A DNA stretch of 64,000 nt, from the NCBI GenBank assembly GCA_030248295.1, contig JASANH010001081.1, positions 1 through 64,000 on the forward strand. The letters run 5' to 3'. Shown here in pieces: positions 1 to 64,000 of the stretch (positions are counted from its first letter, which is position 1; the number at the start of each line of letters is the position of its first letter). Source of the stretch: Mesodorylaimus sp. YZB2_4. Lineage: Eukaryota > Nematoda > Enoplea > Dorylaimida > Dorylaimidae. Position numbers and translations under genes: made by a program. The notes under the pieces are model-generated. The model searched no databases, had not been told where the DNA came from, and saw only the letters and a list, made by a program, of their open reading frames with translations.

Positions 1-480
1 CACCGGACACAGGAACCACAGCCTACTACGTCACACAGAAAAAAAGCAGTTTTGAAAAAAACGTCTTTTATTACTTACTTGATGATTTATCGAGGGCATC
101 GTCATTTCCCAGTTTTGAACGGTCTCCGAAAAGTTTTCTCCCAACAGCGGTAAAGCCTAACGTAGCAATAACGAGAAAAATCGGTACACGTATTCTCATT
201 TTCATGGAGATGGCAATCGTATATCAAGAACCAACCGTCCCTAAGCAGTCAATTTGTTGACACCCAAGACTTTCCACAACGCCATTTTTACGAATGCAAA
301 TTCAGTTTAAGGTCAGACATCACTATTGTTGCGATTCTAGTCTTGTAGAGGCAGTATTGATGCCTTGAATAAATATTTCGTACTTTCCTCTCTCGACTCC
401 TACAGAATTCCTGTTGAGAAATAAAAACTCGTGGGCTCAATTGTTCGATTTGTTCAAGATCCTGTAGAGTGGAAAATGCT
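1..480. other. non-coding, no gene seen
   Basis: No convincing open reading frame, splice-site pair or repeat structure was seen before the duplicated GPCR flank begins near 481. Confidence 0.5.
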
Positions 481-925
481 GTTTAGTAAATCCTGTAAGT
501 ACTCCGCATAAACACTTTTCTAGGCGTTGCAGGAAACTGGATTGCCATAATAGCACCCATTGGTGAATGTCGTAGCGCGATTTATGAAAATTCCGACAAA
601 TTATGCGGTACACCCCTACTCAAATTGAAGTGACATTTCTGGTTCAAAAATGCAGCTAATTTTTGTGATTTTGGTTGATGGGTGCAGTTTGGACGGCTGC
701 AGTAAGAATATGGACCGAGCACTCCTAAGACTTATCGTTAGCACTAAATGGGAACAGGCGAGTGGTGTGAGACAGGTAAAGGAATTGGAGCGGAGAGGCA
801 GCGCGGGCAGAATCTTATCGTTAGTTATGCACTGTGCAGATCACAGGACAGTCATAAGCTCACAAAGACATGAATGTATGACAAACACTGACAGTAACTG
901 GCACGTAAAATTTACTCTTGCGCCG

Positions 926-2516
926 CAGGTTTGCAGAAAGTTCGTGTCCCACCTTTGGTCCCCGCACAGTTCGTCCCCGAGCAGTTTCGTCCCCTCACAT
1001 TTCGTCCCCAGACCATATTTTCTGTGGGGGGGGGGGGGGGACGAAATGCGCGAAATGCTAAAGCGGACGTCCATTTTTAGGGGGTCAAAGCAAAGCGAAA
1101 TGGATGAAAGATGAAGGTGGATAGGGGCTGGGGAGACAAGAAAACGCACTTTTTGGTGGACGCGTTTTATGGATGGCCCCTTCATAAATTCCGCTCACGC
1201 ACTCACTTACTCAGTCTTGGTACAATCATAGGTTGTGTGCAAAAATTGATGGTGAAAAATGCACTTTTTTGTGATGATTTTTATTTGACCCTTCCCTCTT
1301 GAACAATGAGATCATTACGGACTTTGAAGGCGGCCTGATTATGTTTATCACTACTGCAGGCACAATGAGGATAAAACTTACATTATAGCTGAAAACATGT
1401 GACATGTGTCCATGTTTTTATTAGCGTTCTTTCGGGATCATTATTTTCGGGATCGGTATCGGGATCGGGACTCGCTCAATCCCGACCGGGATCGGGATCA
1501 GGACAGGATCGGGATTTTTTAAGGAGAGCGCTTTTCATTGGCTATAGACGATCTACAACCCACCCTGAGTAGCCAGCAAATTTAAAAGCCACAGATTGCC
1601 TTTCCTTGGATAATTTTCAGTGCAGTATTTATCATTGCATACAAAATCAGACAAGCGAAGAATCAGTTACAAATTAGCAAACAAATCCCTTCCTTTCCCT
1701 CTATCAATTCAATCATCCGCCAAGGTCTCTATATTTCCCCTTCTGAAACATTTTGATGGCCGTGACCATCTGAGTCAGTGTCAAGCAGAATGTCGCCAGC
1801 TTCTGCAGCAGGCCCACCATCTGATGATGGCAAATGCGGGCTGTTACTACATCCAACTGGGCGCAAATCGTGCATCAGAAAAAGCAGGACTTGTGCATTT
1901 TGTGGGAGTAGTTTCATCCGATCGCCATTACAGCTCGTTTCCCATACACCAGCCCCATTCCCTGTTGCAATAAAAACATTCTATCTGCACAATATTCAGT
2001 CCCCAATCCCGACCACTTTTTATCGAGATCGGGATCGGGTTCGGGAGGGGCAATCCCGACCGGGATCCCGAACGAACGCTAGTTTTTATAGCCAACAGCA
2101 AGCAGCAGCAGAGTGCGCGAAATAGATGAAACAAGTTGAAACAAATTAAAGTGTTTATTCCGGTTTTCTGTGATTTCAAAAAACATTGCACCTTCCTCCC
2201 ACCCAGCTTTACTCAAGAAAAACACGAGCTTAAAAAATCTAAATGAGCTTGTTTGGGCTAGTCCGTTGGTTAAGTGCTCTACTGTAGATCTAGGACTAGC
2301 TGTTTCGTAGAGTACAAAAGACTTGTTCGAAAAGCGTTGGTGCTGTACTGAATGTCCCATCGGCGAATAACGAGGATCAGTGTTTTGCCATTTGACCTGT
2401 CGTCATTAATTACCTCTTAAATCTTTTTTGAGCTCTTAATATTTTATGTGGGGACGAAATGAGGGGACGAAATATGAGGGGACAAAATATGGGGGACGAA
2501 CTTTCCGTATCCCTGC
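926..2516. mobile_element. non-autonomous TIR transposon with GTCCCC-rich termini
   Basis: The left end (926-1035) carries repeated TTCGTCCCC units, and the right end (2448-2516) carries the same units in reverse complement (GGGGACGAA). The extreme ends read CAGG.....C.GAAAGTTCG in inverted orientation. The filled site interrupts sequence that is continuous in the GPCR 3' flank near 6690, which confirms insertion. No transposase is encoded. A probable 8-bp target duplication is TGCGCCGC (920-927) against TGCACCAC (2514-2521). It overlaps the terminal bases, so the exact boundary is ambiguous. The element contains a second, younger insertion. Confidence 0.75.
1422..2081. mobile_element. hAT-type MITE nested inside the larger element
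   Basis: The left end TAGCGTTCTTTCGGGATC (from 1422) and the reverse complement of the right end TAGCGTTCGTTCGGGATC (to 2081) differ at one base. The element is flanked by a perfect 8-bp direct repeat GTTTTTAT at 1414-1421 and 2082-2089. An 8-bp target duplication and a TAGNG-type terminus are hallmarks of the hAT superfamily. Subterminal sequence is built from repeated GGGATCGG units in both arms. The 660-bp interior has no credible transposase, so the element depends on an enzyme encoded elsewhere. Confidence 0.85.
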
Positions 2517-2830
2517 ACCACACCTACTGAACACGGCTCGGCTGTTATGTGCCGCACAATATGACGCGTGAGAAGTATCGAAGGTTTGGTTGTCGGTGAC
2601 AGATACGCAATGCGAGCCAGAAGTCATGCTACTACGCATTCTCGACTGGAGTGGGGAATGTTGAGGGCTCCATGGCCATTGAATGATTGCTGGTTGGCTG
2701 AATGGTGGTTATGTTTGTTGAGAAACGAACCAATTGGTGGATAGTACCGTACAATGCATTTTTGGGCGAAACTTTTAATGCGCATATAAATATGGAATTG
2801 TGTCATACGATCGCCGCTGTGAAATATACT

Positions 2831-4216
2831 AGAAAATAGGTGCTACACAAAGATTCATACCACGTGCGGGTCCGCAATTTGTGGGATAAGAGCTTCAATC
2901 GAACGAGGTGAAAGAATACGTTGGACGCTCGCTGCATAATCCCGCCAGAGAATTCAAAACTGATGCAAGCGCGCCTGATGCAATTAATTTAGATTTTCAC
3001 TACGGTCCTTTTACGTGAACACTTTCGTTTACTGCAGAGTAAAAATGTAAAAAAATTATATTAACTTCGACAAATCTGACCAGTGGCCCATTACTGCAAA
3101 AATGGTAAAGGTGCACATTTTAGGTGGAATTCGCTTTACTGCACAAACTCAAGAATCACGGTCCAAATCCAATTATAAACAAAACAGTGTCATGCTATTT
3201 TTGAAATAACTGCGATCAATATGATTTAGTGAAATGATTTTATATGTTGTAGTCACCTCACGAATAATTTTGTAGACTTAATGATTCTTGGGAGTCAACG
3301 TCAACGACTCTTTCAGTGCTTCTGAATATGCGGACAGTGGCGGTGCCAAGGCTTTGCCCTTGTGAGAGAAATCAGGCATTAATCCCTACCTGGTCAAATT
3401 TGGGGACTCACATTCTACAGTACAGGGGTCCACACATTAAAAGTAGTTTTTGATACCTCGTCAATCGATCAAAATTTCATGAAATTCCGCCGTAGGCTTC
3501 TCGGATATCATGTCTCGTGGACAGGTTGAAAAATTATCGAAATCCATCACGCGGTTCTTAAATGGCGCCGAAAACTTCTCCTGGAATTATGAAGACTTCC
3601 TCTGTGAATTACTGTACTTCATTTTTGTTCGAGCGACAAGGACTACCTTCTAGCATGAGCATCGTACTTGATGTTACAAAGAGAGACCACTACCGCAAGA
3701 GCCGTATGCACCAACGAGACTAACTCGATTTAGTTTGCTGACTTTTGCTAGCAAGCGAGTTAGTCAAGGAAAGTCAAAAAAGGTTGGTGGAACGCAAATT
3801 TCAGTAGGACTTCGGTTAGTCGACTAACCACTAAACGATACAAAGCTAACAGCAGTTAGATGGCTCAACAGTTGGTACCGTTGATGGATACGGCTGCAGG
3901 GAAGAAAAAGAATCGATAACTGAAAAGCGTTGGTTCAGAGTCAGACGAATGCGGCTGCTCGCACGCTGAGGACAGCAGCCTACAATCGCAAACGTGGTCG
4001 AGTATTGTTGTAAAGTTACTCGAATTATCGTCCTTCCTGGCTCTTTACAGTCCCAGCGTGATCAGTCTGAAATAGTGTCATCTTATTTTTATATCTAGTA
4101 TGTAGTCGTGCGCAAGCCCTCGCTACATCTGAATGCGCACTAAATCAGCTTACGATTAGTATCGTCCGTCTGCCTTCTATCCATTTCGGATATCCCATGC
4201 GGTAGGTCAAGTACAA
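2831..4216. other. non-coding interval
   Basis: This is AT-leaning sequence with no supported exon. Nothing beyond short chance reading frames was seen on either strand. Confidence 0.5.
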
Positions 4217-5113
4217 ATGGCTAACGGAAAAAATTTAGCTTTTATAGCCATCGTGTCTTGGCTTGCAATTGCTGCAATTTTTCAATGGTGGGATATTATC
4301 CCCATATCAAAATACGGTCTTCTAAATTCGATAGAGCGTTCATCGTCAGCCATTTCAATGCCTTCGGCCGCAAATGACGTCGCCTCCAGTTCAAGTCCTT
4401 CAATGAAATTCAAGACGATGAATCCAGCCTCGATTTCGACAACCAAAGCTGCTTTAATCGACAAGTGGGCTTTGCTGAAAAGGTACACAACTACAAATTT
4501 AGTGTGCCCCAATAAAGTGAGGGTTGGGAAAGAAGGTCAAGGAGATGGTGGAAAATGGGCGTGCGCGCCATGGAAAGCTGCGGGAGACAACTGCATTGTC
4601 TATTCGTTGGGTGTGTGGAATGACGTGTCTTTCGAAAGTGATTTGTACAAACGAAGTAAACATCGATGCAAAACGTTTTCTTTCGACAGCGTCCAGCAAT
4701 CTTTAAATTTATTCAAACCATTCAACGGCACCTTTATGAAAGTCCATTTGGCTGCCGTAACAAACGCGACTGAAAACAGAATGTCCCTCTTCGATATCAT
4801 GAAACACTACAACCACACACGACTGGAAATTTTGAAGATGGATATCGAAGAATGGGAATTCGAAGTTATGAATTCTTTTTTGGAATCAGTCGAAATAACT
4901 CCAGCCAAAACGGTAATTTGCCAATTTCTCGTCGAGTTTCACGCATTTTTCAATTTGACCAAGAAAATCGATCTTTGGTTGCCAATGTTTGAAAAGCTAG
5001 AGAAAAACGGCTTCCTATTATTTTCCACTGAAAAGAACGTAGATTGTTGCCATGAGTTCAGTTTCATGCATGTTAGCTGTATGCGCCAATATGGCTTGCC
5101 TGACTTCGAATGA
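4217..5113 (+). CDS. METTL24-like membrane-anchored methyltransferase, copy A
   Basis: This intronless gene encodes 298 residues. Residues 8-25 form one hydrophobic helix preceded by a short lysine-containing N-terminus, which predicts a type II protein facing the Golgi or ER lumen or the outside. A Ser/Thr-rich linker (about 41-75) leads to a domain that resembles the Methyltransf_22/METTL24 family: GDGGKW (109-114), the glycine motif YSLGVWNDVSFE (129-140), FD (156-157) and KMDIEEWE (207-214). In this family these positions form the S-adenosylmethionine pocket. The substrate is unknown. An 80%-like paralogue lies at 14870-15763 on the other strand. The start is the first ATG after an upstream in-frame gap, and it matches the paralogue. 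Methyltransferase identity is inferred from motifs, and activity is unproven. Confidence 0.85.
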   Translation: MANGKNLAFIAIVSWLAIAAIFQWWDIIPISKYGLLNSIERSSSAISMPSAANDVASSSSPSMKFKTMNPASISTTKAALIDKWALLKRYTTTNLVCPNKVRVGKEGQGDGGKWACAPWKAAGDNCIVYSLGVWNDVSFESDLYKRSKHRCKTFSFDSVQQSLNLFKPFNGTFMKVHLAAVTNATENRMSLFDIMKHYNHTRLEILKMDIEEWEFEVMNSFLESVEITPAKTVICQFLVEFHAFFNLTKKIDLWLPMFEKLEKNGFLLFSTEKNVDCCHEFSFMHVSCMRQYGLPDFE

Positions 5114-5252
5114 TTTCCTAGAATCTTTGAGTAGGAACATGCAGCACTGATTCTCCTCTATTTTGAATTTGGCACATAATGCTGATTATAGTATTAATTC
5201 ACAGAACAAAAATATTGCAGTGATCATATGCATGTGAACTTTTTAGATTAAA

Positions 5253-5258
5253 AATAAA
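5253..5258 (+). terminator. polyadenylation signal AATAAA
   Basis: This AATAAA lies about 140 nt after the stop codon of the METTL24-like copy A on the same strand. Confidence 0.5.
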
Positions 5259-5508
5259 GGTTAAAGCGTGTATGGTCTGGATATTGCAATCTCTCTGAAA
5301 CAACGAGTTTAAAAAGAACCAGAAAATCACGAAGCAGGATTGCATTAGTCATAGATAACACTTCCAAGTTCAGAACTCTTTCAAACTGCATTGGACAGCC
5401 GCCCGACAGGCTGTATCATCTATGAGCTCACTCGATGTATTCTAGATTCACAGATATGCCTAGGTTGCGCAGCTTATCTGGGATTGTTCTAGTGTTCCTA
5501 GTGTTCAA

Positions 5509-6249
5509 TCACCTGGGTTTTTTACTGTCTGACCTGACCCTGACCTTGACCAGACCCCAAAAAATTTTCTGACTTTGACCAAGGGTCGGTCAATCAGGGT
5601 TTTGACAGAATTCTGACCTTGACATTGAGGTCATTTCTCACAGTTTGTCCAAGCGAACCAGTCCGTTCCTGCAGTAGATCGCTGGACCAAGTTCAAATTT
5701 CGGCCAAATTTTTTTCAAATTTTACAAGGCTGGTTCAGAGACTCTAGCGGGGGGCACAGTGGCGCATGTGTTGGTCAATCATTTTCTAAACCGTGCAGCT
5801 GGCCCATCGTCGTTTTGGGAAGATCAGACAGCTACTTATCCTAGTATGGCATCACTGGCTCAAAATATGTCAACGATTCCAGCTACTTTAGCGCCAATGG
5901 AACTCGTATTTTCACAGCGCAATTACTTTCACATTTTCATGTAGCTACTGCCGGTTGAAAAAAGCGTTTGTCACGGAAACAGTTGCAAACATAAGTGATG
6001 CAACGGTTTTTTAAATGGTGTTATGTTAAAACAAGTTGAGCAATTGTGAAAAATTTTTCATTTTTCAAAAAAAAATTTTTGTGAAGGGTATTTTGTGTCA
6101 ACGTCAATGTCCAGTATTTTTGTCCCTGTAAAGTCAAACTCAAGATCAAAACAATTGCGGACCCCGTATAAAAGTCAATGTCAGGGCCAAAATTTTTTGG
6201 CGCTGTGGTGGTCAAAATCATAGTCGAAGAAGACAAAAAACCGACGTCA
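5509..6249. mobile_element. non-autonomous element with long inverted ends and TGACC subterminal repeats
   Basis: The left 110 bp (GGTTTTTTACTGTC then repeated CTGACC/TTGACC units and CCAAAAAATTTT) reappears in reverse complement at the right end (to 6249), where it reads GGTTTTTTGTCTTC, TTTTGACC and CCAAAAAATTTT. The right edge coincides with the point where similarity to the duplicated GPCR flank (481 onward) starts. No clear target-site duplication was found, so the superfamily is open. No protein is encoded. A short 61-codon reading frame inside is probably chance. Confidence 0.65.
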
Positions 6250-6810
6250 TTTAAAAAACTGAAGTGCTCCGCATAAGCACTTATCTCTACATATATACTT
6301 TACAGGAAACTGGATTGCGATGTGCTTTATTGCTGAATATCACCGTAATTTATGAAAATTCTGACGAATAGCATCCACCCAGTACACCAGGGTGACCAAC
6401 TCGCAGCAACTCAACTTTGGCTCAGAATTGTAGCGATTGCTCATGTTTTGGCAGGCGCAGGCTGGACGGCTGGGACAGAACATGCTCCGAGCATTCGTGG
6501 GGCTCACTGTCAGCGCTAAATGGGAGGCGAGGAATATGGTGAGATACAATACAGGTAACCGAGTCGGAGCGCGTAGAATCTACGGTAAATGTACTGTACA
6601 GATTGCAGAACAGTCATAAGCTCACAAAGACAGTGTATAACAAACTCTGACAGTTGAACTGACACTGTGAAAAATATTTTAAACTTGCACTACGATTATT
6701 GCTGAACACGACTGTTGTGTGCAGCTCAATATGAAAATAAAAATAAAAACTATCGAAGGCTTGTCTTGTTTATCATTGACAGATATACAATTCGAGCAAG
6801 AAGTCATAGA

Positions 6811-8133
6811 TTAGTCTACATTTTCGACTGGAGCAGGGAATACTGAATTCTTCACTGCCCTTGAATGATTGCTGACAGTGAATAAGTTGGTTGGTAGCTG
6901 ACCCTCTTTTTTGAAAAGCGAAACGAATGCATCTCGGAACTTCTTCATGCAGATCACATAGAGCACGAAGCGGGCGCAGTGATCAACTTCGCCAGTTACT
7001 GACTGAACCATCCATGTCCACGTGTACACCGCTTTGTGATCGATATCTTCCATGGCAGTGGCATAGCTGAGATAAACGATCGCTTCGGGACCGACAATGT
7101 CGTTTTGGTCACGATCCTTGATCACCTTGTTTAGAACCCAGGTAATATGATCGATTAAAGTAGATATGGCCACGACCATTTGCAGAGCGCAAAGTCGCCG
7201 AGTACTCGCCCACTTCTCCTTGCCTGTGCTGGTCAACGTTTCGGCTTTCCTCGATTTGATGATGAGACCGGCAGCCACGAAGATGCAACATACAAAAATG
7301 GCGATACAAGTTCCGATTTTGATGGCGTAGATGATAGCTGATACCATATCATTGCCGCCACTCCTTCCGTACGCGTTCAAGTATTTGACATAGAGACCGG
7401 GTTGCTCAGGATCGGGAACCGGCATCCCGCAAAACGCTGGGCTGAGGTGCAGCAGACCAACCACTGTTGAAATGGCAATGAAATACCAAGCCACTTTGGA
7501 TTTATTGATACGAGTGAATTGATTCGGGGACCAGATGGCCACGCAGCGTTCGAAGGAGAGGAATGTGGTCACCGTGGTCACGCTAAGCTTCATGGCATCG
7601 CCAATGGTCCACATGTAGAGCAGGAAATCGCGATACAGAATGTAGCTGTACGACTCAGAGAAATTGATTGGACTGAAAATGCCCGCCTGAAATAGGAATA
7701 CACTGCGATGATGTCAGGATAAAATACTTTGGACATTGAGACACTTGGCAGGGGCAATTGAATGGCATGGAAGCAGGAGTACTGTAGGAGAGCAGAAGCA
7801 GGATTATGCAACTCAACACTGAGGCTACACACAAATTCTTACCTGCAGCATGACAGCCATGTGCACAAACTCCATGATGACCATCGATTTGTGATAGAGA
7901 TAGCTGGGACCTTGAAACGTCGGCAGTCTGAATGTCAATAACATGAGAACATAGCACAGGAATCCTGCAGCCCCCGCAAATATTTGGCTGTAGTAGACGC
8001 CCAGAGAAATCTTCAGTTCTGTGGCTGTCCATTCTGTGTACTTAACGCATAAGTCAACCAGTTGCTGACAGCTGAAATTAGTTGACCCATGGCGTAGAGC
8101 AGACGAAAAATCACACGTCGTTGTACAATTCAT
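6811..8133 (-). CDS. rhodopsin-family GPCR (FMRFamide-receptor/srw-like), two exons
   Basis: Exon 1 is 8133-7843 and exon 2 is 7686-6811, joined in phase 0 through a 156-nt GT-AG intron, giving 388 residues. The extracellular N-terminus is Cys- and Asn-rich. Seven hydrophobic segments follow. TM3 ends in SFERC, in the place of the usual DRY, and is followed by VAIWSPNQ. TM7 reads HCARFVLYVICMKKFRDAF, with no NPxxY but with the basic helix-8 pattern seen in FMRFamide-like and nematode srw-like receptors. The ligand is unknown. The ATG at 8133 is chosen because the longer frame only extends to a TTG at 8157, just below an in-frame stop. A further upstream exon cannot be excluded. Its 3' end has been duplicated near 0.5-2.8 kb. 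Confidence 0.8.
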
Positions 8134-8159
8134 TCTTGGCTTAGTGCAATTTGACAAGG

Positions 8160-9952
8160 TTGACTAACACCTCGAAACGATGAACTTCTTTTTGCGTCTA
8201 TGAAATGTACAGCTCACTCATTTGAAAATAGCCAGCACATACCCCTTTGCTACGTAATGGCGGTAGCCACGCATGGAATAGCCTTTGTCCACTACTACAG
8301 ACCCCGATATTCCTCTAGCTACCTCGAATCGGAACTTTCTTTCATGTGGGGGAGGAGAGCAAGTTATATCTTGATTTATAAGCCAAGTAAGCTTTAGAAG
8401 GAAGACGTCCAGCAACTGAGGAATGATCTCATTACTCAAATCTTTTGATAACCCCCGCGCAGAACACATAAGGTGAAATTAATGGGAAATAGGCTAGTTA
8501 GAACAGAGTTTTTTCTGAAATACCTGACGAATATGGTGCAAAAATTTACTGCACACATACAAGTTCTTCAGAAAGTTGGCCAAATGCCTCCTTCTTTGCG
8601 AAACCAAGGAAAACATTCCTTGATTAGGCTCTTCGTTCACTTTCCCCATTGCTTATGGAGCCCAACTTCTAGCCAAAACCAGCTGTTCACTGTTTGACAG
8701 CTCCTACGACTAACTGCTCCGTCCAAGTCGTCAGATATGAAGAAAGTTGCCAAGAGACACGACCAGCCGTCACAACATGTCTGCTTCCAATTCCTTTTTA
8801 AAATTCATTGAACATATCAAAAGGAAGAACTGAATAATTCAATTTTATCTTTGGTTCCTGATAGGCTCCGGTTCATCCTTAACACACGGAGACAAATAGT
8901 ATAGTTTTCGAAATTTTTACCTGACCGAATAAAGGAGTTTACTGTAAAAAGTATTTTTCAAAGCGGAATAAAGTCATCATATTTCCTCTCTAGAAACGAT
9001 CTACAGGAAGAGACGTGTCTTCCGGATAGGCCGACAAGGACCCGACATGATCATTGGCTCACCTAGGTGGCACCGGATCCGCTCGAGATTAGGATCCCCT
9101 ACGTTACATATCCAGTTATATACAGTCATGAAAGTGCTTTCTTGTCATATGCTCTGAGAACCCAAAAATCTGTCGGATCGAACATCAAAACCTGACAGTC
9201 ACCACAGACGTGGGAAAATAAGTGCTCTTAGGCAGGAGGATCAGGTAGGCTTTATCAAAAGCTCGAGAATCTTTTATTCTTTCACAGTATACATAATGAA
9301 TAGTGAATGAACTCAAAAGGAACTGCTGCCGATCGTAAGGCAAAATTCCATTCCTTTGTGCACTCGGTGAGAAACGTATTTGACGGCCGCTAACTGTGCC
9401 CCGCGCAAAGGCCTGACTGGCTGGCGTCAAAGAAACAATTTCCCAAGCAAAAATTACTTAAAACGAAAGAAAGTCATGCATTTCCGATGAGGAGGCGAGC
9501 TAATGTCTTGTGTACCCACGGTTTATTCAGAAACAAAAGGCAGCAATGAGAGGAGCCGAGCCGCACATAAACTATACCAGCACCTGCAAAGCAGCTTGTA
9601 TGCCTTATGAAGACAAAAGACATCACATCGGCATGTTGACGCTCGGATTGAAAGCAGCCCGGACAGTAATACAACAAGAGCTAATAGCCGCACAGTATTG
9701 TACGTATAAGGTAGATGGGAAAACCTAATCACAGTCCTGATCAGGTGCAGCTGCTCAAGCAGTATAGACTCCCAAAGTATGGCTTAAAAACATGAAGAAT
9801 TATCAAATATAGAGACGAAGTAACGGGGGGGGATGGAGACTTTATTTGGACGGGTCTGCGACTATGTATTGCGACTGCAAAGAAAGCGTGTGCGCGATCA
9901 CAGACCCTCAAAAACAGCCGCGACCTAAGACTTAAGAAAAATGCGTCCTGCA
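8160..9952. other. non-coding interval
   Basis: Only short unsupported reading frames are present. No splice-consistent gene or TIR structure was recognised. Confidence 0.45.
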
Positions 9953-11038
9953 TAACCTATATATCGTTACAGGAAAACGATATCGTATCCAAAAAATATC
10001 GTTATCGTTAATCCTTAACAGTTTCTCAAAAGATAGTTAACGCGTTAATTAAATATCGTTATTTTTTGCGGGAAAATTGCAAATATTGCTGTTCCGTAAG
10101 CTGAGGAGTCTTCTGTTGTAGTTCCGCTTGACTCCAGCTGAAGCGCCGCAGGTGGCTCGAGTGCTCAGGCTCAGGTATCCGGCGGTGCTTCTGCTGGACT
10201 CCCGAGCACGAGAGAAACAGTGGAGAAGGAGCTGCAGAGAAACATTGGACAGGCCGCCTCCAAGGAGGTCCGCCATCGACTGTTTCCGAGGAACCACCTG
10301 CATTGCTGCCACTTGGTCAGCCCAGCCTTGTCCAGATGATGGTCTGCTCCCGCATTCAGATTGCGGCCGCACAAACTGGGGTCTGCTTCCTTAACCAAAT
10401 TGCGGCCAGAATCTCCATTCATGTCCATGGAATCTGGCTCACTGGCTAATTTGTCGTAATGGCAAATCACCTCTCCCATCATTGCCCACCATTGCACCAG
10501 CAACACCGACACCAAGGAGAAAGACTACCAGAGACATGGTCGCTCTCAAGCTTCTTTTAACTTTTTTGGAGTATCATTTGATTGAGGATATGATCTGTAC
10601 CCTGCTATTTGTAGGATGGGCTGTTAATTCTACTATGCGAGTGCGAAATTGGACTTCTGCCGTCCAAACGGAAGTCTCGTTAAAATTCTGTCAACATGAC
10701 CCTTTTAATTACCGTCAGTTTTTCAACTTTCTGCTTGCTTATTCTGTAATCTTTTTGACATCTTGCAAGACACTGCTGACATTCTAGATACCCCAGTAAT
10801 GCATGGTGCTTTCTGACGCCGCGTCTGGCACAGTATTTAGGCCGCGAAAAATGTGCGTGTTCTGCGAGACTGATGCAGCGCTTCATTTATCTCCTGTGAT
10901 CGTGCTCAATACCGCACTTTGAAGCGCGTGAAACTAAAAAATTTGGAGTTAAGAACTAACGGTATAATTAACGATATCATATCGTTTTCTAAAAAAATAT
11001 GGATATCGTTAAAATTATCGTTAATGCTATATACGCTA
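9953..11038. mobile_element. hAT-type non-autonomous transposon with intact target duplication
   Basis: A perfect 8-bp direct repeat GTCCTGCA flanks the element (9945-9952 and 11039-11046). The ends are inverted: left TAACCTATATATCGTTA against reverse-complemented right TAGCGTATATAGCATTA (13 of 17 match). Subterminal arms are packed with ATCGTTAA/TTAACGAT units, which are typical transposase-binding repeats. The interior (about 10100-10900) is GC-richer and encodes no recognisable hAT dimerisation or BED domain. The reading frames there are short and have no clear family, so the element is called non-autonomous. Its TAGCG end matches that of the MITE at 1422-2081, but the interiors differ. 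Confidence 0.85.
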
Positions 11039-11046
11039 GTCCTGCA

Positions 11047-14000
11047 CGAGGTCCTTGGAGACTTATTAACATCGGGCAGGACTAATCTGTAGCATTTTGT
11101 CTGCTTTTTAAAATATGCTTCCAGTTTCTGCAGTGCCCTGCGATCAAAGTCGAAAGAGCGAGAAATTAATCCATAGCGCGTAATTTTAGCCAAAAAGCCT
11201 CAGTTTTTTGCGACTTTGCCCCGAATATGTGAAGTCTGAGTATATAACATACCAATACTTTTTCAAACCAGGTACCAAGGGGCACCACTGGTAAAATTTT
11301 CAGTTGGTTCGATTTCTCTATTTTTGGATCATTCGCACCCGTACATGCGGAAAAATTTGAAATGTGGCTTTGGGCGGAAATATCTCCAAAAAAAATAAGA
11401 CATAGGTAACTTTAAAAAAAAGCAATGGCTCAAAATCTTGCGGTCATTCTAATATATTTTAGATACTTCTAAGACGAATGACAAGCGAAATATGACCAAT
11501 ATTGCCCAAGCAGCCTGTTCTTATGAGTATTTCCATATGGGCGAGGTAAAAAAAAGTTTTGAGTTTTGCTCACCATAGTCTCATGCAGTTCTAACTACCT
11601 AGCCCAAAAATCATTATTTTCACCTGACAAGTTAAGATTCATATGGGTCGACCCTCACGGAACCCCTGACTTTTTCATGTTTTAAACCATCTCATTCAGC
11701 AGAAGGCATGATCATATGGAAGCCGGAATGGAAGACGCTCGCTCGGATATGAATTATTCTAGGTTCACTTTGGAGCCGATGTCGGAAATTTGTAAAAGAG
11801 ATTCAAATTAGCGCCCACCAGTTTTAGTGGCCAAAATTTTGGACCTCCAGCGCCTGCGTAAAAAAATGAAGTTCTTGCTTGCAAAGGGGGTTGGGAAATA
11901 AAAATGTCGAGTTCTTAAATAATCGAAATAGCGGTCAATAATTTTGGCGGCCTCCCATACAGTAAAACATAAAACTGCTGAATCTGACAATCATACTCCA
12001 TGCGGCGCACTTCGTCGATTGCTTTTGAAGCCGCGCCTTTTCATGAAAATTAAGATTTACATTATGAAAGCGATTTATGATTGGTAGACTGCTGACATGT
12101 GTATAATTAAAATTCAGCATTCAGAAATATTTAAAAAAGACGACGGCAATGAAAACCCAATCTTGATAATTGACAATTGACCCTAAATAAGTGAGATAAT
12201 TTTAAAATCCCAAGCTGCTCGAATGCGCTGTCAGACAGTAGATTTTGACCAGCAGATAGAGGCTTCCGTGAAAAATGCAATGCAGATAGAGGCTTCCGTG
12301 AAAAATGCAATACTTACGGAAAAATGTGAAGTCCGATTCATAAAAGGACGTGGGGTCAGGGGCAATGGTCTTAAAAACAAGATGTGAAAATCGCATCTGA
12401 TTTCCTCGATTGAGATGACTGAAAAGTATGATTACATAGTGAAAAAATAATGCACACAAACTCATAATACAGTAGAAGTATTCGAAACTTAGTATCGACC
12501 CATTGAAAGATATGCTTTATAGGAATGCGAATAATAAAATACCCGGCCTCCTAAAATTTGTGCAGTAGAGAAACATACTGACCTGCTGGATTGGAAAAAT
12601 ATCAAAGGCAGTAAAATATCTCAGTCGCAGTGAGGCAGCTTCCAGAACTGGACCCTGGACCCTCTATCGATGTCACCGGAACTTTGGTAGATTGGTGGAT
12701 ACGTTACAAATGCGTAGCGGGCATGCGAAATCGCGAAGAACTGCACCTCAGCTTCTTGGATTTCTATCCATTGTTTGTGCCCTACCAAATCAACAAATCG
12801 GGCGCCCAGGCATTGTTTCTAATAACGATTTTTTTCAGCAAAAACGTCATAAACATTTTCAAAGCACTGCCCCATTTTTACATTTGAGCAGCACACCATA
12901 AATCCCACGCTAGAATCGCGTTTCTCCATCTAGGCACCTTGTATTGACAAAAGCAGCTCAACTCAAGTGCAGAAAACTAACGATAAGTTCAAACATGCGC
13001 AGTTTTGTTCTTGAAAACATACTGTGTGTGATCTAATTAACGTTTCCTTTACAAACGAACTCAAGGAAAAGATCCATCTGTTTTGGTCTTAAAAAAATCC
13101 GATCTAAAAGATTCGAATAAGTTTGGAGATGCTGACAAAGTCTTGTTTCTAAAATTATGATTTTGGAAGAGTCCAAGATGGCCAGAACCGATTGCATGAA
13201 TGAGACTTATTTTAGAGCAGCTCTTCCTAGCGGCGATCTACTAATTCAGGCTACTCGAGAGTAAGCCTTCAATCCCGGAACATCTCCTTTTTTGCATCAC
13301 TTCACAGTACTATAATTACGAGCCGCACCTGTAATTGCAGTAGGTACTGTATTCATACTCAGTTTACTCGTACATAAACGCGAATGCGCACTCTGGGGGT
13401 GAGAGACAAGAGCACTTAATCAATACGGATAAAACTTAAAAAAGCCACCAAACTTCAGTGCAGACACGGCATGTCAAAACGAGTTAGTGTTACATCAGAC
13501 GCAAGATGATTCCATAAAGAAGTAGTTGAGAAAATAAAACTTTGTTTATACGACTCGAAAGAAAAGGTAAAATAAGATGATGCGGCTAGCAGATTCTGTC
13601 ACTAGTTCTAAAATCAGATCTATGAATTAATAAGCCTGTTACAAAAATTGTGCATTTCATGATAATACTTGTAAAATTTGCTCAGTTTCAGGCGCTTACG
13701 TCTATCAAATCTGAATGAGTATACTCATATTGTCAGTCGTTTGGATCTGTGTCCTTCGAGACACTGATTGTGATGATTGTGAGTAGCCATGAAGTGCTAT
13801 TCTCGGGAGCTCTTTGAAGTTGAGATACCTCTGCAGTGTCGCTGGCCTTTACAGTTTACAGCGTAGGAATACGCAGGTTTGGTGATATGGTGCAGGTTAG
13901 TATGACCATTCCAAGAAGTAAGAAGAAGTTTGCAAGGAAGAATCAATGCGAAAATGGAGTTTTGACTTCATTTCTAGTTTTTTGAAAAGATGCATGGTCA

Positions 14001-14869
14001 CAGGAATTAAAGGTCTTTAATTAACTACCGGACTGTGCTTGCTTGAGGTGTACTTTTTTTGCCATATTGCCAAATAAATTGAGGCTCCGTTTTTATGGCA
14101 CCGCTGCTTCACGACAACTCGCTATACTAAAAAAGAAGAGCTACAGACGCATGTGCTGATGTCGCTAGTAGGCTAACGCACTGTAAGAGCACCTCTAATC
14201 GGAAAAAAAACAAAGAAGCAAAGGTTCGATGAGGACGAAAGGCACCTGCAATCTAGAATATAGCATGTCGGTGCATCATCGTGTTACAGTAGCTAAAAGG
14301 TGTTCTGCGACAACGATATTGTGTTTTCTTGTGAGAGGCTGCCCAGATGACGTGCATTGTTGGAGCATCAAAGAAGAAAATATTTTAGCAAACAAATCAC
14401 TAAAAACCCTGCCAGAAACAATTCAACCACTAACATCTATCAATATCTACAGCTAGCCAGCCCGCAGAATTTACGCACAAGAAAATCAATTTGTCAAATC
14501 ATCACGAACTCTATTCTGCCTTGACTATTTCGGATTCAGATTCAGACCAGAATCCTTGAGTTTAGACACACTAAAGGCCAACCAGTCTCAACGAATAGTC
14601 CAAAAAAGCTCAAAAAAAAAGATTGATTTGGCGGAGTTTTTTTTTTGGTTTAGGACGTTGTTTTTAAAGTCCTAGTCATCATAAACCCGTTTTCTCTTTC
14701 TTCAAAACAGATTTAGAAAGTTTGAAATAATGCCTCCACAACATTTTGTGTTCAATACAAAGATTAGAATTCGGTAAATTTTGAGCCTCGAACCATGTTC
14801 AAAAGAAGGTGCCCAACTTTCGAATCGGGGAGAAGTCAAAATTGCTTCATTCCTACTGCAAGATCAAAG
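11047..14869. other. long non-coding interval
   Basis: No gene can be supported across 3.8 kb. A plus-strand frame near 12630-12887 looks peptide-like but has no family match, start context or splice support. A minus-strand 87-codon frame (12202-12465) spans the 30-bp tandem repeat listed separately. Confidence 0.45.
12252..12311. repeat. 30-bp tandem duplication, two copies
   Basis: The unit starting GCAGATAGAGGCTTCCGTGA is present twice head to tail without mismatch, at 12252-12281 and 12282-12311. Perfect identity implies a recent slippage or repair event. Confidence 0.9.
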
Positions 14870-15763
14870 TCAACCAAAGTTTGGCAAGCCATACTGGCGC
14901 ATACAGCTAACATGCATGAAACTGAACTCATCGCAGCAAACTCCGTTCCCTTCAGTGGAAAATAATCGAAAGCCGCTTTTCTCTAGCTTTTCAAACGTTG
15001 GCAACCAAAGATCGATTTTCTTTGTCAAATTGAAAAATGCATGAAACTCGACGAGAAATTGGCAAAAGACCGTTTTGGCTGGAGTTATTTCGACTGATTC
15101 CAAGAAAGAATTCATAACTTCGAATTCCCATTCTTCGATATCCATCTTCAAAATTTCCAGTCGTGTGTGGTTGTAGTGTTTCATGATATCGAATAGGGAC
15201 ATTCTGTTTTCAGTCTCATTTGTCTCGGCTGTCAAATGGACTTTCATAAAGGTGCCGTTGAATGGTGTGAATAAATGCGGTGGCTGTGGACCGATGTCGA
15301 AAGAAAACGTTTTGCATCGATATCCACTTCGCTCGTAGAAATCGTGTTCGAAAGACACGTCGCCTGACACACCCAAAGAATAGACAATGCAGTTGTCTCT
15401 CGCAGCTTTCCACGGCGTGCACGTCCATTTTCCACCATCTCCTTGAGTCCCCACCCTCACTTTCTCAGGGCAGACTAGATTTGGAGTTGTGTACCTTTTT
15501 AGCAGAGCCCACTTGTCGATTAAAGCAGCTTTGGTTGTCGAAATCGAGGCTGGTTTCATCGTAGTTGCTTTCGTTGCAGAAGTTGAACTCGAGGTGACGT
15601 CATTTGCGGCAGAAGGCATCAAAATGGCTGACTGTGATGAACGCTCTAACAAATCTAGAAGACCATATTTTGAGATGGGTATGACATTCCACCATTGAAA
15701 AATGGCACTAATTCCAAGCCAAGACACGATGGCCAAAAGAGCTAAAATTTTCCCATCAGCCAT
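14870..15763 (-). CDS. METTL24-like membrane-anchored methyltransferase, copy B
   Basis: This intronless gene encodes 297 residues, strongly similar along its whole length to copy A at 4217-5113, including the N-terminal helix (about 8-25), TQGDGGKW, YSLGVSGDVSFE, SFDIGPQP and KMDIEEWE. Conservation of the S-adenosylmethionine-pocket motifs and of scattered cysteines suggests both copies are functional. It lies in the opposite orientation about 9.8 kb away, so this is an inverted rather than simple tandem duplication. Flanking sequence shows little similarity, and the copies are not very young. Copy B differs mainly in the linker and the region around residues 158-185. The shared absence of introns could reflect an ancestral retrocopy or an intron-poor family. 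The substrate is unknown. Confidence 0.85.
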   Translation of the reverse strand: MADGKILALLAIVSWLGISAIFQWWNVIPISKYGLLDLLERSSQSAILMPSAANDVTSSSTSATKATTMKPASISTTKAALIDKWALLKRYTTPNLVCPEKVRVGTQGDGGKWTCTPWKAARDNCIVYSLGVSGDVSFEHDFYERSGYRCKTFSFDIGPQPPHLFTPFNGTFMKVHLTAETNETENRMSLFDIMKHYNHTRLEILKMDIEEWEFEVMNSFLESVEITPAKTVFCQFLVEFHAFFNLTKKIDLWLPTFEKLEKSGFRLFSTEGNGVCCDEFSFMHVSCMRQYGLPNFG

Positions 15764-17864
15764 ACTCGGTTATTGCCACGTGTGAAATGGGAAAAGAACG
15801 ACGGAGGGTTGACGACAGTGATCTGACTGCGTGCACATTTAGATTGGCAAAGAAACAGTTGCTAAGTCGTATGTCATTTTGGTGACCATATCGATCGTGT
15901 TCAACAACAAAGACTTCGTCAAGACCAGCTCAGTCGAGTTTTCAACCATGGTAGTAGGCCAGCGCATCTGCTCTGGGTTTAAAAAACCAGGCATGGATTT
16001 CCAAGTAGAGCGAGTGTCATCTTCAATGCTAAGTTTCCAGGCTACTGTCGCTTAGGACATCCCCGTCACCTGGCTCGCGGCGTCGCGCCATCCAGGTTTT
16101 ACAAAGTCCAAGAGCATGGAATGGCGGCATTGGGAGCCAATGAAATTCAGTATGGCATTCTCGATAAGATTGAAAACGTGGGTATTTTCCGGTTTTCCTC
16201 CAGAAGGTGCTGGGCCGCGGGATAACAAGCTGTGTATCCTCCGAAGGAATACTGTACATTTGTGCTTCACCTTAATCGCTGACAAATTTGTGACACTGGC
16301 CCATTTTTGATCCAAAAAAAAAGTGAAAAATACAAGGTAAAAACTATACGCATCAATGGTGAGTGCTCTGCAAGAGGGTCTAATTTTGGAATAAAATCGT
16401 CAGTTCTATGAATTTTAATCTCCCTCTCCCAAATGATTGCACACGGATCTGTCAGTTGATGTTCGCCTGCAGTGCCTGTAAATACTCCGCCATAGCAAAT
16501 CTTTTACGCGCACTTGTGTTCACCCTGTGGGTTACAATAAAATTTTATTATCCAAGCATCAGTACATTCGATAATATTTTTGAGTGCTACGTGATACAGC
16601 GATGATAGCATTTTTGTAGAGTATTTTCATCGTGTGACACCCAGTTCTACTGGGGCCATATGTAAATACCTGCGCTGTTTTTAATCTCGGCTCCTTTACT
16701 AGGCCAACACGATGATTCATGCCGAGCTTGGTGTCTCTAACGATCTGTTGGGGTGCTGTTATTGGAGACATGTGTGTCATCCACTGACGCGGATCACGCC
16801 GATTTCGTCCAATGGCGTTTTGTGCTCTGATATTCAATGTCAGCGTTCATTGACCATGGGTGACTAGAGTGCATAGGGAGAAAGAAGGTGATCCGTTATC
16901 ATAAGATAGTCGTTACAACATAAACCAGGAAAAAATGTGAATATGCAGACAGCATGACTTCAACACCTCTTCTAAAGACACACGGGTAACACGTGGGTTT
17001 CTTTATGAGGCAAATGGGACGAATTCCCGGCCAGACTTTCTAGACACGTGCTTCTTTGAGTTCGAATGTTTCTATCCCCACGGAAGTAGTAAGATAAGAG
17101 CATAATCATTTCAACCTATTGTGCTTTTGAACATTTCATAGAATTATTACCTAGCTCGTCCAGTGCAGAGAATAAAATATTATTCAAAATGTGTACCTCG
17201 CAAACCGATTATTTGATCCGATTATTTTTATTCTGCTGTGCGTAGGTAATGGGCTGGGCGGGGATCAAGTGGCCTGATATAATATTCTATGACTGCGGGA
17301 CTTTTAAAAAGACTCACTTGGAAAAAAGGATCGAAACACCAAAATGCAGATACTTGAGGAACGTCTTTAAAATTCGAGTAATCAGGTCGAATGATGTGAT
17401 AAACTTGTTTAGATGCCCAAACGCAGCAATGCAAATCAGAATTTTCTTTTTTATTTTTACGACTTTTCATTCTAACTCTAAAGGTTTTCCTCGCACCAAC
17501 ACAATCCATAGTTTCACGCTTTTCTTTGCCTCGAACAGTGCAGTTTTAAAATTAAAACACCATCATGATTTAGACGAGGCCTGACTTACAAGTAATTAGG
17601 CAGCACAGTGCAGTTGTCGAGAATGCCAAGATTTCCCACGGGTTTCAAAGTTCTTGAATCCAGACGTCATATTTCTATAAGCTGATGATCCGGCATTTGT
17701 CAGAAAATACTTTTAACGAAATTGGATGCTTTTAATCCAAGGTACCTGAATATAGGAAGTATTGTATACATACAATATATATGTATATCTAGGACTATGT
17801 TGAAAAAGATTCAAGTCAAAGATATCTTGCCTCCTCCAAACCGCCTCGCTATTCTGATCCCATC
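15764..17864. other. non-coding interval
   Basis: No supported gene. A minus-strand 87-codon frame (16052-16315) was examined and has no recognisable domain or clean splice partner. Promoters of the flanking divergent genes must lie here, but no TATA-like element is placed convincingly. Confidence 0.45.
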
Positions 17865-18875
17865 ATGGATGTTCTTTCAAATGAAAGTTTTTCAAACGCT
17901 TCGAATATTAGTATGGGTGGGCAAATGTCAACGTTCAACCTATACATATGGCCGCTTGGCATAATTTTGGTTTCTGGCGGATTAGCGGCCATATTTGGTA
18001 ATTTAATGATTTTGGTCGCGCTTTCAAAGTCACCCGAATTGAAAAGAAATCGGTGCAACATCTTGGTTGCGAATCTGTCTTTCGCTGACCTGATTCACAG
18101 CTTCTCGTTTATCTGTTGCGGGGTTCAGTCCTTGTGGGCATTAGTTTATGGTCTGGAGTCAATGTCCATGACCAACGAAACCTGTTTTTACCTGTTCGCA
18201 CCTGTCGTAGTCTGCATGGATGGCGCAGCTTTCACAATTTTAGCCATCGGTATAGATAGAGTCGTCTCACTGATGAAACCCATATTTTACAAGAATCTAA
18301 GCTCCAAGTACACATTCGTAGTTATTTGCGCATCCTGGCTGTTCGGAGTGATCAATATAATCGTAGCTTGGCCGAGCAAAGATCCCAACGAAATCGTCCC
18401 AACTTGCGCCCCACCCACGGCACTGCGAAATGCTGGACTTCTGTTCTGGACGAATTCCAATGTGGACATCAATGTTCTGGTGGTGGTCAGCGATGCTGTG
18501 GCCTACGCCAAAGCAAAGAGAATGGCCAAATTTCGAACAAATGCTAATGATCAGGCACTGAGGAATAATAAAATGCTGACATCTCTGGTCATTTTTGCTG
18601 GTGTTTATATTTCATCGGCTTTGATCGGCAATTTGATCATCGCTTTGACCAGTCAATTTGCGACATCGCCATCTCTTATATTTCATTTATCCATTTACCA
18701 AGGCATACTTGTCTTGGTTAGTACAGGCTGTAATTTCTTTATTTATTACGCTCGTAGTGGCGAATATCGAAAAGTGTTTCGAAAAATCCTTCGTCTGAAA
18801 CAAACGAATAATCAACCGTACGAAGGCTCGCAGTCCCAGCAGAATCGATTATTTGTTGTGAAATCGAACGGGTAA
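17865..18875 (+). CDS. intronless srsx-like GPCR
   Basis: This single exon encodes 336 residues. The N-terminus has three potential N-glycosylation sites (NES, NAS, NIS). TM1 has the conserved GN (FGNLMIL). TM2 carries NLSFADL with the conserved Asp. An extracellular Cys (ETCFYL) precedes TM3, which ends GIDRVVSLMKPIFY, a DRV form of the DRY motif. TM7 is CNFFIYYARSGEYRKVFRK, replacing NPxxY. The pattern is that of the srsx/orphan rhodopsin-like receptors common in nematodes and other invertebrates. Basic residues follow TM7 and the tail is Gln-rich. The ligand is unknown. The start ATG follows a purine-poor leader, and an AATAAA occurs at 19185-19190. Confidence 0.85.
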   Translation: MDVLSNESFSNASNISMGGQMSTFNLYIWPLGIILVSGGLAAIFGNLMILVALSKSPELKRNRCNILVANLSFADLIHSFSFICCGVQSLWALVYGLESMSMTNETCFYLFAPVVVCMDGAAFTILAIGIDRVVSLMKPIFYKNLSSKYTFVVICASWLFGVINIIVAWPSKDPNEIVPTCAPPTALRNAGLLFWTNSNVDINVLVVVSDAVAYAKAKRMAKFRTNANDQALRNNKMLTSLVIFAGVYISSALIGNLIIALTSQFATSPSLIFHLSIYQGILVLVSTGCNFFIYYARSGEYRKVFRKILRLKQTNNQPYEGSQSQQNRLFVVKSNG

Positions 18876-19184
18876 TTGTGGTGTGATAGCGGTACGTGAT
18901 GAAGCGGGGGTTTTTCGCCTGCTTAGCTCGTTCTGACACGGCATAATGCACTTTTAAAACACAGAAACATGTCAAGAAAAATAACTTTTCATTCAGGAAG
19001 ATGACCTCGCAAAACTCTCATGGATGATGTTATCTCATGGTGTTAGGGTAGGCCTACAGTACCTCATTTCGTCAAGCCTTTGTATCGTGCTGGTAATAAG
19101 TTAAGTATGTTTGCTGTGACAATTTAGACTCACTATACAACTGGGGCTGGTTTTTAAAGGAAAGTTATATTTTTTTATGGATTC

Positions 19185-19190
19185 AATAAA
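19185..19190 (+). terminator. polyadenylation signal AATAAA
   Basis: This signal is about 310 nt downstream of the srsx-like GPCR stop on the same strand, and it is the nearest canonical signal. Confidence 0.45.
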
Positions 19191-19827
19191 TCGTGGTCGA
19201 ATTGGATGAGCACAGTACACTCTCCTCACATCCTTGTTGTTAGTGCGTTTTATTGCATGTATAGTACAGTGACCCGGGGACGGTATGCATCACTATAACC
19301 CATGATAAATGACAACTGATGAGGAAGAAAATGGGAAGGGAAGGAGGAGTGATCGCTCTGTTATCACAAACTGATTACTCTTGCTGCGTCGTCAATAGTA
19401 GCTACGCGCATTCGAGAATGAAGGGCACTGTACCTTAGGTACTCAAAATGATTTAATTGGCCGCGATTCCAACACTCGACAATAAGCGCGCAATCCTTGT
19501 GGGAACTGGGCATTCCTAGCCAGCAGCACAAGATGGAGTTTTTCATGACCTTCTTCAGGCGTGCTGTTGATATTTTTGCAAAAAAAACCATTCTGCCAAG
19601 ACGAAGTACTACAAGACTCTGGAATCGATGTCAAAATCTTGAAAAAATGAGTATGATATTCAGACTCAGCACACATGTATTATAATTAGGGGTAGTCAAA
19701 AGCTTGGACCGCTATCTTAATTCGAAGTCGAAATCTTCATGTTCGAATGGCAATCCCTTTGGAATCCCTTTGCAATGCTGTCAGTTTCTCCACCTCATCA
19801 CATGTAATCAAAAATTAATATGTTCTA

Positions 19828-20681
19828 GGTTGCCGTATGTCCAAGTTTGCCGACCGTCCAGTGTTGCCGACTAATGTATAAGGATACGGGAGAGGTGAAA
19901 CCTGTCCGACCAATGATCATCTACAGTATACAAAGTATTATGCGCAAGTACATTTTCTGTGATGAAAGTTTATATCAGAAACTGTGCGCATTGTGCCACA
20001 TAGGATGTAACAGAGGCGCGGCATTGCGATAATTTTCTGGAATTTTAGCTGAAAGTGTTCACTAAACATGAATACAAGTTATGATGCATTTCGATTTATT
20101 AATATAATGCACAGAAATCTTAACATGCTCCTTCGCGAAAGTCAAACTCGCGATCACCCTAATCATTTTTATTTGTACCGCATCAATATATCCCCCTAGG
20201 CGGCCACGCAGAGTCTACGGACGACCTACCATGCAGGGCGCTGGACTGGAATAACTGAATTAACCACGACTTCGGAGGCCTCACACAGCACTCAGCGCGT
20301 TCTAATAATACAGTCTGCAAGAAACGCACAGCTCGACTCTTGCAGATTCCCATATTCTTAGAGCGCGAGCTCCAGTCATAAATGGATTTGGTGCCTTATT
20401 GCCTGAGATTCAGCGTTATTGCATGTTTTGAAATGGTATAGTGGGGATTTATCGTCATGAAGCTTGATCATGGATAGCATGGCCTGACTTCGTCATTGTA
20501 TCTGAATAAGAATCAAAATGCATTTAGCACAGTTCATACAGTTTGAATATCATGCTAATCACCCTCTTACTATTAGTCGGCAACCTAGGGGTTTGACCTC
20601 TCCCGTATCCTTATACATTAGTCGGCAACCCTGGACGGTCGGCAAGCATGGACAGTCGGCAACCTTGTACATACGGCAAAC
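19828..20681. mobile_element. non-autonomous TIR element with GTTGCCGAC repeats
   Basis: The outer ends are inverted: left GGTTGCCGTATGTCCAAG, reverse-complemented right GTTTGCCGTATGTACAAG. Inside each arm the unit TTGCCGAC-TGTCCA is repeated, followed by a long near-identical arm TAATGTATAAGGATACGGG (left about 19873-19894, right about 20604-20625 in reverse). The 650-bp centre holds no transposase. No convincing target-site duplication flanks the ends (ATGTTCTA against TCGGATAC), so classification is open. Confidence 0.8.
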
Positions 20682-21014
20682 TCGGATACTACGTTAAAAA
20701 TAGTCAAAACGCGAGTACGCTTTTTCCAAATGGCTGTGTGAAGTCTCGCGATGATCTCCTGAATTAAAGCACGTGCGATGATCAATACTCATTCGTCACT
20801 TTCGCTCATTTCGCAAAATGGAGCTACTGGTATCTGGCATCACAACGTTTACGTTTGGCGCTACTGCCGTTATTGTAAACGCGGTAGACATATACTATAT
20901 GCCATTTCGACAAAGCCCACTCTTCTAGCACCATAATTCAATACGATAGTGGCTAATATTGCTTGCAATTGGTTGGTTGGACCGAGTTCACGAATGGAAA
21001 ATATTTTATAGAAG

Positions 21015-21020
21015 TTTATT
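21015..21020 (-). terminator. polyadenylation signal (TTTATT on the plus strand)
   Basis: This is about 130 nt downstream of the maltase pseudogene stop, on its strand. Confidence 0.35.
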
Positions 21021-21151
21021 CGACCATTAATAATTAAGGAAAGTCCGACAGTGAGCTGCGTTACTGCCTCTATGTCAATCAGTAATATACATTCGTGAAG
21101 AGTTCGACCAATCATTATATTTAAAACAATAATTCTAAACTAGTAGGAAAC

Positions 21152-23665
21152 CTAGTCCAACAATTTAATCACATATCCGTCAGCATCACCCATGACCAAG
21201 GGCTTCTTAAAATCTATTTTGTCATTCACGCCATATTCAGCGTTGGCTGAACTGACCACGACCTGCCCAGTGCCAGTTCCCAATCCATATTCAATAGATA
21301 CACTCTTTCCATCATGCCCCAAATTTAGTACTATCAAGTAGCTGGACTCTGCAGTTAATTCCCGAGTGAAGGCGAAAATGTCCTCGTTACTGAGCTCGAT
21401 AAGACGGAGATTTGTGGCCACTTTAAAAGCAGGTTCGTGTCGCAGCTTCACCAAGTTTTTGAAAATGTTCAGGTGGGATTTGACATCCTTGGACTCAAGT
21501 TCAACGTTGAATGCCGCCCAGTCTGGTCTAAAAATTGAAACCACTTTTGTGGTGTGCTAGTTTGAGGAGTTGAAAAGCCCTCACCCCATCGGCAGCCAGG
21601 TCTTATTGCCCGTGCTAAATCCTCCGTTTGGCGTAGTATCCCACTGCATCGGAGTTCTCTCAGGATCTCTAGTAAAATTCATATATCCATCGGGACCTCA
21701 CTTGCAACCTGCAGGGTCAACAGACTCTTCGTAAGTGATATTCGCGTTGATCATACCAATTTCGTCTCCATAATAGCACGTCGGGGTTCCTTTAAAGACA
21801 CCGTGCAGGAAAAGCCAGACGAAGATCAGTTCAACGCACCTGGCAACATTAGCAGCAGCATGTTGGCCACATCGATGTACTTACGCCCACCCAAACGAGA
21901 GGCCACACGATTACGATCATGGTTCCCCATGACCCAATTAGGCCAGGCACCAGCTGGCATGCTGTTCATCCACGAAGTGATCAGGCTTCGCAAACCTGGA
22001 GCGTTGGTTGTGGAGTCGAGTGAAATCAAGTTAAAATTGAACGGGAAGTCCACACCGATCGAACAGTACTTCATGACGTGCGCGACATCGGTGTAACCTT
22101 CAGTGCACCTAAAGAGTGCATAACATAATGGGAACATGCTGAGAAACCATCATAAAGGGTTCAAGACAACTGCAATAACCCAGGTCGCCCCCTAGCGGTA
22201 AGGCGTCTGCCTCTCACGCTAGCTGCACACATACCCGGGATGGTTCGACTCCCGCCTGGGTAAAATGATGGTCAAACATGTAAGTGATGCTTAGCCCTCG
22301 AGTGCGCTGTATAGTGCTTGGCTATGAATAAAGCGGGACATGACCCATTCGAAAATGCCGAAAGAACATGAGAGTCACTGGCTAACCAAAGCCGCGACTT
22401 GATCAGCCCAGGGGTCGATTCACCGCCTGAAGCAGGGTGGGAGGCCCACCTGAAATCCTTCATGACAATTAACTCGACTCACATAAAAATGTGCTTGTTA
22501 TATGGGGCGCCATAGCTTTTTAAAGCCAAAATCCAATCCTTGACGACGTCGTAGGTTTCTTGCAAATCTTCTGTGTAAGTATGGTTTAAATAATAATAGT
22601 TATTCGAGGGGACGTCTTCGCCGCTCAAAGGCTCGTCTCTAAATTGAGCGTCTTCCACCAAATATATGACGGCATCCACACGAATCCCATCAACTCCTTT
22701 GTCGACTTAAAACTTCAGAACGTCCTTCATTTCTTTAACTAAATTCGGATTTCTATAGTTCAAGTCCGGTTGTTGGGGCAGGAACTGGTGGAGATAATAT
22801 CCTTGCTGGTTTTCTTCGAAATCCCATGTACTATTGCCAAAAATGCTGAGCTAAAACCAATATGGAATTCCAATTTCTGCTAAAAGCTAGGCGCTGTCAA
22901 AAGACTGTAATGGGCGGAGATGATAGCCAGCTGCCTCGCCTGCAAGAGGGTCGACTTTGCCCCTGACAACCTCCCCGCTTTATGTTTTGTACTATCAATA
23001 TGTGCGAGTCCATGTGATCTCTCAATCGCACTCACCCAATTGTTTGTCACATTCCGCCAGACATAATAGTCCTTTTAGTGCGGATCGCCTTTCAATGCTT
23101 GTTGAAACCATTAATGCTGATCGGAGCTGTGGTTCGGAACGAAGTCCATTATCAGGTACATACCTGCAAAGAATCTTGCCCTAATTTCCCTGAAACCGCA
23201 GGGTTAGGTTTACTCACCATATTTGTGTATCTCCGCAACTAGTGCATCAAAATCCTCCATTGTGCTGAACATAGGAGCTATATTGGTGAAATTGCTGATG
23301 TCGTATCCAGAATCGACCATGGGACTTTCATAAACTGGTGATAGCCACACGGCCTTGATGCCCAAGTCGTGCAGGTAGGACACTCTTCTCTTTACGCCTG
23401 TCAAGTCCCCAATACCATCGCCGTCTGAATCTTGAAACGATCGCGGATAGACTTGATAGATCGGAGATGATTTGTACCAGTCCCAGTCAGGTGTTGGCAG
23501 TGGTGTTGTGCTACCAAGCTTGGGCGAAGAGGACTTTAGCTGTGTGGCTTCTTTGTCCGTAGAAACTTCGGACAAAATGACAGCTGCCACTATCAATGCC
23601 GCGATGGCCACTGCTAGAATGATGGCCAAGATGACCATCAGAATGAGGACATGACTTCTCTCCAT
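21152..23665 (-). pseudogene. membrane-anchored GH13 maltase pseudogene, six exons, four stops
   Basis: Exons are 23665-23218, 23163-23036, 22850-22483, 22108-21840, 21789-21585 and 21527-21152. All splice sites are intact, and lengths match the intact paralogue exactly for exons 1-5 (448, 128, 368, 269, 205 nt). Four codons are nonsense: TAA at 23111-23113 (Tyr in the paralogue), TAA at 23075-23077 (Tyr), TAA at 22707-22709 (Trp) and TGA at 21698-21700 (Trp). The N-terminal anchor, the (beta/alpha)8 barrel motifs and the C-terminal sheet domain are otherwise readable. In the nucleophile motif the paralogue's GFRVDA is GIRVDA here. Intron 3 contains a tRNA-derived SINE. The absence of frameshifts suggests the gene was lost fairly recently. 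Confidence 0.88.
22184..22345 (+). repeat. tRNA-derived SINE, tail type 1
   Basis: Polymerase III box A TAGCGGTAAGG (22193-22203) and box B GGTTCGACTCC (22242-22252) sit at tRNA-like spacing in a tRNA-like head. A tail with CCTCGAGTGCGCTGTATAGT and GGCTATGAATAAA follows and recurs at 27956-28003. The SINE lies in intron 3 of the maltase pseudogene, opposite to the host strand. The tail and head divergence argue for a SINE rather than a working tRNA gene. Confidence 0.75.
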
Positions 23666-24336
23666 CTCTAAAATCACGATTTGCAGGGAGAAACGTGCTG
23701 AAAGCAAAGAAAAGTAGGTAGCACACACTAAGCTGGCATATGAACGGGAGGAGGCAACTGCGGTATTTGAAACGATTGGAGTCAAGCAAGATAACGTCTA
23801 AATGCAGAATTCATTTGATAAGCGCTAGACCTCAGTTGTATCTACTAAATGCTAAAAGCAAACGCGATAGTTATTTAAGCTGCACCCAATTGCGTATAGC
23901 ATGCACGTGGTGCTTCATGAGGACATGCTTTGTAGGTACAACGTCGGTTGCGTCAATGCGCGCATTTTTTGGTCATTTGAAAGTGATTAGCCAAGCCAGT
24001 TTGTTCGCGATTACTCTGGTCAAATAGCAAAAGGTTAGGACAGCCTGCGCAGCGATGTGTCTTCAGGGGCGAAAAACGCAGCTTTAAAAGGATGATTGTT
24101 TTGCTCAGTCACCTCACCTTATTTGCAAGTTCGAAAACGGCAGTAAGCCTAACCCACTAAGCTAATAACCACGTCAGGAAATGCGCACAGTAGTTCTCTC
24201 CGCTCCCTAGGAAATGGTACCAGCTTCACCTAGCTCATTTCTAGCGTGTCACTGTGATTCGTACTGCATGTAAAAGTTGCAGTGAGCTAATTGAACATAC
24301 TGACAGAAATGAGCACTCTCCACTGCTGCTAGTTTT

Positions 24337-26925
24337 CTAACCTAGTTTGATCACATATCCCTCGGCATCACTCATGACCAATGGTTGACTGAAGTCGATC
24401 GTATCATTCACTCCATGTTTGGCATTAGCGGAGCGAATCACGACTTTGCCAGTTCCAGTACCAAGTCCCTGGCCAATTGAAACCGTCTTCCCGTTATGAC
24501 CAAAGTTCAATACGATCAAATAACTCGACTCTGTGGTCAATTCCCGAGTGAAGGCGAAGATGTCCTCGTGACTGAGGTCGATAAGGCGAAGATTTGTTGC
24601 AGCTCTGAATACTGGTTCCTGACGAAGCTTAACAAGCGCCTTGAAAATATTCAGATGCGAGCTGGCATCAGTGGATTCTAATTTCACATTGTATTTGTCC
24701 CAGTCCGGTCTAAAAATATGCATTCAGCGCGTCTAGTATTATTGGAAAATTGCGCAGGAATAAGTCTCACCCCATCGGTAGCCAGGTCTTGTTGCCCGGA
24801 CTGAATCCACCATTTGGACTTGTGTCCCACTGCATCGGCGTCCGTTCAGGGTCCCTACTGAAATTCATATAGCTGTCAGGACCCCACTTACAACCAGCTG
24901 GGTCGACAGATTCTTCATAAGTGATATTCGCGTTGATCATACCAAGTTCATCCCCGTAGTAACAAGTGGGGGTACCTGAAAGTAACGGATGCCTTCCCAG
25001 CCAAAGAACAAACTAACCCAGGGTACCTGGTAACATTAGCAGCAGAATATTAGCGATATCAATGTACTTCCTACCGCCCAGTCTGGAAGCCACGCGATGC
25101 TGATCGTGATTACCCATGACCCAATTAGGCCACGCCCCAGCTGGCATATAGTTCATCCAAGCATTGATCCAGCCCCGTAAGGTCGATGCAGTAGTTGTGG
25201 CGTCGAGTGATATCAAGTTGAAGTTGAACGGGAAGTCCACACCGATCGAGTAATACTTCATCACGTGTGCAATGTCAGTGTAGCCCTCAGTGCACCTGAA
25301 GCAAAACAGCTTTTTAGGCCGTCAGTTCTTGTTGCTATGTGTCCCTTCACCCTCGAGTGCGCATACCTGCCTGTGGTGATGTGGTAAAACAGGGACAAGA
25401 ACAGGATCACAAAATGATAACTTACATGAAGATATGCTTGTTGTAGGGCGCACTGTAGTTCCTCAAAGACTGTACCCAATCTTGAACCACGTCGTACGTT
25501 TCTTTTAAATCAGTGGTGTAAATGTGAGTCAAGTAATCGTAGTTATTCGACGGCACATCTTTTCCACTCAACGGTTCATCTCTAAATTCTTTATCTTCTA
25601 CCAAAAACAAAACGGCATCAACGCGGAATCCATCGACTCCTTTATCAACCCAGAACTTTAGAACATTTCTCATTTCTTGCACCAAATCTGGATTTCGGTA
25701 GTTCAAATCAGGTTGCTGGGGAAGAAATGCATGGAGATAATATTCTTTCCGGCCGTCTTCAAAGTCCCATGAACTGTTGCCAAAAACGCTGAGCTGAAAC
25801 CAATAGGCACGCTTTACAGTGGGTAAATTTAAGCACTTTTCTTTCGCTAGGAAGCTGTCTTCAGGAACGGTGTTGAGGGCTGTAGTGAGCGCGCATGACA
25901 TACCCTACAGTATCACCACACTTGTTATGAATGTGTCAATAGGCAACCAAATCCCACGGGTGGGACCCTATTGCGATGCCTAAAGAGCTTGATCGGGACC
26001 TCTGTTTTCCACCTACGGTATAATAAGTCAGCTTTACTGGAGGGTATGACTGGAGGAGGTTTGGCACCACGCCAAATACCTAGGGCAACGATCCAAGTCT
26101 TCCGCCCTGGTCCGGCTGTAACATCTCCATGACGGGTGACGCTGCCAGCTGTCGACTCAGGGCACGATGGACTGGCAGACGAGCGTCTATACATCTTACT
26201 GTTCATAGGCACATGGTGACGGGTGAAACCAATACTAATCTCATTCACCCAATTGTTTGCCACAGTCCATTTGGTCTCTCAATCGCACTTACCCAATTGT
26301 TTGTCACACTCCGCCAGACATAATAGTCCTTGTAGTGCGGATCGCCTTTCAATGCTTGTTGAAACCAATAATGCTGATCGGAGCTGTGGTTCGGGACAAA
26401 ATCCATAATGAGGTGCATACCTGCAAGAAATTATTTTTCTCAACTGTGCCACGGCCTGTCTGTTTCATCAGAGTTACCAAACTTGTGTATCTCCGCCACT
26501 AACTCGTCAAAATCTCCCATCGTGCCGAACATTGGATCGATATTGGTGAAATTACTGATGTCATATCCATAATCTACCATTGGGCTTTGATAAATTGGTG
26601 ACAGCCAGACTGCCCTGATGCCCAAGTCATGCAGGTAGGGCACCCGCATCTTAATTCCCCCTAAGTCGCCAATACCATCGCCATCCGAGTCTTGAAATGA
26701 TCGCGGATAGACCTGATAGATCGGGGTCGATTTATACCAATACAGGTCAGAAGTTGGCGGTGGTGCTGCAGTTGTATGAGCGGCGGTTGTCCCTGGCGGT
26801 GCTCTAGTTCCTTGATTAGTGCCAATTTTGGACAAGGTCACAGCAGCGACCACCAAGGCTGCGATGGCCACGCCTAGAATGATGGCCAGCGTGACCATCA
26901 AAATGGCAATATGGTTTCTCTTCAT
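24337..26925 (-). CDS. membrane-anchored GH13 alpha-glucosidase (maltase), six exons
   Basis: Exons are 26925-26478, 26420-26293, 25793-25426, 25295-25027, 24975-24771 and 24709-24337, giving 596 residues in consistent phase. Residues about 7-29 form a signal anchor, followed by a Thr/Pro-rich stalk and then the GH13 barrel from PIYQVYPRSFQDSDGDGIGD. The catalytic landmarks are DFVPNHSS (156-163), GFRVDA with nucleophile Asp251, CTEGY with acid/base Glu318, and MGNHD with Asp379. In this family (GH13_17 maltases and SLC3A relatives) such residues hydrolyse terminal alpha-1,4 glucosyl links of maltose or sucrose at the cell surface. All catalytic residues are present, so an enzyme rather than an amino-acid-transporter subunit is predicted. 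The paralogue just downstream on the same strand is dead. Confidence 0.92.
25325..25395 (+). repeat. SINE tail fragment, tail type 2
   Basis: ATGTGTCCCTTCACCCTCGAG followed by GCGCATAC and GGTGATGTGGTAAAA matches the 3' half of the SINE at 43675-43828. The tRNA-like head is missing. The fragment lies in intron 3 of the intact maltase gene. Confidence 0.65.
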
Positions 26926-27876
26926 TTTCCAAAGTTACAACTGCCAAGATTGCCAGTGAGTGGAATAACGCTCACTAGTCAGAACTGAGAAAGCTACACT
27001 TGCAGAAAGCTGCAGAAGGCGCGAAATAAATGCTGTCAGTTGTCGTCCTAGCCAGCGGATGGGTGCATCTTCACCTTTCGAGAAAGCGTGGTGCGGCAGA
27101 GTCAAGATAAGAAGTACGAAATTTTAATGTGCTGATAAGAATCCATAATGACGCCCAACAAAATACCAAGTAGAATACTGAGGATAGCTTATACAAGAAA
27201 GAGAGCAGGTGACAGTCGATGTATGTATTTGCTCAGGTGCTAAAACCCCACCAAGTCGAAACACGCGGTGGCTCTAGATAGGCGACATTGCGCGCGAGTA
27301 AGTGAGTTCTGCATGAATTTAGCATGACAGCTACGCAATCTAGGTTCAGCTTATCAAAACCAGCATCCTTTCTGCTGGTTTTAGTGCATGGTAGTATACG
27401 TGACACCCATTGATACACAGGCCATTACCATCGACTGCATTCGGAAAGTTTGAGCAGGCTAAAAAGCATTTCTTCTATGAACGACGGGGAAAATTAATAT
27501 TCACTCCGCTAATAATTACTAACAGCTGACAAAAGTCAATCTGCAGTGTCGTGTGTGCTCTGATTTGTAGAAGAAGAAATGGTCGGATTTGTCATGAGAA
27601 ATAGAAAAACAACCGAAGACTTATTCGTTTTGCACCCCCTCCCCCCCCCCACCTCCCCCAGGGACGCAGCAAATTTGAACCAAGACTTTGGACAACCGCA
27701 AAAAGCACACTCCACCTTCTTGGATGTAGTGACCGCAGAACATGTCAGACTGGCACTTATTATTTTCCAAGTGGAATGTGTCAATCACCCGTACAATCGT
27801 CCCTTAGGTTCCTGTCACTCAATAGACTTTCTCAGCATACGCCATACGATTTTTAAATTCTCTCTTATTACATAAG
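26926..27876. other. maltase upstream region and non-coding DNA
   Basis: This region is upstream of the intact maltase. No TATA box was placed with confidence. A plus-strand 98-codon frame (27579-27875) with a run of prolines from a C-rich tract (about 27640-27660) has no other coding support. Confidence 0.4.
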
Positions 27877-27879
27877 GTC

Positions 27880-28005
27880 AAGGAGCGAGCGGATCCACAG
27901 GGGAGGGTTCGACTCTCGCTTCGGTACAAAATGATTCTGAATTATGTGTTCTCCTTAGCCCTCGAGTGCGCCGTATGGTGCTTGGCTATGAATAAAGTAT
28001 GATAT
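27880..28005 (+). repeat. tRNA-derived SINE, tail type 1
   Basis: A box B GGTTCGACTCT sits in a shortened head (box A is degraded), followed by the same tail as the SINE at 22184-22345 (TTAGCCCTCGAGTGCGC then TATGGTGCTTGGCTATGAAT). Presumably it is 5'-truncated. Confidence 0.7.
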
Positions 28006-28236
28006 ATGACATGACATTATCTGGGCGAGATCTTATGCAAATTTTGGATGGCATGGAAAAGATCAATATTTACCTATAACCTAAACTTATCGACGATAAA
28101 AAAGTGAGAAGCCGTTGCTTTTGAAAATTAGGAGATGAAGCTTTAAATTGTACTCGCCCGCGATGATCTCAATTAATTTGGATCGATAGGTCAAACAAAT
28201 CTGATCACCAAGCGTCAAATCATCACAAACAGTCAC

Positions 28237-28327
28237 CGCAGGCCGGTAAATCATTCCGTGTAAAATGTGTCCCTTCACCCTCGATTGCGCATAAGCGTTT
28301 GGTGATGTGGTAAAATATGAACATCAG
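28237..28327 (+). repeat. SINE tail fragment, tail type 2
   Basis: GCAGGCCGGTAAATCATTC then GTGTAAAATGTGTCCCTTCA through GGTGATGTGGTAAAA matches 43740-43820 of the fuller SINE copy. Only the region 3' of box B is preserved. Confidence 0.7.
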
Positions 28328-28800
28328 TCAACACACCAATCGCGGGAATTCAATTTTTTTGCTAACGCTGAATAAAGGCAGCTAGCCAACGGAGCACAGG
28401 TGCAAGGACGGAATCCGTGTCATCACGGAGTTGATGAACAGATTGGAATCGCAAAGCAGCGCCGCATGTCGCGGTGAGTCGATTTCCCACCGTGTCTTTT
28501 GGGTAATGATCTGAATAACTGACGATGCCAACGATGTGCGCAGTCAGCTACTGTGAACGCAAGCAGAGATACTCATTTAAAGCCTCACCTTCCAAAATCA
28601 TTAAAGAGGAGTGCTCACATCGCAATTTTAGATCAGCCTTCATCCTGAACCAGGACAGGGATACTGTGCCGTAGATGGAACACAAACTCCATCATGTTTA
28701 CGGGTATACCGCATAAGGTGTGATGAGAAAACGTGATTTTGCCGCAGTGCTGCATTGCTCACAAAGGTGTTAATCACGGCGAAGGCAAGGCTGCCCATCA

Positions 28801-28930
28801 GCGACCGCGGTGGTGCAGTGGTTCGGCAAAAATCTCCTAGAATTGCTTGGGAGTGAGTGGTTGGACTCGTCCCGGGTTCGATCCCTAGTGATGGAGGTCG
28901 GTTTGCGAGCCATAAACCCTCGCTGACTTT
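28801..28930 (+). repeat. tRNA-like SINE of a second family
   Basis: Box A TGGTGCAGTGG (28811-28821) and box B GGTTCGATCCC (28875-28885) lie in a tRNA-like 5' segment beginning GCGACCGCGG. The box spacing is longer than in most tRNAs and the arms do not fold into a standard cloverleaf, so a SINE head or decayed tRNA is preferred to an active tRNA gene. The tail is unlike the other SINEs here. Confidence 0.55.
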
Positions 28931-29297
28931 TGCACGCCAGTTGCGTTCATACAGTTTCGGAAAAAAGATTCAGTTTTAATTACAGTTACAGTTTCAGTTA
29001 CAACTGGATGCAGCTAACTGAATTTAAGTGAATGATTTAGTTTTTCTGGCAGAAAATTTTCGCATCAAAAAAATAAACGCTTGGTGAGCAAAATCTCCAC
29101 ATTTTCTTTAAACCTACTAATCTCCAAGTTTTCTGAATTCAGTTACCATACTTTTACATTCAAACTTAAACAGCTCACAAGGGAATCTTGCCAATCGGTA
29201 AAGTCGAACTTGACATGAGCAATAATTGTTATTCGTTTAGGCGCAAAAGAAAGCTCTATGCGAGGCATTGGGACCATCTGGTCAATCGGTTAGCATT

Positions 29298-29527
29298 GGT
29301 CAGCAGTGGTCAGCACACGGTCCTGCGAATTTTTTGAAACTTTCTTGCCTTGTCGGGTCTTCCGTGGAAAAAAAACCCAAACTCTAGTCATAGAACACGA
29401 AGCTCAAAGCCCCAAGCCCGAAAACCGAGTTTGGACAAACCCTGCAAGTTTTTTTCCAGTACTCTGTCTCCCTGTAACACTGGAATTGAAAAACTTGCAG
29501 GACTTTGGTCGCTGACCACTGCTGACC
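29298..29527. mobile_element. 230-bp MITE with 17-bp perfect terminal inverted repeats
   Basis: GGTCAGCAGTGGTCAGC at 29298-29314 is perfectly inverted at 29511-29527. Similarity continues inward for about 45 bp (GTCCTGCRA then TTTTT). The element would fold into a long hairpin. No open reading frame spans it, and a target duplication was not resolved. Confidence 0.75.
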
Positions 29528-30519
29528 AGACGGGTCCAATCTTTGCAAAAAGCTTCCTACAGTCGCTTAGAGCTCTTTTAAGGATGACAGAATATGTTGC
29601 TGATGTGCTGATTTTCTAAGGGCAGGTGCGCTAAGGTGATGTGGTTGTTTGTTGCGCAAACTTCTTAACCCATTATCGCCCAAAGCTCTGTTGGCGCCAA
29701 GTCGAAATTTAGACAGCAATCAAACACCAAATTGCTCTGTCAAATTATTATGCGTAAGCTTAACGGATGGTAACAGATCTCAGGATTAGCGCTTATGCAC
29801 GTATCTTGTTTAGAGCAGCCCCAGAATTGCTAACTTCCTTCGACAATGAGCTCATAGCATTTTTTCCCACGCGGCTGCTTCGGATGCTCACACCAAAGAG
29901 TCCTCATTGGCTTTGGAATTTGTGGAAACGTGCAATTGTATGACACCATGAGACTCAGTCTGAGACTAACTTGAGATTTCTGAATTTTTTTAAGTTTTTC
30001 TGTAGTTAGGCGAGATTCGAACCTATTTGCTCAAACGACAAAGCTTGTTGACATAACGCACCCAAAAGATGCACCTTGAGCGAGTGCACCCTGCCTATCA
30101 GAAAAAGGTGCACTGGTGACGAGCTCACGCAAACACCACTGCTCACGTTCCTCGCATTCCTGGGCTACCAATAAGCCAGAATTAATTTTGTTTCTGTCTT
30201 GAAACCTTGTGCGAACACGGATATCGCATAGCGGACATAATTGCAGTGCTGATGCTGCGCATTTCTAGCATATGCTGTGTAGAGTCTGAAGAGCAGTCAT
30301 TTCTGACACATCTGTCACGGAACATTGAATCCACAAAAACCCTTATCCCATTTATTTTGTCCCGATATTATAGGTAATATGCCATATTATTGATACCATT
30401 TATTTTGAGATGCTATACTAAAATCAGACAATCAGTCCCATTTCCCTTATTGACTATCCAAAATCATTCAGCAAAAAATAAATCCCCAGTTGTCCGCATT
30501 GTCCGTTCAGTATTTGCCG
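29528..30519. other. non-coding interval
   Basis: No gene or structured repeat was recognised between the MITE and the metallothionein 3' end. Confidence 0.45.
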
Positions 30520-30525
30520 TTTATT
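30520..30525 (-). terminator. polyadenylation signal (TTTATT on the plus strand)
   Basis: This AATAAA on the minus strand is 34 nt downstream of the metallothionein stop. Confidence 0.55.
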
Positions 30526-30558
30526 CCTTGCCTTGTTCTTGATCGGGGTCTCTTCTTG

Positions 30559-30933
30559 TCACTTGGTACAGCGAACCGAGTGTTTGTGTCCCTTGCAGCC
30601 TTCCACGGCGCATCTGTCCGAGCACTTTGCGCAATTTGGTGGGCACTGGCACTAAAATGATGCAAATTTTTTAAAAGTCTGCCGTCCAGAAGTATCATTG
30701 GTCACTTACCTTATCGCCAGTGCATCCACCACAGGCGCACGACCCCTTACATCCAGCCGTGGTGCAAGTACTGGTACATTCGCACGAAGGGCCGCAACTG
30801 CACTAAAACCAACAAATATTTTCAAAAAGCTCTGGAAATTAAGGCCTTTCTACAAAATACTTACGGATGCTTCCTGGCAACAACCGGATCCGCAGCCGCC
30901 TTCTTTCGGTTTCAACACAGCGGGAGAAGACAT
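30559..30933 (-). CDS. metallothionein, three exons
   Basis: Exons are 30933-30865 (23 codons), 30802-30710 (31 codons) and 30651-30559 (30 codons plus stop), all in phase 0 through introns of 62 and 58 nt, giving 84 residues. There are 19 cysteines in CxC, CC and CxxxC arrays: 3 in exon 1 (CGSGCC), 9 in exon 2 (CSCGPSCEC...CKGSCACGGC) and 7 in exon 3 (CQCPPNCAKC...CKGHKH...C). There are no aromatic residues, and lysines border the Cys clusters. Metallothioneins bind Zn, Cu or Cd through such thiolates in the cytosol. Exons 2 and 3 both start with CxC and both contain CKG, as if each encodes one metal-binding module. Two His near the end may also bind metal. The ORF is split so finely that it is easily missed. 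Confidence 0.92.
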
Positions 30934-31440
30934 TTTCTTGCTGATGATATCTTTTTCAGGTTCACTCGACTTCAACCAGTAACTGACACTGCTCGTCGAC
31001 GGACAGAACCCACGTTTTATGTTGTTTGTCGACTACGTGACTAAACGAGATAACGAATGCTGGCGTGGAAAGAACCAAAGTGCTGCGCTGCGAGTTGGTG
31101 TTGGGAAGTGACGGGGCGAAGTGTGATGCGATTAGACCACCCCGTGATCGATAAGAATAAGGCAGCGTAGGAGAGATTTTTTTGCCAACAACACAATGCA
31201 TTCGACGAAGAGAAAATATATATGCGCCAGATTTTTTTTTAGACCTCGTGTTTGCGATTGTGCGCCATATTGATCGGAGGCGAAGAGAAAAAACGCTGGT
31301 CTGCGTGTCATGTGCTGGCAATTATAAAAATTTTTGGCGGGAACGGGGTAGGGAAATTCTGTCTTGCGAATACTGGAAAAAGACCTCGCCACAACTTGAA
31401 ATCATGTATAGTTTACATTTTCAGCCATGGATGCAGGCAC

Positions 31441-32042
31441 TTAATTTTGCCAAATCATAAACTCTAGTCCGCCTTGTTCCAACTTTATCAATCCATCGGC
31501 TACACAAATATCACTGATGGCCACCGAATGCTGGCACCCGGTCCTTCCTACGGCGCAATTCCACGACCCGCCGACCACGTTCTCCAAAGCTTTACATACA
31601 AAACTAGGCAAGGGACCTGTAAGCATTTCTTTGCCAACTGTGACTGTGGCATCGCGCAAAATACCATCGAGCAATTCCAAAAAATTGTGGGGACTGTCAA
31701 TTGGGACTGGCATATTTATGGATGATTTGCAGGCGAATATGGTCCAACCATGAAATTCGCATTTGAAACGAGTATGAGGGAATCCATGCGTGTGCCAAGC
31801 CATGCCAGATCGACCCCATATGAGCAACGTGTACACATTCCTTGCCATGTCGGCATGATTAGTGAACGCGGGAGAGCACAGGATCGGATTCAGCGTTTCG
31901 TTCAGTTTGAAAGCTGCATCAGTAATGTCAAAGGAATAATCATCTTTACTCACTATGTCCACCGTTTTTTGAACCAATGGCAATGCCTTCTCCTTGGGCA
32001 TCGGCTGCTTTTTGCTGAAGGTGAGGTTTAGCCAAGGGATAT
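31441..32042 (-). CDS. protein with two tandem dynein-light-chain-like domains (exon)
   Basis: The ATG at 32001 gives 186 residues. An in-frame 3' acceptor (TTTCAG ending at 32043) would extend the exon to 32042, so an upstream exon is possible. Two segments resemble the LC8/DYNLL fold. Residues about 16-92 end in GMAWHTHG then GWTIFACKS. Residues about 104-185 contain ALENVVGGSWNCAVGR, then a beta-rich end GLEFMIWQN. In LC8 proteins the WHCIVGR strand and the last LLFKSG strand build the dimer and peptide-binding groove. The expected key Trp is kept in both domains, but the glycine/tyrosine-rich loop is not. This is a remote, eye-level assignment. The cellular role (dynein cargo or hub protein) is not predictable. 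Confidence 0.55.
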
Positions 32043-33111
32043 CTGAAATCAGCGCATTCTGCTAGACAAATTCTTCTGCAGAAGTATCAGCAGTGCTTCC
32101 TTTCGAGGCGGGTAATGACAAAGATAAAAGTCATACTGCAGGTAACTTATTCTTTGCTGTAATCGTCTGCAGCAGTCTTATTGTTAGGCAGTTGTGTGCA
32201 GTTGAAACTAACAAACAGGTCTAACAGATACTCGTACAGGCACAAAAGCCTCGTGGGCATGTCGACACAGCAAGTCCGCTTACGTATATAGTGTCATATG
32301 CGTGAAAATTTAAGTGGCAATTCTAAACATTGTGGACGGCCATCTCGGCTTAACAGTGAAAAGCAAAATATCGGAGTAAAAGTTGTGAAGGTATTACTTC
32401 TCAGCAACTTGTGGTCCATCGTTTGCGATGGACCAAGAAATGCTTGTGCTTTAGAAAGCGAGGCCCCTAATTTGTTGTGCCTTGTTTCGTTTGTGGACTC
32501 CGTCCACTGGGGCATGGGCCGTTTCTTTTTTCCAGCCAGCAGTCCAGCCAAAAGCGAGAGGGGACCACGCGGTCACCGATTCCCGTTCAGCTCAGCGGGT
32601 CAACTCGGAGCAGCTCCGCATGCGGCGCCCTGGACTGGGCAAGTGGAGTGTAATTTTGCCCGTTTTCGTCATCTTTATACCCTCAAAATTTGAGACTTAC
32701 AAAGTCTAGAATCTAGCAAACACCCTCTTACCCCACTTCTACTGTACCGTATGTGGCGCTCTCTGGAAACCAATAAAAGTGACCACGATTACTGTATGTA
32801 AAGGTAGAGAACACCTGAGTCGTCGCGGGTTGGTTTATAAAACTAAACCCTCGACAAGCTCGCATCTAGTCCAAATACCTGAGCTAAACATGGAAAGGTC
32901 TTGGTCATCGACAGGGGAGTGTTCAAACCACTGTCTGGAAATTAGTGTCTACAGTACGTAGTCCAGAATGCCGCGACGTACAGTAGTGGCACCCTGTGAT
33001 TGCAGAGGGCACAGCTGATGTGTCCAAGATACTGTAGCTTGCTTATAAGGCTATCAATGGAACACCGCTCAGATGGGCGGAGGGAGTGCACAAATTTCAA
33101 GGATCAAGAGG
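32043..33111. other. non-coding interval
   Basis: No supported gene. A plus-strand 131-codon frame (32298-32693) has mixed composition and no family. An upstream exon of the dynein-light-chain-like gene was looked for and not identified. Confidence 0.4.
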
Positions 33112-33774
33112 CTACTTACTCTGGAAACTTTGCAACGGGGCAACCGCATTATCGGCTTGATTGCTCAAACATCGTAGAGAAAGCGTAATAGGAGCCAAAG
33201 CTGTTTTCAGAATTGAATAATTGTAAAAAAGATTTTCATCTTGTCGATGAATTGTGGATTTGCGATTTGTATCAGAACACACAGTTTTACTGTTTGTTTC
33301 TTTTTCATCAAACTGTCGTTTTTTCTGTTTGATATGATCCCTCGTTTCTAGAAAAGGGGAAAATTAAGGAGCTTAGACACAAATTGAACTTGGAAACTCA
33401 CTTTTCAGGGCATGTTTCAGCTTTTTTAAATGTTCGATTGCGTCTTTACAGATCTCGTCGAAATCATCCAGCAGATTTCCAACTTTCGCGTGAATCTGTT
33501 CATCGAGTTTCCCATTTTCTGGTTCCACTGGTGGCAGCTCGCTGGACGGCCGCCCAGGACTGGCCGTCAACTCGGATTCCACTGATTGCGAGCTTACCTC
33601 GTGTTCTGGACCTGGTTCCAGCTCGATTTCAGAGGACAGGGCTTCATTGACGTATGCTCTCAACTTGGTGTTGCTGGGACATTTAGGGGCTCGTCGGAAT
33701 AGCTTTCGTCGGGTAACTGGACTTGAGTTTGCGGATTTACTAATTTGTGTCGTCTCAACGGATAAGTGATTCAT
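33112..33774 (-). CDS. acidic coiled-coil protein, at least two exons
   Basis: Exon 1 is 33774-33402 and starts MNHLSVETT. It ends in phase 1 at a GTGAGT donor and joins an acceptor (TTCTAG) so that exon 2 starts at 33347 and stays open to a TAG at 33112-33114. The join gives HLKKLKHALK then TRDHIKQKKRQFDEKE, continuing one helical heptad pattern, which supports the splice. The N-terminal half is basic, then Ser/Pro/Glu-rich and disordered. Residues about 90-145 are the coiled coil. Exon 2 could instead end at a GTAAG donor (33119) with a further exon not found. No family was recognised. The position between the dynein-light-chain-like gene and TIMP-A carries no functional hint. Confidence 0.6.
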
Positions 33775-34174
33775 TTCGGCTCCGACCGTGCTTAGTTGTC
33801 GTCTGATGATGTATCAGAGTGACAATGGGAGCTATTAGGTTACACCTACTTAGCTAGTGGATGTGTCTACACGTAGGCGAGCTGCTGCCTACGTAATAGT
33901 GAATTTCGAAATTACGTTCGTATTAGCAGAAGAAGGTGATAAGGAATAGCTTTCTTTATCACTTATTGCTCTATACGCTAAAATGGGTCGCGCAGTAAGT
34001 AGGCGCGACCATGTTTGCTCTTTTATCAAATGGAAAAAGAACGCTTTTGTTGCATATTTTGCCAAAATGGCTAAGCTTGCACTTAAATTGCAGTTTTCTC
34101 ACTTTCAATAAACATGGAAAGAACAAACTGAGGTTGAGTATGAATGCGCGGTTTAATTCTAACTTGCTCTTTCA
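33775..34174. other. short intergenic spacer
   Basis: About 400 bp separate the coiled-coil gene start from the TIMP-A end, and both genes are on the minus strand. It presumably contains the coiled-coil gene promoter. No TATA-like element was placed. Confidence 0.4.
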
Positions 34175-34180
34175 TTTATT
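34175..34180 (-). terminator. polyadenylation signal overlapping the TIMP-A stop codon
   Basis: Plus-strand TTTATT reads AATAAA on the gene strand, and the TAA stop (34178-34176) lies inside it. No other canonical signal is close downstream, which would leave a 3' UTR of only some 15-30 nt. Confidence 0.45.
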
Positions 34181-34765
34181 GACATAAAGCCACCATTTCA
34201 CCACTTTCTAATTTTTCGACTGTTTCTGGGGCGACTTCAGGCCATTCCTGATTATTCGCGCATGAATTTGATCTGTAACCAAGTTGATTGTAGGGCACGG
34301 CTAAAATTTAGATGGAATAGACAATTGGAAAGTTGGAGTCAAAGTGATGTCACTCGTACCAAAAATCAGAAATTCCTGATCCTGTTTGAAAGAATAGCCG
34401 CAGGCGGCTGTGTCCTTCGCAGTATAAATTACAGCAGGGAGTTCAACCGTTGAGGCGTTCTGAAAATTATGTTTATCCAAAAATCTATATAGTATACTAG
34501 AAAACTAAACTTTTTCATACTTTGAAGATTTCAATGATCTCGATTTGGTAAAAGACGTCCCATGGGGGAACATCAGTTTTCGTGCCAATTTTTGCATGCA
34601 GGACAACAAAAGACAGAACTGTTGAGTAAACTGAAAAACAAAAATAGAGGGGCACATACCGACTGGGTACTGGCAAACGTAGTACTGATCGGGTTGTGGA
34701 GGAATGCACTTGCACGCCTCCGTGCTATGAAGCAGGGACAAGACAGCGACAAGGGTGCGAAGCAT
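34176..34765 (-). CDS. TIMP-A: N-domain-only metalloproteinase inhibitor, four exons
   Basis: Exons are 34765-34660, 34618-34521, 34459-34360 and 34300-34176, giving 142 residues. A 17-residue signal peptide ends at Ala, giving a mature N-terminal Cys-Lys-Cys. In TIMPs the free amino group and carbonyl of that first Cys chelate the metalloproteinase zinc. Family landmarks follow: CQYP, HAKIGTKT, DVFYQIEIIEIFK, VIYTAKDTAACG, EFLIFG and a final Cys at LCQ. The six cysteines match the three disulfides of the TIMP N-domain, and the vertebrate C-domain is absent, as in nematode TIMPs. Residue 2 is Lys where vertebrate TIMPs have Thr or Ser, which tunes selectivity. Intron 1 is only 41 nt. The stop codon overlaps AATAAA. 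The closest relative is TIMP-B at 42210-42889. Confidence 0.88.
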
Positions 34766-34779
34766 GCTGCCTGCTGGTA

Positions 34780-35479
34780 TAAGTGCCTGAACATTAGTTG
34801 CGCTGTCTCATTCACTCTTCGCAGCTATCTTATTTGCGTCCGTTGTGTCTATTGCGAGCATTTGAGGCAGAACTATGCGCGCGATTCTTCGTGATTGCAG
34901 GTAGGATAGAACCAAGAGAGTTTTTTGCACCATGGTAAGTCCTAATGTCTAAGCACTGTCATACTTGGCTGCTATTGCTCTTAGCGGTGGATAGTCCAGG
35001 ACGTATGTGATCGTCATCATCCCGACCCGGCGTGCTCATACCCGACAGCAGAGAATGAACGAGAGCGCTCAAACGGTCAGGAATATATCTTTTGCGAAAT
35101 AGGGTCCGTAATAACAGCATCACACTGTACTGAAGAATTGAATAAATACAAGAACTGTGCGCACTGGGCCGCGCACTGTACGTATAATGCAGGCCAGAAC
35201 ACGGGGTGGGGCCCGTAGGTATATGTTTTCCGAGTTTATCATGACCGGTTTATCAATCATGACATTACAAGTCACCCCCATCGGACGGGGGAGTGGGAAC
35301 AGATCGTCTCGGATAAAATTCGATCGGATCGGTTATTGCTGGTTACCCCCCCTCCACCATGTGTCTCAAATATCCGTATTCATCTTCCACATTACGGTTT
35401 TAGCCCTGGGGATAAGAAAGGAGTTGCTGTATCTGGAAGACATGTATCGGCCTATATGTACCCAGGTATACTCATGCAT
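34780..35479. other. non-coding interval before LINE relic
   Basis: This contains the TIMP-A upstream region. A plus-strand 144-codon frame (35157-35591) runs into the LINE relic and lacks support of its own in its first part. Confidence 0.4.
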
Positions 35480-37620
35480 GTACCTATTTAAAAGGCCGTT
35501 TTATCTGCGAACATATTCGAAGTCTCCCCGACCTTATCGAATCTTTTCACGAAAAAAGGAAAGAAGGCTGCATTGCTTTTTACGACTTTGAGAAAGCATT
35601 TGATTTCATTGAGTTGAGCATTTGATTCTATCTCGAAGCTGTCAGAGCCATGAACTTCCCTGATACTTTTATTGACTATATCCGCCTCCTAAACTGTGAA
35701 TTTTAAACTGACCAACTTTTTTCCTGCTGTCCGCGGTTGCCGTCAAGGCGACCCCATTTCTGCTTTTTTTTCATTCTAGCGATGCAGCCTTTTCTTTCAC
35801 ATTACAAAAATTCGAGCAGCTATCGAGCTCTGCATTGACACTTGCATCCAGCCGCTTGCCTATATGTCTCTTTGCTGGTGACACTGTTACAACCCACTTC
35901 ATCAATCAGAACCAGCTTTCGTCTCTTAGGTCTTTCGAAGAACTTTCTGGTCTGCGTCTGAACTTGCCCGAAACACTGATTATGCCTTAACGTACTGTGC
36001 ATCCCCCAGAACTTGATCTTCTTGGCTGCCGTATTGAGCATGGGCCTGTGAAATACTTGGGAGCATGGTTGAACTGTCCCAACCCTACAAAAGAATATCG
36101 ACTCAACTTTGCAAAAAGAGCGGAAAGCTATGATGCACTGCTTAATTGATGGAAACTTACAGTAGAGGCCGCAGTCTGATCGGCCGCAACCTGATTGTTA
36201 AAAGTTTGTGCTTATCTGAAATAACCTATCCATTGCAATTTCTTATACCCCAGGGTCTCTATTATCCACAGATGCAGAAAATCTACAGAAACATTCATCT
36301 GGAATTCACGACTGAAAGTGAAACGATGCACCACAACTGAATCAGTTTCGTTGGGTGGGCTGAAAATAATTGATGTTGAAATATACGCTAGTAGTTTGCG
36401 TTTAGCATGGCTAGGTAGGTTTTTAAACGATCCATACAGCCTTGGGCTGCGGAAGTACCTAACCCAGCTTTTAGAGCCGTATGGCGGTCCCCTTTTCTTA
36501 GCTTGTAACTTCGACTCGAAGTTTCTGCCCTCTTCTTTTCCTTTACATTACATATATGCAAATCCTAATCGACTGGTTTTCTTTGCCACATAAACCTGGG
36601 CAGCCAATCAGTCTGATCTGTATTGCATACATTGTTAGATGGAATAACCGGGACCTGTGTATTGGCGGGAAGCCGTATTATTTTTCTGCCTGGGCTGAAG
36701 CTGACATTTTCTTCTTGGGCCAACTAATAGACTTGACAGGGAGATTTTCGACCATAGGCGAAATACAGCAAAAATATGCCCCAAATTCACCTCAGGATTG
36801 GCGCAGGCTTCGTCAAATCCAGACATCTATTCCCGCCCAATGGAGAATATCGTTAATGCATGGGTTTAAAAAAGTTGAAAGATCTAGAGTTCACTTCCTT
36901 TCCAGTCACACCTTTTTTTTATCCACGGAGTCTAAGCTTTTGTTTTTGAAGGGAGCAAAATGTAGGATCTTTTACTCAATTCTATCCTTCAATGCGTATC
37001 AAAACCTGTAATTTATCCTGGATGCGAGACCTTTGCTCGGACGATATCCTTCCTTGTTTCCGGCTGCTATCGAGACTAAAAGTTCCTCCCTGGTACTATA
37101 GCCTTCAGTGGAAACTGCTCCATAGACTGATACAAACTCAGCGTTATCTTCATTTTGCGGAAATTATCATAATCAGAAAAGTGTTTGCTCTGTGATGAGC
37201 CATTAAATACCTTAAGTCCTTTTTTCTTTTACTGCGAATGTTGTCGTCGATTATGGGCCGAACTAGAAGAGCAACTGCAAAAGTTTCATGATAGTATATC
37301 TATTTCATGTGATGTTGCACTGTTGGGATCTTTCGATTTCAGTCATCCCATAAATGTTGTTTTGCTTTTCTCCCGCGCCTATATATATAAATCTAAATAC
37401 GCTAAAAATACTTCTCAATATCCAGCTTTCATTTTCAGCTTTCAGCTTCAAGTTTCAGATCTTTTTATTCTCTTTTGTGCCCCGTTGCGTCTAATAGTGG
37501 CAAATCGGCACACTGCGATCTTCAGTGGCGCCCTTATTTGTCATTCTGTGCACCATAGGTTTATATCGCACACTAAGTTTTTGCCTTGCTCGAGTTATTG
37601 AATCATTTCGTTTTATATGC
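35480..37620 (+). mobile_element. decayed L1-like LINE (reverse transcriptase plus zf-RVT end)
   Basis: Pieces in shifting frames keep non-LTR retrotransposon motifs in the right order: CIAFYDFEKAFDFIE near 35560-35620 (palm motif A), a CRQGDPIS-like block then FFFILAMQPF near 35735-35795, a thumb-like SLIGRNLIVKSLCLSEITYPL near 36180-36240, GGLKIIDVEIYASSLRLAWL near 36355-36415, and a Cys-rich CDEPLNTLSPFFFYCECCRRLWAEL end (37190-37270) like the zf-RVT region of L1-clade elements. The catalytic YADD was not found. Many stops and frameshifts show it is dead. It separates TIMP-A from TIMP-B. Confidence 0.8.
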
Positions 37621-39479
37621 TATTCAATTTTATAAATTATAATCATTACTACTGTATATCCTATCTTTCTGCTAGCACTATCCCCACTTCTTTGCCATTA
37701 TTACTCCAACATTTTACATTTTTCAAAATAAAATAAATGGATAAAAAAGGTATACTTATAACTAGCAGCAAACGTAGCAAACGCTGACTGCTGTATTTAT
37801 ACTGAACGCCTTTATACTCACACAGCAAAGACTGCACGACATTGAACTTTTGACTGTTGTGAACGTGCGACAAAGATTCTATGTTCACGAGACGGCGGGT
37901 TCGGGCTGATCTTGCAAGCGAGCGGTCCACGGTCTTCTGTAGCCCAAGCCTGGTAGAAACGCTTGTCCTGCAGGTATCGATCTCTAAGATCCAGGTTCCT
38001 ACAGTAAATCCCTCCAGCATGTATGCCGCGCCTCTGCGTGCCTGCAACTGCTCTGTGTGCAATTGCTCACTAGCCTGGCTGCTGGTCGAATGCACCCTGT
38101 CGAGATGCCCACGCTGGCGAACAGTTCCAACTGTCGATGGCGCAGTAGAGAATCCAGCCAACACAGGATCTTTTACGATCACAGCAATGCACGACGATAT
38201 CTCAGCAGTCCTGGATCTTACCCGCGGACAAACCAAGTACCTGCCCTGGACTCTTCCAGTATGAACAAAAAGAAATGGCGACCCTAAGAGGCCCTTCAGA
38301 GTATGCTAATCGAAGTCCCCGGCTGGTGTTTGGCCCACACCGATTGTAACGCACATGGCCGCCTGGATCCGATCACCGCCTGACTCACCAGGCCGCCTAA
38401 TGTTAAGGTGACCTAGAGGATGTGGCCGCTCATCCCACCTGGCCGCCTGTGTTATCAGTGACGGCTGTATTTTCAGTGAAGACATACAGTAGGATAGCAA
38501 ATAAAAATTGATCCTAACAGACACAACATGGCCAAGATATATAACCGCTTCTAAAATTAATGGATGATATCTAGCATTGCTTGGAGCCATTCTGCGTCGC
38601 ATAATAAAATTTTGTTTGCCTCAGCTAATCTTTGGTCAATACGAGTATACTGCCTGTCCATGCCGCGACTGATTGATACGGACTCGAGTAGCATTATTGG
38701 ATTCTCGCTCAATGTAAAAACGAATTCAAAGCTGAATAAGTTTTTTGTAATCATTTCAGTCTGTTATGCCAACCTTATAATGACTGGTAGTGCATTCGAA
38801 GTAGGCAATGATCTGTTACTGCCCCGCTGGGGCACACATAAGGAAAGAAAACTTTCCGCGAACAGTAAGAGTAGTAAGATGAAGAAGCCTCTCCAAAATC
38901 GATTTTATTCGCCATCCCACCAACAATATTCATTCGCGGAATTTTCTTGCGCGGAGATAAATTGTCTCTGTGGTGGCAGAATGCAAGGTGCCCTCATTAG
39001 TTTCATCATTGGGCGGCCATGAGAGTCAGGCGCTGATATGATTATTTCCAAAAATGTCTGTTATCACAGACTCAAAACTTTTAGACCAGCCAATGCACAC
39101 AGTGGAAACAGGGCTTAGGATGGTTGGTGTACTCGGCCACAAGAAAGGAGAGGTTGCCCGACATGCTGCGCACTGCACACAGTGTACGTAGAATCACTCG
39201 CATATATACTGTATGCATGCATTTAGAGGTCAGCATCAAAGCCACAAAGCCTGTATTCTGTGTACTGCTGATGTTCAGACAGGCTCCCAAAAGTCAGCTT
39301 TGCTGTTTCATACCAGCAACCTGACTCTGCTAAGGCTGTAGCGCTGCGAGTAAAGTGATATGACTTATCCTTAAATGCCTTAACCTCGAGAGACACTCTC
39401 AGCAATCTTTCCCCCCCTCTGTCCAACTTTATGGTCATGCTCATGGTTTATCATATAAGTATATCAGTAATCATCATAA
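37621..39479. other. non-coding interval, possible repeat-derived
   Basis: A 191-codon minus-strand frame (38236-37661) is Arg/Thr-rich and contains a TATA-like GTATAAATA near 37795. It looks more like a solo LTR or promoter-bearing repeat than a gene, but no direct terminal repeat was found. GGCCGCCTG-type words recur at 38355-38450. Confidence 0.35.
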
Positions 39480-39835
39480 ACTGTTCCAACTATATCGATA
39501 TTACCATGCTCACGCGATTTATCTAACTAAGCGTTTTGTGCACTCGGACATGTGTGGTCGACATGGAAGTGCTCGTTTAACGAAGCCTCATCACCTCGAA
39601 ATTACTAAACCTCGCTCGTTGTCATATTCTCAGAGTTTCGAGTTTTCGACTATTGCTTTATGGAATTCTGTGATACCGAGTGATATCGCTTTCGGTACTT
39701 TCGAGGAATTCAAAAGTTATGTTTCTGAGCTTCGTTTTTAGACCTTTTTATCCTGTTTTTCTCGTATTTGTGCTGTGCCATTTCAGTGGGCTGATCGGCA
39801 TAGTAAATATAGCATAGCATAGCATAGCATAGTAA
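39480..39835 (+). mobile_element. 5'-truncated LINE 3' end with AGCAT microsatellite tail
   Basis: The frame encodes RFVHSDMCGRHGS, then FEFSTIALWNSVIPSDIAF and FEEFKSYVSELRF-stop, the characteristic last residues of CR1/L2/Jockey-group reverse transcriptases (xLWNSLPxxI...FKxxL). A short 3' UTR and four to five copies of AGCAT (39807-39832) follow. Such short tandem repeats are typical 3' ends of these elements. The 5' truncation is typical of incomplete target-primed reverse transcription. Confidence 0.8.
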
Positions 39836-40099
39836 TGAACCGCTCGAGGATAAAGGGATACATAACACGAAATGATTTACCTAGCCGCAGCTTTAACATT
39901 ACCCACTATGAGCAAGTGTGCGCATAGCCCGAGAGTTAGACACTCCTAGCCCACCTTCTGTTCCCTCAGAAGCTGAAATTCAGGGTCCGCAACGTTTGTC
40001 AAGTTATTATTAGCCCGAATTTTTCTCAATAATATTACCTCAGCATCAAATGAAACATGTCCTGCCCACGGAAACTCTTTCCAAATCATTTATATCCGT

Positions 40100-40780
40100 T
40101 CGTATATTCTCAATTTATTATCGGCAAATTTATTGCTGTACACCAAACTCATCTTCGTTAGAGCCCGCTGAGCCTAGGCAATCAATGGCGCTGCGCCTCA
40201 ACCCGTTCAGTTGATGTTTCTAAGCTCCGGGCCGAAAATTAAAAAACAGAAACACTAGAATCTACTTTCGTTAGTCGATAACTCAAGAATGACTGAACCA
40301 AAAAAGTTGGCTTTCCGCACGCTTTGAAAGATAGGTCAGATCTGGAACTGTGTCAATTTTTATCGAAATCCGTCCAGTATCTGACGAGCGACGGACAAAA
40401 ACAGCTGAAACAGTAAGTATTTGAAGGAATAACTTTTCGGAAATTGAAGCTTAAATAACATGACCATCAAAAGGCAGAGTCCGAAAGTTTCAGCTTTCAG
40501 AAAAACTAACATTTACAACTGTACGACCTCTGGTTGTTGATCTAGGCACATGTTGTTCCTCCTCCTCCTCCTCGTCTTCTCCCCCCTGAACAAGAAATCG
40601 CGTATTCTGGACCTCGACAACGGCCGGACGGATTTTAATAAAAATCGGCACGATTGCAGACTCGGCTGATTCTTTGAAGTGTGCGAGAAATCAAAAATTT
40701 TCGTCCACCCGTTCTCGAGTTATTAGCCGGCGAAAATCGTCTTTTAACATTAGGCGTCTGGTTGGCTGGTCTAAGCAGTG
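40100..40780. repeat. dispersed palindromic repeat, copy 1
   Basis: This is similar over about 650 bp to 53125-53770 in the same orientation. Shared words include TATTCTCAATTTATTAT, GTCGATAACTCAAGAATGAC, TCAGAAAAAC, TGAACAAGAAATC and TAGCCGGCGAAAAT. The left half (GTCGATAACTCAAGAATGAC; TTTTATCGAAATCCGT) is partly the reverse complement of the right half (CTCGAGTTATTAGCCGGC; GGATTTTAATAAAAATCGG), so each copy is an imperfect hairpin. A CCTCCT simple repeat (40557-40580) sits in the loop. Confidence 0.8.
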
Positions 40781-42209
40781 CCTGCTGATACAGTCGGCCA
40801 CGCGGGGATTCGCTCTCGACACCACAGATCTGCCAAATGGGCTGGGCAAATAAGAATGGTGGCTTCCAGGGAATTTGCAACAATTAGCTGGAAACCAATC
40901 GAGCGAGCGAAAGCAAGGGAGAGCACTAATTTCTCCCACAGCCTGTTCTTACACTGCCCTACCCAGCCAGCCGCCATAGCCACACCTCAAGAATTCTAGG
41001 CGCCCCCAATCATAAATGGTCACAACAGTACCACTCCAAAATTCTCTGATAATCTACCACAAATACTCACCAATAATAGCCCGGGAAATTATTATTATAA
41101 ATCGACCTAAGCATGGGAAATCGAGAAGAACTACGGAGAGGGGAAATGTACGACAAATTTTGACGTCGAAATAACTGATGATTTTATTTCCAACTTCGGC
41201 GCTAGCACCCTTGCAGCACGTGCATATAGTTCACTCAATAAGCAAAGTATCCTCCCTCCTGTACCCTCAACTGAATTTCGATGGACAAACAGTAAGTCAT
41301 ACCATGTGGGTACTCTTACAGCATCCCTGACCAGATTTGCCATGCGGGAAAACTATAGTATATCAGTATGCAATCATTACATTTGCCAGAACCATATTCG
41401 CCAAAACACTCGAATGAAAAAATTTTGTGTTCCTGTTCGGGGCCACATTTTTGTCCACTGTACGTGCATATTATGTTCCCGCTTGCGTGAGGACCGAGAA
41501 CAAAGTAATTAGCTCATCAATCGACACTTATCAGTACTGATAACGTGAGCCAGCCCAGTCCAAGACAGCTGCTAAAGATTTTTTGTGAATTTTTGAGGGT
41601 TGGGCTCGGGCCTCTTGACCCTGTAGTGATCAGAAGGATGTTAGTTTCATATTTACCGCGCATTGCTATTAGAATATGATTGTCTTCGTTTTTGTTTGGC
41701 ACTAGCACATTTGTTATGTCTGATCATGAATCATGCTATCTTTGCGTTTTCTACGAAACCTACATAAGCTCGTCTTTTCGTGTCTTTAGAGCGCTTTTGT
41801 CTGTTCGTGAGTTTCGGTAAGCCAATAAAGAGATGCTTTCGATCGAGTAGAGTCCCCTTCGTAGGAACCCACCCAAGCTCTACAACCCATTCGACGTCCA
41901 GTCATTTTTTGCCTAAGGCTAGCCGACAGCCATGATTCTGCATCCACCCAGGCCCTTCTGAAGACCGGCGTCCAGGGAAGATGGAGTGCGAAAAGGAAGG
42001 GTTCTTCCCTATTGAAGGAATGTGAGAGGAGCACATACGACAAGCTCTCGACGACTGCCCAGACCGACTTGGTATACCCTTTGACGCAGTACAAGTAACC
42101 ACACAACAGTCGCAATAATTTGTACTCTTGAGACACCAAGGATATAAAAAATTTAGGCCTCAGTAACAGGTACGGCCGTTATCTGTAACTATATCTTGGA
42201 GAATCATAT
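40781..42209. other. non-coding interval
   Basis: No supported gene. The plus strand near 41140-41340 reads as a 70-residue open frame without a known domain. The minus-strand frame at 42139-41786, directly downstream of TIMP-B, has several cysteines but no start context or splice support. Confidence 0.4.
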
Positions 42210-42889
42210 TCACGGCGCGGATGTTGGACACGGTGTCGATGCCATCTGTCCGCTCTCCAATTTCTGCACAACGTCTCTTGGTACAGCCGACCATAGTTTA
42301 GTGTTAGTACATGAGTGAGTTGTGTAGCCAAGTCGATCATTGAAGCTTGCTGAGACAAGTGACCTTGATTAGACGTACTTAATGGCGCAATGCGCCGGGC
42401 ACTCACCAAAAATCAAGTATTCTTGGCCTTGTTGGAAATTCACGCCGCATGTAGCCGAATCTTTCGCAGTAAACACTCTGTTTGGCACAGCACCGGTCGT
42501 ATCATTCTGCAATGAATTTCCTGGTACTCGCAACCAAGTAGTCCCCAACCCCCTATAGGTTTTAGCCTGACAAAGTAGAGGATTTCTTTCAAACCATCCC
42601 CCAAGCAAGATACTCGGTGCAAACGATAGAAAGTATTATGCCTACCTTGAATGTGGCCTTAATTTCGATATTATATCCAACACGGTAGGATGAGACTGGC
42701 AATTTGGTACCAATTTTAGCACGCATTACTAAAAGTGAAAAAGGTCCTAAATTACTCATAAAAGTGAAATACTCGGTTCTTACCGACAGGGTAATGGCAA
42801 TAATAATATTGGTACGTATTAGGAACGCATTTGCAAGCTTCAGATGCGGCAAAAGCCACCAAAAATACAAGGGCCAATGAGCGAAGCAT
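42210..42889 (-). CDS. TIMP-B: N-domain-only metalloproteinase inhibitor, four exons
   Basis: Exons are 42889-42784, 42728-42646, 42506-42407 and 42349-42210, giving 142 residues, the same as TIMP-A, with identical phases. An 18-residue signal peptide (MLRSLALVFLV...ASEA) precedes mature Cys-Lys-Cys, the zinc-chelating N-terminus of TIMPs. VMRAKIGTKL then GYNIEIKATFK, VFTAKDSATCG, EYLIFG, LGYTTHSC and QKLESGQM follow the TIMP N-domain order, with six cysteines. Intron 1 is 55 nt. It lies 7.4 kb from TIMP-A on the same strand, so this is a tandem duplication later split by LINE insertions. It is a secreted inhibitor of matrix metalloproteinases or ADAM-type enzymes by family knowledge. The target is unknown. 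Confidence 0.88.
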
Positions 42890-43674
42890 CGTAGATGGGG
42901 CAAGCAGGAACTGCGTGTGATGTCGACAGGCACTGAGGACAATGCTTATAAAGAGTGTTAAGCTTATCGGTAGTCCAAGCCTGAAATTTTATCTTAGCTC
43001 CGCTTTCCAAACTGTTTGTCGTTCGTATTAGGTGAACATGGTATTTCCATAAACAAGTAGGCTTTGACGAAATGTGATGATAAATAATGCTGCGAACGGC
43101 CTTTCAGGAACGCAGGTGACTAAACTGGTCTTGTTTGTTTTGCCCTGAATTAACGAGAACGAAAGTTCTGGTTTTAAAGAACACTGAACAGCAGGTTTCC
43201 CAGGATAGTGAAGGAGTTAAATAAATTGCCTGGGATTTTATAATTAGACTGGCAGCAGCGACAAACTGAACCGAGGTTCGCATTTATGCCACGTGGCGTG
43301 GATTTACCTGCAGTCGAATTCGCTTTTTGGAAGGCTCTGGAGCAAACAAAGTCCGTTGCCTCCAGGCTACGTAATATCCGCACCGTCTTCGATGCAGAAC
43401 ATGAAGCGATACCTAGGAATTTCAACCGATGTATTATGACTGATCTTCGATTTGAAACTCCTAAGCTCGTGTCGTCGGGGATAAAACTGTTTTTGAAATA
43501 TGAGTGGGATATATTTCACGCACCCACCGTTGTGCCTTTCCTTTCCTCATTACAAAACATTCCTTATACACATTTCCTTAACCTTTCCTTATACAAAAGG
43601 CCCTTATTAGGTCTTGCATGCAGGCCTAGTAGGTACTTTTACGTAACGTACGGTACATTACGTGCCCTGAGCTT
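42890..43674. other. TIMP-B upstream and non-coding DNA
   Basis: No supported gene. Overlapping frames on both strands at 43174-43550 (83 and 160 codons) cannot both be real, and neither shows a domain. Confidence 0.4.
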
Positions 43675-43828
43675 TTCGTGGCCTGGTGGATTGGCGTCTG
43701 CCTCTCACGCCAGGTGCGCAGTTACGGGCGAGTGTTCGACTCGCGGGCCGGTAAATCATTTCGTGTAAAATGTGTCCCTTCACCCTCGAGCGCGCATACG
43801 CGTTTGGTGATGTGGGAAAACATGAACA
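43675..43828 (+). repeat. tRNA-derived SINE, fullest copy, tail type 2
   Basis: Box A TGGTGGATTGG (43684-43694), a tRNA-like stretch CGTCTGCCTCTCACGCC shared with the SINE at 22201, a box B-like TGTTCGACTCG (43733-43743), and then a tail GTGTAAAATGTGTCCCTTCA through GGTGATGTGGGAAAACATGA. The tail recurs at 25325 and 28237. Confidence 0.75.
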
Positions 43829-44686
43829 TGAATAATATCCCACCGTGTTAGATCCCTTTGAAATCTACATCTGTGGAGTCACCGCGAGGATCGTCAAAGG
43901 CATAACATCAACAACAAAAATAGGAGCGGTTCCTTCAATGCTCCAACTTGGTGCAATAGGTGTGCTGCAATTGGTTGGCAGCGAGCACGTCCCCGACCGC
44001 ATCACCAGTCTCCTTCACTGTGCAGATAGAGGCGCACTCGACTTGGTCCATCCACTCATGAACAGATCACCCGATGCAAACTTTGTTGAACAACACCAAA
44101 GTTGGCCTGGTGGCTAGCTTGAGAAGGTGTTGAATTTATTTTCAGCTCCAGCATCAGTTTTGAACTCCCAAATATCGCAGCATGGGCCAGATTATATCCC
44201 ACCTCCACTGTGGTTGCCATTTTCGCTGATGACGGAGATGGGACGCTTCCAAAACATTCGTCTCTTTGCTTCAACCGTTTGTCATTACTGCAGAAGGACC
44301 CTTTTATCGTACTTCATCATGAGGCATTTATAAGCATTCTTGAAGTACTGCAGGATTGTACATATCTTGCTGGTAAACATGAGCGATCGTGCTTCGCAAC
44401 ATAGGTAAGCTGAAGTAGAGTCTTATGCGATAGAAATACACTCATTGTCAGACAGCATCAACCATTAACCCAATTGGTTCACATGCTACTCCACACTGCA
44501 CCGTCTACTTACCCTTGTTATACTCGCGCTGACTATTGAAATATGCTGCCGCGTATAGCAGGTGCGCGGTGTTTTAAACCCTTTTGTAGTGTGATACGAT
44601 GCCACAATGTGCGTGTATGTACGTATTTGCACAAACTTTCCTGACAGAAGTGCTGCGCTCCCTTGTGAAAGGACAACTTCAAATAG

Positions 44687-45004
44687 TGCTGGCAGGAACT
44701 GGCCGACAAAGATGCCTCGCCTCTTCAAGTGGACAGTGATTCCCGCATTGTCCCTTCGCAGTGCAAATGCGGAGAACAGCTTTCCTGTCCCTCGTGTATC
44801 TCAGGCGCTACTACTCTGTGGCATAAATGTGTTTGCAGTCTTAGAGTATACAATAAGACTAGAGATTCAAATGCACACTGTACAACCCGAGCAATGCCAG
44901 AGCATTTGGCTGATGGTTACATGGATTTGTACTCTCCACACAAAAGATCGCGCATTCGATGTAGCAAGTGCATCTCGAATGGTGTCTTTTATGACACCGA
45001 GTAA
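44687..45004 (+). CDS. Cys-rich terminal exon, unknown family
   Basis: This is an open frame of 105 codons that starts directly after an acceptor-like AAATAG and ends with TAA at 45002-45004. No ATG is available at its start, so it is probably the last exon of a plus-strand gene whose earlier exons were not found, and the phase is unverified. It contains SQCKCGEQLSCPSC then WHKCVCSLRVYN and, near the end, RIRCSKCISNGVFYDTE, with nine cysteines in CxC and CxxC spacing, suggesting disulfides or zinc binding. The 147-codon frame overlapping it has ordinary composition and is less convincing. No function is assigned. Confidence 0.35.
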   Translation, partial: CWQELADKDASPLQVDSDSRIVPSQCKCGEQLSCPSCISGATTLWHKCVCSLRVYNKTRDSNAHCTTRAMPEHLADGYMDLYSPHKRSRIRCSKCISNGVFYDTE

Positions 45005-45931
45005 AACAGACTTGTGCGCGAAATACAAAGGACTGCGTGCATTGTGCTAGTGTAAATATCTATATTTAGCACTGTTGTAAACTGGAACTGCATATTCGAA
45101 AGAGCGATTGATGGTCTTTTAAAGCAGTAAAAAACCAAAACTGAATTTCTTTGGAAAGGAGGAGACAAAGTGCATAAAACGAGGTTTGGGGGTATTCTTC
45201 GCAGATAGGTACGCGAAAAGTAAACAGAATTCTAGTCTCGACAACACGAGTCGACTTTTTCATAGTCCGGCTTACCGACGAGATTCCGTCCGACTTCAGC
45301 TTCTTCACGTGCTCGTATGGCAAAGCTGAAAGTTCACCTTTACTTCACCCCGAGTGCGCCTACAACTCGGCCAATAGTGTAGGAGACTGCCAAACGCATT
45401 TGCCCGCTTATATCTGGCTAACTCATAGAAAGCGGCTGCTGCTATCTAGTTCTGCTGCTCGCTCTTATACTTTCAAAGTAGAATTCCAGCTCCTTTCTAT
45501 AACTTTTTGTCACCTTGAATAAAAGTAGGTCCGATTCCAATTTGTACGCGTAATTGTGCTCCAAGTTTGCTCACCTGACTCACGATCAGGGCTTGGTGCT
45601 GGTTACGTGTGGAAGGCAAACCACGTCCGGTTTCGTACGCAGCTCGGCGTCTACCCTCGCCATAGAACAGTTCTCTCTTCGTCTCTTCGCACTGCCCTAT
45701 TCTACGCGTACAGTACTTGCGCACAGCTGGGGTGGATGACTAGGCGGGACGCCGTATATGGAGATGCCCTTTTAGGTTGCTGACTTGCGTCGGCTGCCTG
45801 CTGTTGACGGTTCGTATTATGTCTGTCTGACGAGAAGAGGGTGAGAAACGTTGCATAACACGTCTCTCATTCTGGTGTCAGCGATTCACTCCTGGACAGT
45901 CCTTTCTTCGATTCGCTCAGGTCCGACCACA

Positions 45932-47481
45932 ATGGAACTTGACCTTTTACCGGACAATCTTCTGGTGAATATCCTCAGCAATTTGGACGTGTTGCAATTG
46001 GTGCGTTATAGTCGCGTTTGTCAGCGTTGGCACGATTTATGTCAACTGGTTTTGGAAAGTGAGATTTATGACCTGGACTTAACTAATCGATCGTATTCGC
46101 GTTTGAATGCAGACTCGCTATCTTGGATTTTACGTTTATGTTCACAAAAGTTAAGAAAAATACAATTTCCAAGCGTCAAAAATCGAGTTTCATCTGGTCT
46201 GAATGGCGTGAAATCGAATCAAACATTGGTCATTGAACCGCATGTCAAATTGAATATGGCGAGATGGTGTCAAGTATTGGCCGAATTTCGATTCGTTAAT
46301 TTGCGATATCTCGATTTGGGCGATGCCAGTACGGATCGGAATTGTGTCGAATCTATATTGGCATCGAATCAAGGCCTGGAAGTGCTTCGATGGTTGACAC
46401 CGGATCCAAATGGACTGGAATTCGGTGCTGCATCTTGGCGAGCGGCGTCATTGCGCGAAGTTAACCTGGGTTGCCTTTTCGCCACCGATGCCTTATTCGG
46501 AACATTGGGCAGAAATTGTCCAAAATTAGAACGTTTTACAGCCAATAGCTATTTTCGTCAATGGACGGCGGCTGGTTTCGACCGGTTCTGCGGCGCGTGT
46601 CGCCACCTAAAAGTACTCAATTTAAAGGTCAGTCACTCCTTGGAAACGACTGGTATATATGTCGTGCCTATACTCTTCGACCCTCCTAAACTGACCAATG
46701 ATTTGACCAATTTCTGGTCATTGGGACAATTGCGATATTTATCGTTGCCGTTCGAGGGTGGTCTGTTCGATGACGAGGCCCTGTATCGCATCAGTTTGTG
46801 TTTCCCCGAATTGCGTACGCTGAAGTTTGGAGATTCCAGATTGAGCAACGATGGGGTGGCAAATTTGAGCAGGTTGAGGAAATTAAGACATTTAACTATG
46901 GCGCAGGTGGTGGGACCAATCGACGAAGGATTAATCAGGGTTGCACTCGAAAGTAAGGGAGGAGTGTGACGTTTGGCCTACACACACCTTTTGAATATGT
47001 GAAGTAGACGTAATACACATTTAGGTATTTGCTGACCAGGGAGGCAGCAGGAAGTACACAGCAGCCAGTCATTAATTCCCCTGTTTCAGACCGTCTGCAA
47101 GATCTGAACCTAGCCCTAACCCAGATCAGTTTTCCGAGCACATTGGCTATTCTTCGACATTGCTCTCGACTCCGTTCGTTGAACATTAGTCGCAGTGTCA
47201 GCAACTATCAAGTACACCGGGGTACAAACATCACTGTGCAAGAGGCTTTACAAATGATCGAGCTACGTCGTCGTCTGTCTGAGATTGGCGAATGCGACCA
47301 GTCTTTCACGCTGATTCATACAGATTCGCCAGTTTGGACGTCTACATCGATTCAGTTGGCCTTGGAGTCATTGCCCGCGGGAGATTCAGAAGTATTCCGT
47401 ATTGTCTTGTTGAGTGACTATTGTAAAATGAAATGCTCTGATGAGGAGGAGTATGAACGAGATGACGATGAGGGATTGTGA
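45932..47481 (+). CDS. F-box and leucine-rich-repeat protein, two exons
   Basis: Exon 1 is 45932-46952 and exon 2 is 47090-47481, joined in phase 1 (GAAA then ACC; donor GTAAGG, acceptor TTTCAG), giving 470 residues. Residues 1-40 (LLPDNLLVNILSNLDVLQLV then VCQRWHDLC) are an F-box, the Skp1-binding motif of SCF ubiquitin ligases. Leucine-rich repeats follow: LRYLDLGDAS, LREVNLGCLF, LRYLSLPFE, LRTLKFGDSRL, LQDLNLALTQIS and LRSLNISRS. They would recruit a substrate. The acidic end (SDEEEYERDDDEGL) is low complexity. The frame is open 27 codons further upstream, but the F-box begins at the ATG chosen. Splicing removes a short in-frame stop and restores the repeat rhythm. The substrate is unknown. 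Confidence 0.88.
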
Positions 47482-49986
47482 ATCGACTGCGGTGTGTCTG
47501 TTGTGTCTCGAGCTGTACAATGAATGGAGTAATCATGTTGGCCGTGTGTGCCCTAAAAGACCTACGCAAGCCAGACTTTATACTGAATGGGCACTGAACT
47601 GCTTTCTGACTGGCTCTGACGCACCAGCTGTTACTAGACACTATTAACAGCTGTTGACAATCAAAATTGAAAACGAATACTAATTTGGTGAATGAATGAC
47701 GCGGATCTGATTTTTCAAAACAAAGTATCGACCAGCGGCACTGTTCCATGTGACTCATTCAATCGCTTCAATTAGTGTTGCAATAGTGTGTTTTCCGACA
47801 TTATGAAGACTTTGTAGCACTCTCCTGTTATGCCACTGAACCATGCACTTTGTGAAGCGCTAAACTCCGATGAAACAACGCCTGCAAAGTCCAGCAAGTG
47901 TTAAAGTTCGGGCGAACTGTTCACATGAGTATCGACTTTCGTGAGGCAGGTTTAGGTAAGCAATAAACGATTGGGGAAAAGAACAAAAGAAAAGGTCTTG
48001 AATGTATGACTTTTCTCAAACGAAACCGTACCTCACTTGTACTGTATCTCATACTTCTACATTCTCACCTAAAATCCTTGGGGGGGGGGCAGTCCTTCAA
48101 ATGCGCATGGCGAAATAGTTATGAATCTGGAAAACGTGCTTGCAGGTGGGAATTGTACGTAAACCAAAATTTCCTGCGTGTTCGCACGGAATGGAATCTT
48201 ACATAATTTACACACTAAGTAAATGGAATCTTATCTACACTGAGTAAATGGGATTAAGGTTGTGGGATCTTCTAATCGTAAGCCTCTTTACATATTGTAT
48301 ATCCCAGTGGCCCCTCTCAAATCTTACATCTCCTTTGAAAATGGTGGGAAGAGGGCTTACAGCACATTAAAAACGATGTCACCACGTCGACTAGCTCACG
48401 CGCTTCATCAATTGGCGTAAGATATTTTGGGCGCATAATGTGCTCCATGAGACTGAAGAAAACCTCATATGCTTGACAAGCAAATGTTTTTCTCGAGTTG
48501 ATAAGGACCAACGACTTTTAATCTTCCACCAATCTGCTGACTTTCTAATTCCTGTACAAAAAAGTCATGAAACTTTTATCAGCGTGAGTCTACTTGGCAA
48601 ACATATACTTACTACAAACATGGGCAAAGCTGATGTTTGAACGATGTTTACCATGATGGTTATCGATACGATGGCAGACTTCGCAGACAGAGTAATATTA
48701 CCTGTCGTTGTCTTCCGACTTGGCCCATTTTATCAAGACCTCTAAAAAAGACGCATACTCGGCAAATGCGGTATGGTAGTGAGACAATGAAGAGTTAGAT
48801 CGTCAGACGTTTCCCAGACTGACACGCGAGACACGCGACATTCCCCACTGGGTCGTTTCAAATTTTTGGGATTTGCCAAAACAACTTTTGTTTACGAAGA
48901 AATACATACCAACATAAGTAAATCGTGATGACTCATCCTAAAAAATATGAAATACATCTTAAATACTCGGCAAGTTCTTAAATCATCATGTCCAAAGCCG
49001 CGATTCAAATTTATGTGCCATCCCTCAGCAAAATTTCAACTTCTCGCTGCTCGGCTTTGCCTTGACAGTTTCTTGGAATGCTATTCACCGCTTCTCACCA
49101 TGTCATTGGCCTCTTCTCCTCTTTTCGGCACCTTGTTTTATGCTTCTTCGAATATCTTTTCGCATTTTGCATCAAATTAAAGTATAGTTACAAGAATGGG
49201 CATCAGTGGTTCGATTACAGTTAGTCATTTCTGACTGTGCCACGAGCCACGTTCAAGATTCCTGGCAGTAGCCACCATGCAGCCGCGACAAACAAAATAT
49301 TAGGTCCCAGCAACAATGTCGTAACTGTACATCAGGTGGAAAATTATAGAAGCGAAACGTCGCATGTCTTGCTGGGTCTGTTCCCCGCCGTGTCTGCTGG
49401 GGGAATCAATGGGGCGATCGGGATCAGAGGGGAACACGACTATGTGGGGGAACCATACGTTAGCAGCACACCACCCTACCAAAGAAGTCCTCACAACTAT
49501 CCACCCCACCTTGAAACTGATTCTATAATTTTGTCACAGTGTCCATAAGGGAACCCCGATGATGCCCTGCACTTGTCACGAGACAGATGAGCACAGTGCG
49601 CGTGACGTGCATGAAAGCTATATAGTATATCGTTTGCATAGAGAAGCTCGGCTGCCACACGTTCAAATCACTTTTACATAAAAACCAGAGGAACCACGAA
49701 ACGGTATCTTTCTCAGGTAAATTTTCCATAGCATGCTTCGTCTTTTGTTACATGTTAGACACATGGTAGCGCAGTCATTTTTCACTTTGTTTCTGTAAAA
49801 CTAAGCAGTCAGTGAACACATTTATATCAATCTTGACCTCTTATTCCTAAAAAACCAGAAAATTCCCCAAAGCGTGACAACAGACTCGGCCTAAATCTTG
49901 TCACAACTGTAATAAACCTTTTTCACAGCATTAAGCTGATACTCTGTCTAACACAGCAAATGTGGAATCAACTGCTGGCCTGAAGC
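47482..49986. other. non-coding interval
   Basis: No gene supported. A minus-strand frame at 48511-48317 with donor and acceptor-like edges and a plus-strand 103-codon frame (49237-49548) were considered. Neither has a family, and neither links to neighbours. Near 47962 an AATAAA could serve the F-box gene. Confidence 0.4.
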
Positions 49987-52198
49987 CTAACACTTGCGAT
50001 TTTCAGTGCCTTGGTCGAAACAGTACACGCACCAATAAATGATGCTGAAGAGGAGGAAAACAATGGGAAATGCAATACGAGAAACACGATCAGTCCAAAT
50101 AGCCCGTGACATGTATATCTTGGCAACACCACTGATCAGACGGTCCACTGACAGCGTATCGGGCAATCTCAGACTCGACCCATCGCAGGGCACCGCAGGA
50201 AGTGGGACCATCGGAGAAGTGGCGTCGAATGCAAATCCGTTCAGGGTAGGCTGGAAAGCAACCAATCTCAAGTCTCCAACTAAGTCTCTTTCTACAAGTG
50301 AGCCTGCACCCAAAAGTTTGTCTACCAGACCCATTTCCGTGGGTACCCACTCCCATCTGTGGGCTCTGATGCGCTGTAGTACAGCAGATACATGAATTAG
50401 CATGGGTCATCGATTCGAAAAGGACAGCAAGCTCAATCGCACTGGGTACAGTACCTGGTCCAAGGCCTGCATCATGACACTTTGAACAACGGATCGTTTC
50501 TTTCCCGATGTGAGTTTACGCTACAAAGGCAATTTTCTATTCATTTGAATTCATCATACCAAACCTGCATTATCTACCTTTCCGTACAACGTTCGTCTGA
50601 CTTCGTGCTCTGCTGTCTCGCTCTGTCTTATGAACATGTTAACGAAAGCGAATTCGACCAGTGCGCCGAACAGAAACAATATGCACGTGCCGAACCATAT
50701 GTCTTGCGCTTTTGCATAGCTGACGGGTGGCAGGTGATAATGAAGACCGATCGCCTGGGTGGACAAGGTTAACAACGTGGTCACAGCTAGGCCCACGCGG
50801 CCTGGCACTGAGCACGGGTCGATCCAAAATGAGATCCTAGAAGACCGATTGTGAAGCATGCAATCGAGAACTCGTGCCCATGGTATCCTCACCAGGATAT
50901 GGCCACTATGAAGGAAGTGGGCAGATAGACTTGCAGTAGGCTGTAGCCCACGTCGCGTTTCAAATAGAATGTGGCCATCAGGCAACTGTAGTCCACTGAA
51001 ATGGCAATCAACTTAAGCCTTGCAGGTCGAAAATGAATGCTGCAGTATACTCACAGTCAAAGTAAGTACCATTGCAGCTCGTTGCCTCAACGTGTGAGAC
51101 TTTCAAATCTGATTGGGTTATCTCTGAGTTTAACGTGATTGGCGTATCGGTCCACGAGACATTGACCTCGTTCATGGTGCTCCCATCTGAGCACATAAAA
51201 TTTGCTAAACTTTTGTTTTTAAATTTAAGGGACGAAGAAATTACATGTCAAAATCTTCAAATAGCATAACTGGGTATCGATTGGATACGATTTCAGATTC
51301 ATATGACACGCAATTTTCAAATGAATCCTGCCAAATAAAATTAAATTTCCCCGAACTATGAAACTTATACTGTACCTGATCAGACTAAACTTTACCTGAC
51401 GCTGTAGCGAATAGTGCCGTCAGGTTGGAGTTTCAAAACGCAATTTGGAACCGTGACGAAATTGTATTGGGCGAATTTCGAGTTCGCGAAATAGACATCT
51501 AAAAAAGTAAAACATTTTCTGTAAAACCAGCAATAAATTGTTTTACCATAAATCAGGCTTTTCGAGGGAGTATTCAAATAACCCATATTGTAACTTAAGT
51601 TTTTTTCTGTGCTCAGCAATGCGAGACCTAACACGAACTCAACGTCGTCATCACAGGCATAAATCCTATCTAATCCCAAGCTAGCCGGCTCGTGTTAGCC
51701 GCCCACACAACCTGGGTCTGAATCGAGGCTTACCTGGTAACCAAATCTGATCCAGGATCTTTTTATCGCGAATAGACAAGTGCTGGTTGTGGTTATGCTT
51801 TAAACGCGGGTCTTTCCAGAACTCGATGAAATAAATGTCCATGTCGTAGTCCTGAAAAATCACAGTGCGGTCATATGCTTGATGCCAGTATCATAAAATG
51901 TAACTTGGCTGCCATAGCAGCATTGATCATAACTCTTTATTACGTACTACCACGGGACGATAGGAAATACTGTACTCACATCACACAGGCGGAAGGCTTA
52001 CCATGGTAGTAGCTTTGAAATTCCCAACGCTTTCCACATAAAATTCTACTTTTACTGGTGTTGGGCGGCCTAAAATTCAAATTGAAAAGAAAGCAGGACA
52101 ACATGCGCTATTTCACACCATAGCGCAAATCAGGCGGGGCCATTCGGTCGTATCCGTTCGACTCGCAGAGGTGCAGCCATGGAATCGCTGAGCAGGAG
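49987..52198 (-). CDS. Cys-loop anion channel subunit, GluCl-like (at least nine exons, 5' end open)
   Basis: Phase-consistent exons are 52198-52119, 52069-52002, 51851-51734, 51498-51396, 51327-51245, 51186-51055, 50995-50893, 50836-50578 and 50373-49987. Together they read GYDRMAPPD, DYDMDIYFIEFWKDPRL, IWLPDVYFAN, LQPDGTIRYSVR, then the Cys-loop with exactly 13 residues between cysteines. A second Cys pair (TSCNGTYF, YSCLMATF) is typical of GluCl and glycine receptors. TM1 is GYSLLQVYLPTSFIVAISWI, and the M1-M2/M2 segment is SVPGRVGLAVTTLLTLSTQ. TM3, a short intracellular loop and TM4 (IAFPIVFLLFSIIYWCVYC) complete it. Pro before M2 predicts chloride selectivity, and glutamate or another transmitter is the likely ligand. 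The signal-peptide exon was not resolved. A candidate is 52758-52651, but its phase does not fit. Confidence 0.9.
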
Positions 52199-52650
52199 CT
52201 GAAGGCGTAAAAGGAAAGATATCAGCTTCATCCAGGAATTTTCTTAATTATGTCTATTATATTTCGGATTTCCTATATTCCTGATGCTATGCCGCTGATC
52301 GCCTCAGGCTAATCAACAGCAGGTTTGCTAGATTGAAGTCAAAGTTTGAAAATAATTGCACCCTTACTCGCTAAAATTCGTGCAAATGGCTGCATTTTTG
52401 AAAAAACTTATCGCAACAAATATCCAAGCTCGAAAATTTGCGCCCATCTGAACAGAGTTACGTCGCCTTGTGACTTCAAGCCAGATACTAGCATTATATG
52501 CTGCAAAGAAAGCAATTTTCCTGCTCGTGTCTTTCCGATTGCTCACAGCTGACAAATCGAGTGAGCTTGTAATTCATAACTAACGATACTAATCCTGTCC
52601 AGATTGATAGACATAACGGTAATTAATTACAAGTTTGTTCAGGAACTCAC

Positions 52651-52758
52651 CTTGCCGCTGCTGAGGAGAGCTTCGAGCTCCTCAGGCACGAAGAACCAAT
52701 AAGTAGCGAACATTGATCGAAGAGTCGGAGGGACAATTAATCTTGTTTTCGTATTCAT
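52651..52758 (-). CDS. candidate 5' exon upstream of the Cys-loop channel (uncertain)
   Basis: ATG at 52758 opens 36 codons (MNTKTRLIVPPTLRSMF then WFFVPEELEALLSSGK) ending at a good GTGAGT donor. The next exon needs phase 2, and this exon ends in phase 0, so a direct join would shift the frame. It may belong to an alternative transcript, need a missing small exon, or be non-coding. Confidence 0.25.
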
Positions 52759-53124
52759 GCTTTTGAGAAATTAGATGTCAACGTCACCAAAGCTTACTAT
52801 GGCTTAATCGGAGCGGGATTTTGAAGAAAATGAAGCGATTATTCGTTGCAGCTTCACGGAGTTATTTAGTTTTGATCTATCACTTGAAAGTGAAAAAGGA
52901 AGGGCGAAAAAAAGAGAAACTGACGTGATAAGATGATGCTATGGCAAACAGTCGATAGTGAGTGCAACGTGACTAGCGGGGTTGATATGGATGGCACAGT
53001 CTTGACACATACACTCTTGCCCACTTCTGACGGTGCGTGGTGACGGTAACATAGTCTTATACGTTATGGGCATCCGACTGCACAAGCAAGAGCAAAGTCA
53101 ACGCCCAACTGGGCTTTGATTAGA

Positions 53125-53770
53125 TATTCTCAATTTATTATTGGCAAATTGATTGGTGTGCACCAAACCTTCTTTGTGAGAGCCCACTTCGCCTAGCCAA
53201 TCAATGGCGCTGCACTCCACCCGAAAACGAAAAAACAGAAACACGAGCGCCAACTACTCTTGATAGTCGATAACTCAAGAATGACTGCACCAAAAAAGTT
53301 GGTTTTTCGCAAGCTTTGCAAGAAAGGTCAGATCTGAAAAACAGGTCAATTTTCATCGAAATCTGTGCAGTACCCGACGAGCGACGGATTACCAGAACCA
53401 AAAATTGACTATTTTTAGGAATAACTGTTCAAAAATTGGTGCTTTTGAACAATGTGTGTGAAAAGGCAGATTCTGAAAGTTTAAGCTTTCAGAAAAACCA
53501 ACTTTCATCGCTTTACGACGTCCGGTTGTTGCTCTAGGTTCATCTTCATCCTCCTCATCCTCCTCATCCTCGTCTTCTTCCCTGAACAAGAAATCACACA
53601 TTCTGGAACTCAACGACGGCTGAATGGATTTTGATAAAAATTGGTACATTGTAGATTCGGCCGATTCTGAAAAGTGCGCGAAGAATAAAAAATTTTTGTC
53701 GAACCGTTTTCGAGTTTTTAGCCGGCGAAAATTGTCTTTTAGCATTGTGCATCTGGTTGGCTGGTCTAAT
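53125..53770. repeat. dispersed palindromic repeat, copy 2
   Basis: This is the second copy of the element at 40100-40780 in the same orientation, about 75-80% similar by eye. The loop carries a CATCCTCCT simple repeat (53546-53580). The arms CAATTTTCATCGAAATCTGT and, on the other side, GGATTTTGATAAAAATTGG are complementary. A 66-codon and a 118-codon frame inside are by-products of the repeat. Confidence 0.8.
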
Positions 53771-55042
53771 CGTAAGCAGGCACGGTCAGACTAAAGGCCG
53801 CTCCCGCTCCTAAAAACTAAACCCCGCTCCCGCTCCTCGTGCTAACGTTAAACGCTCCCGCTCTCCATACTTACGTGCTAAACAGGGCCTCTCCTAGGCT
53901 CACCACGCCGCTTCTTTTAATTAATTACCGTATTTCCTCGAAATTCTCTTTGGGGAATACATTTTTCAAATGGGTCCCAGACGGGGGGGGGGGAGAATAA
54001 AACTCAAACATTCTCCAGACGCCAGAAAGAACCTTTTCTTCGCATAGATATCAACGGGTTATTGCGCAGTGCTAGTTCAACAAAAGTTGGGAGCTTATCA
54101 CGCACCCTGTACTCTACGTAAGGCAGAAGCACGCCAGAGAAACGACCCGCAGGATTTTGCATAATTATGACTAGCGCTCTGCCAATGTCGCCCAGAAGCC
54201 CATGGGGCATCTCTTATGTACTCACATGCTGAAAATGCAGCAGAAAAAGGGGGTCATCGCGGTTGCCATTTCCTAGCCTGCGCTGCCAATCCGACATCCG
54301 ATAGTTTTGGGATTCATCCCTGTGCATCAAGTGCGAGAAGTTTCCCAGCGCCTTCTTCAGTGATCTGATGATCAGTTAAACGTGTTTCGATTATAAACCA
54401 CTTGAGTAAAGCTTCATCTGACTGCTTCAATTTTGAACGCCTTCAACGACGCACTAATAATCACTGCACACAAGCATCATCCAAATGTCCAGTGACTATT
54501 TAATCTGATCGAGTGTGTGCAGCCCGAGTCAGCTAGTCGTAAGCCCAGTCGGGCCGTGATCAGTCGAGTGTAGACGCAATCATGTTGGAGCTGCTTGCAA
54601 ATGTTTTTTTTTAGCTTTTGTCATAACGAAGCGAACTTAATTATGTGTGATCGCTTCTATATGGTAAAGTGGTATGGAGCGCTCTTGACATTTGCTTCAT
54701 CGACACCTTCTCTTCAGCGCCAAATGCACATGTCGCTCTATCGCGCAGGGCCAAACTAGCAAGGCCCCCAAAGAAAAGCGCCACAACGACCCGCGATTTA
54801 GTGGGGAAGGGGGCTCGTTCGAAGTGCGTCCTATCGGCGACGCCAGAATACATGTCGCCAGAACGCCACGCATCGTGGCGGCCGCAGCCGCTACATGAAC
54901 AGTATGAAATGCCGTGTGTTGTCTGCTGATGCTGCGTGCGACTAGGTTTGTGGCTGGAGCAATCACAGACCTCTTCAACTGACGATGACTTGCATCATGT
55001 TGACTCGTTAATTCCTCATCAGCAAACCGCTATCATGCGAGC
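53771..55042. other. non-coding interval
   Basis: No supported gene. It includes a CCCGCTCC-type low-complexity stretch (53795-53870) and a G-run near 53982. Overlapping frames at 54641-54978 on both strands lack domains. Confidence 0.4.
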
Positions 55043-56851
55043 TCACAAAGGTAAGATCTTATCTTTCATCCCCATGGCTTGTATTTCTTCTTCGATCCAC
55101 TTCTTGAAATGACTAAGTTTTGTGTGGGCGTTCATCTCAATAAGACCTTTTTCGTTGGACCTGGTCAAAAAACTAGCAACACCGTAGATCGTTTTCTTGT
55201 TATTTTTTTCGCACACAAGAGCGCCACCAGAATCACCCTGAAATAAAACCACTAAAATGCTTGTGGAGGAAAAAATTAGCTTACAGGAAGGAGGTGCTTC
55301 TTATCGACGGGAAGAAAGCAAACCATCGACTCTTGGTCATAACGGGCGGAAAATGTCTTGCATTCAGACTGATCAGCTATAGTGATATTGATTTCTTGCA
55401 GAAATCGAGCAGGCTCTCTGTAATTAATGTCTTTTCCATGCACGTCTAGCGAGAAGATACACCCAAAAAAGTAAATCTAACAAGATACAGAGAAAAAATG
55501 CGATTTTCTTACCATATTTGGTGTTTCCCCATCCAGCTGCAGTGCACACTGTGCCCGCTGCCAGGTCTTCATCTTGTTCGGGTAGCTCGATCGGTTGGAC
55601 TGTGTCGGTGAACTGTAGAGGCTCAGCCATTTTAATCAGCGCAATGTCGTGGTGCAAAGTATCCCGATTCCATCTCGGAGCACAAATGACATCAGAAAGG
55701 CCCAACTCTTTCTCGCCCTTGTCCTTAAGCTCTTGATCATGATTAGAAGCCACGATCGAATAAAGTGTGACTTCATCTTTCCATCGGCAAGCGCTGAAAA
55801 ATGTTAGGTGTAGACTAGATTATGTAATAGTTACCTATGCTTACTTCCATCTACGAAAACCCTTCGGCTCTCCACTTAAGCAATGAGCTGCAGTGACCGC
55901 AATGTCGGACGCGTCCTTCAAATACGGCACACGGAGCAAACTTGCAGCGCAGCTAGACGGATTAAAAAATGAACCAAGAGTTAACAACCAAGGGTGGCTG
56001 TGCGGCTTGGCTTCCTGCCCATTATGGACATCTGAAACATGGTGGCATTAATTAAGACCATGTGACTTTCCAAAACTGTTCAAGTCAAATGCATGAGATA
56101 TCGCCGGTCTCAACCTACTCAACGTTTTTTCAAGCTACATTTAAATTTCCTGCCAAGATCACTAAAGCGCTGTCTAGCACTCTTCTCCTTGTTTGGTGCT
56201 AAAAATCAATTCAGGCTACTGTGGGATACCTATTCAAAGTTTCTTGGAAACTGTGAACTAGTGTATTACGCAAGTGGACTCGAACGTATTTCATATTTCT
56301 GAGCACCTGTTACCTCTTCATCAGAATCGAGAAAAACATCAGCAACGCGTCGAATTTGAATTTGCTGCATATTTATTGACGTGCAGCGCTAATCTTCCAA
56401 CAAGTTTCCTTTCGAGGAGTGCCCCCCCCCTCCACCCACCGTCAAATAGCCTAAAAGCTTCTACATAAATACCTACTTCGTTTGGGTTCCGACAGCCTCA
56501 AGGCTCCAGAGCCCGGCGGCTGGGATGAGATGGACTTCTCAAAAACCGGCTGGCCCCCTCCCCCTTTACCAGGGCAAGTATAGTTAAAGTGGCGTCCGGG
56601 CGCCCCAGCCTCAGACCCCAGAGGAACTGTGAGGGGCCTTGAAACTAGGGTGTCCCCAACAACGACTGAGGGGTTTGATTCCGAAAAACTTATTATGATT
56701 CATTCATGAATCCAATTTCCAGAAACGGGAGTCACAAAAGTTGTTCCCAGAATATTCATAAGCTTAACTTACGCACAACGCTTTGAATTTTACCGCCAAT
56801 CACAGCTACCACACTTATCATCAAAGCCAAGATCACTTGCTGAAACAACAT
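55043..56851 (-). CDS. S1-fold serine protease A, five exons
   Basis: Exons are 56851-56773, 56031-55845, 55793-55513, 55445-55285 and 55237-55043, giving 300 residues. A signal peptide is followed at once by HVHNGQEAKPHSHPW, in the place of the trypsin R-IVGG activation site. The catalytic triad is present: VTAAHC (His57), HHDIALI (Asp102) and GDSGGAL (Ser195). A GWG motif (AAGWGNTKYG) marks the middle. Residues 189-192 before GDSGG read His-Leu-Leu-Pro, so the Asp189 of trypsin and Cys191 are missing. Secretion, proteolysis of non-basic sites, and activity without a tryptic activation step are inferences. Exon phases are identical to protease B, its tandem partner 2 kb upstream. Confidence 0.88.
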
Positions 56852-56937
56852 CTCAAACAGTTTTTGTGACCAGGACGAAATCGAAGTCTTTGCTTTGTGA
56901 AGCGAAAAGATATCTGCTAGAATGAGTTTCAGCATGG

Positions 56938-56944
56938 CCTTATA
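56938..56944 (-). promoter_or_regulatory. TATA box of serine protease A
   Basis: TATAAGG on the minus strand is 87 nt before the start codon. The paralogous gene has a TATA element at nearly the same distance. Confidence 0.55.
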
Positions 56945-57618
56945 TCCTTTATGAAATAATAACCAAACTGTGTTGATCTATATGGTAAATACTGTGGCAG
57001 TCATCGCGGGTTGAAAAAAGTTTTTTTGACGAGCTCAGATAAAAGATAAGAGCTGTATACTGTAGAAATAGAAGAATTTAAGAAGGATGATTGGCAGCCT
57101 ACGTCAAACTTCAATTACATCGATCAAAAAGTTGTTAAGAGCCAAAAATCTATCATACGATGATGCTGGCAAATAGGAGCTTATGTCACAATATTTTCTT
57201 TTTCAAGAAATGAAATGTGTAGTCACAATATGATGACGTCAAAACCGTAAAGAAACTTATGCCGCACAAGCACATCACTTTACCTTGCGTCGTGCTGTGT
57301 CACACTTAGGCTGTTACTATACATACTTCAAGTCATTGGAGATCCCATGATCACACAGCAAATCACAGAGATGAAAGTTGAATGAAGAAAACTAACGACT
57401 GATCGTGACCTGGTGCACAATAGTGCATTTTAGCGATGATTGGCGATTGTAAATATCATTGCATGGCATGATAAATTTGAACTTTACCACTACGGGTTAT
57501 ATTCAAAACTAGCTTCAAAACTAAACCAGAAAATTACCTACCACGAAGCTTCACACAGCAAAACTTGTACAGCAGACCTCGGCACACGTTCTGAGGACGG
57601 GTACGGCTCGATGCCGCG

Positions 57619-57624
57619 ACCCCC

Positions 57625-57658
<34 letters not shown>
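57619..57658. repeat. poly-C tract of about 35-40 bases
   Basis: This is an almost uninterrupted homopolymer of C with single T interruptions. Its length is likely to vary between reads and individuals. Confidence 0.85.
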
Positions 57659-57659
<1 letters not shown>

Positions 57660-58728
57660 ATGTTCGCAGTCACGGGTGATGTGCCCAGAGCCTGGCAAAT
57701 TATTTTATGCATAATGTGTTAATGAGTCTGCACTCTTAAGTCGCATGCAGTAATAAAGCCGGGTAGGAGATATGGTGTGATAGCTGAAATCCTACCGTCA
57801 GCTCAGGTTCGATAACTGGCACATCGCCACTTCGGCACAGTCGCTTTCAGCAGGGAAGAGAAGAACCGACCGTACAGTACAACCCCCGAACTTCTAACTG
57901 CCCAGGGAACATCGAATCGGCACACGGCGTACACGAACTACCTAAAAGAGGTCGAAAGGTCGAGGAGCATGCGTGGGAATAGACAATAGCTTGGTTGTAG
58001 GAAGAGGAGCAGCGACCACTACAGTGAGGAAAGCCAAGAAAGTTAATCTGGTGATAAAATACTCGGCGGGTTGAACTATTGTTTGTTGGCCAGTGGTCGG
58101 CGCGGGAAGAGTATTTGTCCATTTGCGTTTATTGGAGGAAAAGGGTGGCTGTGGAGATGGGAACATTAATTCTTTGCGTACCGATGCCTCACTGTTCGGA
58201 TCGGGATCCCGACCTATCCCTAATCCCCATCCGCAAGAAATTTTATCCACAAACTTGCTAAAATTAGTCATTTCAGTCATCTATCAAATTTTTTGCCCGC
58301 AGAAAGTACTCCGCAGCACGGCCCAAAACAGAGATAATGATCTCTTCTGCTGTAAGCCTCTTTGGATGACGCTTAGAGATGATGAACGTTAGAGAAAAAA
58401 ACCACTGAGAAAAGAAAAAATCATTATCGATTTCTATGCCCCTTAACCGTGCGACGAAGTAAGGTTGTGACACTTCCACTGACTTTCAGTTTGGAGCGCA
58501 AAAGAATACTTCGCACCTGGAGAATCACGTGAATTAATAGAGGGCTCTCCACACCGTCGGTTGCGCGGAATATTCACTGATGCGCCCAGCCGTAAGTAAA
58601 TGTCAGTTTAAGGGGTAGAGCTGCAAATGGCGATTCCTATAGACTTGCTGTACTGTAGATGTATGGCACGGCTAAATAACGCGACAAAGGCCACAACAGT
58701 TTTAATCAGGTGTCACAGCTGCATCAAG

Positions 58729-58734
58729 TTTATT
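58729..58734 (-). terminator. polyadenylation signal (TTTATT on the plus strand)
   Basis: This is about 52 nt after the protease B stop codon on the gene strand. Confidence 0.55.
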
Positions 58735-58785
58735 GACTTGCGCACGCTCCTATGCTCTTTTCCTAGACCTTCAAACATAGCCATT

Positions 58786-60398
58786 CTATTCAATTCGTCC
58801 TGCCAGATCACTTATTCCTTGGTCGATCCATCTCTTGAAGTAGCTAACTTTCGAGAACAAATTTCTCCTAACACCTACTTGCGTAAAATCAATATAGCTG
58901 GCGACACCATAGATCACTTTTCTGCCATTCTTGTCACAAACCAAAGCACCGCCCGAGTCGCCCTGAAATAAAAGGTTTGTTGGAATTTAAAATATCGGCA
59001 ACTAAGTTTTAAGCACCTCAAGCATGTGCTTTGAATCGACAGAAAGAAAACAAACCAGCGACTCTGAAATGTCGCATTTAGAAGGATCAACGATCGTTAC
59101 GTTGATTTCTTGCAGGAATCTTGCCGGGTCATAAGTTTTTAATACGCCGTTTTCGCTTACGTCTACCAAGAAAAAACTTTTCGGTCTAACGATTATTAAT
59201 GAAGGGAAAACAATTACGCACTGTATTTGGTGTTTCCCCATCCAGCCACTGTGCACAAGGTTCCCGGGGTCAGTTCTTCGTTGTGCTCAGCGAGCTCGAT
59301 TGGTTGAACCGTGTCAGTAACACTAACTGGCTCCGACAATCGAATCATAGCCACATCGTTGTAAAATATTTTTGGATGGTAATCGGGGTGACAACGGGTA
59401 TCAAACAGCCAAACTTTCTTTTCTCCATCGTCTACCTTTTCCTGGTCATGATTGGAGGCCAGGATCGAAAACCATTTGAAATATTCTCTCTGAACACAGA
59501 GGCTGCAAGAAATGGTCATTCAGCTGCTACTGTTTTGATACATGCGGGACCAGATGCGATTTAAAAAATAGTTTCACAGACTATACTAAGAATATATACA
59601 ACATGTATTCTCAGTACAGCCATGGTGCTGTGCTCATTTCGTCTTGTTGATTTGTTTTCGCACAGGACAATGGGGAGAAGGGTTGCCGTCCTATAAAGTT
59701 CTGTAGTTACGCCCACTAGAATTAAAAAAATTTTACATGGGCAAAAACTTGATTGGTTTATACTGAAAAAGCACTTTGAGAGAATATCTTTTTAATTGTG
59801 TTTTTAACAAGGTCTAAAAAATTGATTCTAAAAAATTGATTTTCAACCAGGCGGAACTCAAATATACCAGAATTTTTGCATGAAACTTTCCTAAACAAGT
59901 GATGCGGGTGGTACTCCACAGTAGCGCGAGCACCTTGCATCACAGAAACCCCTGAACTCGGCCCTTCCCTCCCCCTGTTTCGACTTACTAAAATGGACTT
60001 GGTGGCCCACACGCTTGTCCCCTCAATCGCATATGTATTCAAGGTCCAACCCGATTTTTTGAAATTTCTTACTTTATCGATGTTGAAGGGCGTAAATCGA
60101 TGCAATGCGCAGCAGTCAGTGCAATGTCAGACGCATTCTTCAAATAAGGCACTCGTAGCAGAATCGCTCCACAGAAATGTTTGCGCTCTGAATTAATGTC
60201 TGTTCCTAGACTTAGAAGCCATGGATGACTGTGTGGCTTGGCGTCTTGACCATTGTGAATGTCTGGATTTTGAAAGATGTGCATCATGAGAGATTGATTT
60301 TACAAAACAAAACCTGACTTACGCACACCCTTCTGAATTTTCCCTCCGGTTACCAATAACACACTCAACGCCAGAACTATAACTTGGCCAAACGCCAT
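58786..60398 (-). CDS. S1-fold serine protease B, five exons
   Basis: Exons are 60398-60323, 60262-60073, 59502-59222, 59162-59017 and 58962-58786, giving 289 residues. The layout is a copy of protease A: a 281-nt exon 3 in both and the same phases throughout. A signal peptide (VIVLALSVLLV) is followed by HIHNGQDAKPHSHPW. The triad is LTAAHC, YNDVAMIRL and GDSGGAL. Residues at positions 189-192 are His-Met-Leu-Glu, so the trypsin pocket Asp is absent, as is Cys191. The large intron 2 (570 nt) is AT-rich. It is predicted to be secreted. A polyadenylation signal lies about 50 nt after the stop. Specificity cannot be assigned. Confidence 0.88.
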
Positions 60399-60488
60399 TT
60401 CGAGTCCGCTTGTCTCGATCAGTGAAACGCTTCCACCCGCTGATGAGCTCTGGTAGCCACAGTGATGCACGGATGAATGTCTGCATCC

Positions 60489-60498
60489 AATATATAAG
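60489..60498 (-). promoter_or_regulatory. TATA box of serine protease B
   Basis: CTTATATATT on the minus strand lies about 93 nt upstream of the start codon, matching the position of the TATA element in protease A. Confidence 0.6.
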
Positions 60499-60539
60499 CC
60501 GGGTCCAAAAATTTTGATCTGATCTAAATGCAAAGTAGC

Positions 60540-62572
60540 ATGCGCGTGTACAAAACAGGGCTGATGGGATGATCTACTTGTTACATCAAACCTGATTCAT
60601 GACCCTGTCGACACAATATGCTCAATAAAACTTTAATTATATTTGACATGTCGGACACAGCAGGGATTAATATGGTTATTTGCGAATTCAAAGAAGCTCA
60701 TTTCGTCAGTGTCGAAATCATGGTTTTCAAGCGTCATATTCACGTGTTTCCGCTCGCGTTGGTGTTGTAAGTTTTGATTGCTTGATCTTCTAATCATAAA
60801 AGCGTAACATGCGACAAATGGAAAATGGAAGATGAACGGCTACAGCATTGTGCTTGGGGAAACACGAATTCCAGGCGCGTGATCGAATTGAAAGAAGCGA
60901 GGTCACCGTTCTAAAATGATATTCTAGCTCGACTGCGCCATTGTGCTGCTTGGCATTTTGAACTGCAACTGGGTCCCTTCTACTGGGGGGGGGGGTGTGA
61001 CTTAAGGGCTTTTGCATAACACCAAAAATAAATTTGAGGTAAGATCCTTTTAGGCCTCTAGTGGTGATATTGACTTGTTAAAAATTTTTTGGAGCCTAGA
61101 AAAGGCGTCTGGCTGCTATCGGACACGAGTAATTCGGTTTGGCTAAAAAGTTACAGCGACGTTATCGAAACGGTCACCATTTGAATTTCGTTCACCATTC
61201 ACATTTCCTCCATAGCGAATTAAAAATTACAAGAAAAAAGTTGCAAATGTCCGCTCACTGTAAAACTCGAATATCTTGGATAACAACTGTTATGCAGAAT
61301 AAAATTGGTCCATAGAGGAGAAACTGCAGCAGAATGGATAAAATACTGTTTCTGTTCCGCATTCAGTTACATATCTAGGCTGCCGACGTCGAGCAAGAGC
61401 GAATCCTTCTCTACACGAGTCAGTATTTTCATCGATTGGTAGATCTAACAATACTGGGACAGCAGTAGCCGTGCTTGATTCATTGCTGCAATGACCATCT
61501 AGGATTTCGAGCCAAAGAGCCTTGATGCTGTCGTCGCCTTGATACCGAATCGAGTGGATACTGGTAATATTTGGTCCTTTGGTGGCTTGCTTTGATATGT
61601 CCATTTCCCCGTATGATTAGGGCGAGTGGCTACAGCAGATTTCACACTTGGCAGAAGACCAGCGTCACATGCTATCTTCATTTCAGATGCTCTAGTTATT
61701 TTGTGCCCGCCTTGACGTAGGATTGCAGTTGTGATGTAGCTTGAGGAGTCCGCCACAATATTTTACAGTATGCATAATCAAGCTTCTCATAGGCCAGCTT
61801 GATTGCTTAGAGCGGGCCCAACAAAATCACTTCGCGCATGATGTTGTAGGTACCCGTCATTATGATCTATTCACAGCACCGGTACATTTGCAATACCTGA
61901 TTTAGTTTCAGTTTCAGAGTAGCAACAAGATTTCTGAAAGTGCATGCTGCAGCAGTGCTCATCACGAGGCTAACGCGTCTTGCGTACGTAGACAAAGCTT
62001 TACTTCCAAAGAAGTTTGGTACCTATTCAAAAATCAGTGCGTCGTTTGTCTCGAGGTTGTTCTCGAAACTCTCACGAGGGAGCATCACCGACCATCAAGT
62101 CGAACTTTGCAAAACCAAAAATTGTGGAGGGCGTTTTGTACAGGGGTATATTTTCTATTGTGGTATCTAACAATTGCACCCCAAAAGTGCCAGGGATAAC
62201 TACTTTTTCATCCGCATAAGCTCAGCATCTATGGCCAGAACATTTCATCATGACCTCCCATATTGACGCTCAAATGCACCCCATCTTTAATTATGTCGTA
62301 CAGCCCATGCAGTTCAAAAAAGATCTTTTAAAAGCGAAGCAAGAAAATTTGCTTCCAAACCCCTTATCAGTCTGCAAGCAAGTACAGTATGTAGGCTTTT
62401 TCGAAACTTCAGACAAGGGGTTACTCTACTCGTACTTAACACTGCCACAGGCGAATCTTGGCACCCGTTTACTCACAAAAAATAAAGAACCCTGCTCCGA
62501 CCCTCCTTCGACAGAAGAGAATACCAGTGAAACAAGAAAATCATTGTACAGTGGCAAGCTGCAGTATGTAGG
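60540..62572. other. non-coding interval
   Basis: No supported gene. Two minus-strand frames (61756-61499 and 61604-61290) overlap in different registers and could be parts of one frameshifted or spliced gene, but no domain is visible. The promoter of the following lectin-like gene must lie upstream of 62573. Confidence 0.4.
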
Positions 62573-63916
62573 ATGGCTGCGCTGCGCCAGTGCCGTTTCC
62601 TCGCACTGTCGTTTCTCTCGTTTTCGATCACCTGCACCGAATCTCGGCTGTGTATTGGCGAAAACGTGTTCGATTTCTCGCATGATTCGTGCATTCAATT
62701 CAAGCCGTTGACCAACGCTCATCGTGCTCATATGAGTACGATTTACGTGCCACTATCTATATGCGGTGGCTCCAAAGCGGCCGGCTTGATATGGACGTTG
62801 CCAGTGTTGGATACGATGGAGAAACACAAAAAACTATGGGAAATTATCGAGGAAAAACATGGTGCGAAAGATTGGTATATGTGGTTATCTCTGATCCGGA
62901 AAGCGGCCAGTGACATTGACGAGGCTTTTGATCACGAAAAATGGAGCGACGCGGGGAAGTGGCGATGGAATCTCTCAAACGCACCGCTGTCCAAAACATT
63001 CAAAGATACGTTGCCACCATGGGCTAGAAACACGACAGGACACGATGAACTCGAGCCAGACAATGGCGAATTCGTCAAAATTCCGAATATTACGTCGCTG
63101 CATGATGCAGCTACCGAGCGCTGCGTAATAGCAAGAATGATCACATCGAATGAAATTCCTTGGTTCGAGTGGTTCGATTCCTTATGCGTGCTCTCGAATG
63201 CACACAGTATGTATCACCAAATCACCACTTCGTCCTTGTTGGTTTGTCAAGGATGGAAACCCAATTCATCGACTGTGGTGTCCATGAAAAACGGTTCTAG
63301 TCAAATTGCTGAAAAACAGTTTAAATGGCAATGGTTATTACTTGCTTTGTGCGCAACAGCTGGTCTGCTGTTCACGATTGCCGTTGCTGCTGTGATCTGC
63401 TTGAAACGAAATATTGACAAAATTCGATTGTTTAAAACGAAATCACTCAATCGAAGTCCACGCCGAGCTCGACATCACGCCGAGGATGATCCCAGCAACA
63501 GTTCGAGCTGCAGCAGCGACATGTCCGGGTTTCTGGACTTTGAGACAGGGCGCGGACACGGCAGACGATCGAGACGCAGAGGATTTCACATTGTTCCAAA
63601 AGAAGACGTCATTCCAAAGCAGTCATCGTCGGCGAGTACTAAACATCGAGATGTGGCGCCAAACTCAACATCGAAGCAGTCAGTTTCGAAAGACGACAGC
63701 CAGAGCAGTTTGAAACAAGGGAGGAGAAGTTTGAACATGTCGACCAAATCAGCCAGTCATCTATCCCGGTCATCGATACGATCAAGTACGAGTACGCAAG
63801 TGGTAGCATCGCCTGCGTTCGCATCGACCAGCTGCATAGCCGAGTTGACCGACAAGCAAATGAGTTTGGGATTAGCAGCAGACGCAACTAATGATAAGAA
63901 TGAAACCAAGCAATGA
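62573..63916 (+). CDS. type I membrane protein with C-type-lectin-like ectodomain
   Basis: This single exon encodes 447 residues. A signal peptide (about 1-23) is followed by a Cys pair (RLCIGENVFDFSHDSC) and a C-type-lectin-like pattern: WYMWLSLI, KWRWNLSNAPL, then ERCVIARM and WFEWFDSLC, ending TSSLLVCQ near residue 228. Residues about 251-276 form the membrane span, with a basic stop-transfer sequence after it. The 170-residue cytoplasmic tail is Arg- and Ser-rich with KSLNRSPRRARHH and many SS runs, so it is likely phosphorylated and disordered. The classical sugar-binding EPN/QPD and WND motifs are not seen, so carbohydrate binding is doubtful. It is probably a cell-surface recognition receptor. 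The lectin-fold call is by pattern only. Confidence 0.65.
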   Translation: MAALRQCRFLALSFLSFSITCTESRLCIGENVFDFSHDSCIQFKPLTNAHRAHMSTIYVPLSICGGSKAAGLIWTLPVLDTMEKHKKLWEIIEEKHGAKDWYMWLSLIRKAASDIDEAFDHEKWSDAGKWRWNLSNAPLSKTFKDTLPPWARNTTGHDELEPDNGEFVKIPNITSLHDAATERCVIARMITSNEIPWFEWFDSLCVLSNAHSMYHQITTSSLLVCQGWKPNSSTVVSMKNGSSQIAEKQFKWQWLLLALCATAGLLFTIAVAAVICLKRNIDKIRLFKTKSLNRSPRRARHHAEDDPSNSSSCSSDMSGFLDFETGRGHGRRSRRRGFHIVPKEDVIPKQSSSASTKHRDVAPNSTSKQSVSKDDSQSSLKQGRRSLNMSTKSASHLSRSSIRSSTSTQVVASPAFASTSCIAELTDKQMSLGLAADATNDKNETKQ

Positions 63917-64000
63917 GGTGCGTGACTGGGAGTACAGAGATGCATGTTTGAACAACTATGTTATGCCTGATGCAGTGCTATGATGTCTTGCGCTACAAAT

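Follow-up and report, generated by a model that had tools for sequence, protein, structure and literature searches.

A hAT MITE nested in a Mutator-like element with Foldback-type ends within the decayed duplicate of the 3' end of a receptor-like gene

The stretch of DNA analyzed here (the window) comprises the first 64 kb of contig C87, part of a genome of 145,146,385 bases and 1067 contigs. Positions 1 to 9000 of the window were read, two blocks resembling the tail of a receptor-like gene were aligned, the genome was searched with each layer of the structure, and related copies were examined. Three layers are present at the locus: a decayed duplicate of the gene's tail, a Mutator-like element (MULE) within the duplicate, and a hAT MITE within the MULE.

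The receptor-like gene, source of the duplicated 3' end, lies on the minus strand at 6811 to 8163, with open frames at 6811 to 7713 and 7825 to 8163. Its frame matches Pfam 7tm_1 with an E value of 0.0056, and because this falls under the curated Pfam cut-off, the label GPCR is plausible but not proven. The uninterrupted counterpart of the duplicate extends from 6250 to 6927 on the plus strand. Alignment and genome search placed the left half of the decayed duplicate, which corresponds to DNA downstream of the gene, at 482 to 918 (plus strand) and the right half at 2527 to 2729 (plus strand), the latter also recovered by tblastn. Positions 482 to 921 aligned with 6250 to 6688 and 2527 to 2692 with 6702 to 6874, in the same order and direction, and a wider alignment extended the right block to 2729 and 6927, respectively. 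The local alignment scores were 200 (left), 105 (right) and 290 (joined), whereas 100 base shuffles of each reached maxima of 30, 29 and 30. The alignment of 481 to 2830 with the region around 6243 to 6900, which the initial annotation had suggested as a check, thus established that the blocks are homologous. A genome search with 6243 to 6900 gave three matches, namely, the query itself, 497 to 904 (67% identity) and 2539 to 2692 (70% identity); no further copy was found in the 145-Mb genome at E values up to 0.001. Moreover, a coding relic at 2638 to 2718 on the minus strand of the right block retains 15 of 27 C-terminal residues of the receptor-like gene (tblastn E value, 0.004). Since the blocks align and form a single pair in the genome, and the right block keeps these C-terminal residues, they represent a direct partial duplication. 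The initial annotation had seen here a relic of a GPCR 3' end with an intact version near 6690; the duplicate stands, but most of the duplicated piece (about 560 bp) comes from beyond the gene's 3' end, with at most about 39 codons included, and the receptor label is weakened as described above. Between the two copies of the tail, at 4160 to 5113 on the plus strand, lies a 317-codon open frame that matches Methyltransf_22 (E value, 1.6e-18) and also the FkbM domain Methyltransf_21 (E value, 9.6e-9).

The outer element, a non-autonomous MULE derivative recognized by its ends, copies, target duplications and link to MULEs, occupies 928 to 2513 and would measure 918 bp without the inner element and one copy of the latter's target duplication. 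Its left terminal region (928 to 1012, plus strand) begins with the tip GGTTTGC, followed by an array of five GTCCC units at 946, 958, 973, 989 and 1004 (spacing, 12 to 16); the right terminal region (2447 to 2513, minus strand) begins with GGGATAC-GGA, followed by four units in the complement at 2451, 2464, 2479 and 2493 (spacing, 13 to 15). The inverted GTCCCC-rich arms proposed in the initial annotation were thereby confirmed, but its limits of 926 and 2516 were not, and since the units sit in an array inside the tips, from 946 on, GTCCCC is a subterminal repeat and not the terminus. Comparison of copies gave GGTTTGC-GGA at one side of outer-type elements and GG(G/C)ATAC-GGA at the other; the tips read GGTTTGCGGAAAGTTCGTCC at one end and GG(G/C)ATACGGAAAGTTCGTCC at the opposite end, and an irregular array of units with TTCGTCCCC follows. 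The left and right tips agree at four of seven bases. The ends consist of short tandem repeats whose number varies between ends and between copies, which is characteristic of Foldback-type elements. A run of 15 G at 1026 to 1040 adjoins the left terminal array, and similar runs of G or C were seen in the arrays of loci L015, L022 and L025.

The genome contains further copies with these ends, as the initial annotation had anticipated: the left end gave 38 matches and the right end 37, with the query counted in each, and a pattern for the two ends, at most two mismatches being allowed, was found at 71 places, compared to 4 for the reversed control. The divergence of the outer element from four relatives, two of which represent one insertion site, was 0.19 to 0.32. 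Four copies of one element have their flanks in common; two lie inverted on C735 (L025; C735:15226-16312 and 21348-22436), and the others are L026 and L027 on C199; they reflect either segmental duplication or insertion within another repeat.

Comparison of the copies also exposed a 9-bp target duplication that the initial annotation had missed. In the window, TGCGCCGCA at 919 to 927 and TGCACCACA at 2514 to 2522 agree at seven of nine bases; 83 of the 63,991 9-mers of the window equal or better this match to the left flank. Target duplications were scored in 19 elements with both ends recognized, each distinct insertion in the loci examined being counted once; these loci were taken from the end and transposase searches and are a sample, not every genomic copy. 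Left out were copies with the flanks of an included element (L014 with those of L011; L026, L027 and the second copy on C735 with those of L025), loci with a single recognized end (L003, L007, L008/L024, L028, L030, L058, L059 and L061) and more distant relatives (L050/L073, L051, L052, L053 and L055). When a shift of one base was allowed at each end, the flanks agreed at seven or more of nine bases in 14 of the 19 elements, at eight or more in 11 and at all nine in 7, whereas 342 cross-paired flanks gave 4, 0 and 0, respectively. In exact register, 9 of 19 reached at least seven of nine, compared to 1 of 342 in the control, in a list that still included the C74 element dropped later. Five of the 19 elements, among them the Pfam-matched element on C80 (6/9), have flanks that agree at six bases or fewer. 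The outer family thus shows target duplications in the range of 8 to 11 bp typical of MULEs, with the window copy at 7/9.

For L016 and L017, an 8-bp duplication is the best reading of the flanks. Outside the 19, L052 (on C33) and L055 (on C137) carry perfect 8-bp duplications, GATCAGGA and GCAAAATC, and no target duplication was found in the flanks of L053. L052 and L055 are related MULE copies whose ends differ somewhat (GGTTGT... and GGCATTC-GGACAC) and represent sister families that share this layout. On C74, a 6.2-kb element appeared to have a perfect 9-bp duplication but was dropped because its left end at 412220, together with the surrounding DNA, recurs around 417810; only the 632-bp element at 417810 to 418441 was counted. 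This region (L043 and L029), in which about 5.6 kb that include a MULE frame separate 412220 from 417810, is probably a tandem duplication.

The inner element, which the initial annotation had placed at 1422 to 2081 with a perfect 8-bp duplication, has exactly these limits, and the duplication GTTTTTAT is present without mismatch on both sides, at 1414 to 1421 and 2082 to 2089. Its 18-base ends are 94% complementary, and a hAT-like coding remnant lies on its minus strand. A genome search gave 589 first-look candidates, 40 of which were scored, and the near-full-length copies listed were 92 to 94% identical; 12 other copies compared directly were 94 to 96% identical to the window copy. The exact 18-bp end occurred 388 times in the genome (191 plus 197), compared to 0 for the reversed control. 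The window copy diverges by 0.044 from the majority of the 12 relatives, which themselves diverge by 0.004 to 0.032. Of five other copies with eight bases available on both sides, three had 8/8, one 6/8 and one 2/8 matching bases, and seven copies with shorter fetched flanks gave 4/4, 5/6, 3/4, 0/4, 6/6, 7/7 and 1/1. The 8-bp target duplication expected of hAT elements is found in perfect form in the window copy.

Among 94 hAT-domain matches listed, 25 loci were read, and the exact 18-bp end was found in one of them (L095); L097 had it with four mismatches. The hAT element in L095, at C237:124588-127249 (2089 to 4750 of L099), has both 18-bp ends with 0 mismatches, a perfect duplication, ATTCAGAA, and a 677-codon open frame with a match to PF05699 (E value, 5.4e-15). 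The MITE aligns in reverse orientation with the two end regions of this element, at 74% and 78%. The shared ends, the open frame and this alignment strengthen the assignment to hAT made in the initial annotation and indicate that the inner element is an internal-deletion derivative of a C237-like transposon, which becomes a candidate source for the whole MITE family with its 589 first-look candidates. Like hAT MITEs in general, the inner element combines short inverted ends with an 8-bp duplication, occurs in hundreds of short copies and is an internally deleted form of a hAT with the same ends; no difference from them was seen other than its own sequence.

The order of duplication, outer insertion and inner insertion given by the initial annotation holds, being consistent with the nesting, the uninterrupted tail and the divergences. 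That the inner element arrived after the outer one is fixed by the nesting. For the other two layers, insertion after duplication, instead of before it with loss from the other copy, is the simplest order, because an uninterrupted tail exists and the target duplications are present in the other copy only. The divergences of 0.044 for the inner element, 0.19 to 0.32 for the outer element and 0.39 between the two tails agree with this order, but they are divergences between copies and not insertion dates, since the families have subfamilies. If the outer element had predated the duplication and been excised precisely from the copy at 6690, the first two layers would be reversed. Such excision has a precedent, since about 90% of the revertants of Muta1 in yeast were precise when target duplications flanked the donor, according to the available part of that study (PMC5225508), and the two alignments alone offer nothing against it. 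However, this scenario needs one extra event, the matching site in the intact copy (6689 to 6701) has no element remnant in the alignment, and the divergence of the outer element from its relatives lies below that between the tails; we regard it as improbable. More improbable still is that the two blocks are no gene duplicate but belong to an interspersed repeat that only by chance adjoins the 3' end of the gene: the duplicated stretch is largely non-coding, but the genome search returned this pair alone at E values up to 0.001, and the match continues into the C-terminal codons.

The initial annotation had left the superfamily of the outer element unnamed. A Pfam search of the genome for MULE transposases gave 147 listed matches, and one of these, C80:175342-175620, falls between the two ends of an element on C80, whose frame matches PF10551 with an E value of 4.5e-14. 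The C terminus of the C80 transposase matched inside at least 8 of the 19 elements, those on C80 (the query itself), C396, C155, C146, C48, C173, C735 and C130. The first seven of these MULE-containing elements have the same ends as the outer element; the C130 element entered the set via the transposase search and not via its ends. Further matches of this query lay next to single ends on C21 and C44 and within the C199 duplicates. On C311, a single frame of 387 codons contains both a FLYWCH domain (residues 21 to 81; E value, 3.2e-12) and a MULE domain (residues 207 to 298; E value, 1.6e-12), each over the cut-off, and on C21 the two domains lie in adjacent frames; in both cases they lie between arrays related to those of the outer element. 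The Pfam scan of the C311 frame (387 amino acids) found only MULE and FLYWCH and no PHD finger, the mark of Rehavkus. The search for further copies and an autonomous relative, which the initial annotation had proposed, thus gave transposase-bearing copies with the same ends, but in none of the loci read was an uninterrupted FLYWCH-MULE frame seen with exactly these ends (C311 contains a stop, and the frame is split on C21 and C130).

The window copy itself carries a MULE transposase relic, FADGTFSTAPTLFEQVF, at 2317 to 2367 on the minus strand (best E value, 3.3e-6; the best among 200 codon shuffles gave 0.002). Its FADGTF motif carries what we take to be the first catalytic aspartate of MULE transposases. 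The relic comprises only 17 to 26 residues, 47 bp of the outer element are 85% identical to the C80 coding region, and of 15 related loci, only 3 matched the inner part of the element at the DNA level. The outer element is a member of the Mutator superfamily with Foldback-type ends. Judged by the searches for MULE sequence, it is highly unlikely that it belongs to another superfamily with duplications of 8 to 9 bp (P, Merlin or hAT) and carries the MULE fragments as passengers. The 8-bp duplications of L016 and L017 would fit such an origin, and Foldback-like ends occur together with a P-type transposase in Galileo, as the parts of two reports available to us describe (PMC3169594, PMC3573991). 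However, the mosquito element Muta1 is a MULE and generates both 8- and 9-bp duplications, according to the portion of its description at hand (PMC5225508), MULE sequence lies inside at least 8 of the 19 two-ended elements as well as between the related arrays on C311 and C21, and the window element bears the relic itself. The FLYWCH-MULE combination of the Phantom group was found in the related copies on C311 and C21 and not in the window copy, and the outer family resembles Phantom in architecture only.

We propose that the 3' end of the receptor-like gene was duplicated together with downstream DNA in direct orientation and that one copy decayed. A MULE, a deletion derivative of a FLYWCH-MULE element with Foldback-type ends, would then have inserted into this copy by cut-and-paste, generating a 9-bp target duplication, and a hAT MITE would later have inserted into the MULE, likewise by cut-and-paste and with an 8-bp duplication. 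For both insertions, full-length relatives presumably provided the transposases in trans, and the terminal repeats of the outer element may be transposase-binding sites. The homologies, the ends, the target duplications, the nesting and the relatives that bear a transposase between identical or related ends are direct observations. We assign the whole account, from a duplicated and decayed tail via insertion of a non-autonomous MULE to later insertion of a hAT MITE, a probability of about 0.93. The layering is ordinary genome history, and we propose no function for it.

The closest parallel to the outer family is Tm1 of root-knot nematodes, a Mutator/Foldback family with a FLYWCH-MULE transposase of the Phantom type; what follows on Tm1 is taken from the accessible part of its description (PMC3169594). 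Tm1 likewise has 9-bp duplications and end-specific 7-bp tips, followed by GGA and by tandem repeats of 13 to 15 bp in variable number. Compared by layout and domain positions, its FLYWCH domain spans residues 5 to 66 and its MULE domain residues 197 to 294, compared to 21 to 81 and 207 to 298 here. Tm1 also has MITE-like and deleted derivatives, and one described copy holds a nested element. The tip and repeat-unit sequences of the two families differ, and in the family described here the tips agree at 4/7. Muta1 of Aedes aegypti, a MULE of the Phantom group, shares duplications of 8 or 9 bp, many non-autonomous derivatives and long ends with 12-bp subterminal tandem repeats separated by spacers of 3 to 4 bp, and was called a type 2 Foldback element in the portion of its report at hand (PMC5225508). 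It differs in that its ends measure 145 bp and are tipped by a 10-bp imperfect palindrome, which was not seen in the outer element, and it was proven active in yeast, whereas the outer family is known here from sequence alone (PMC5225508, available part).

According to the part of a survey available to us, MULE target duplications measure 8 to 11 bp, and Rehavkus has a PHD finger, whereas Phantom has FLYWCH, SWIM or no such domain (PMC6446971). Rehavkus resembles the outer family in its 9-bp duplications and a minisatellite near one end but differs in the PHD finger, in place of which the C311 frame has FLYWCH (PMC6446971, same part). Tetris, a Foldback element of Drosophila with duplications of 8 to 10 bp, was likewise assigned to Mutator (PMC4079207, available text). 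A study of tardigrade repeats names MULE and hAT only in superfamily lists in the portion available (PMC11071193). Among the literature titles listed for Mutator, Foldback, FLYWCH and tardigrade transposons, none was on the outer family, and of the listed titles matching the terminal repeat letters, none was on transposons.

For the outer element, a superfamily and true ends can now be given, and a single locus yields a clean relative chronology. With its end design, the family also provides another example for comparative study of the recognition of tandem-repeat ends by MULE transposases. It is possible, although we put this forward only tentatively, that the composite MULE end, with its end-specific 7-bp tip, GGA and an array of units of about 14 bp, is a design for transposase recognition conserved between distant animal hosts. 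If so, the tips would mark the left versus the right end, and the letters would drift while the layout is kept, as in Tm1 of nematodes and in this genome.
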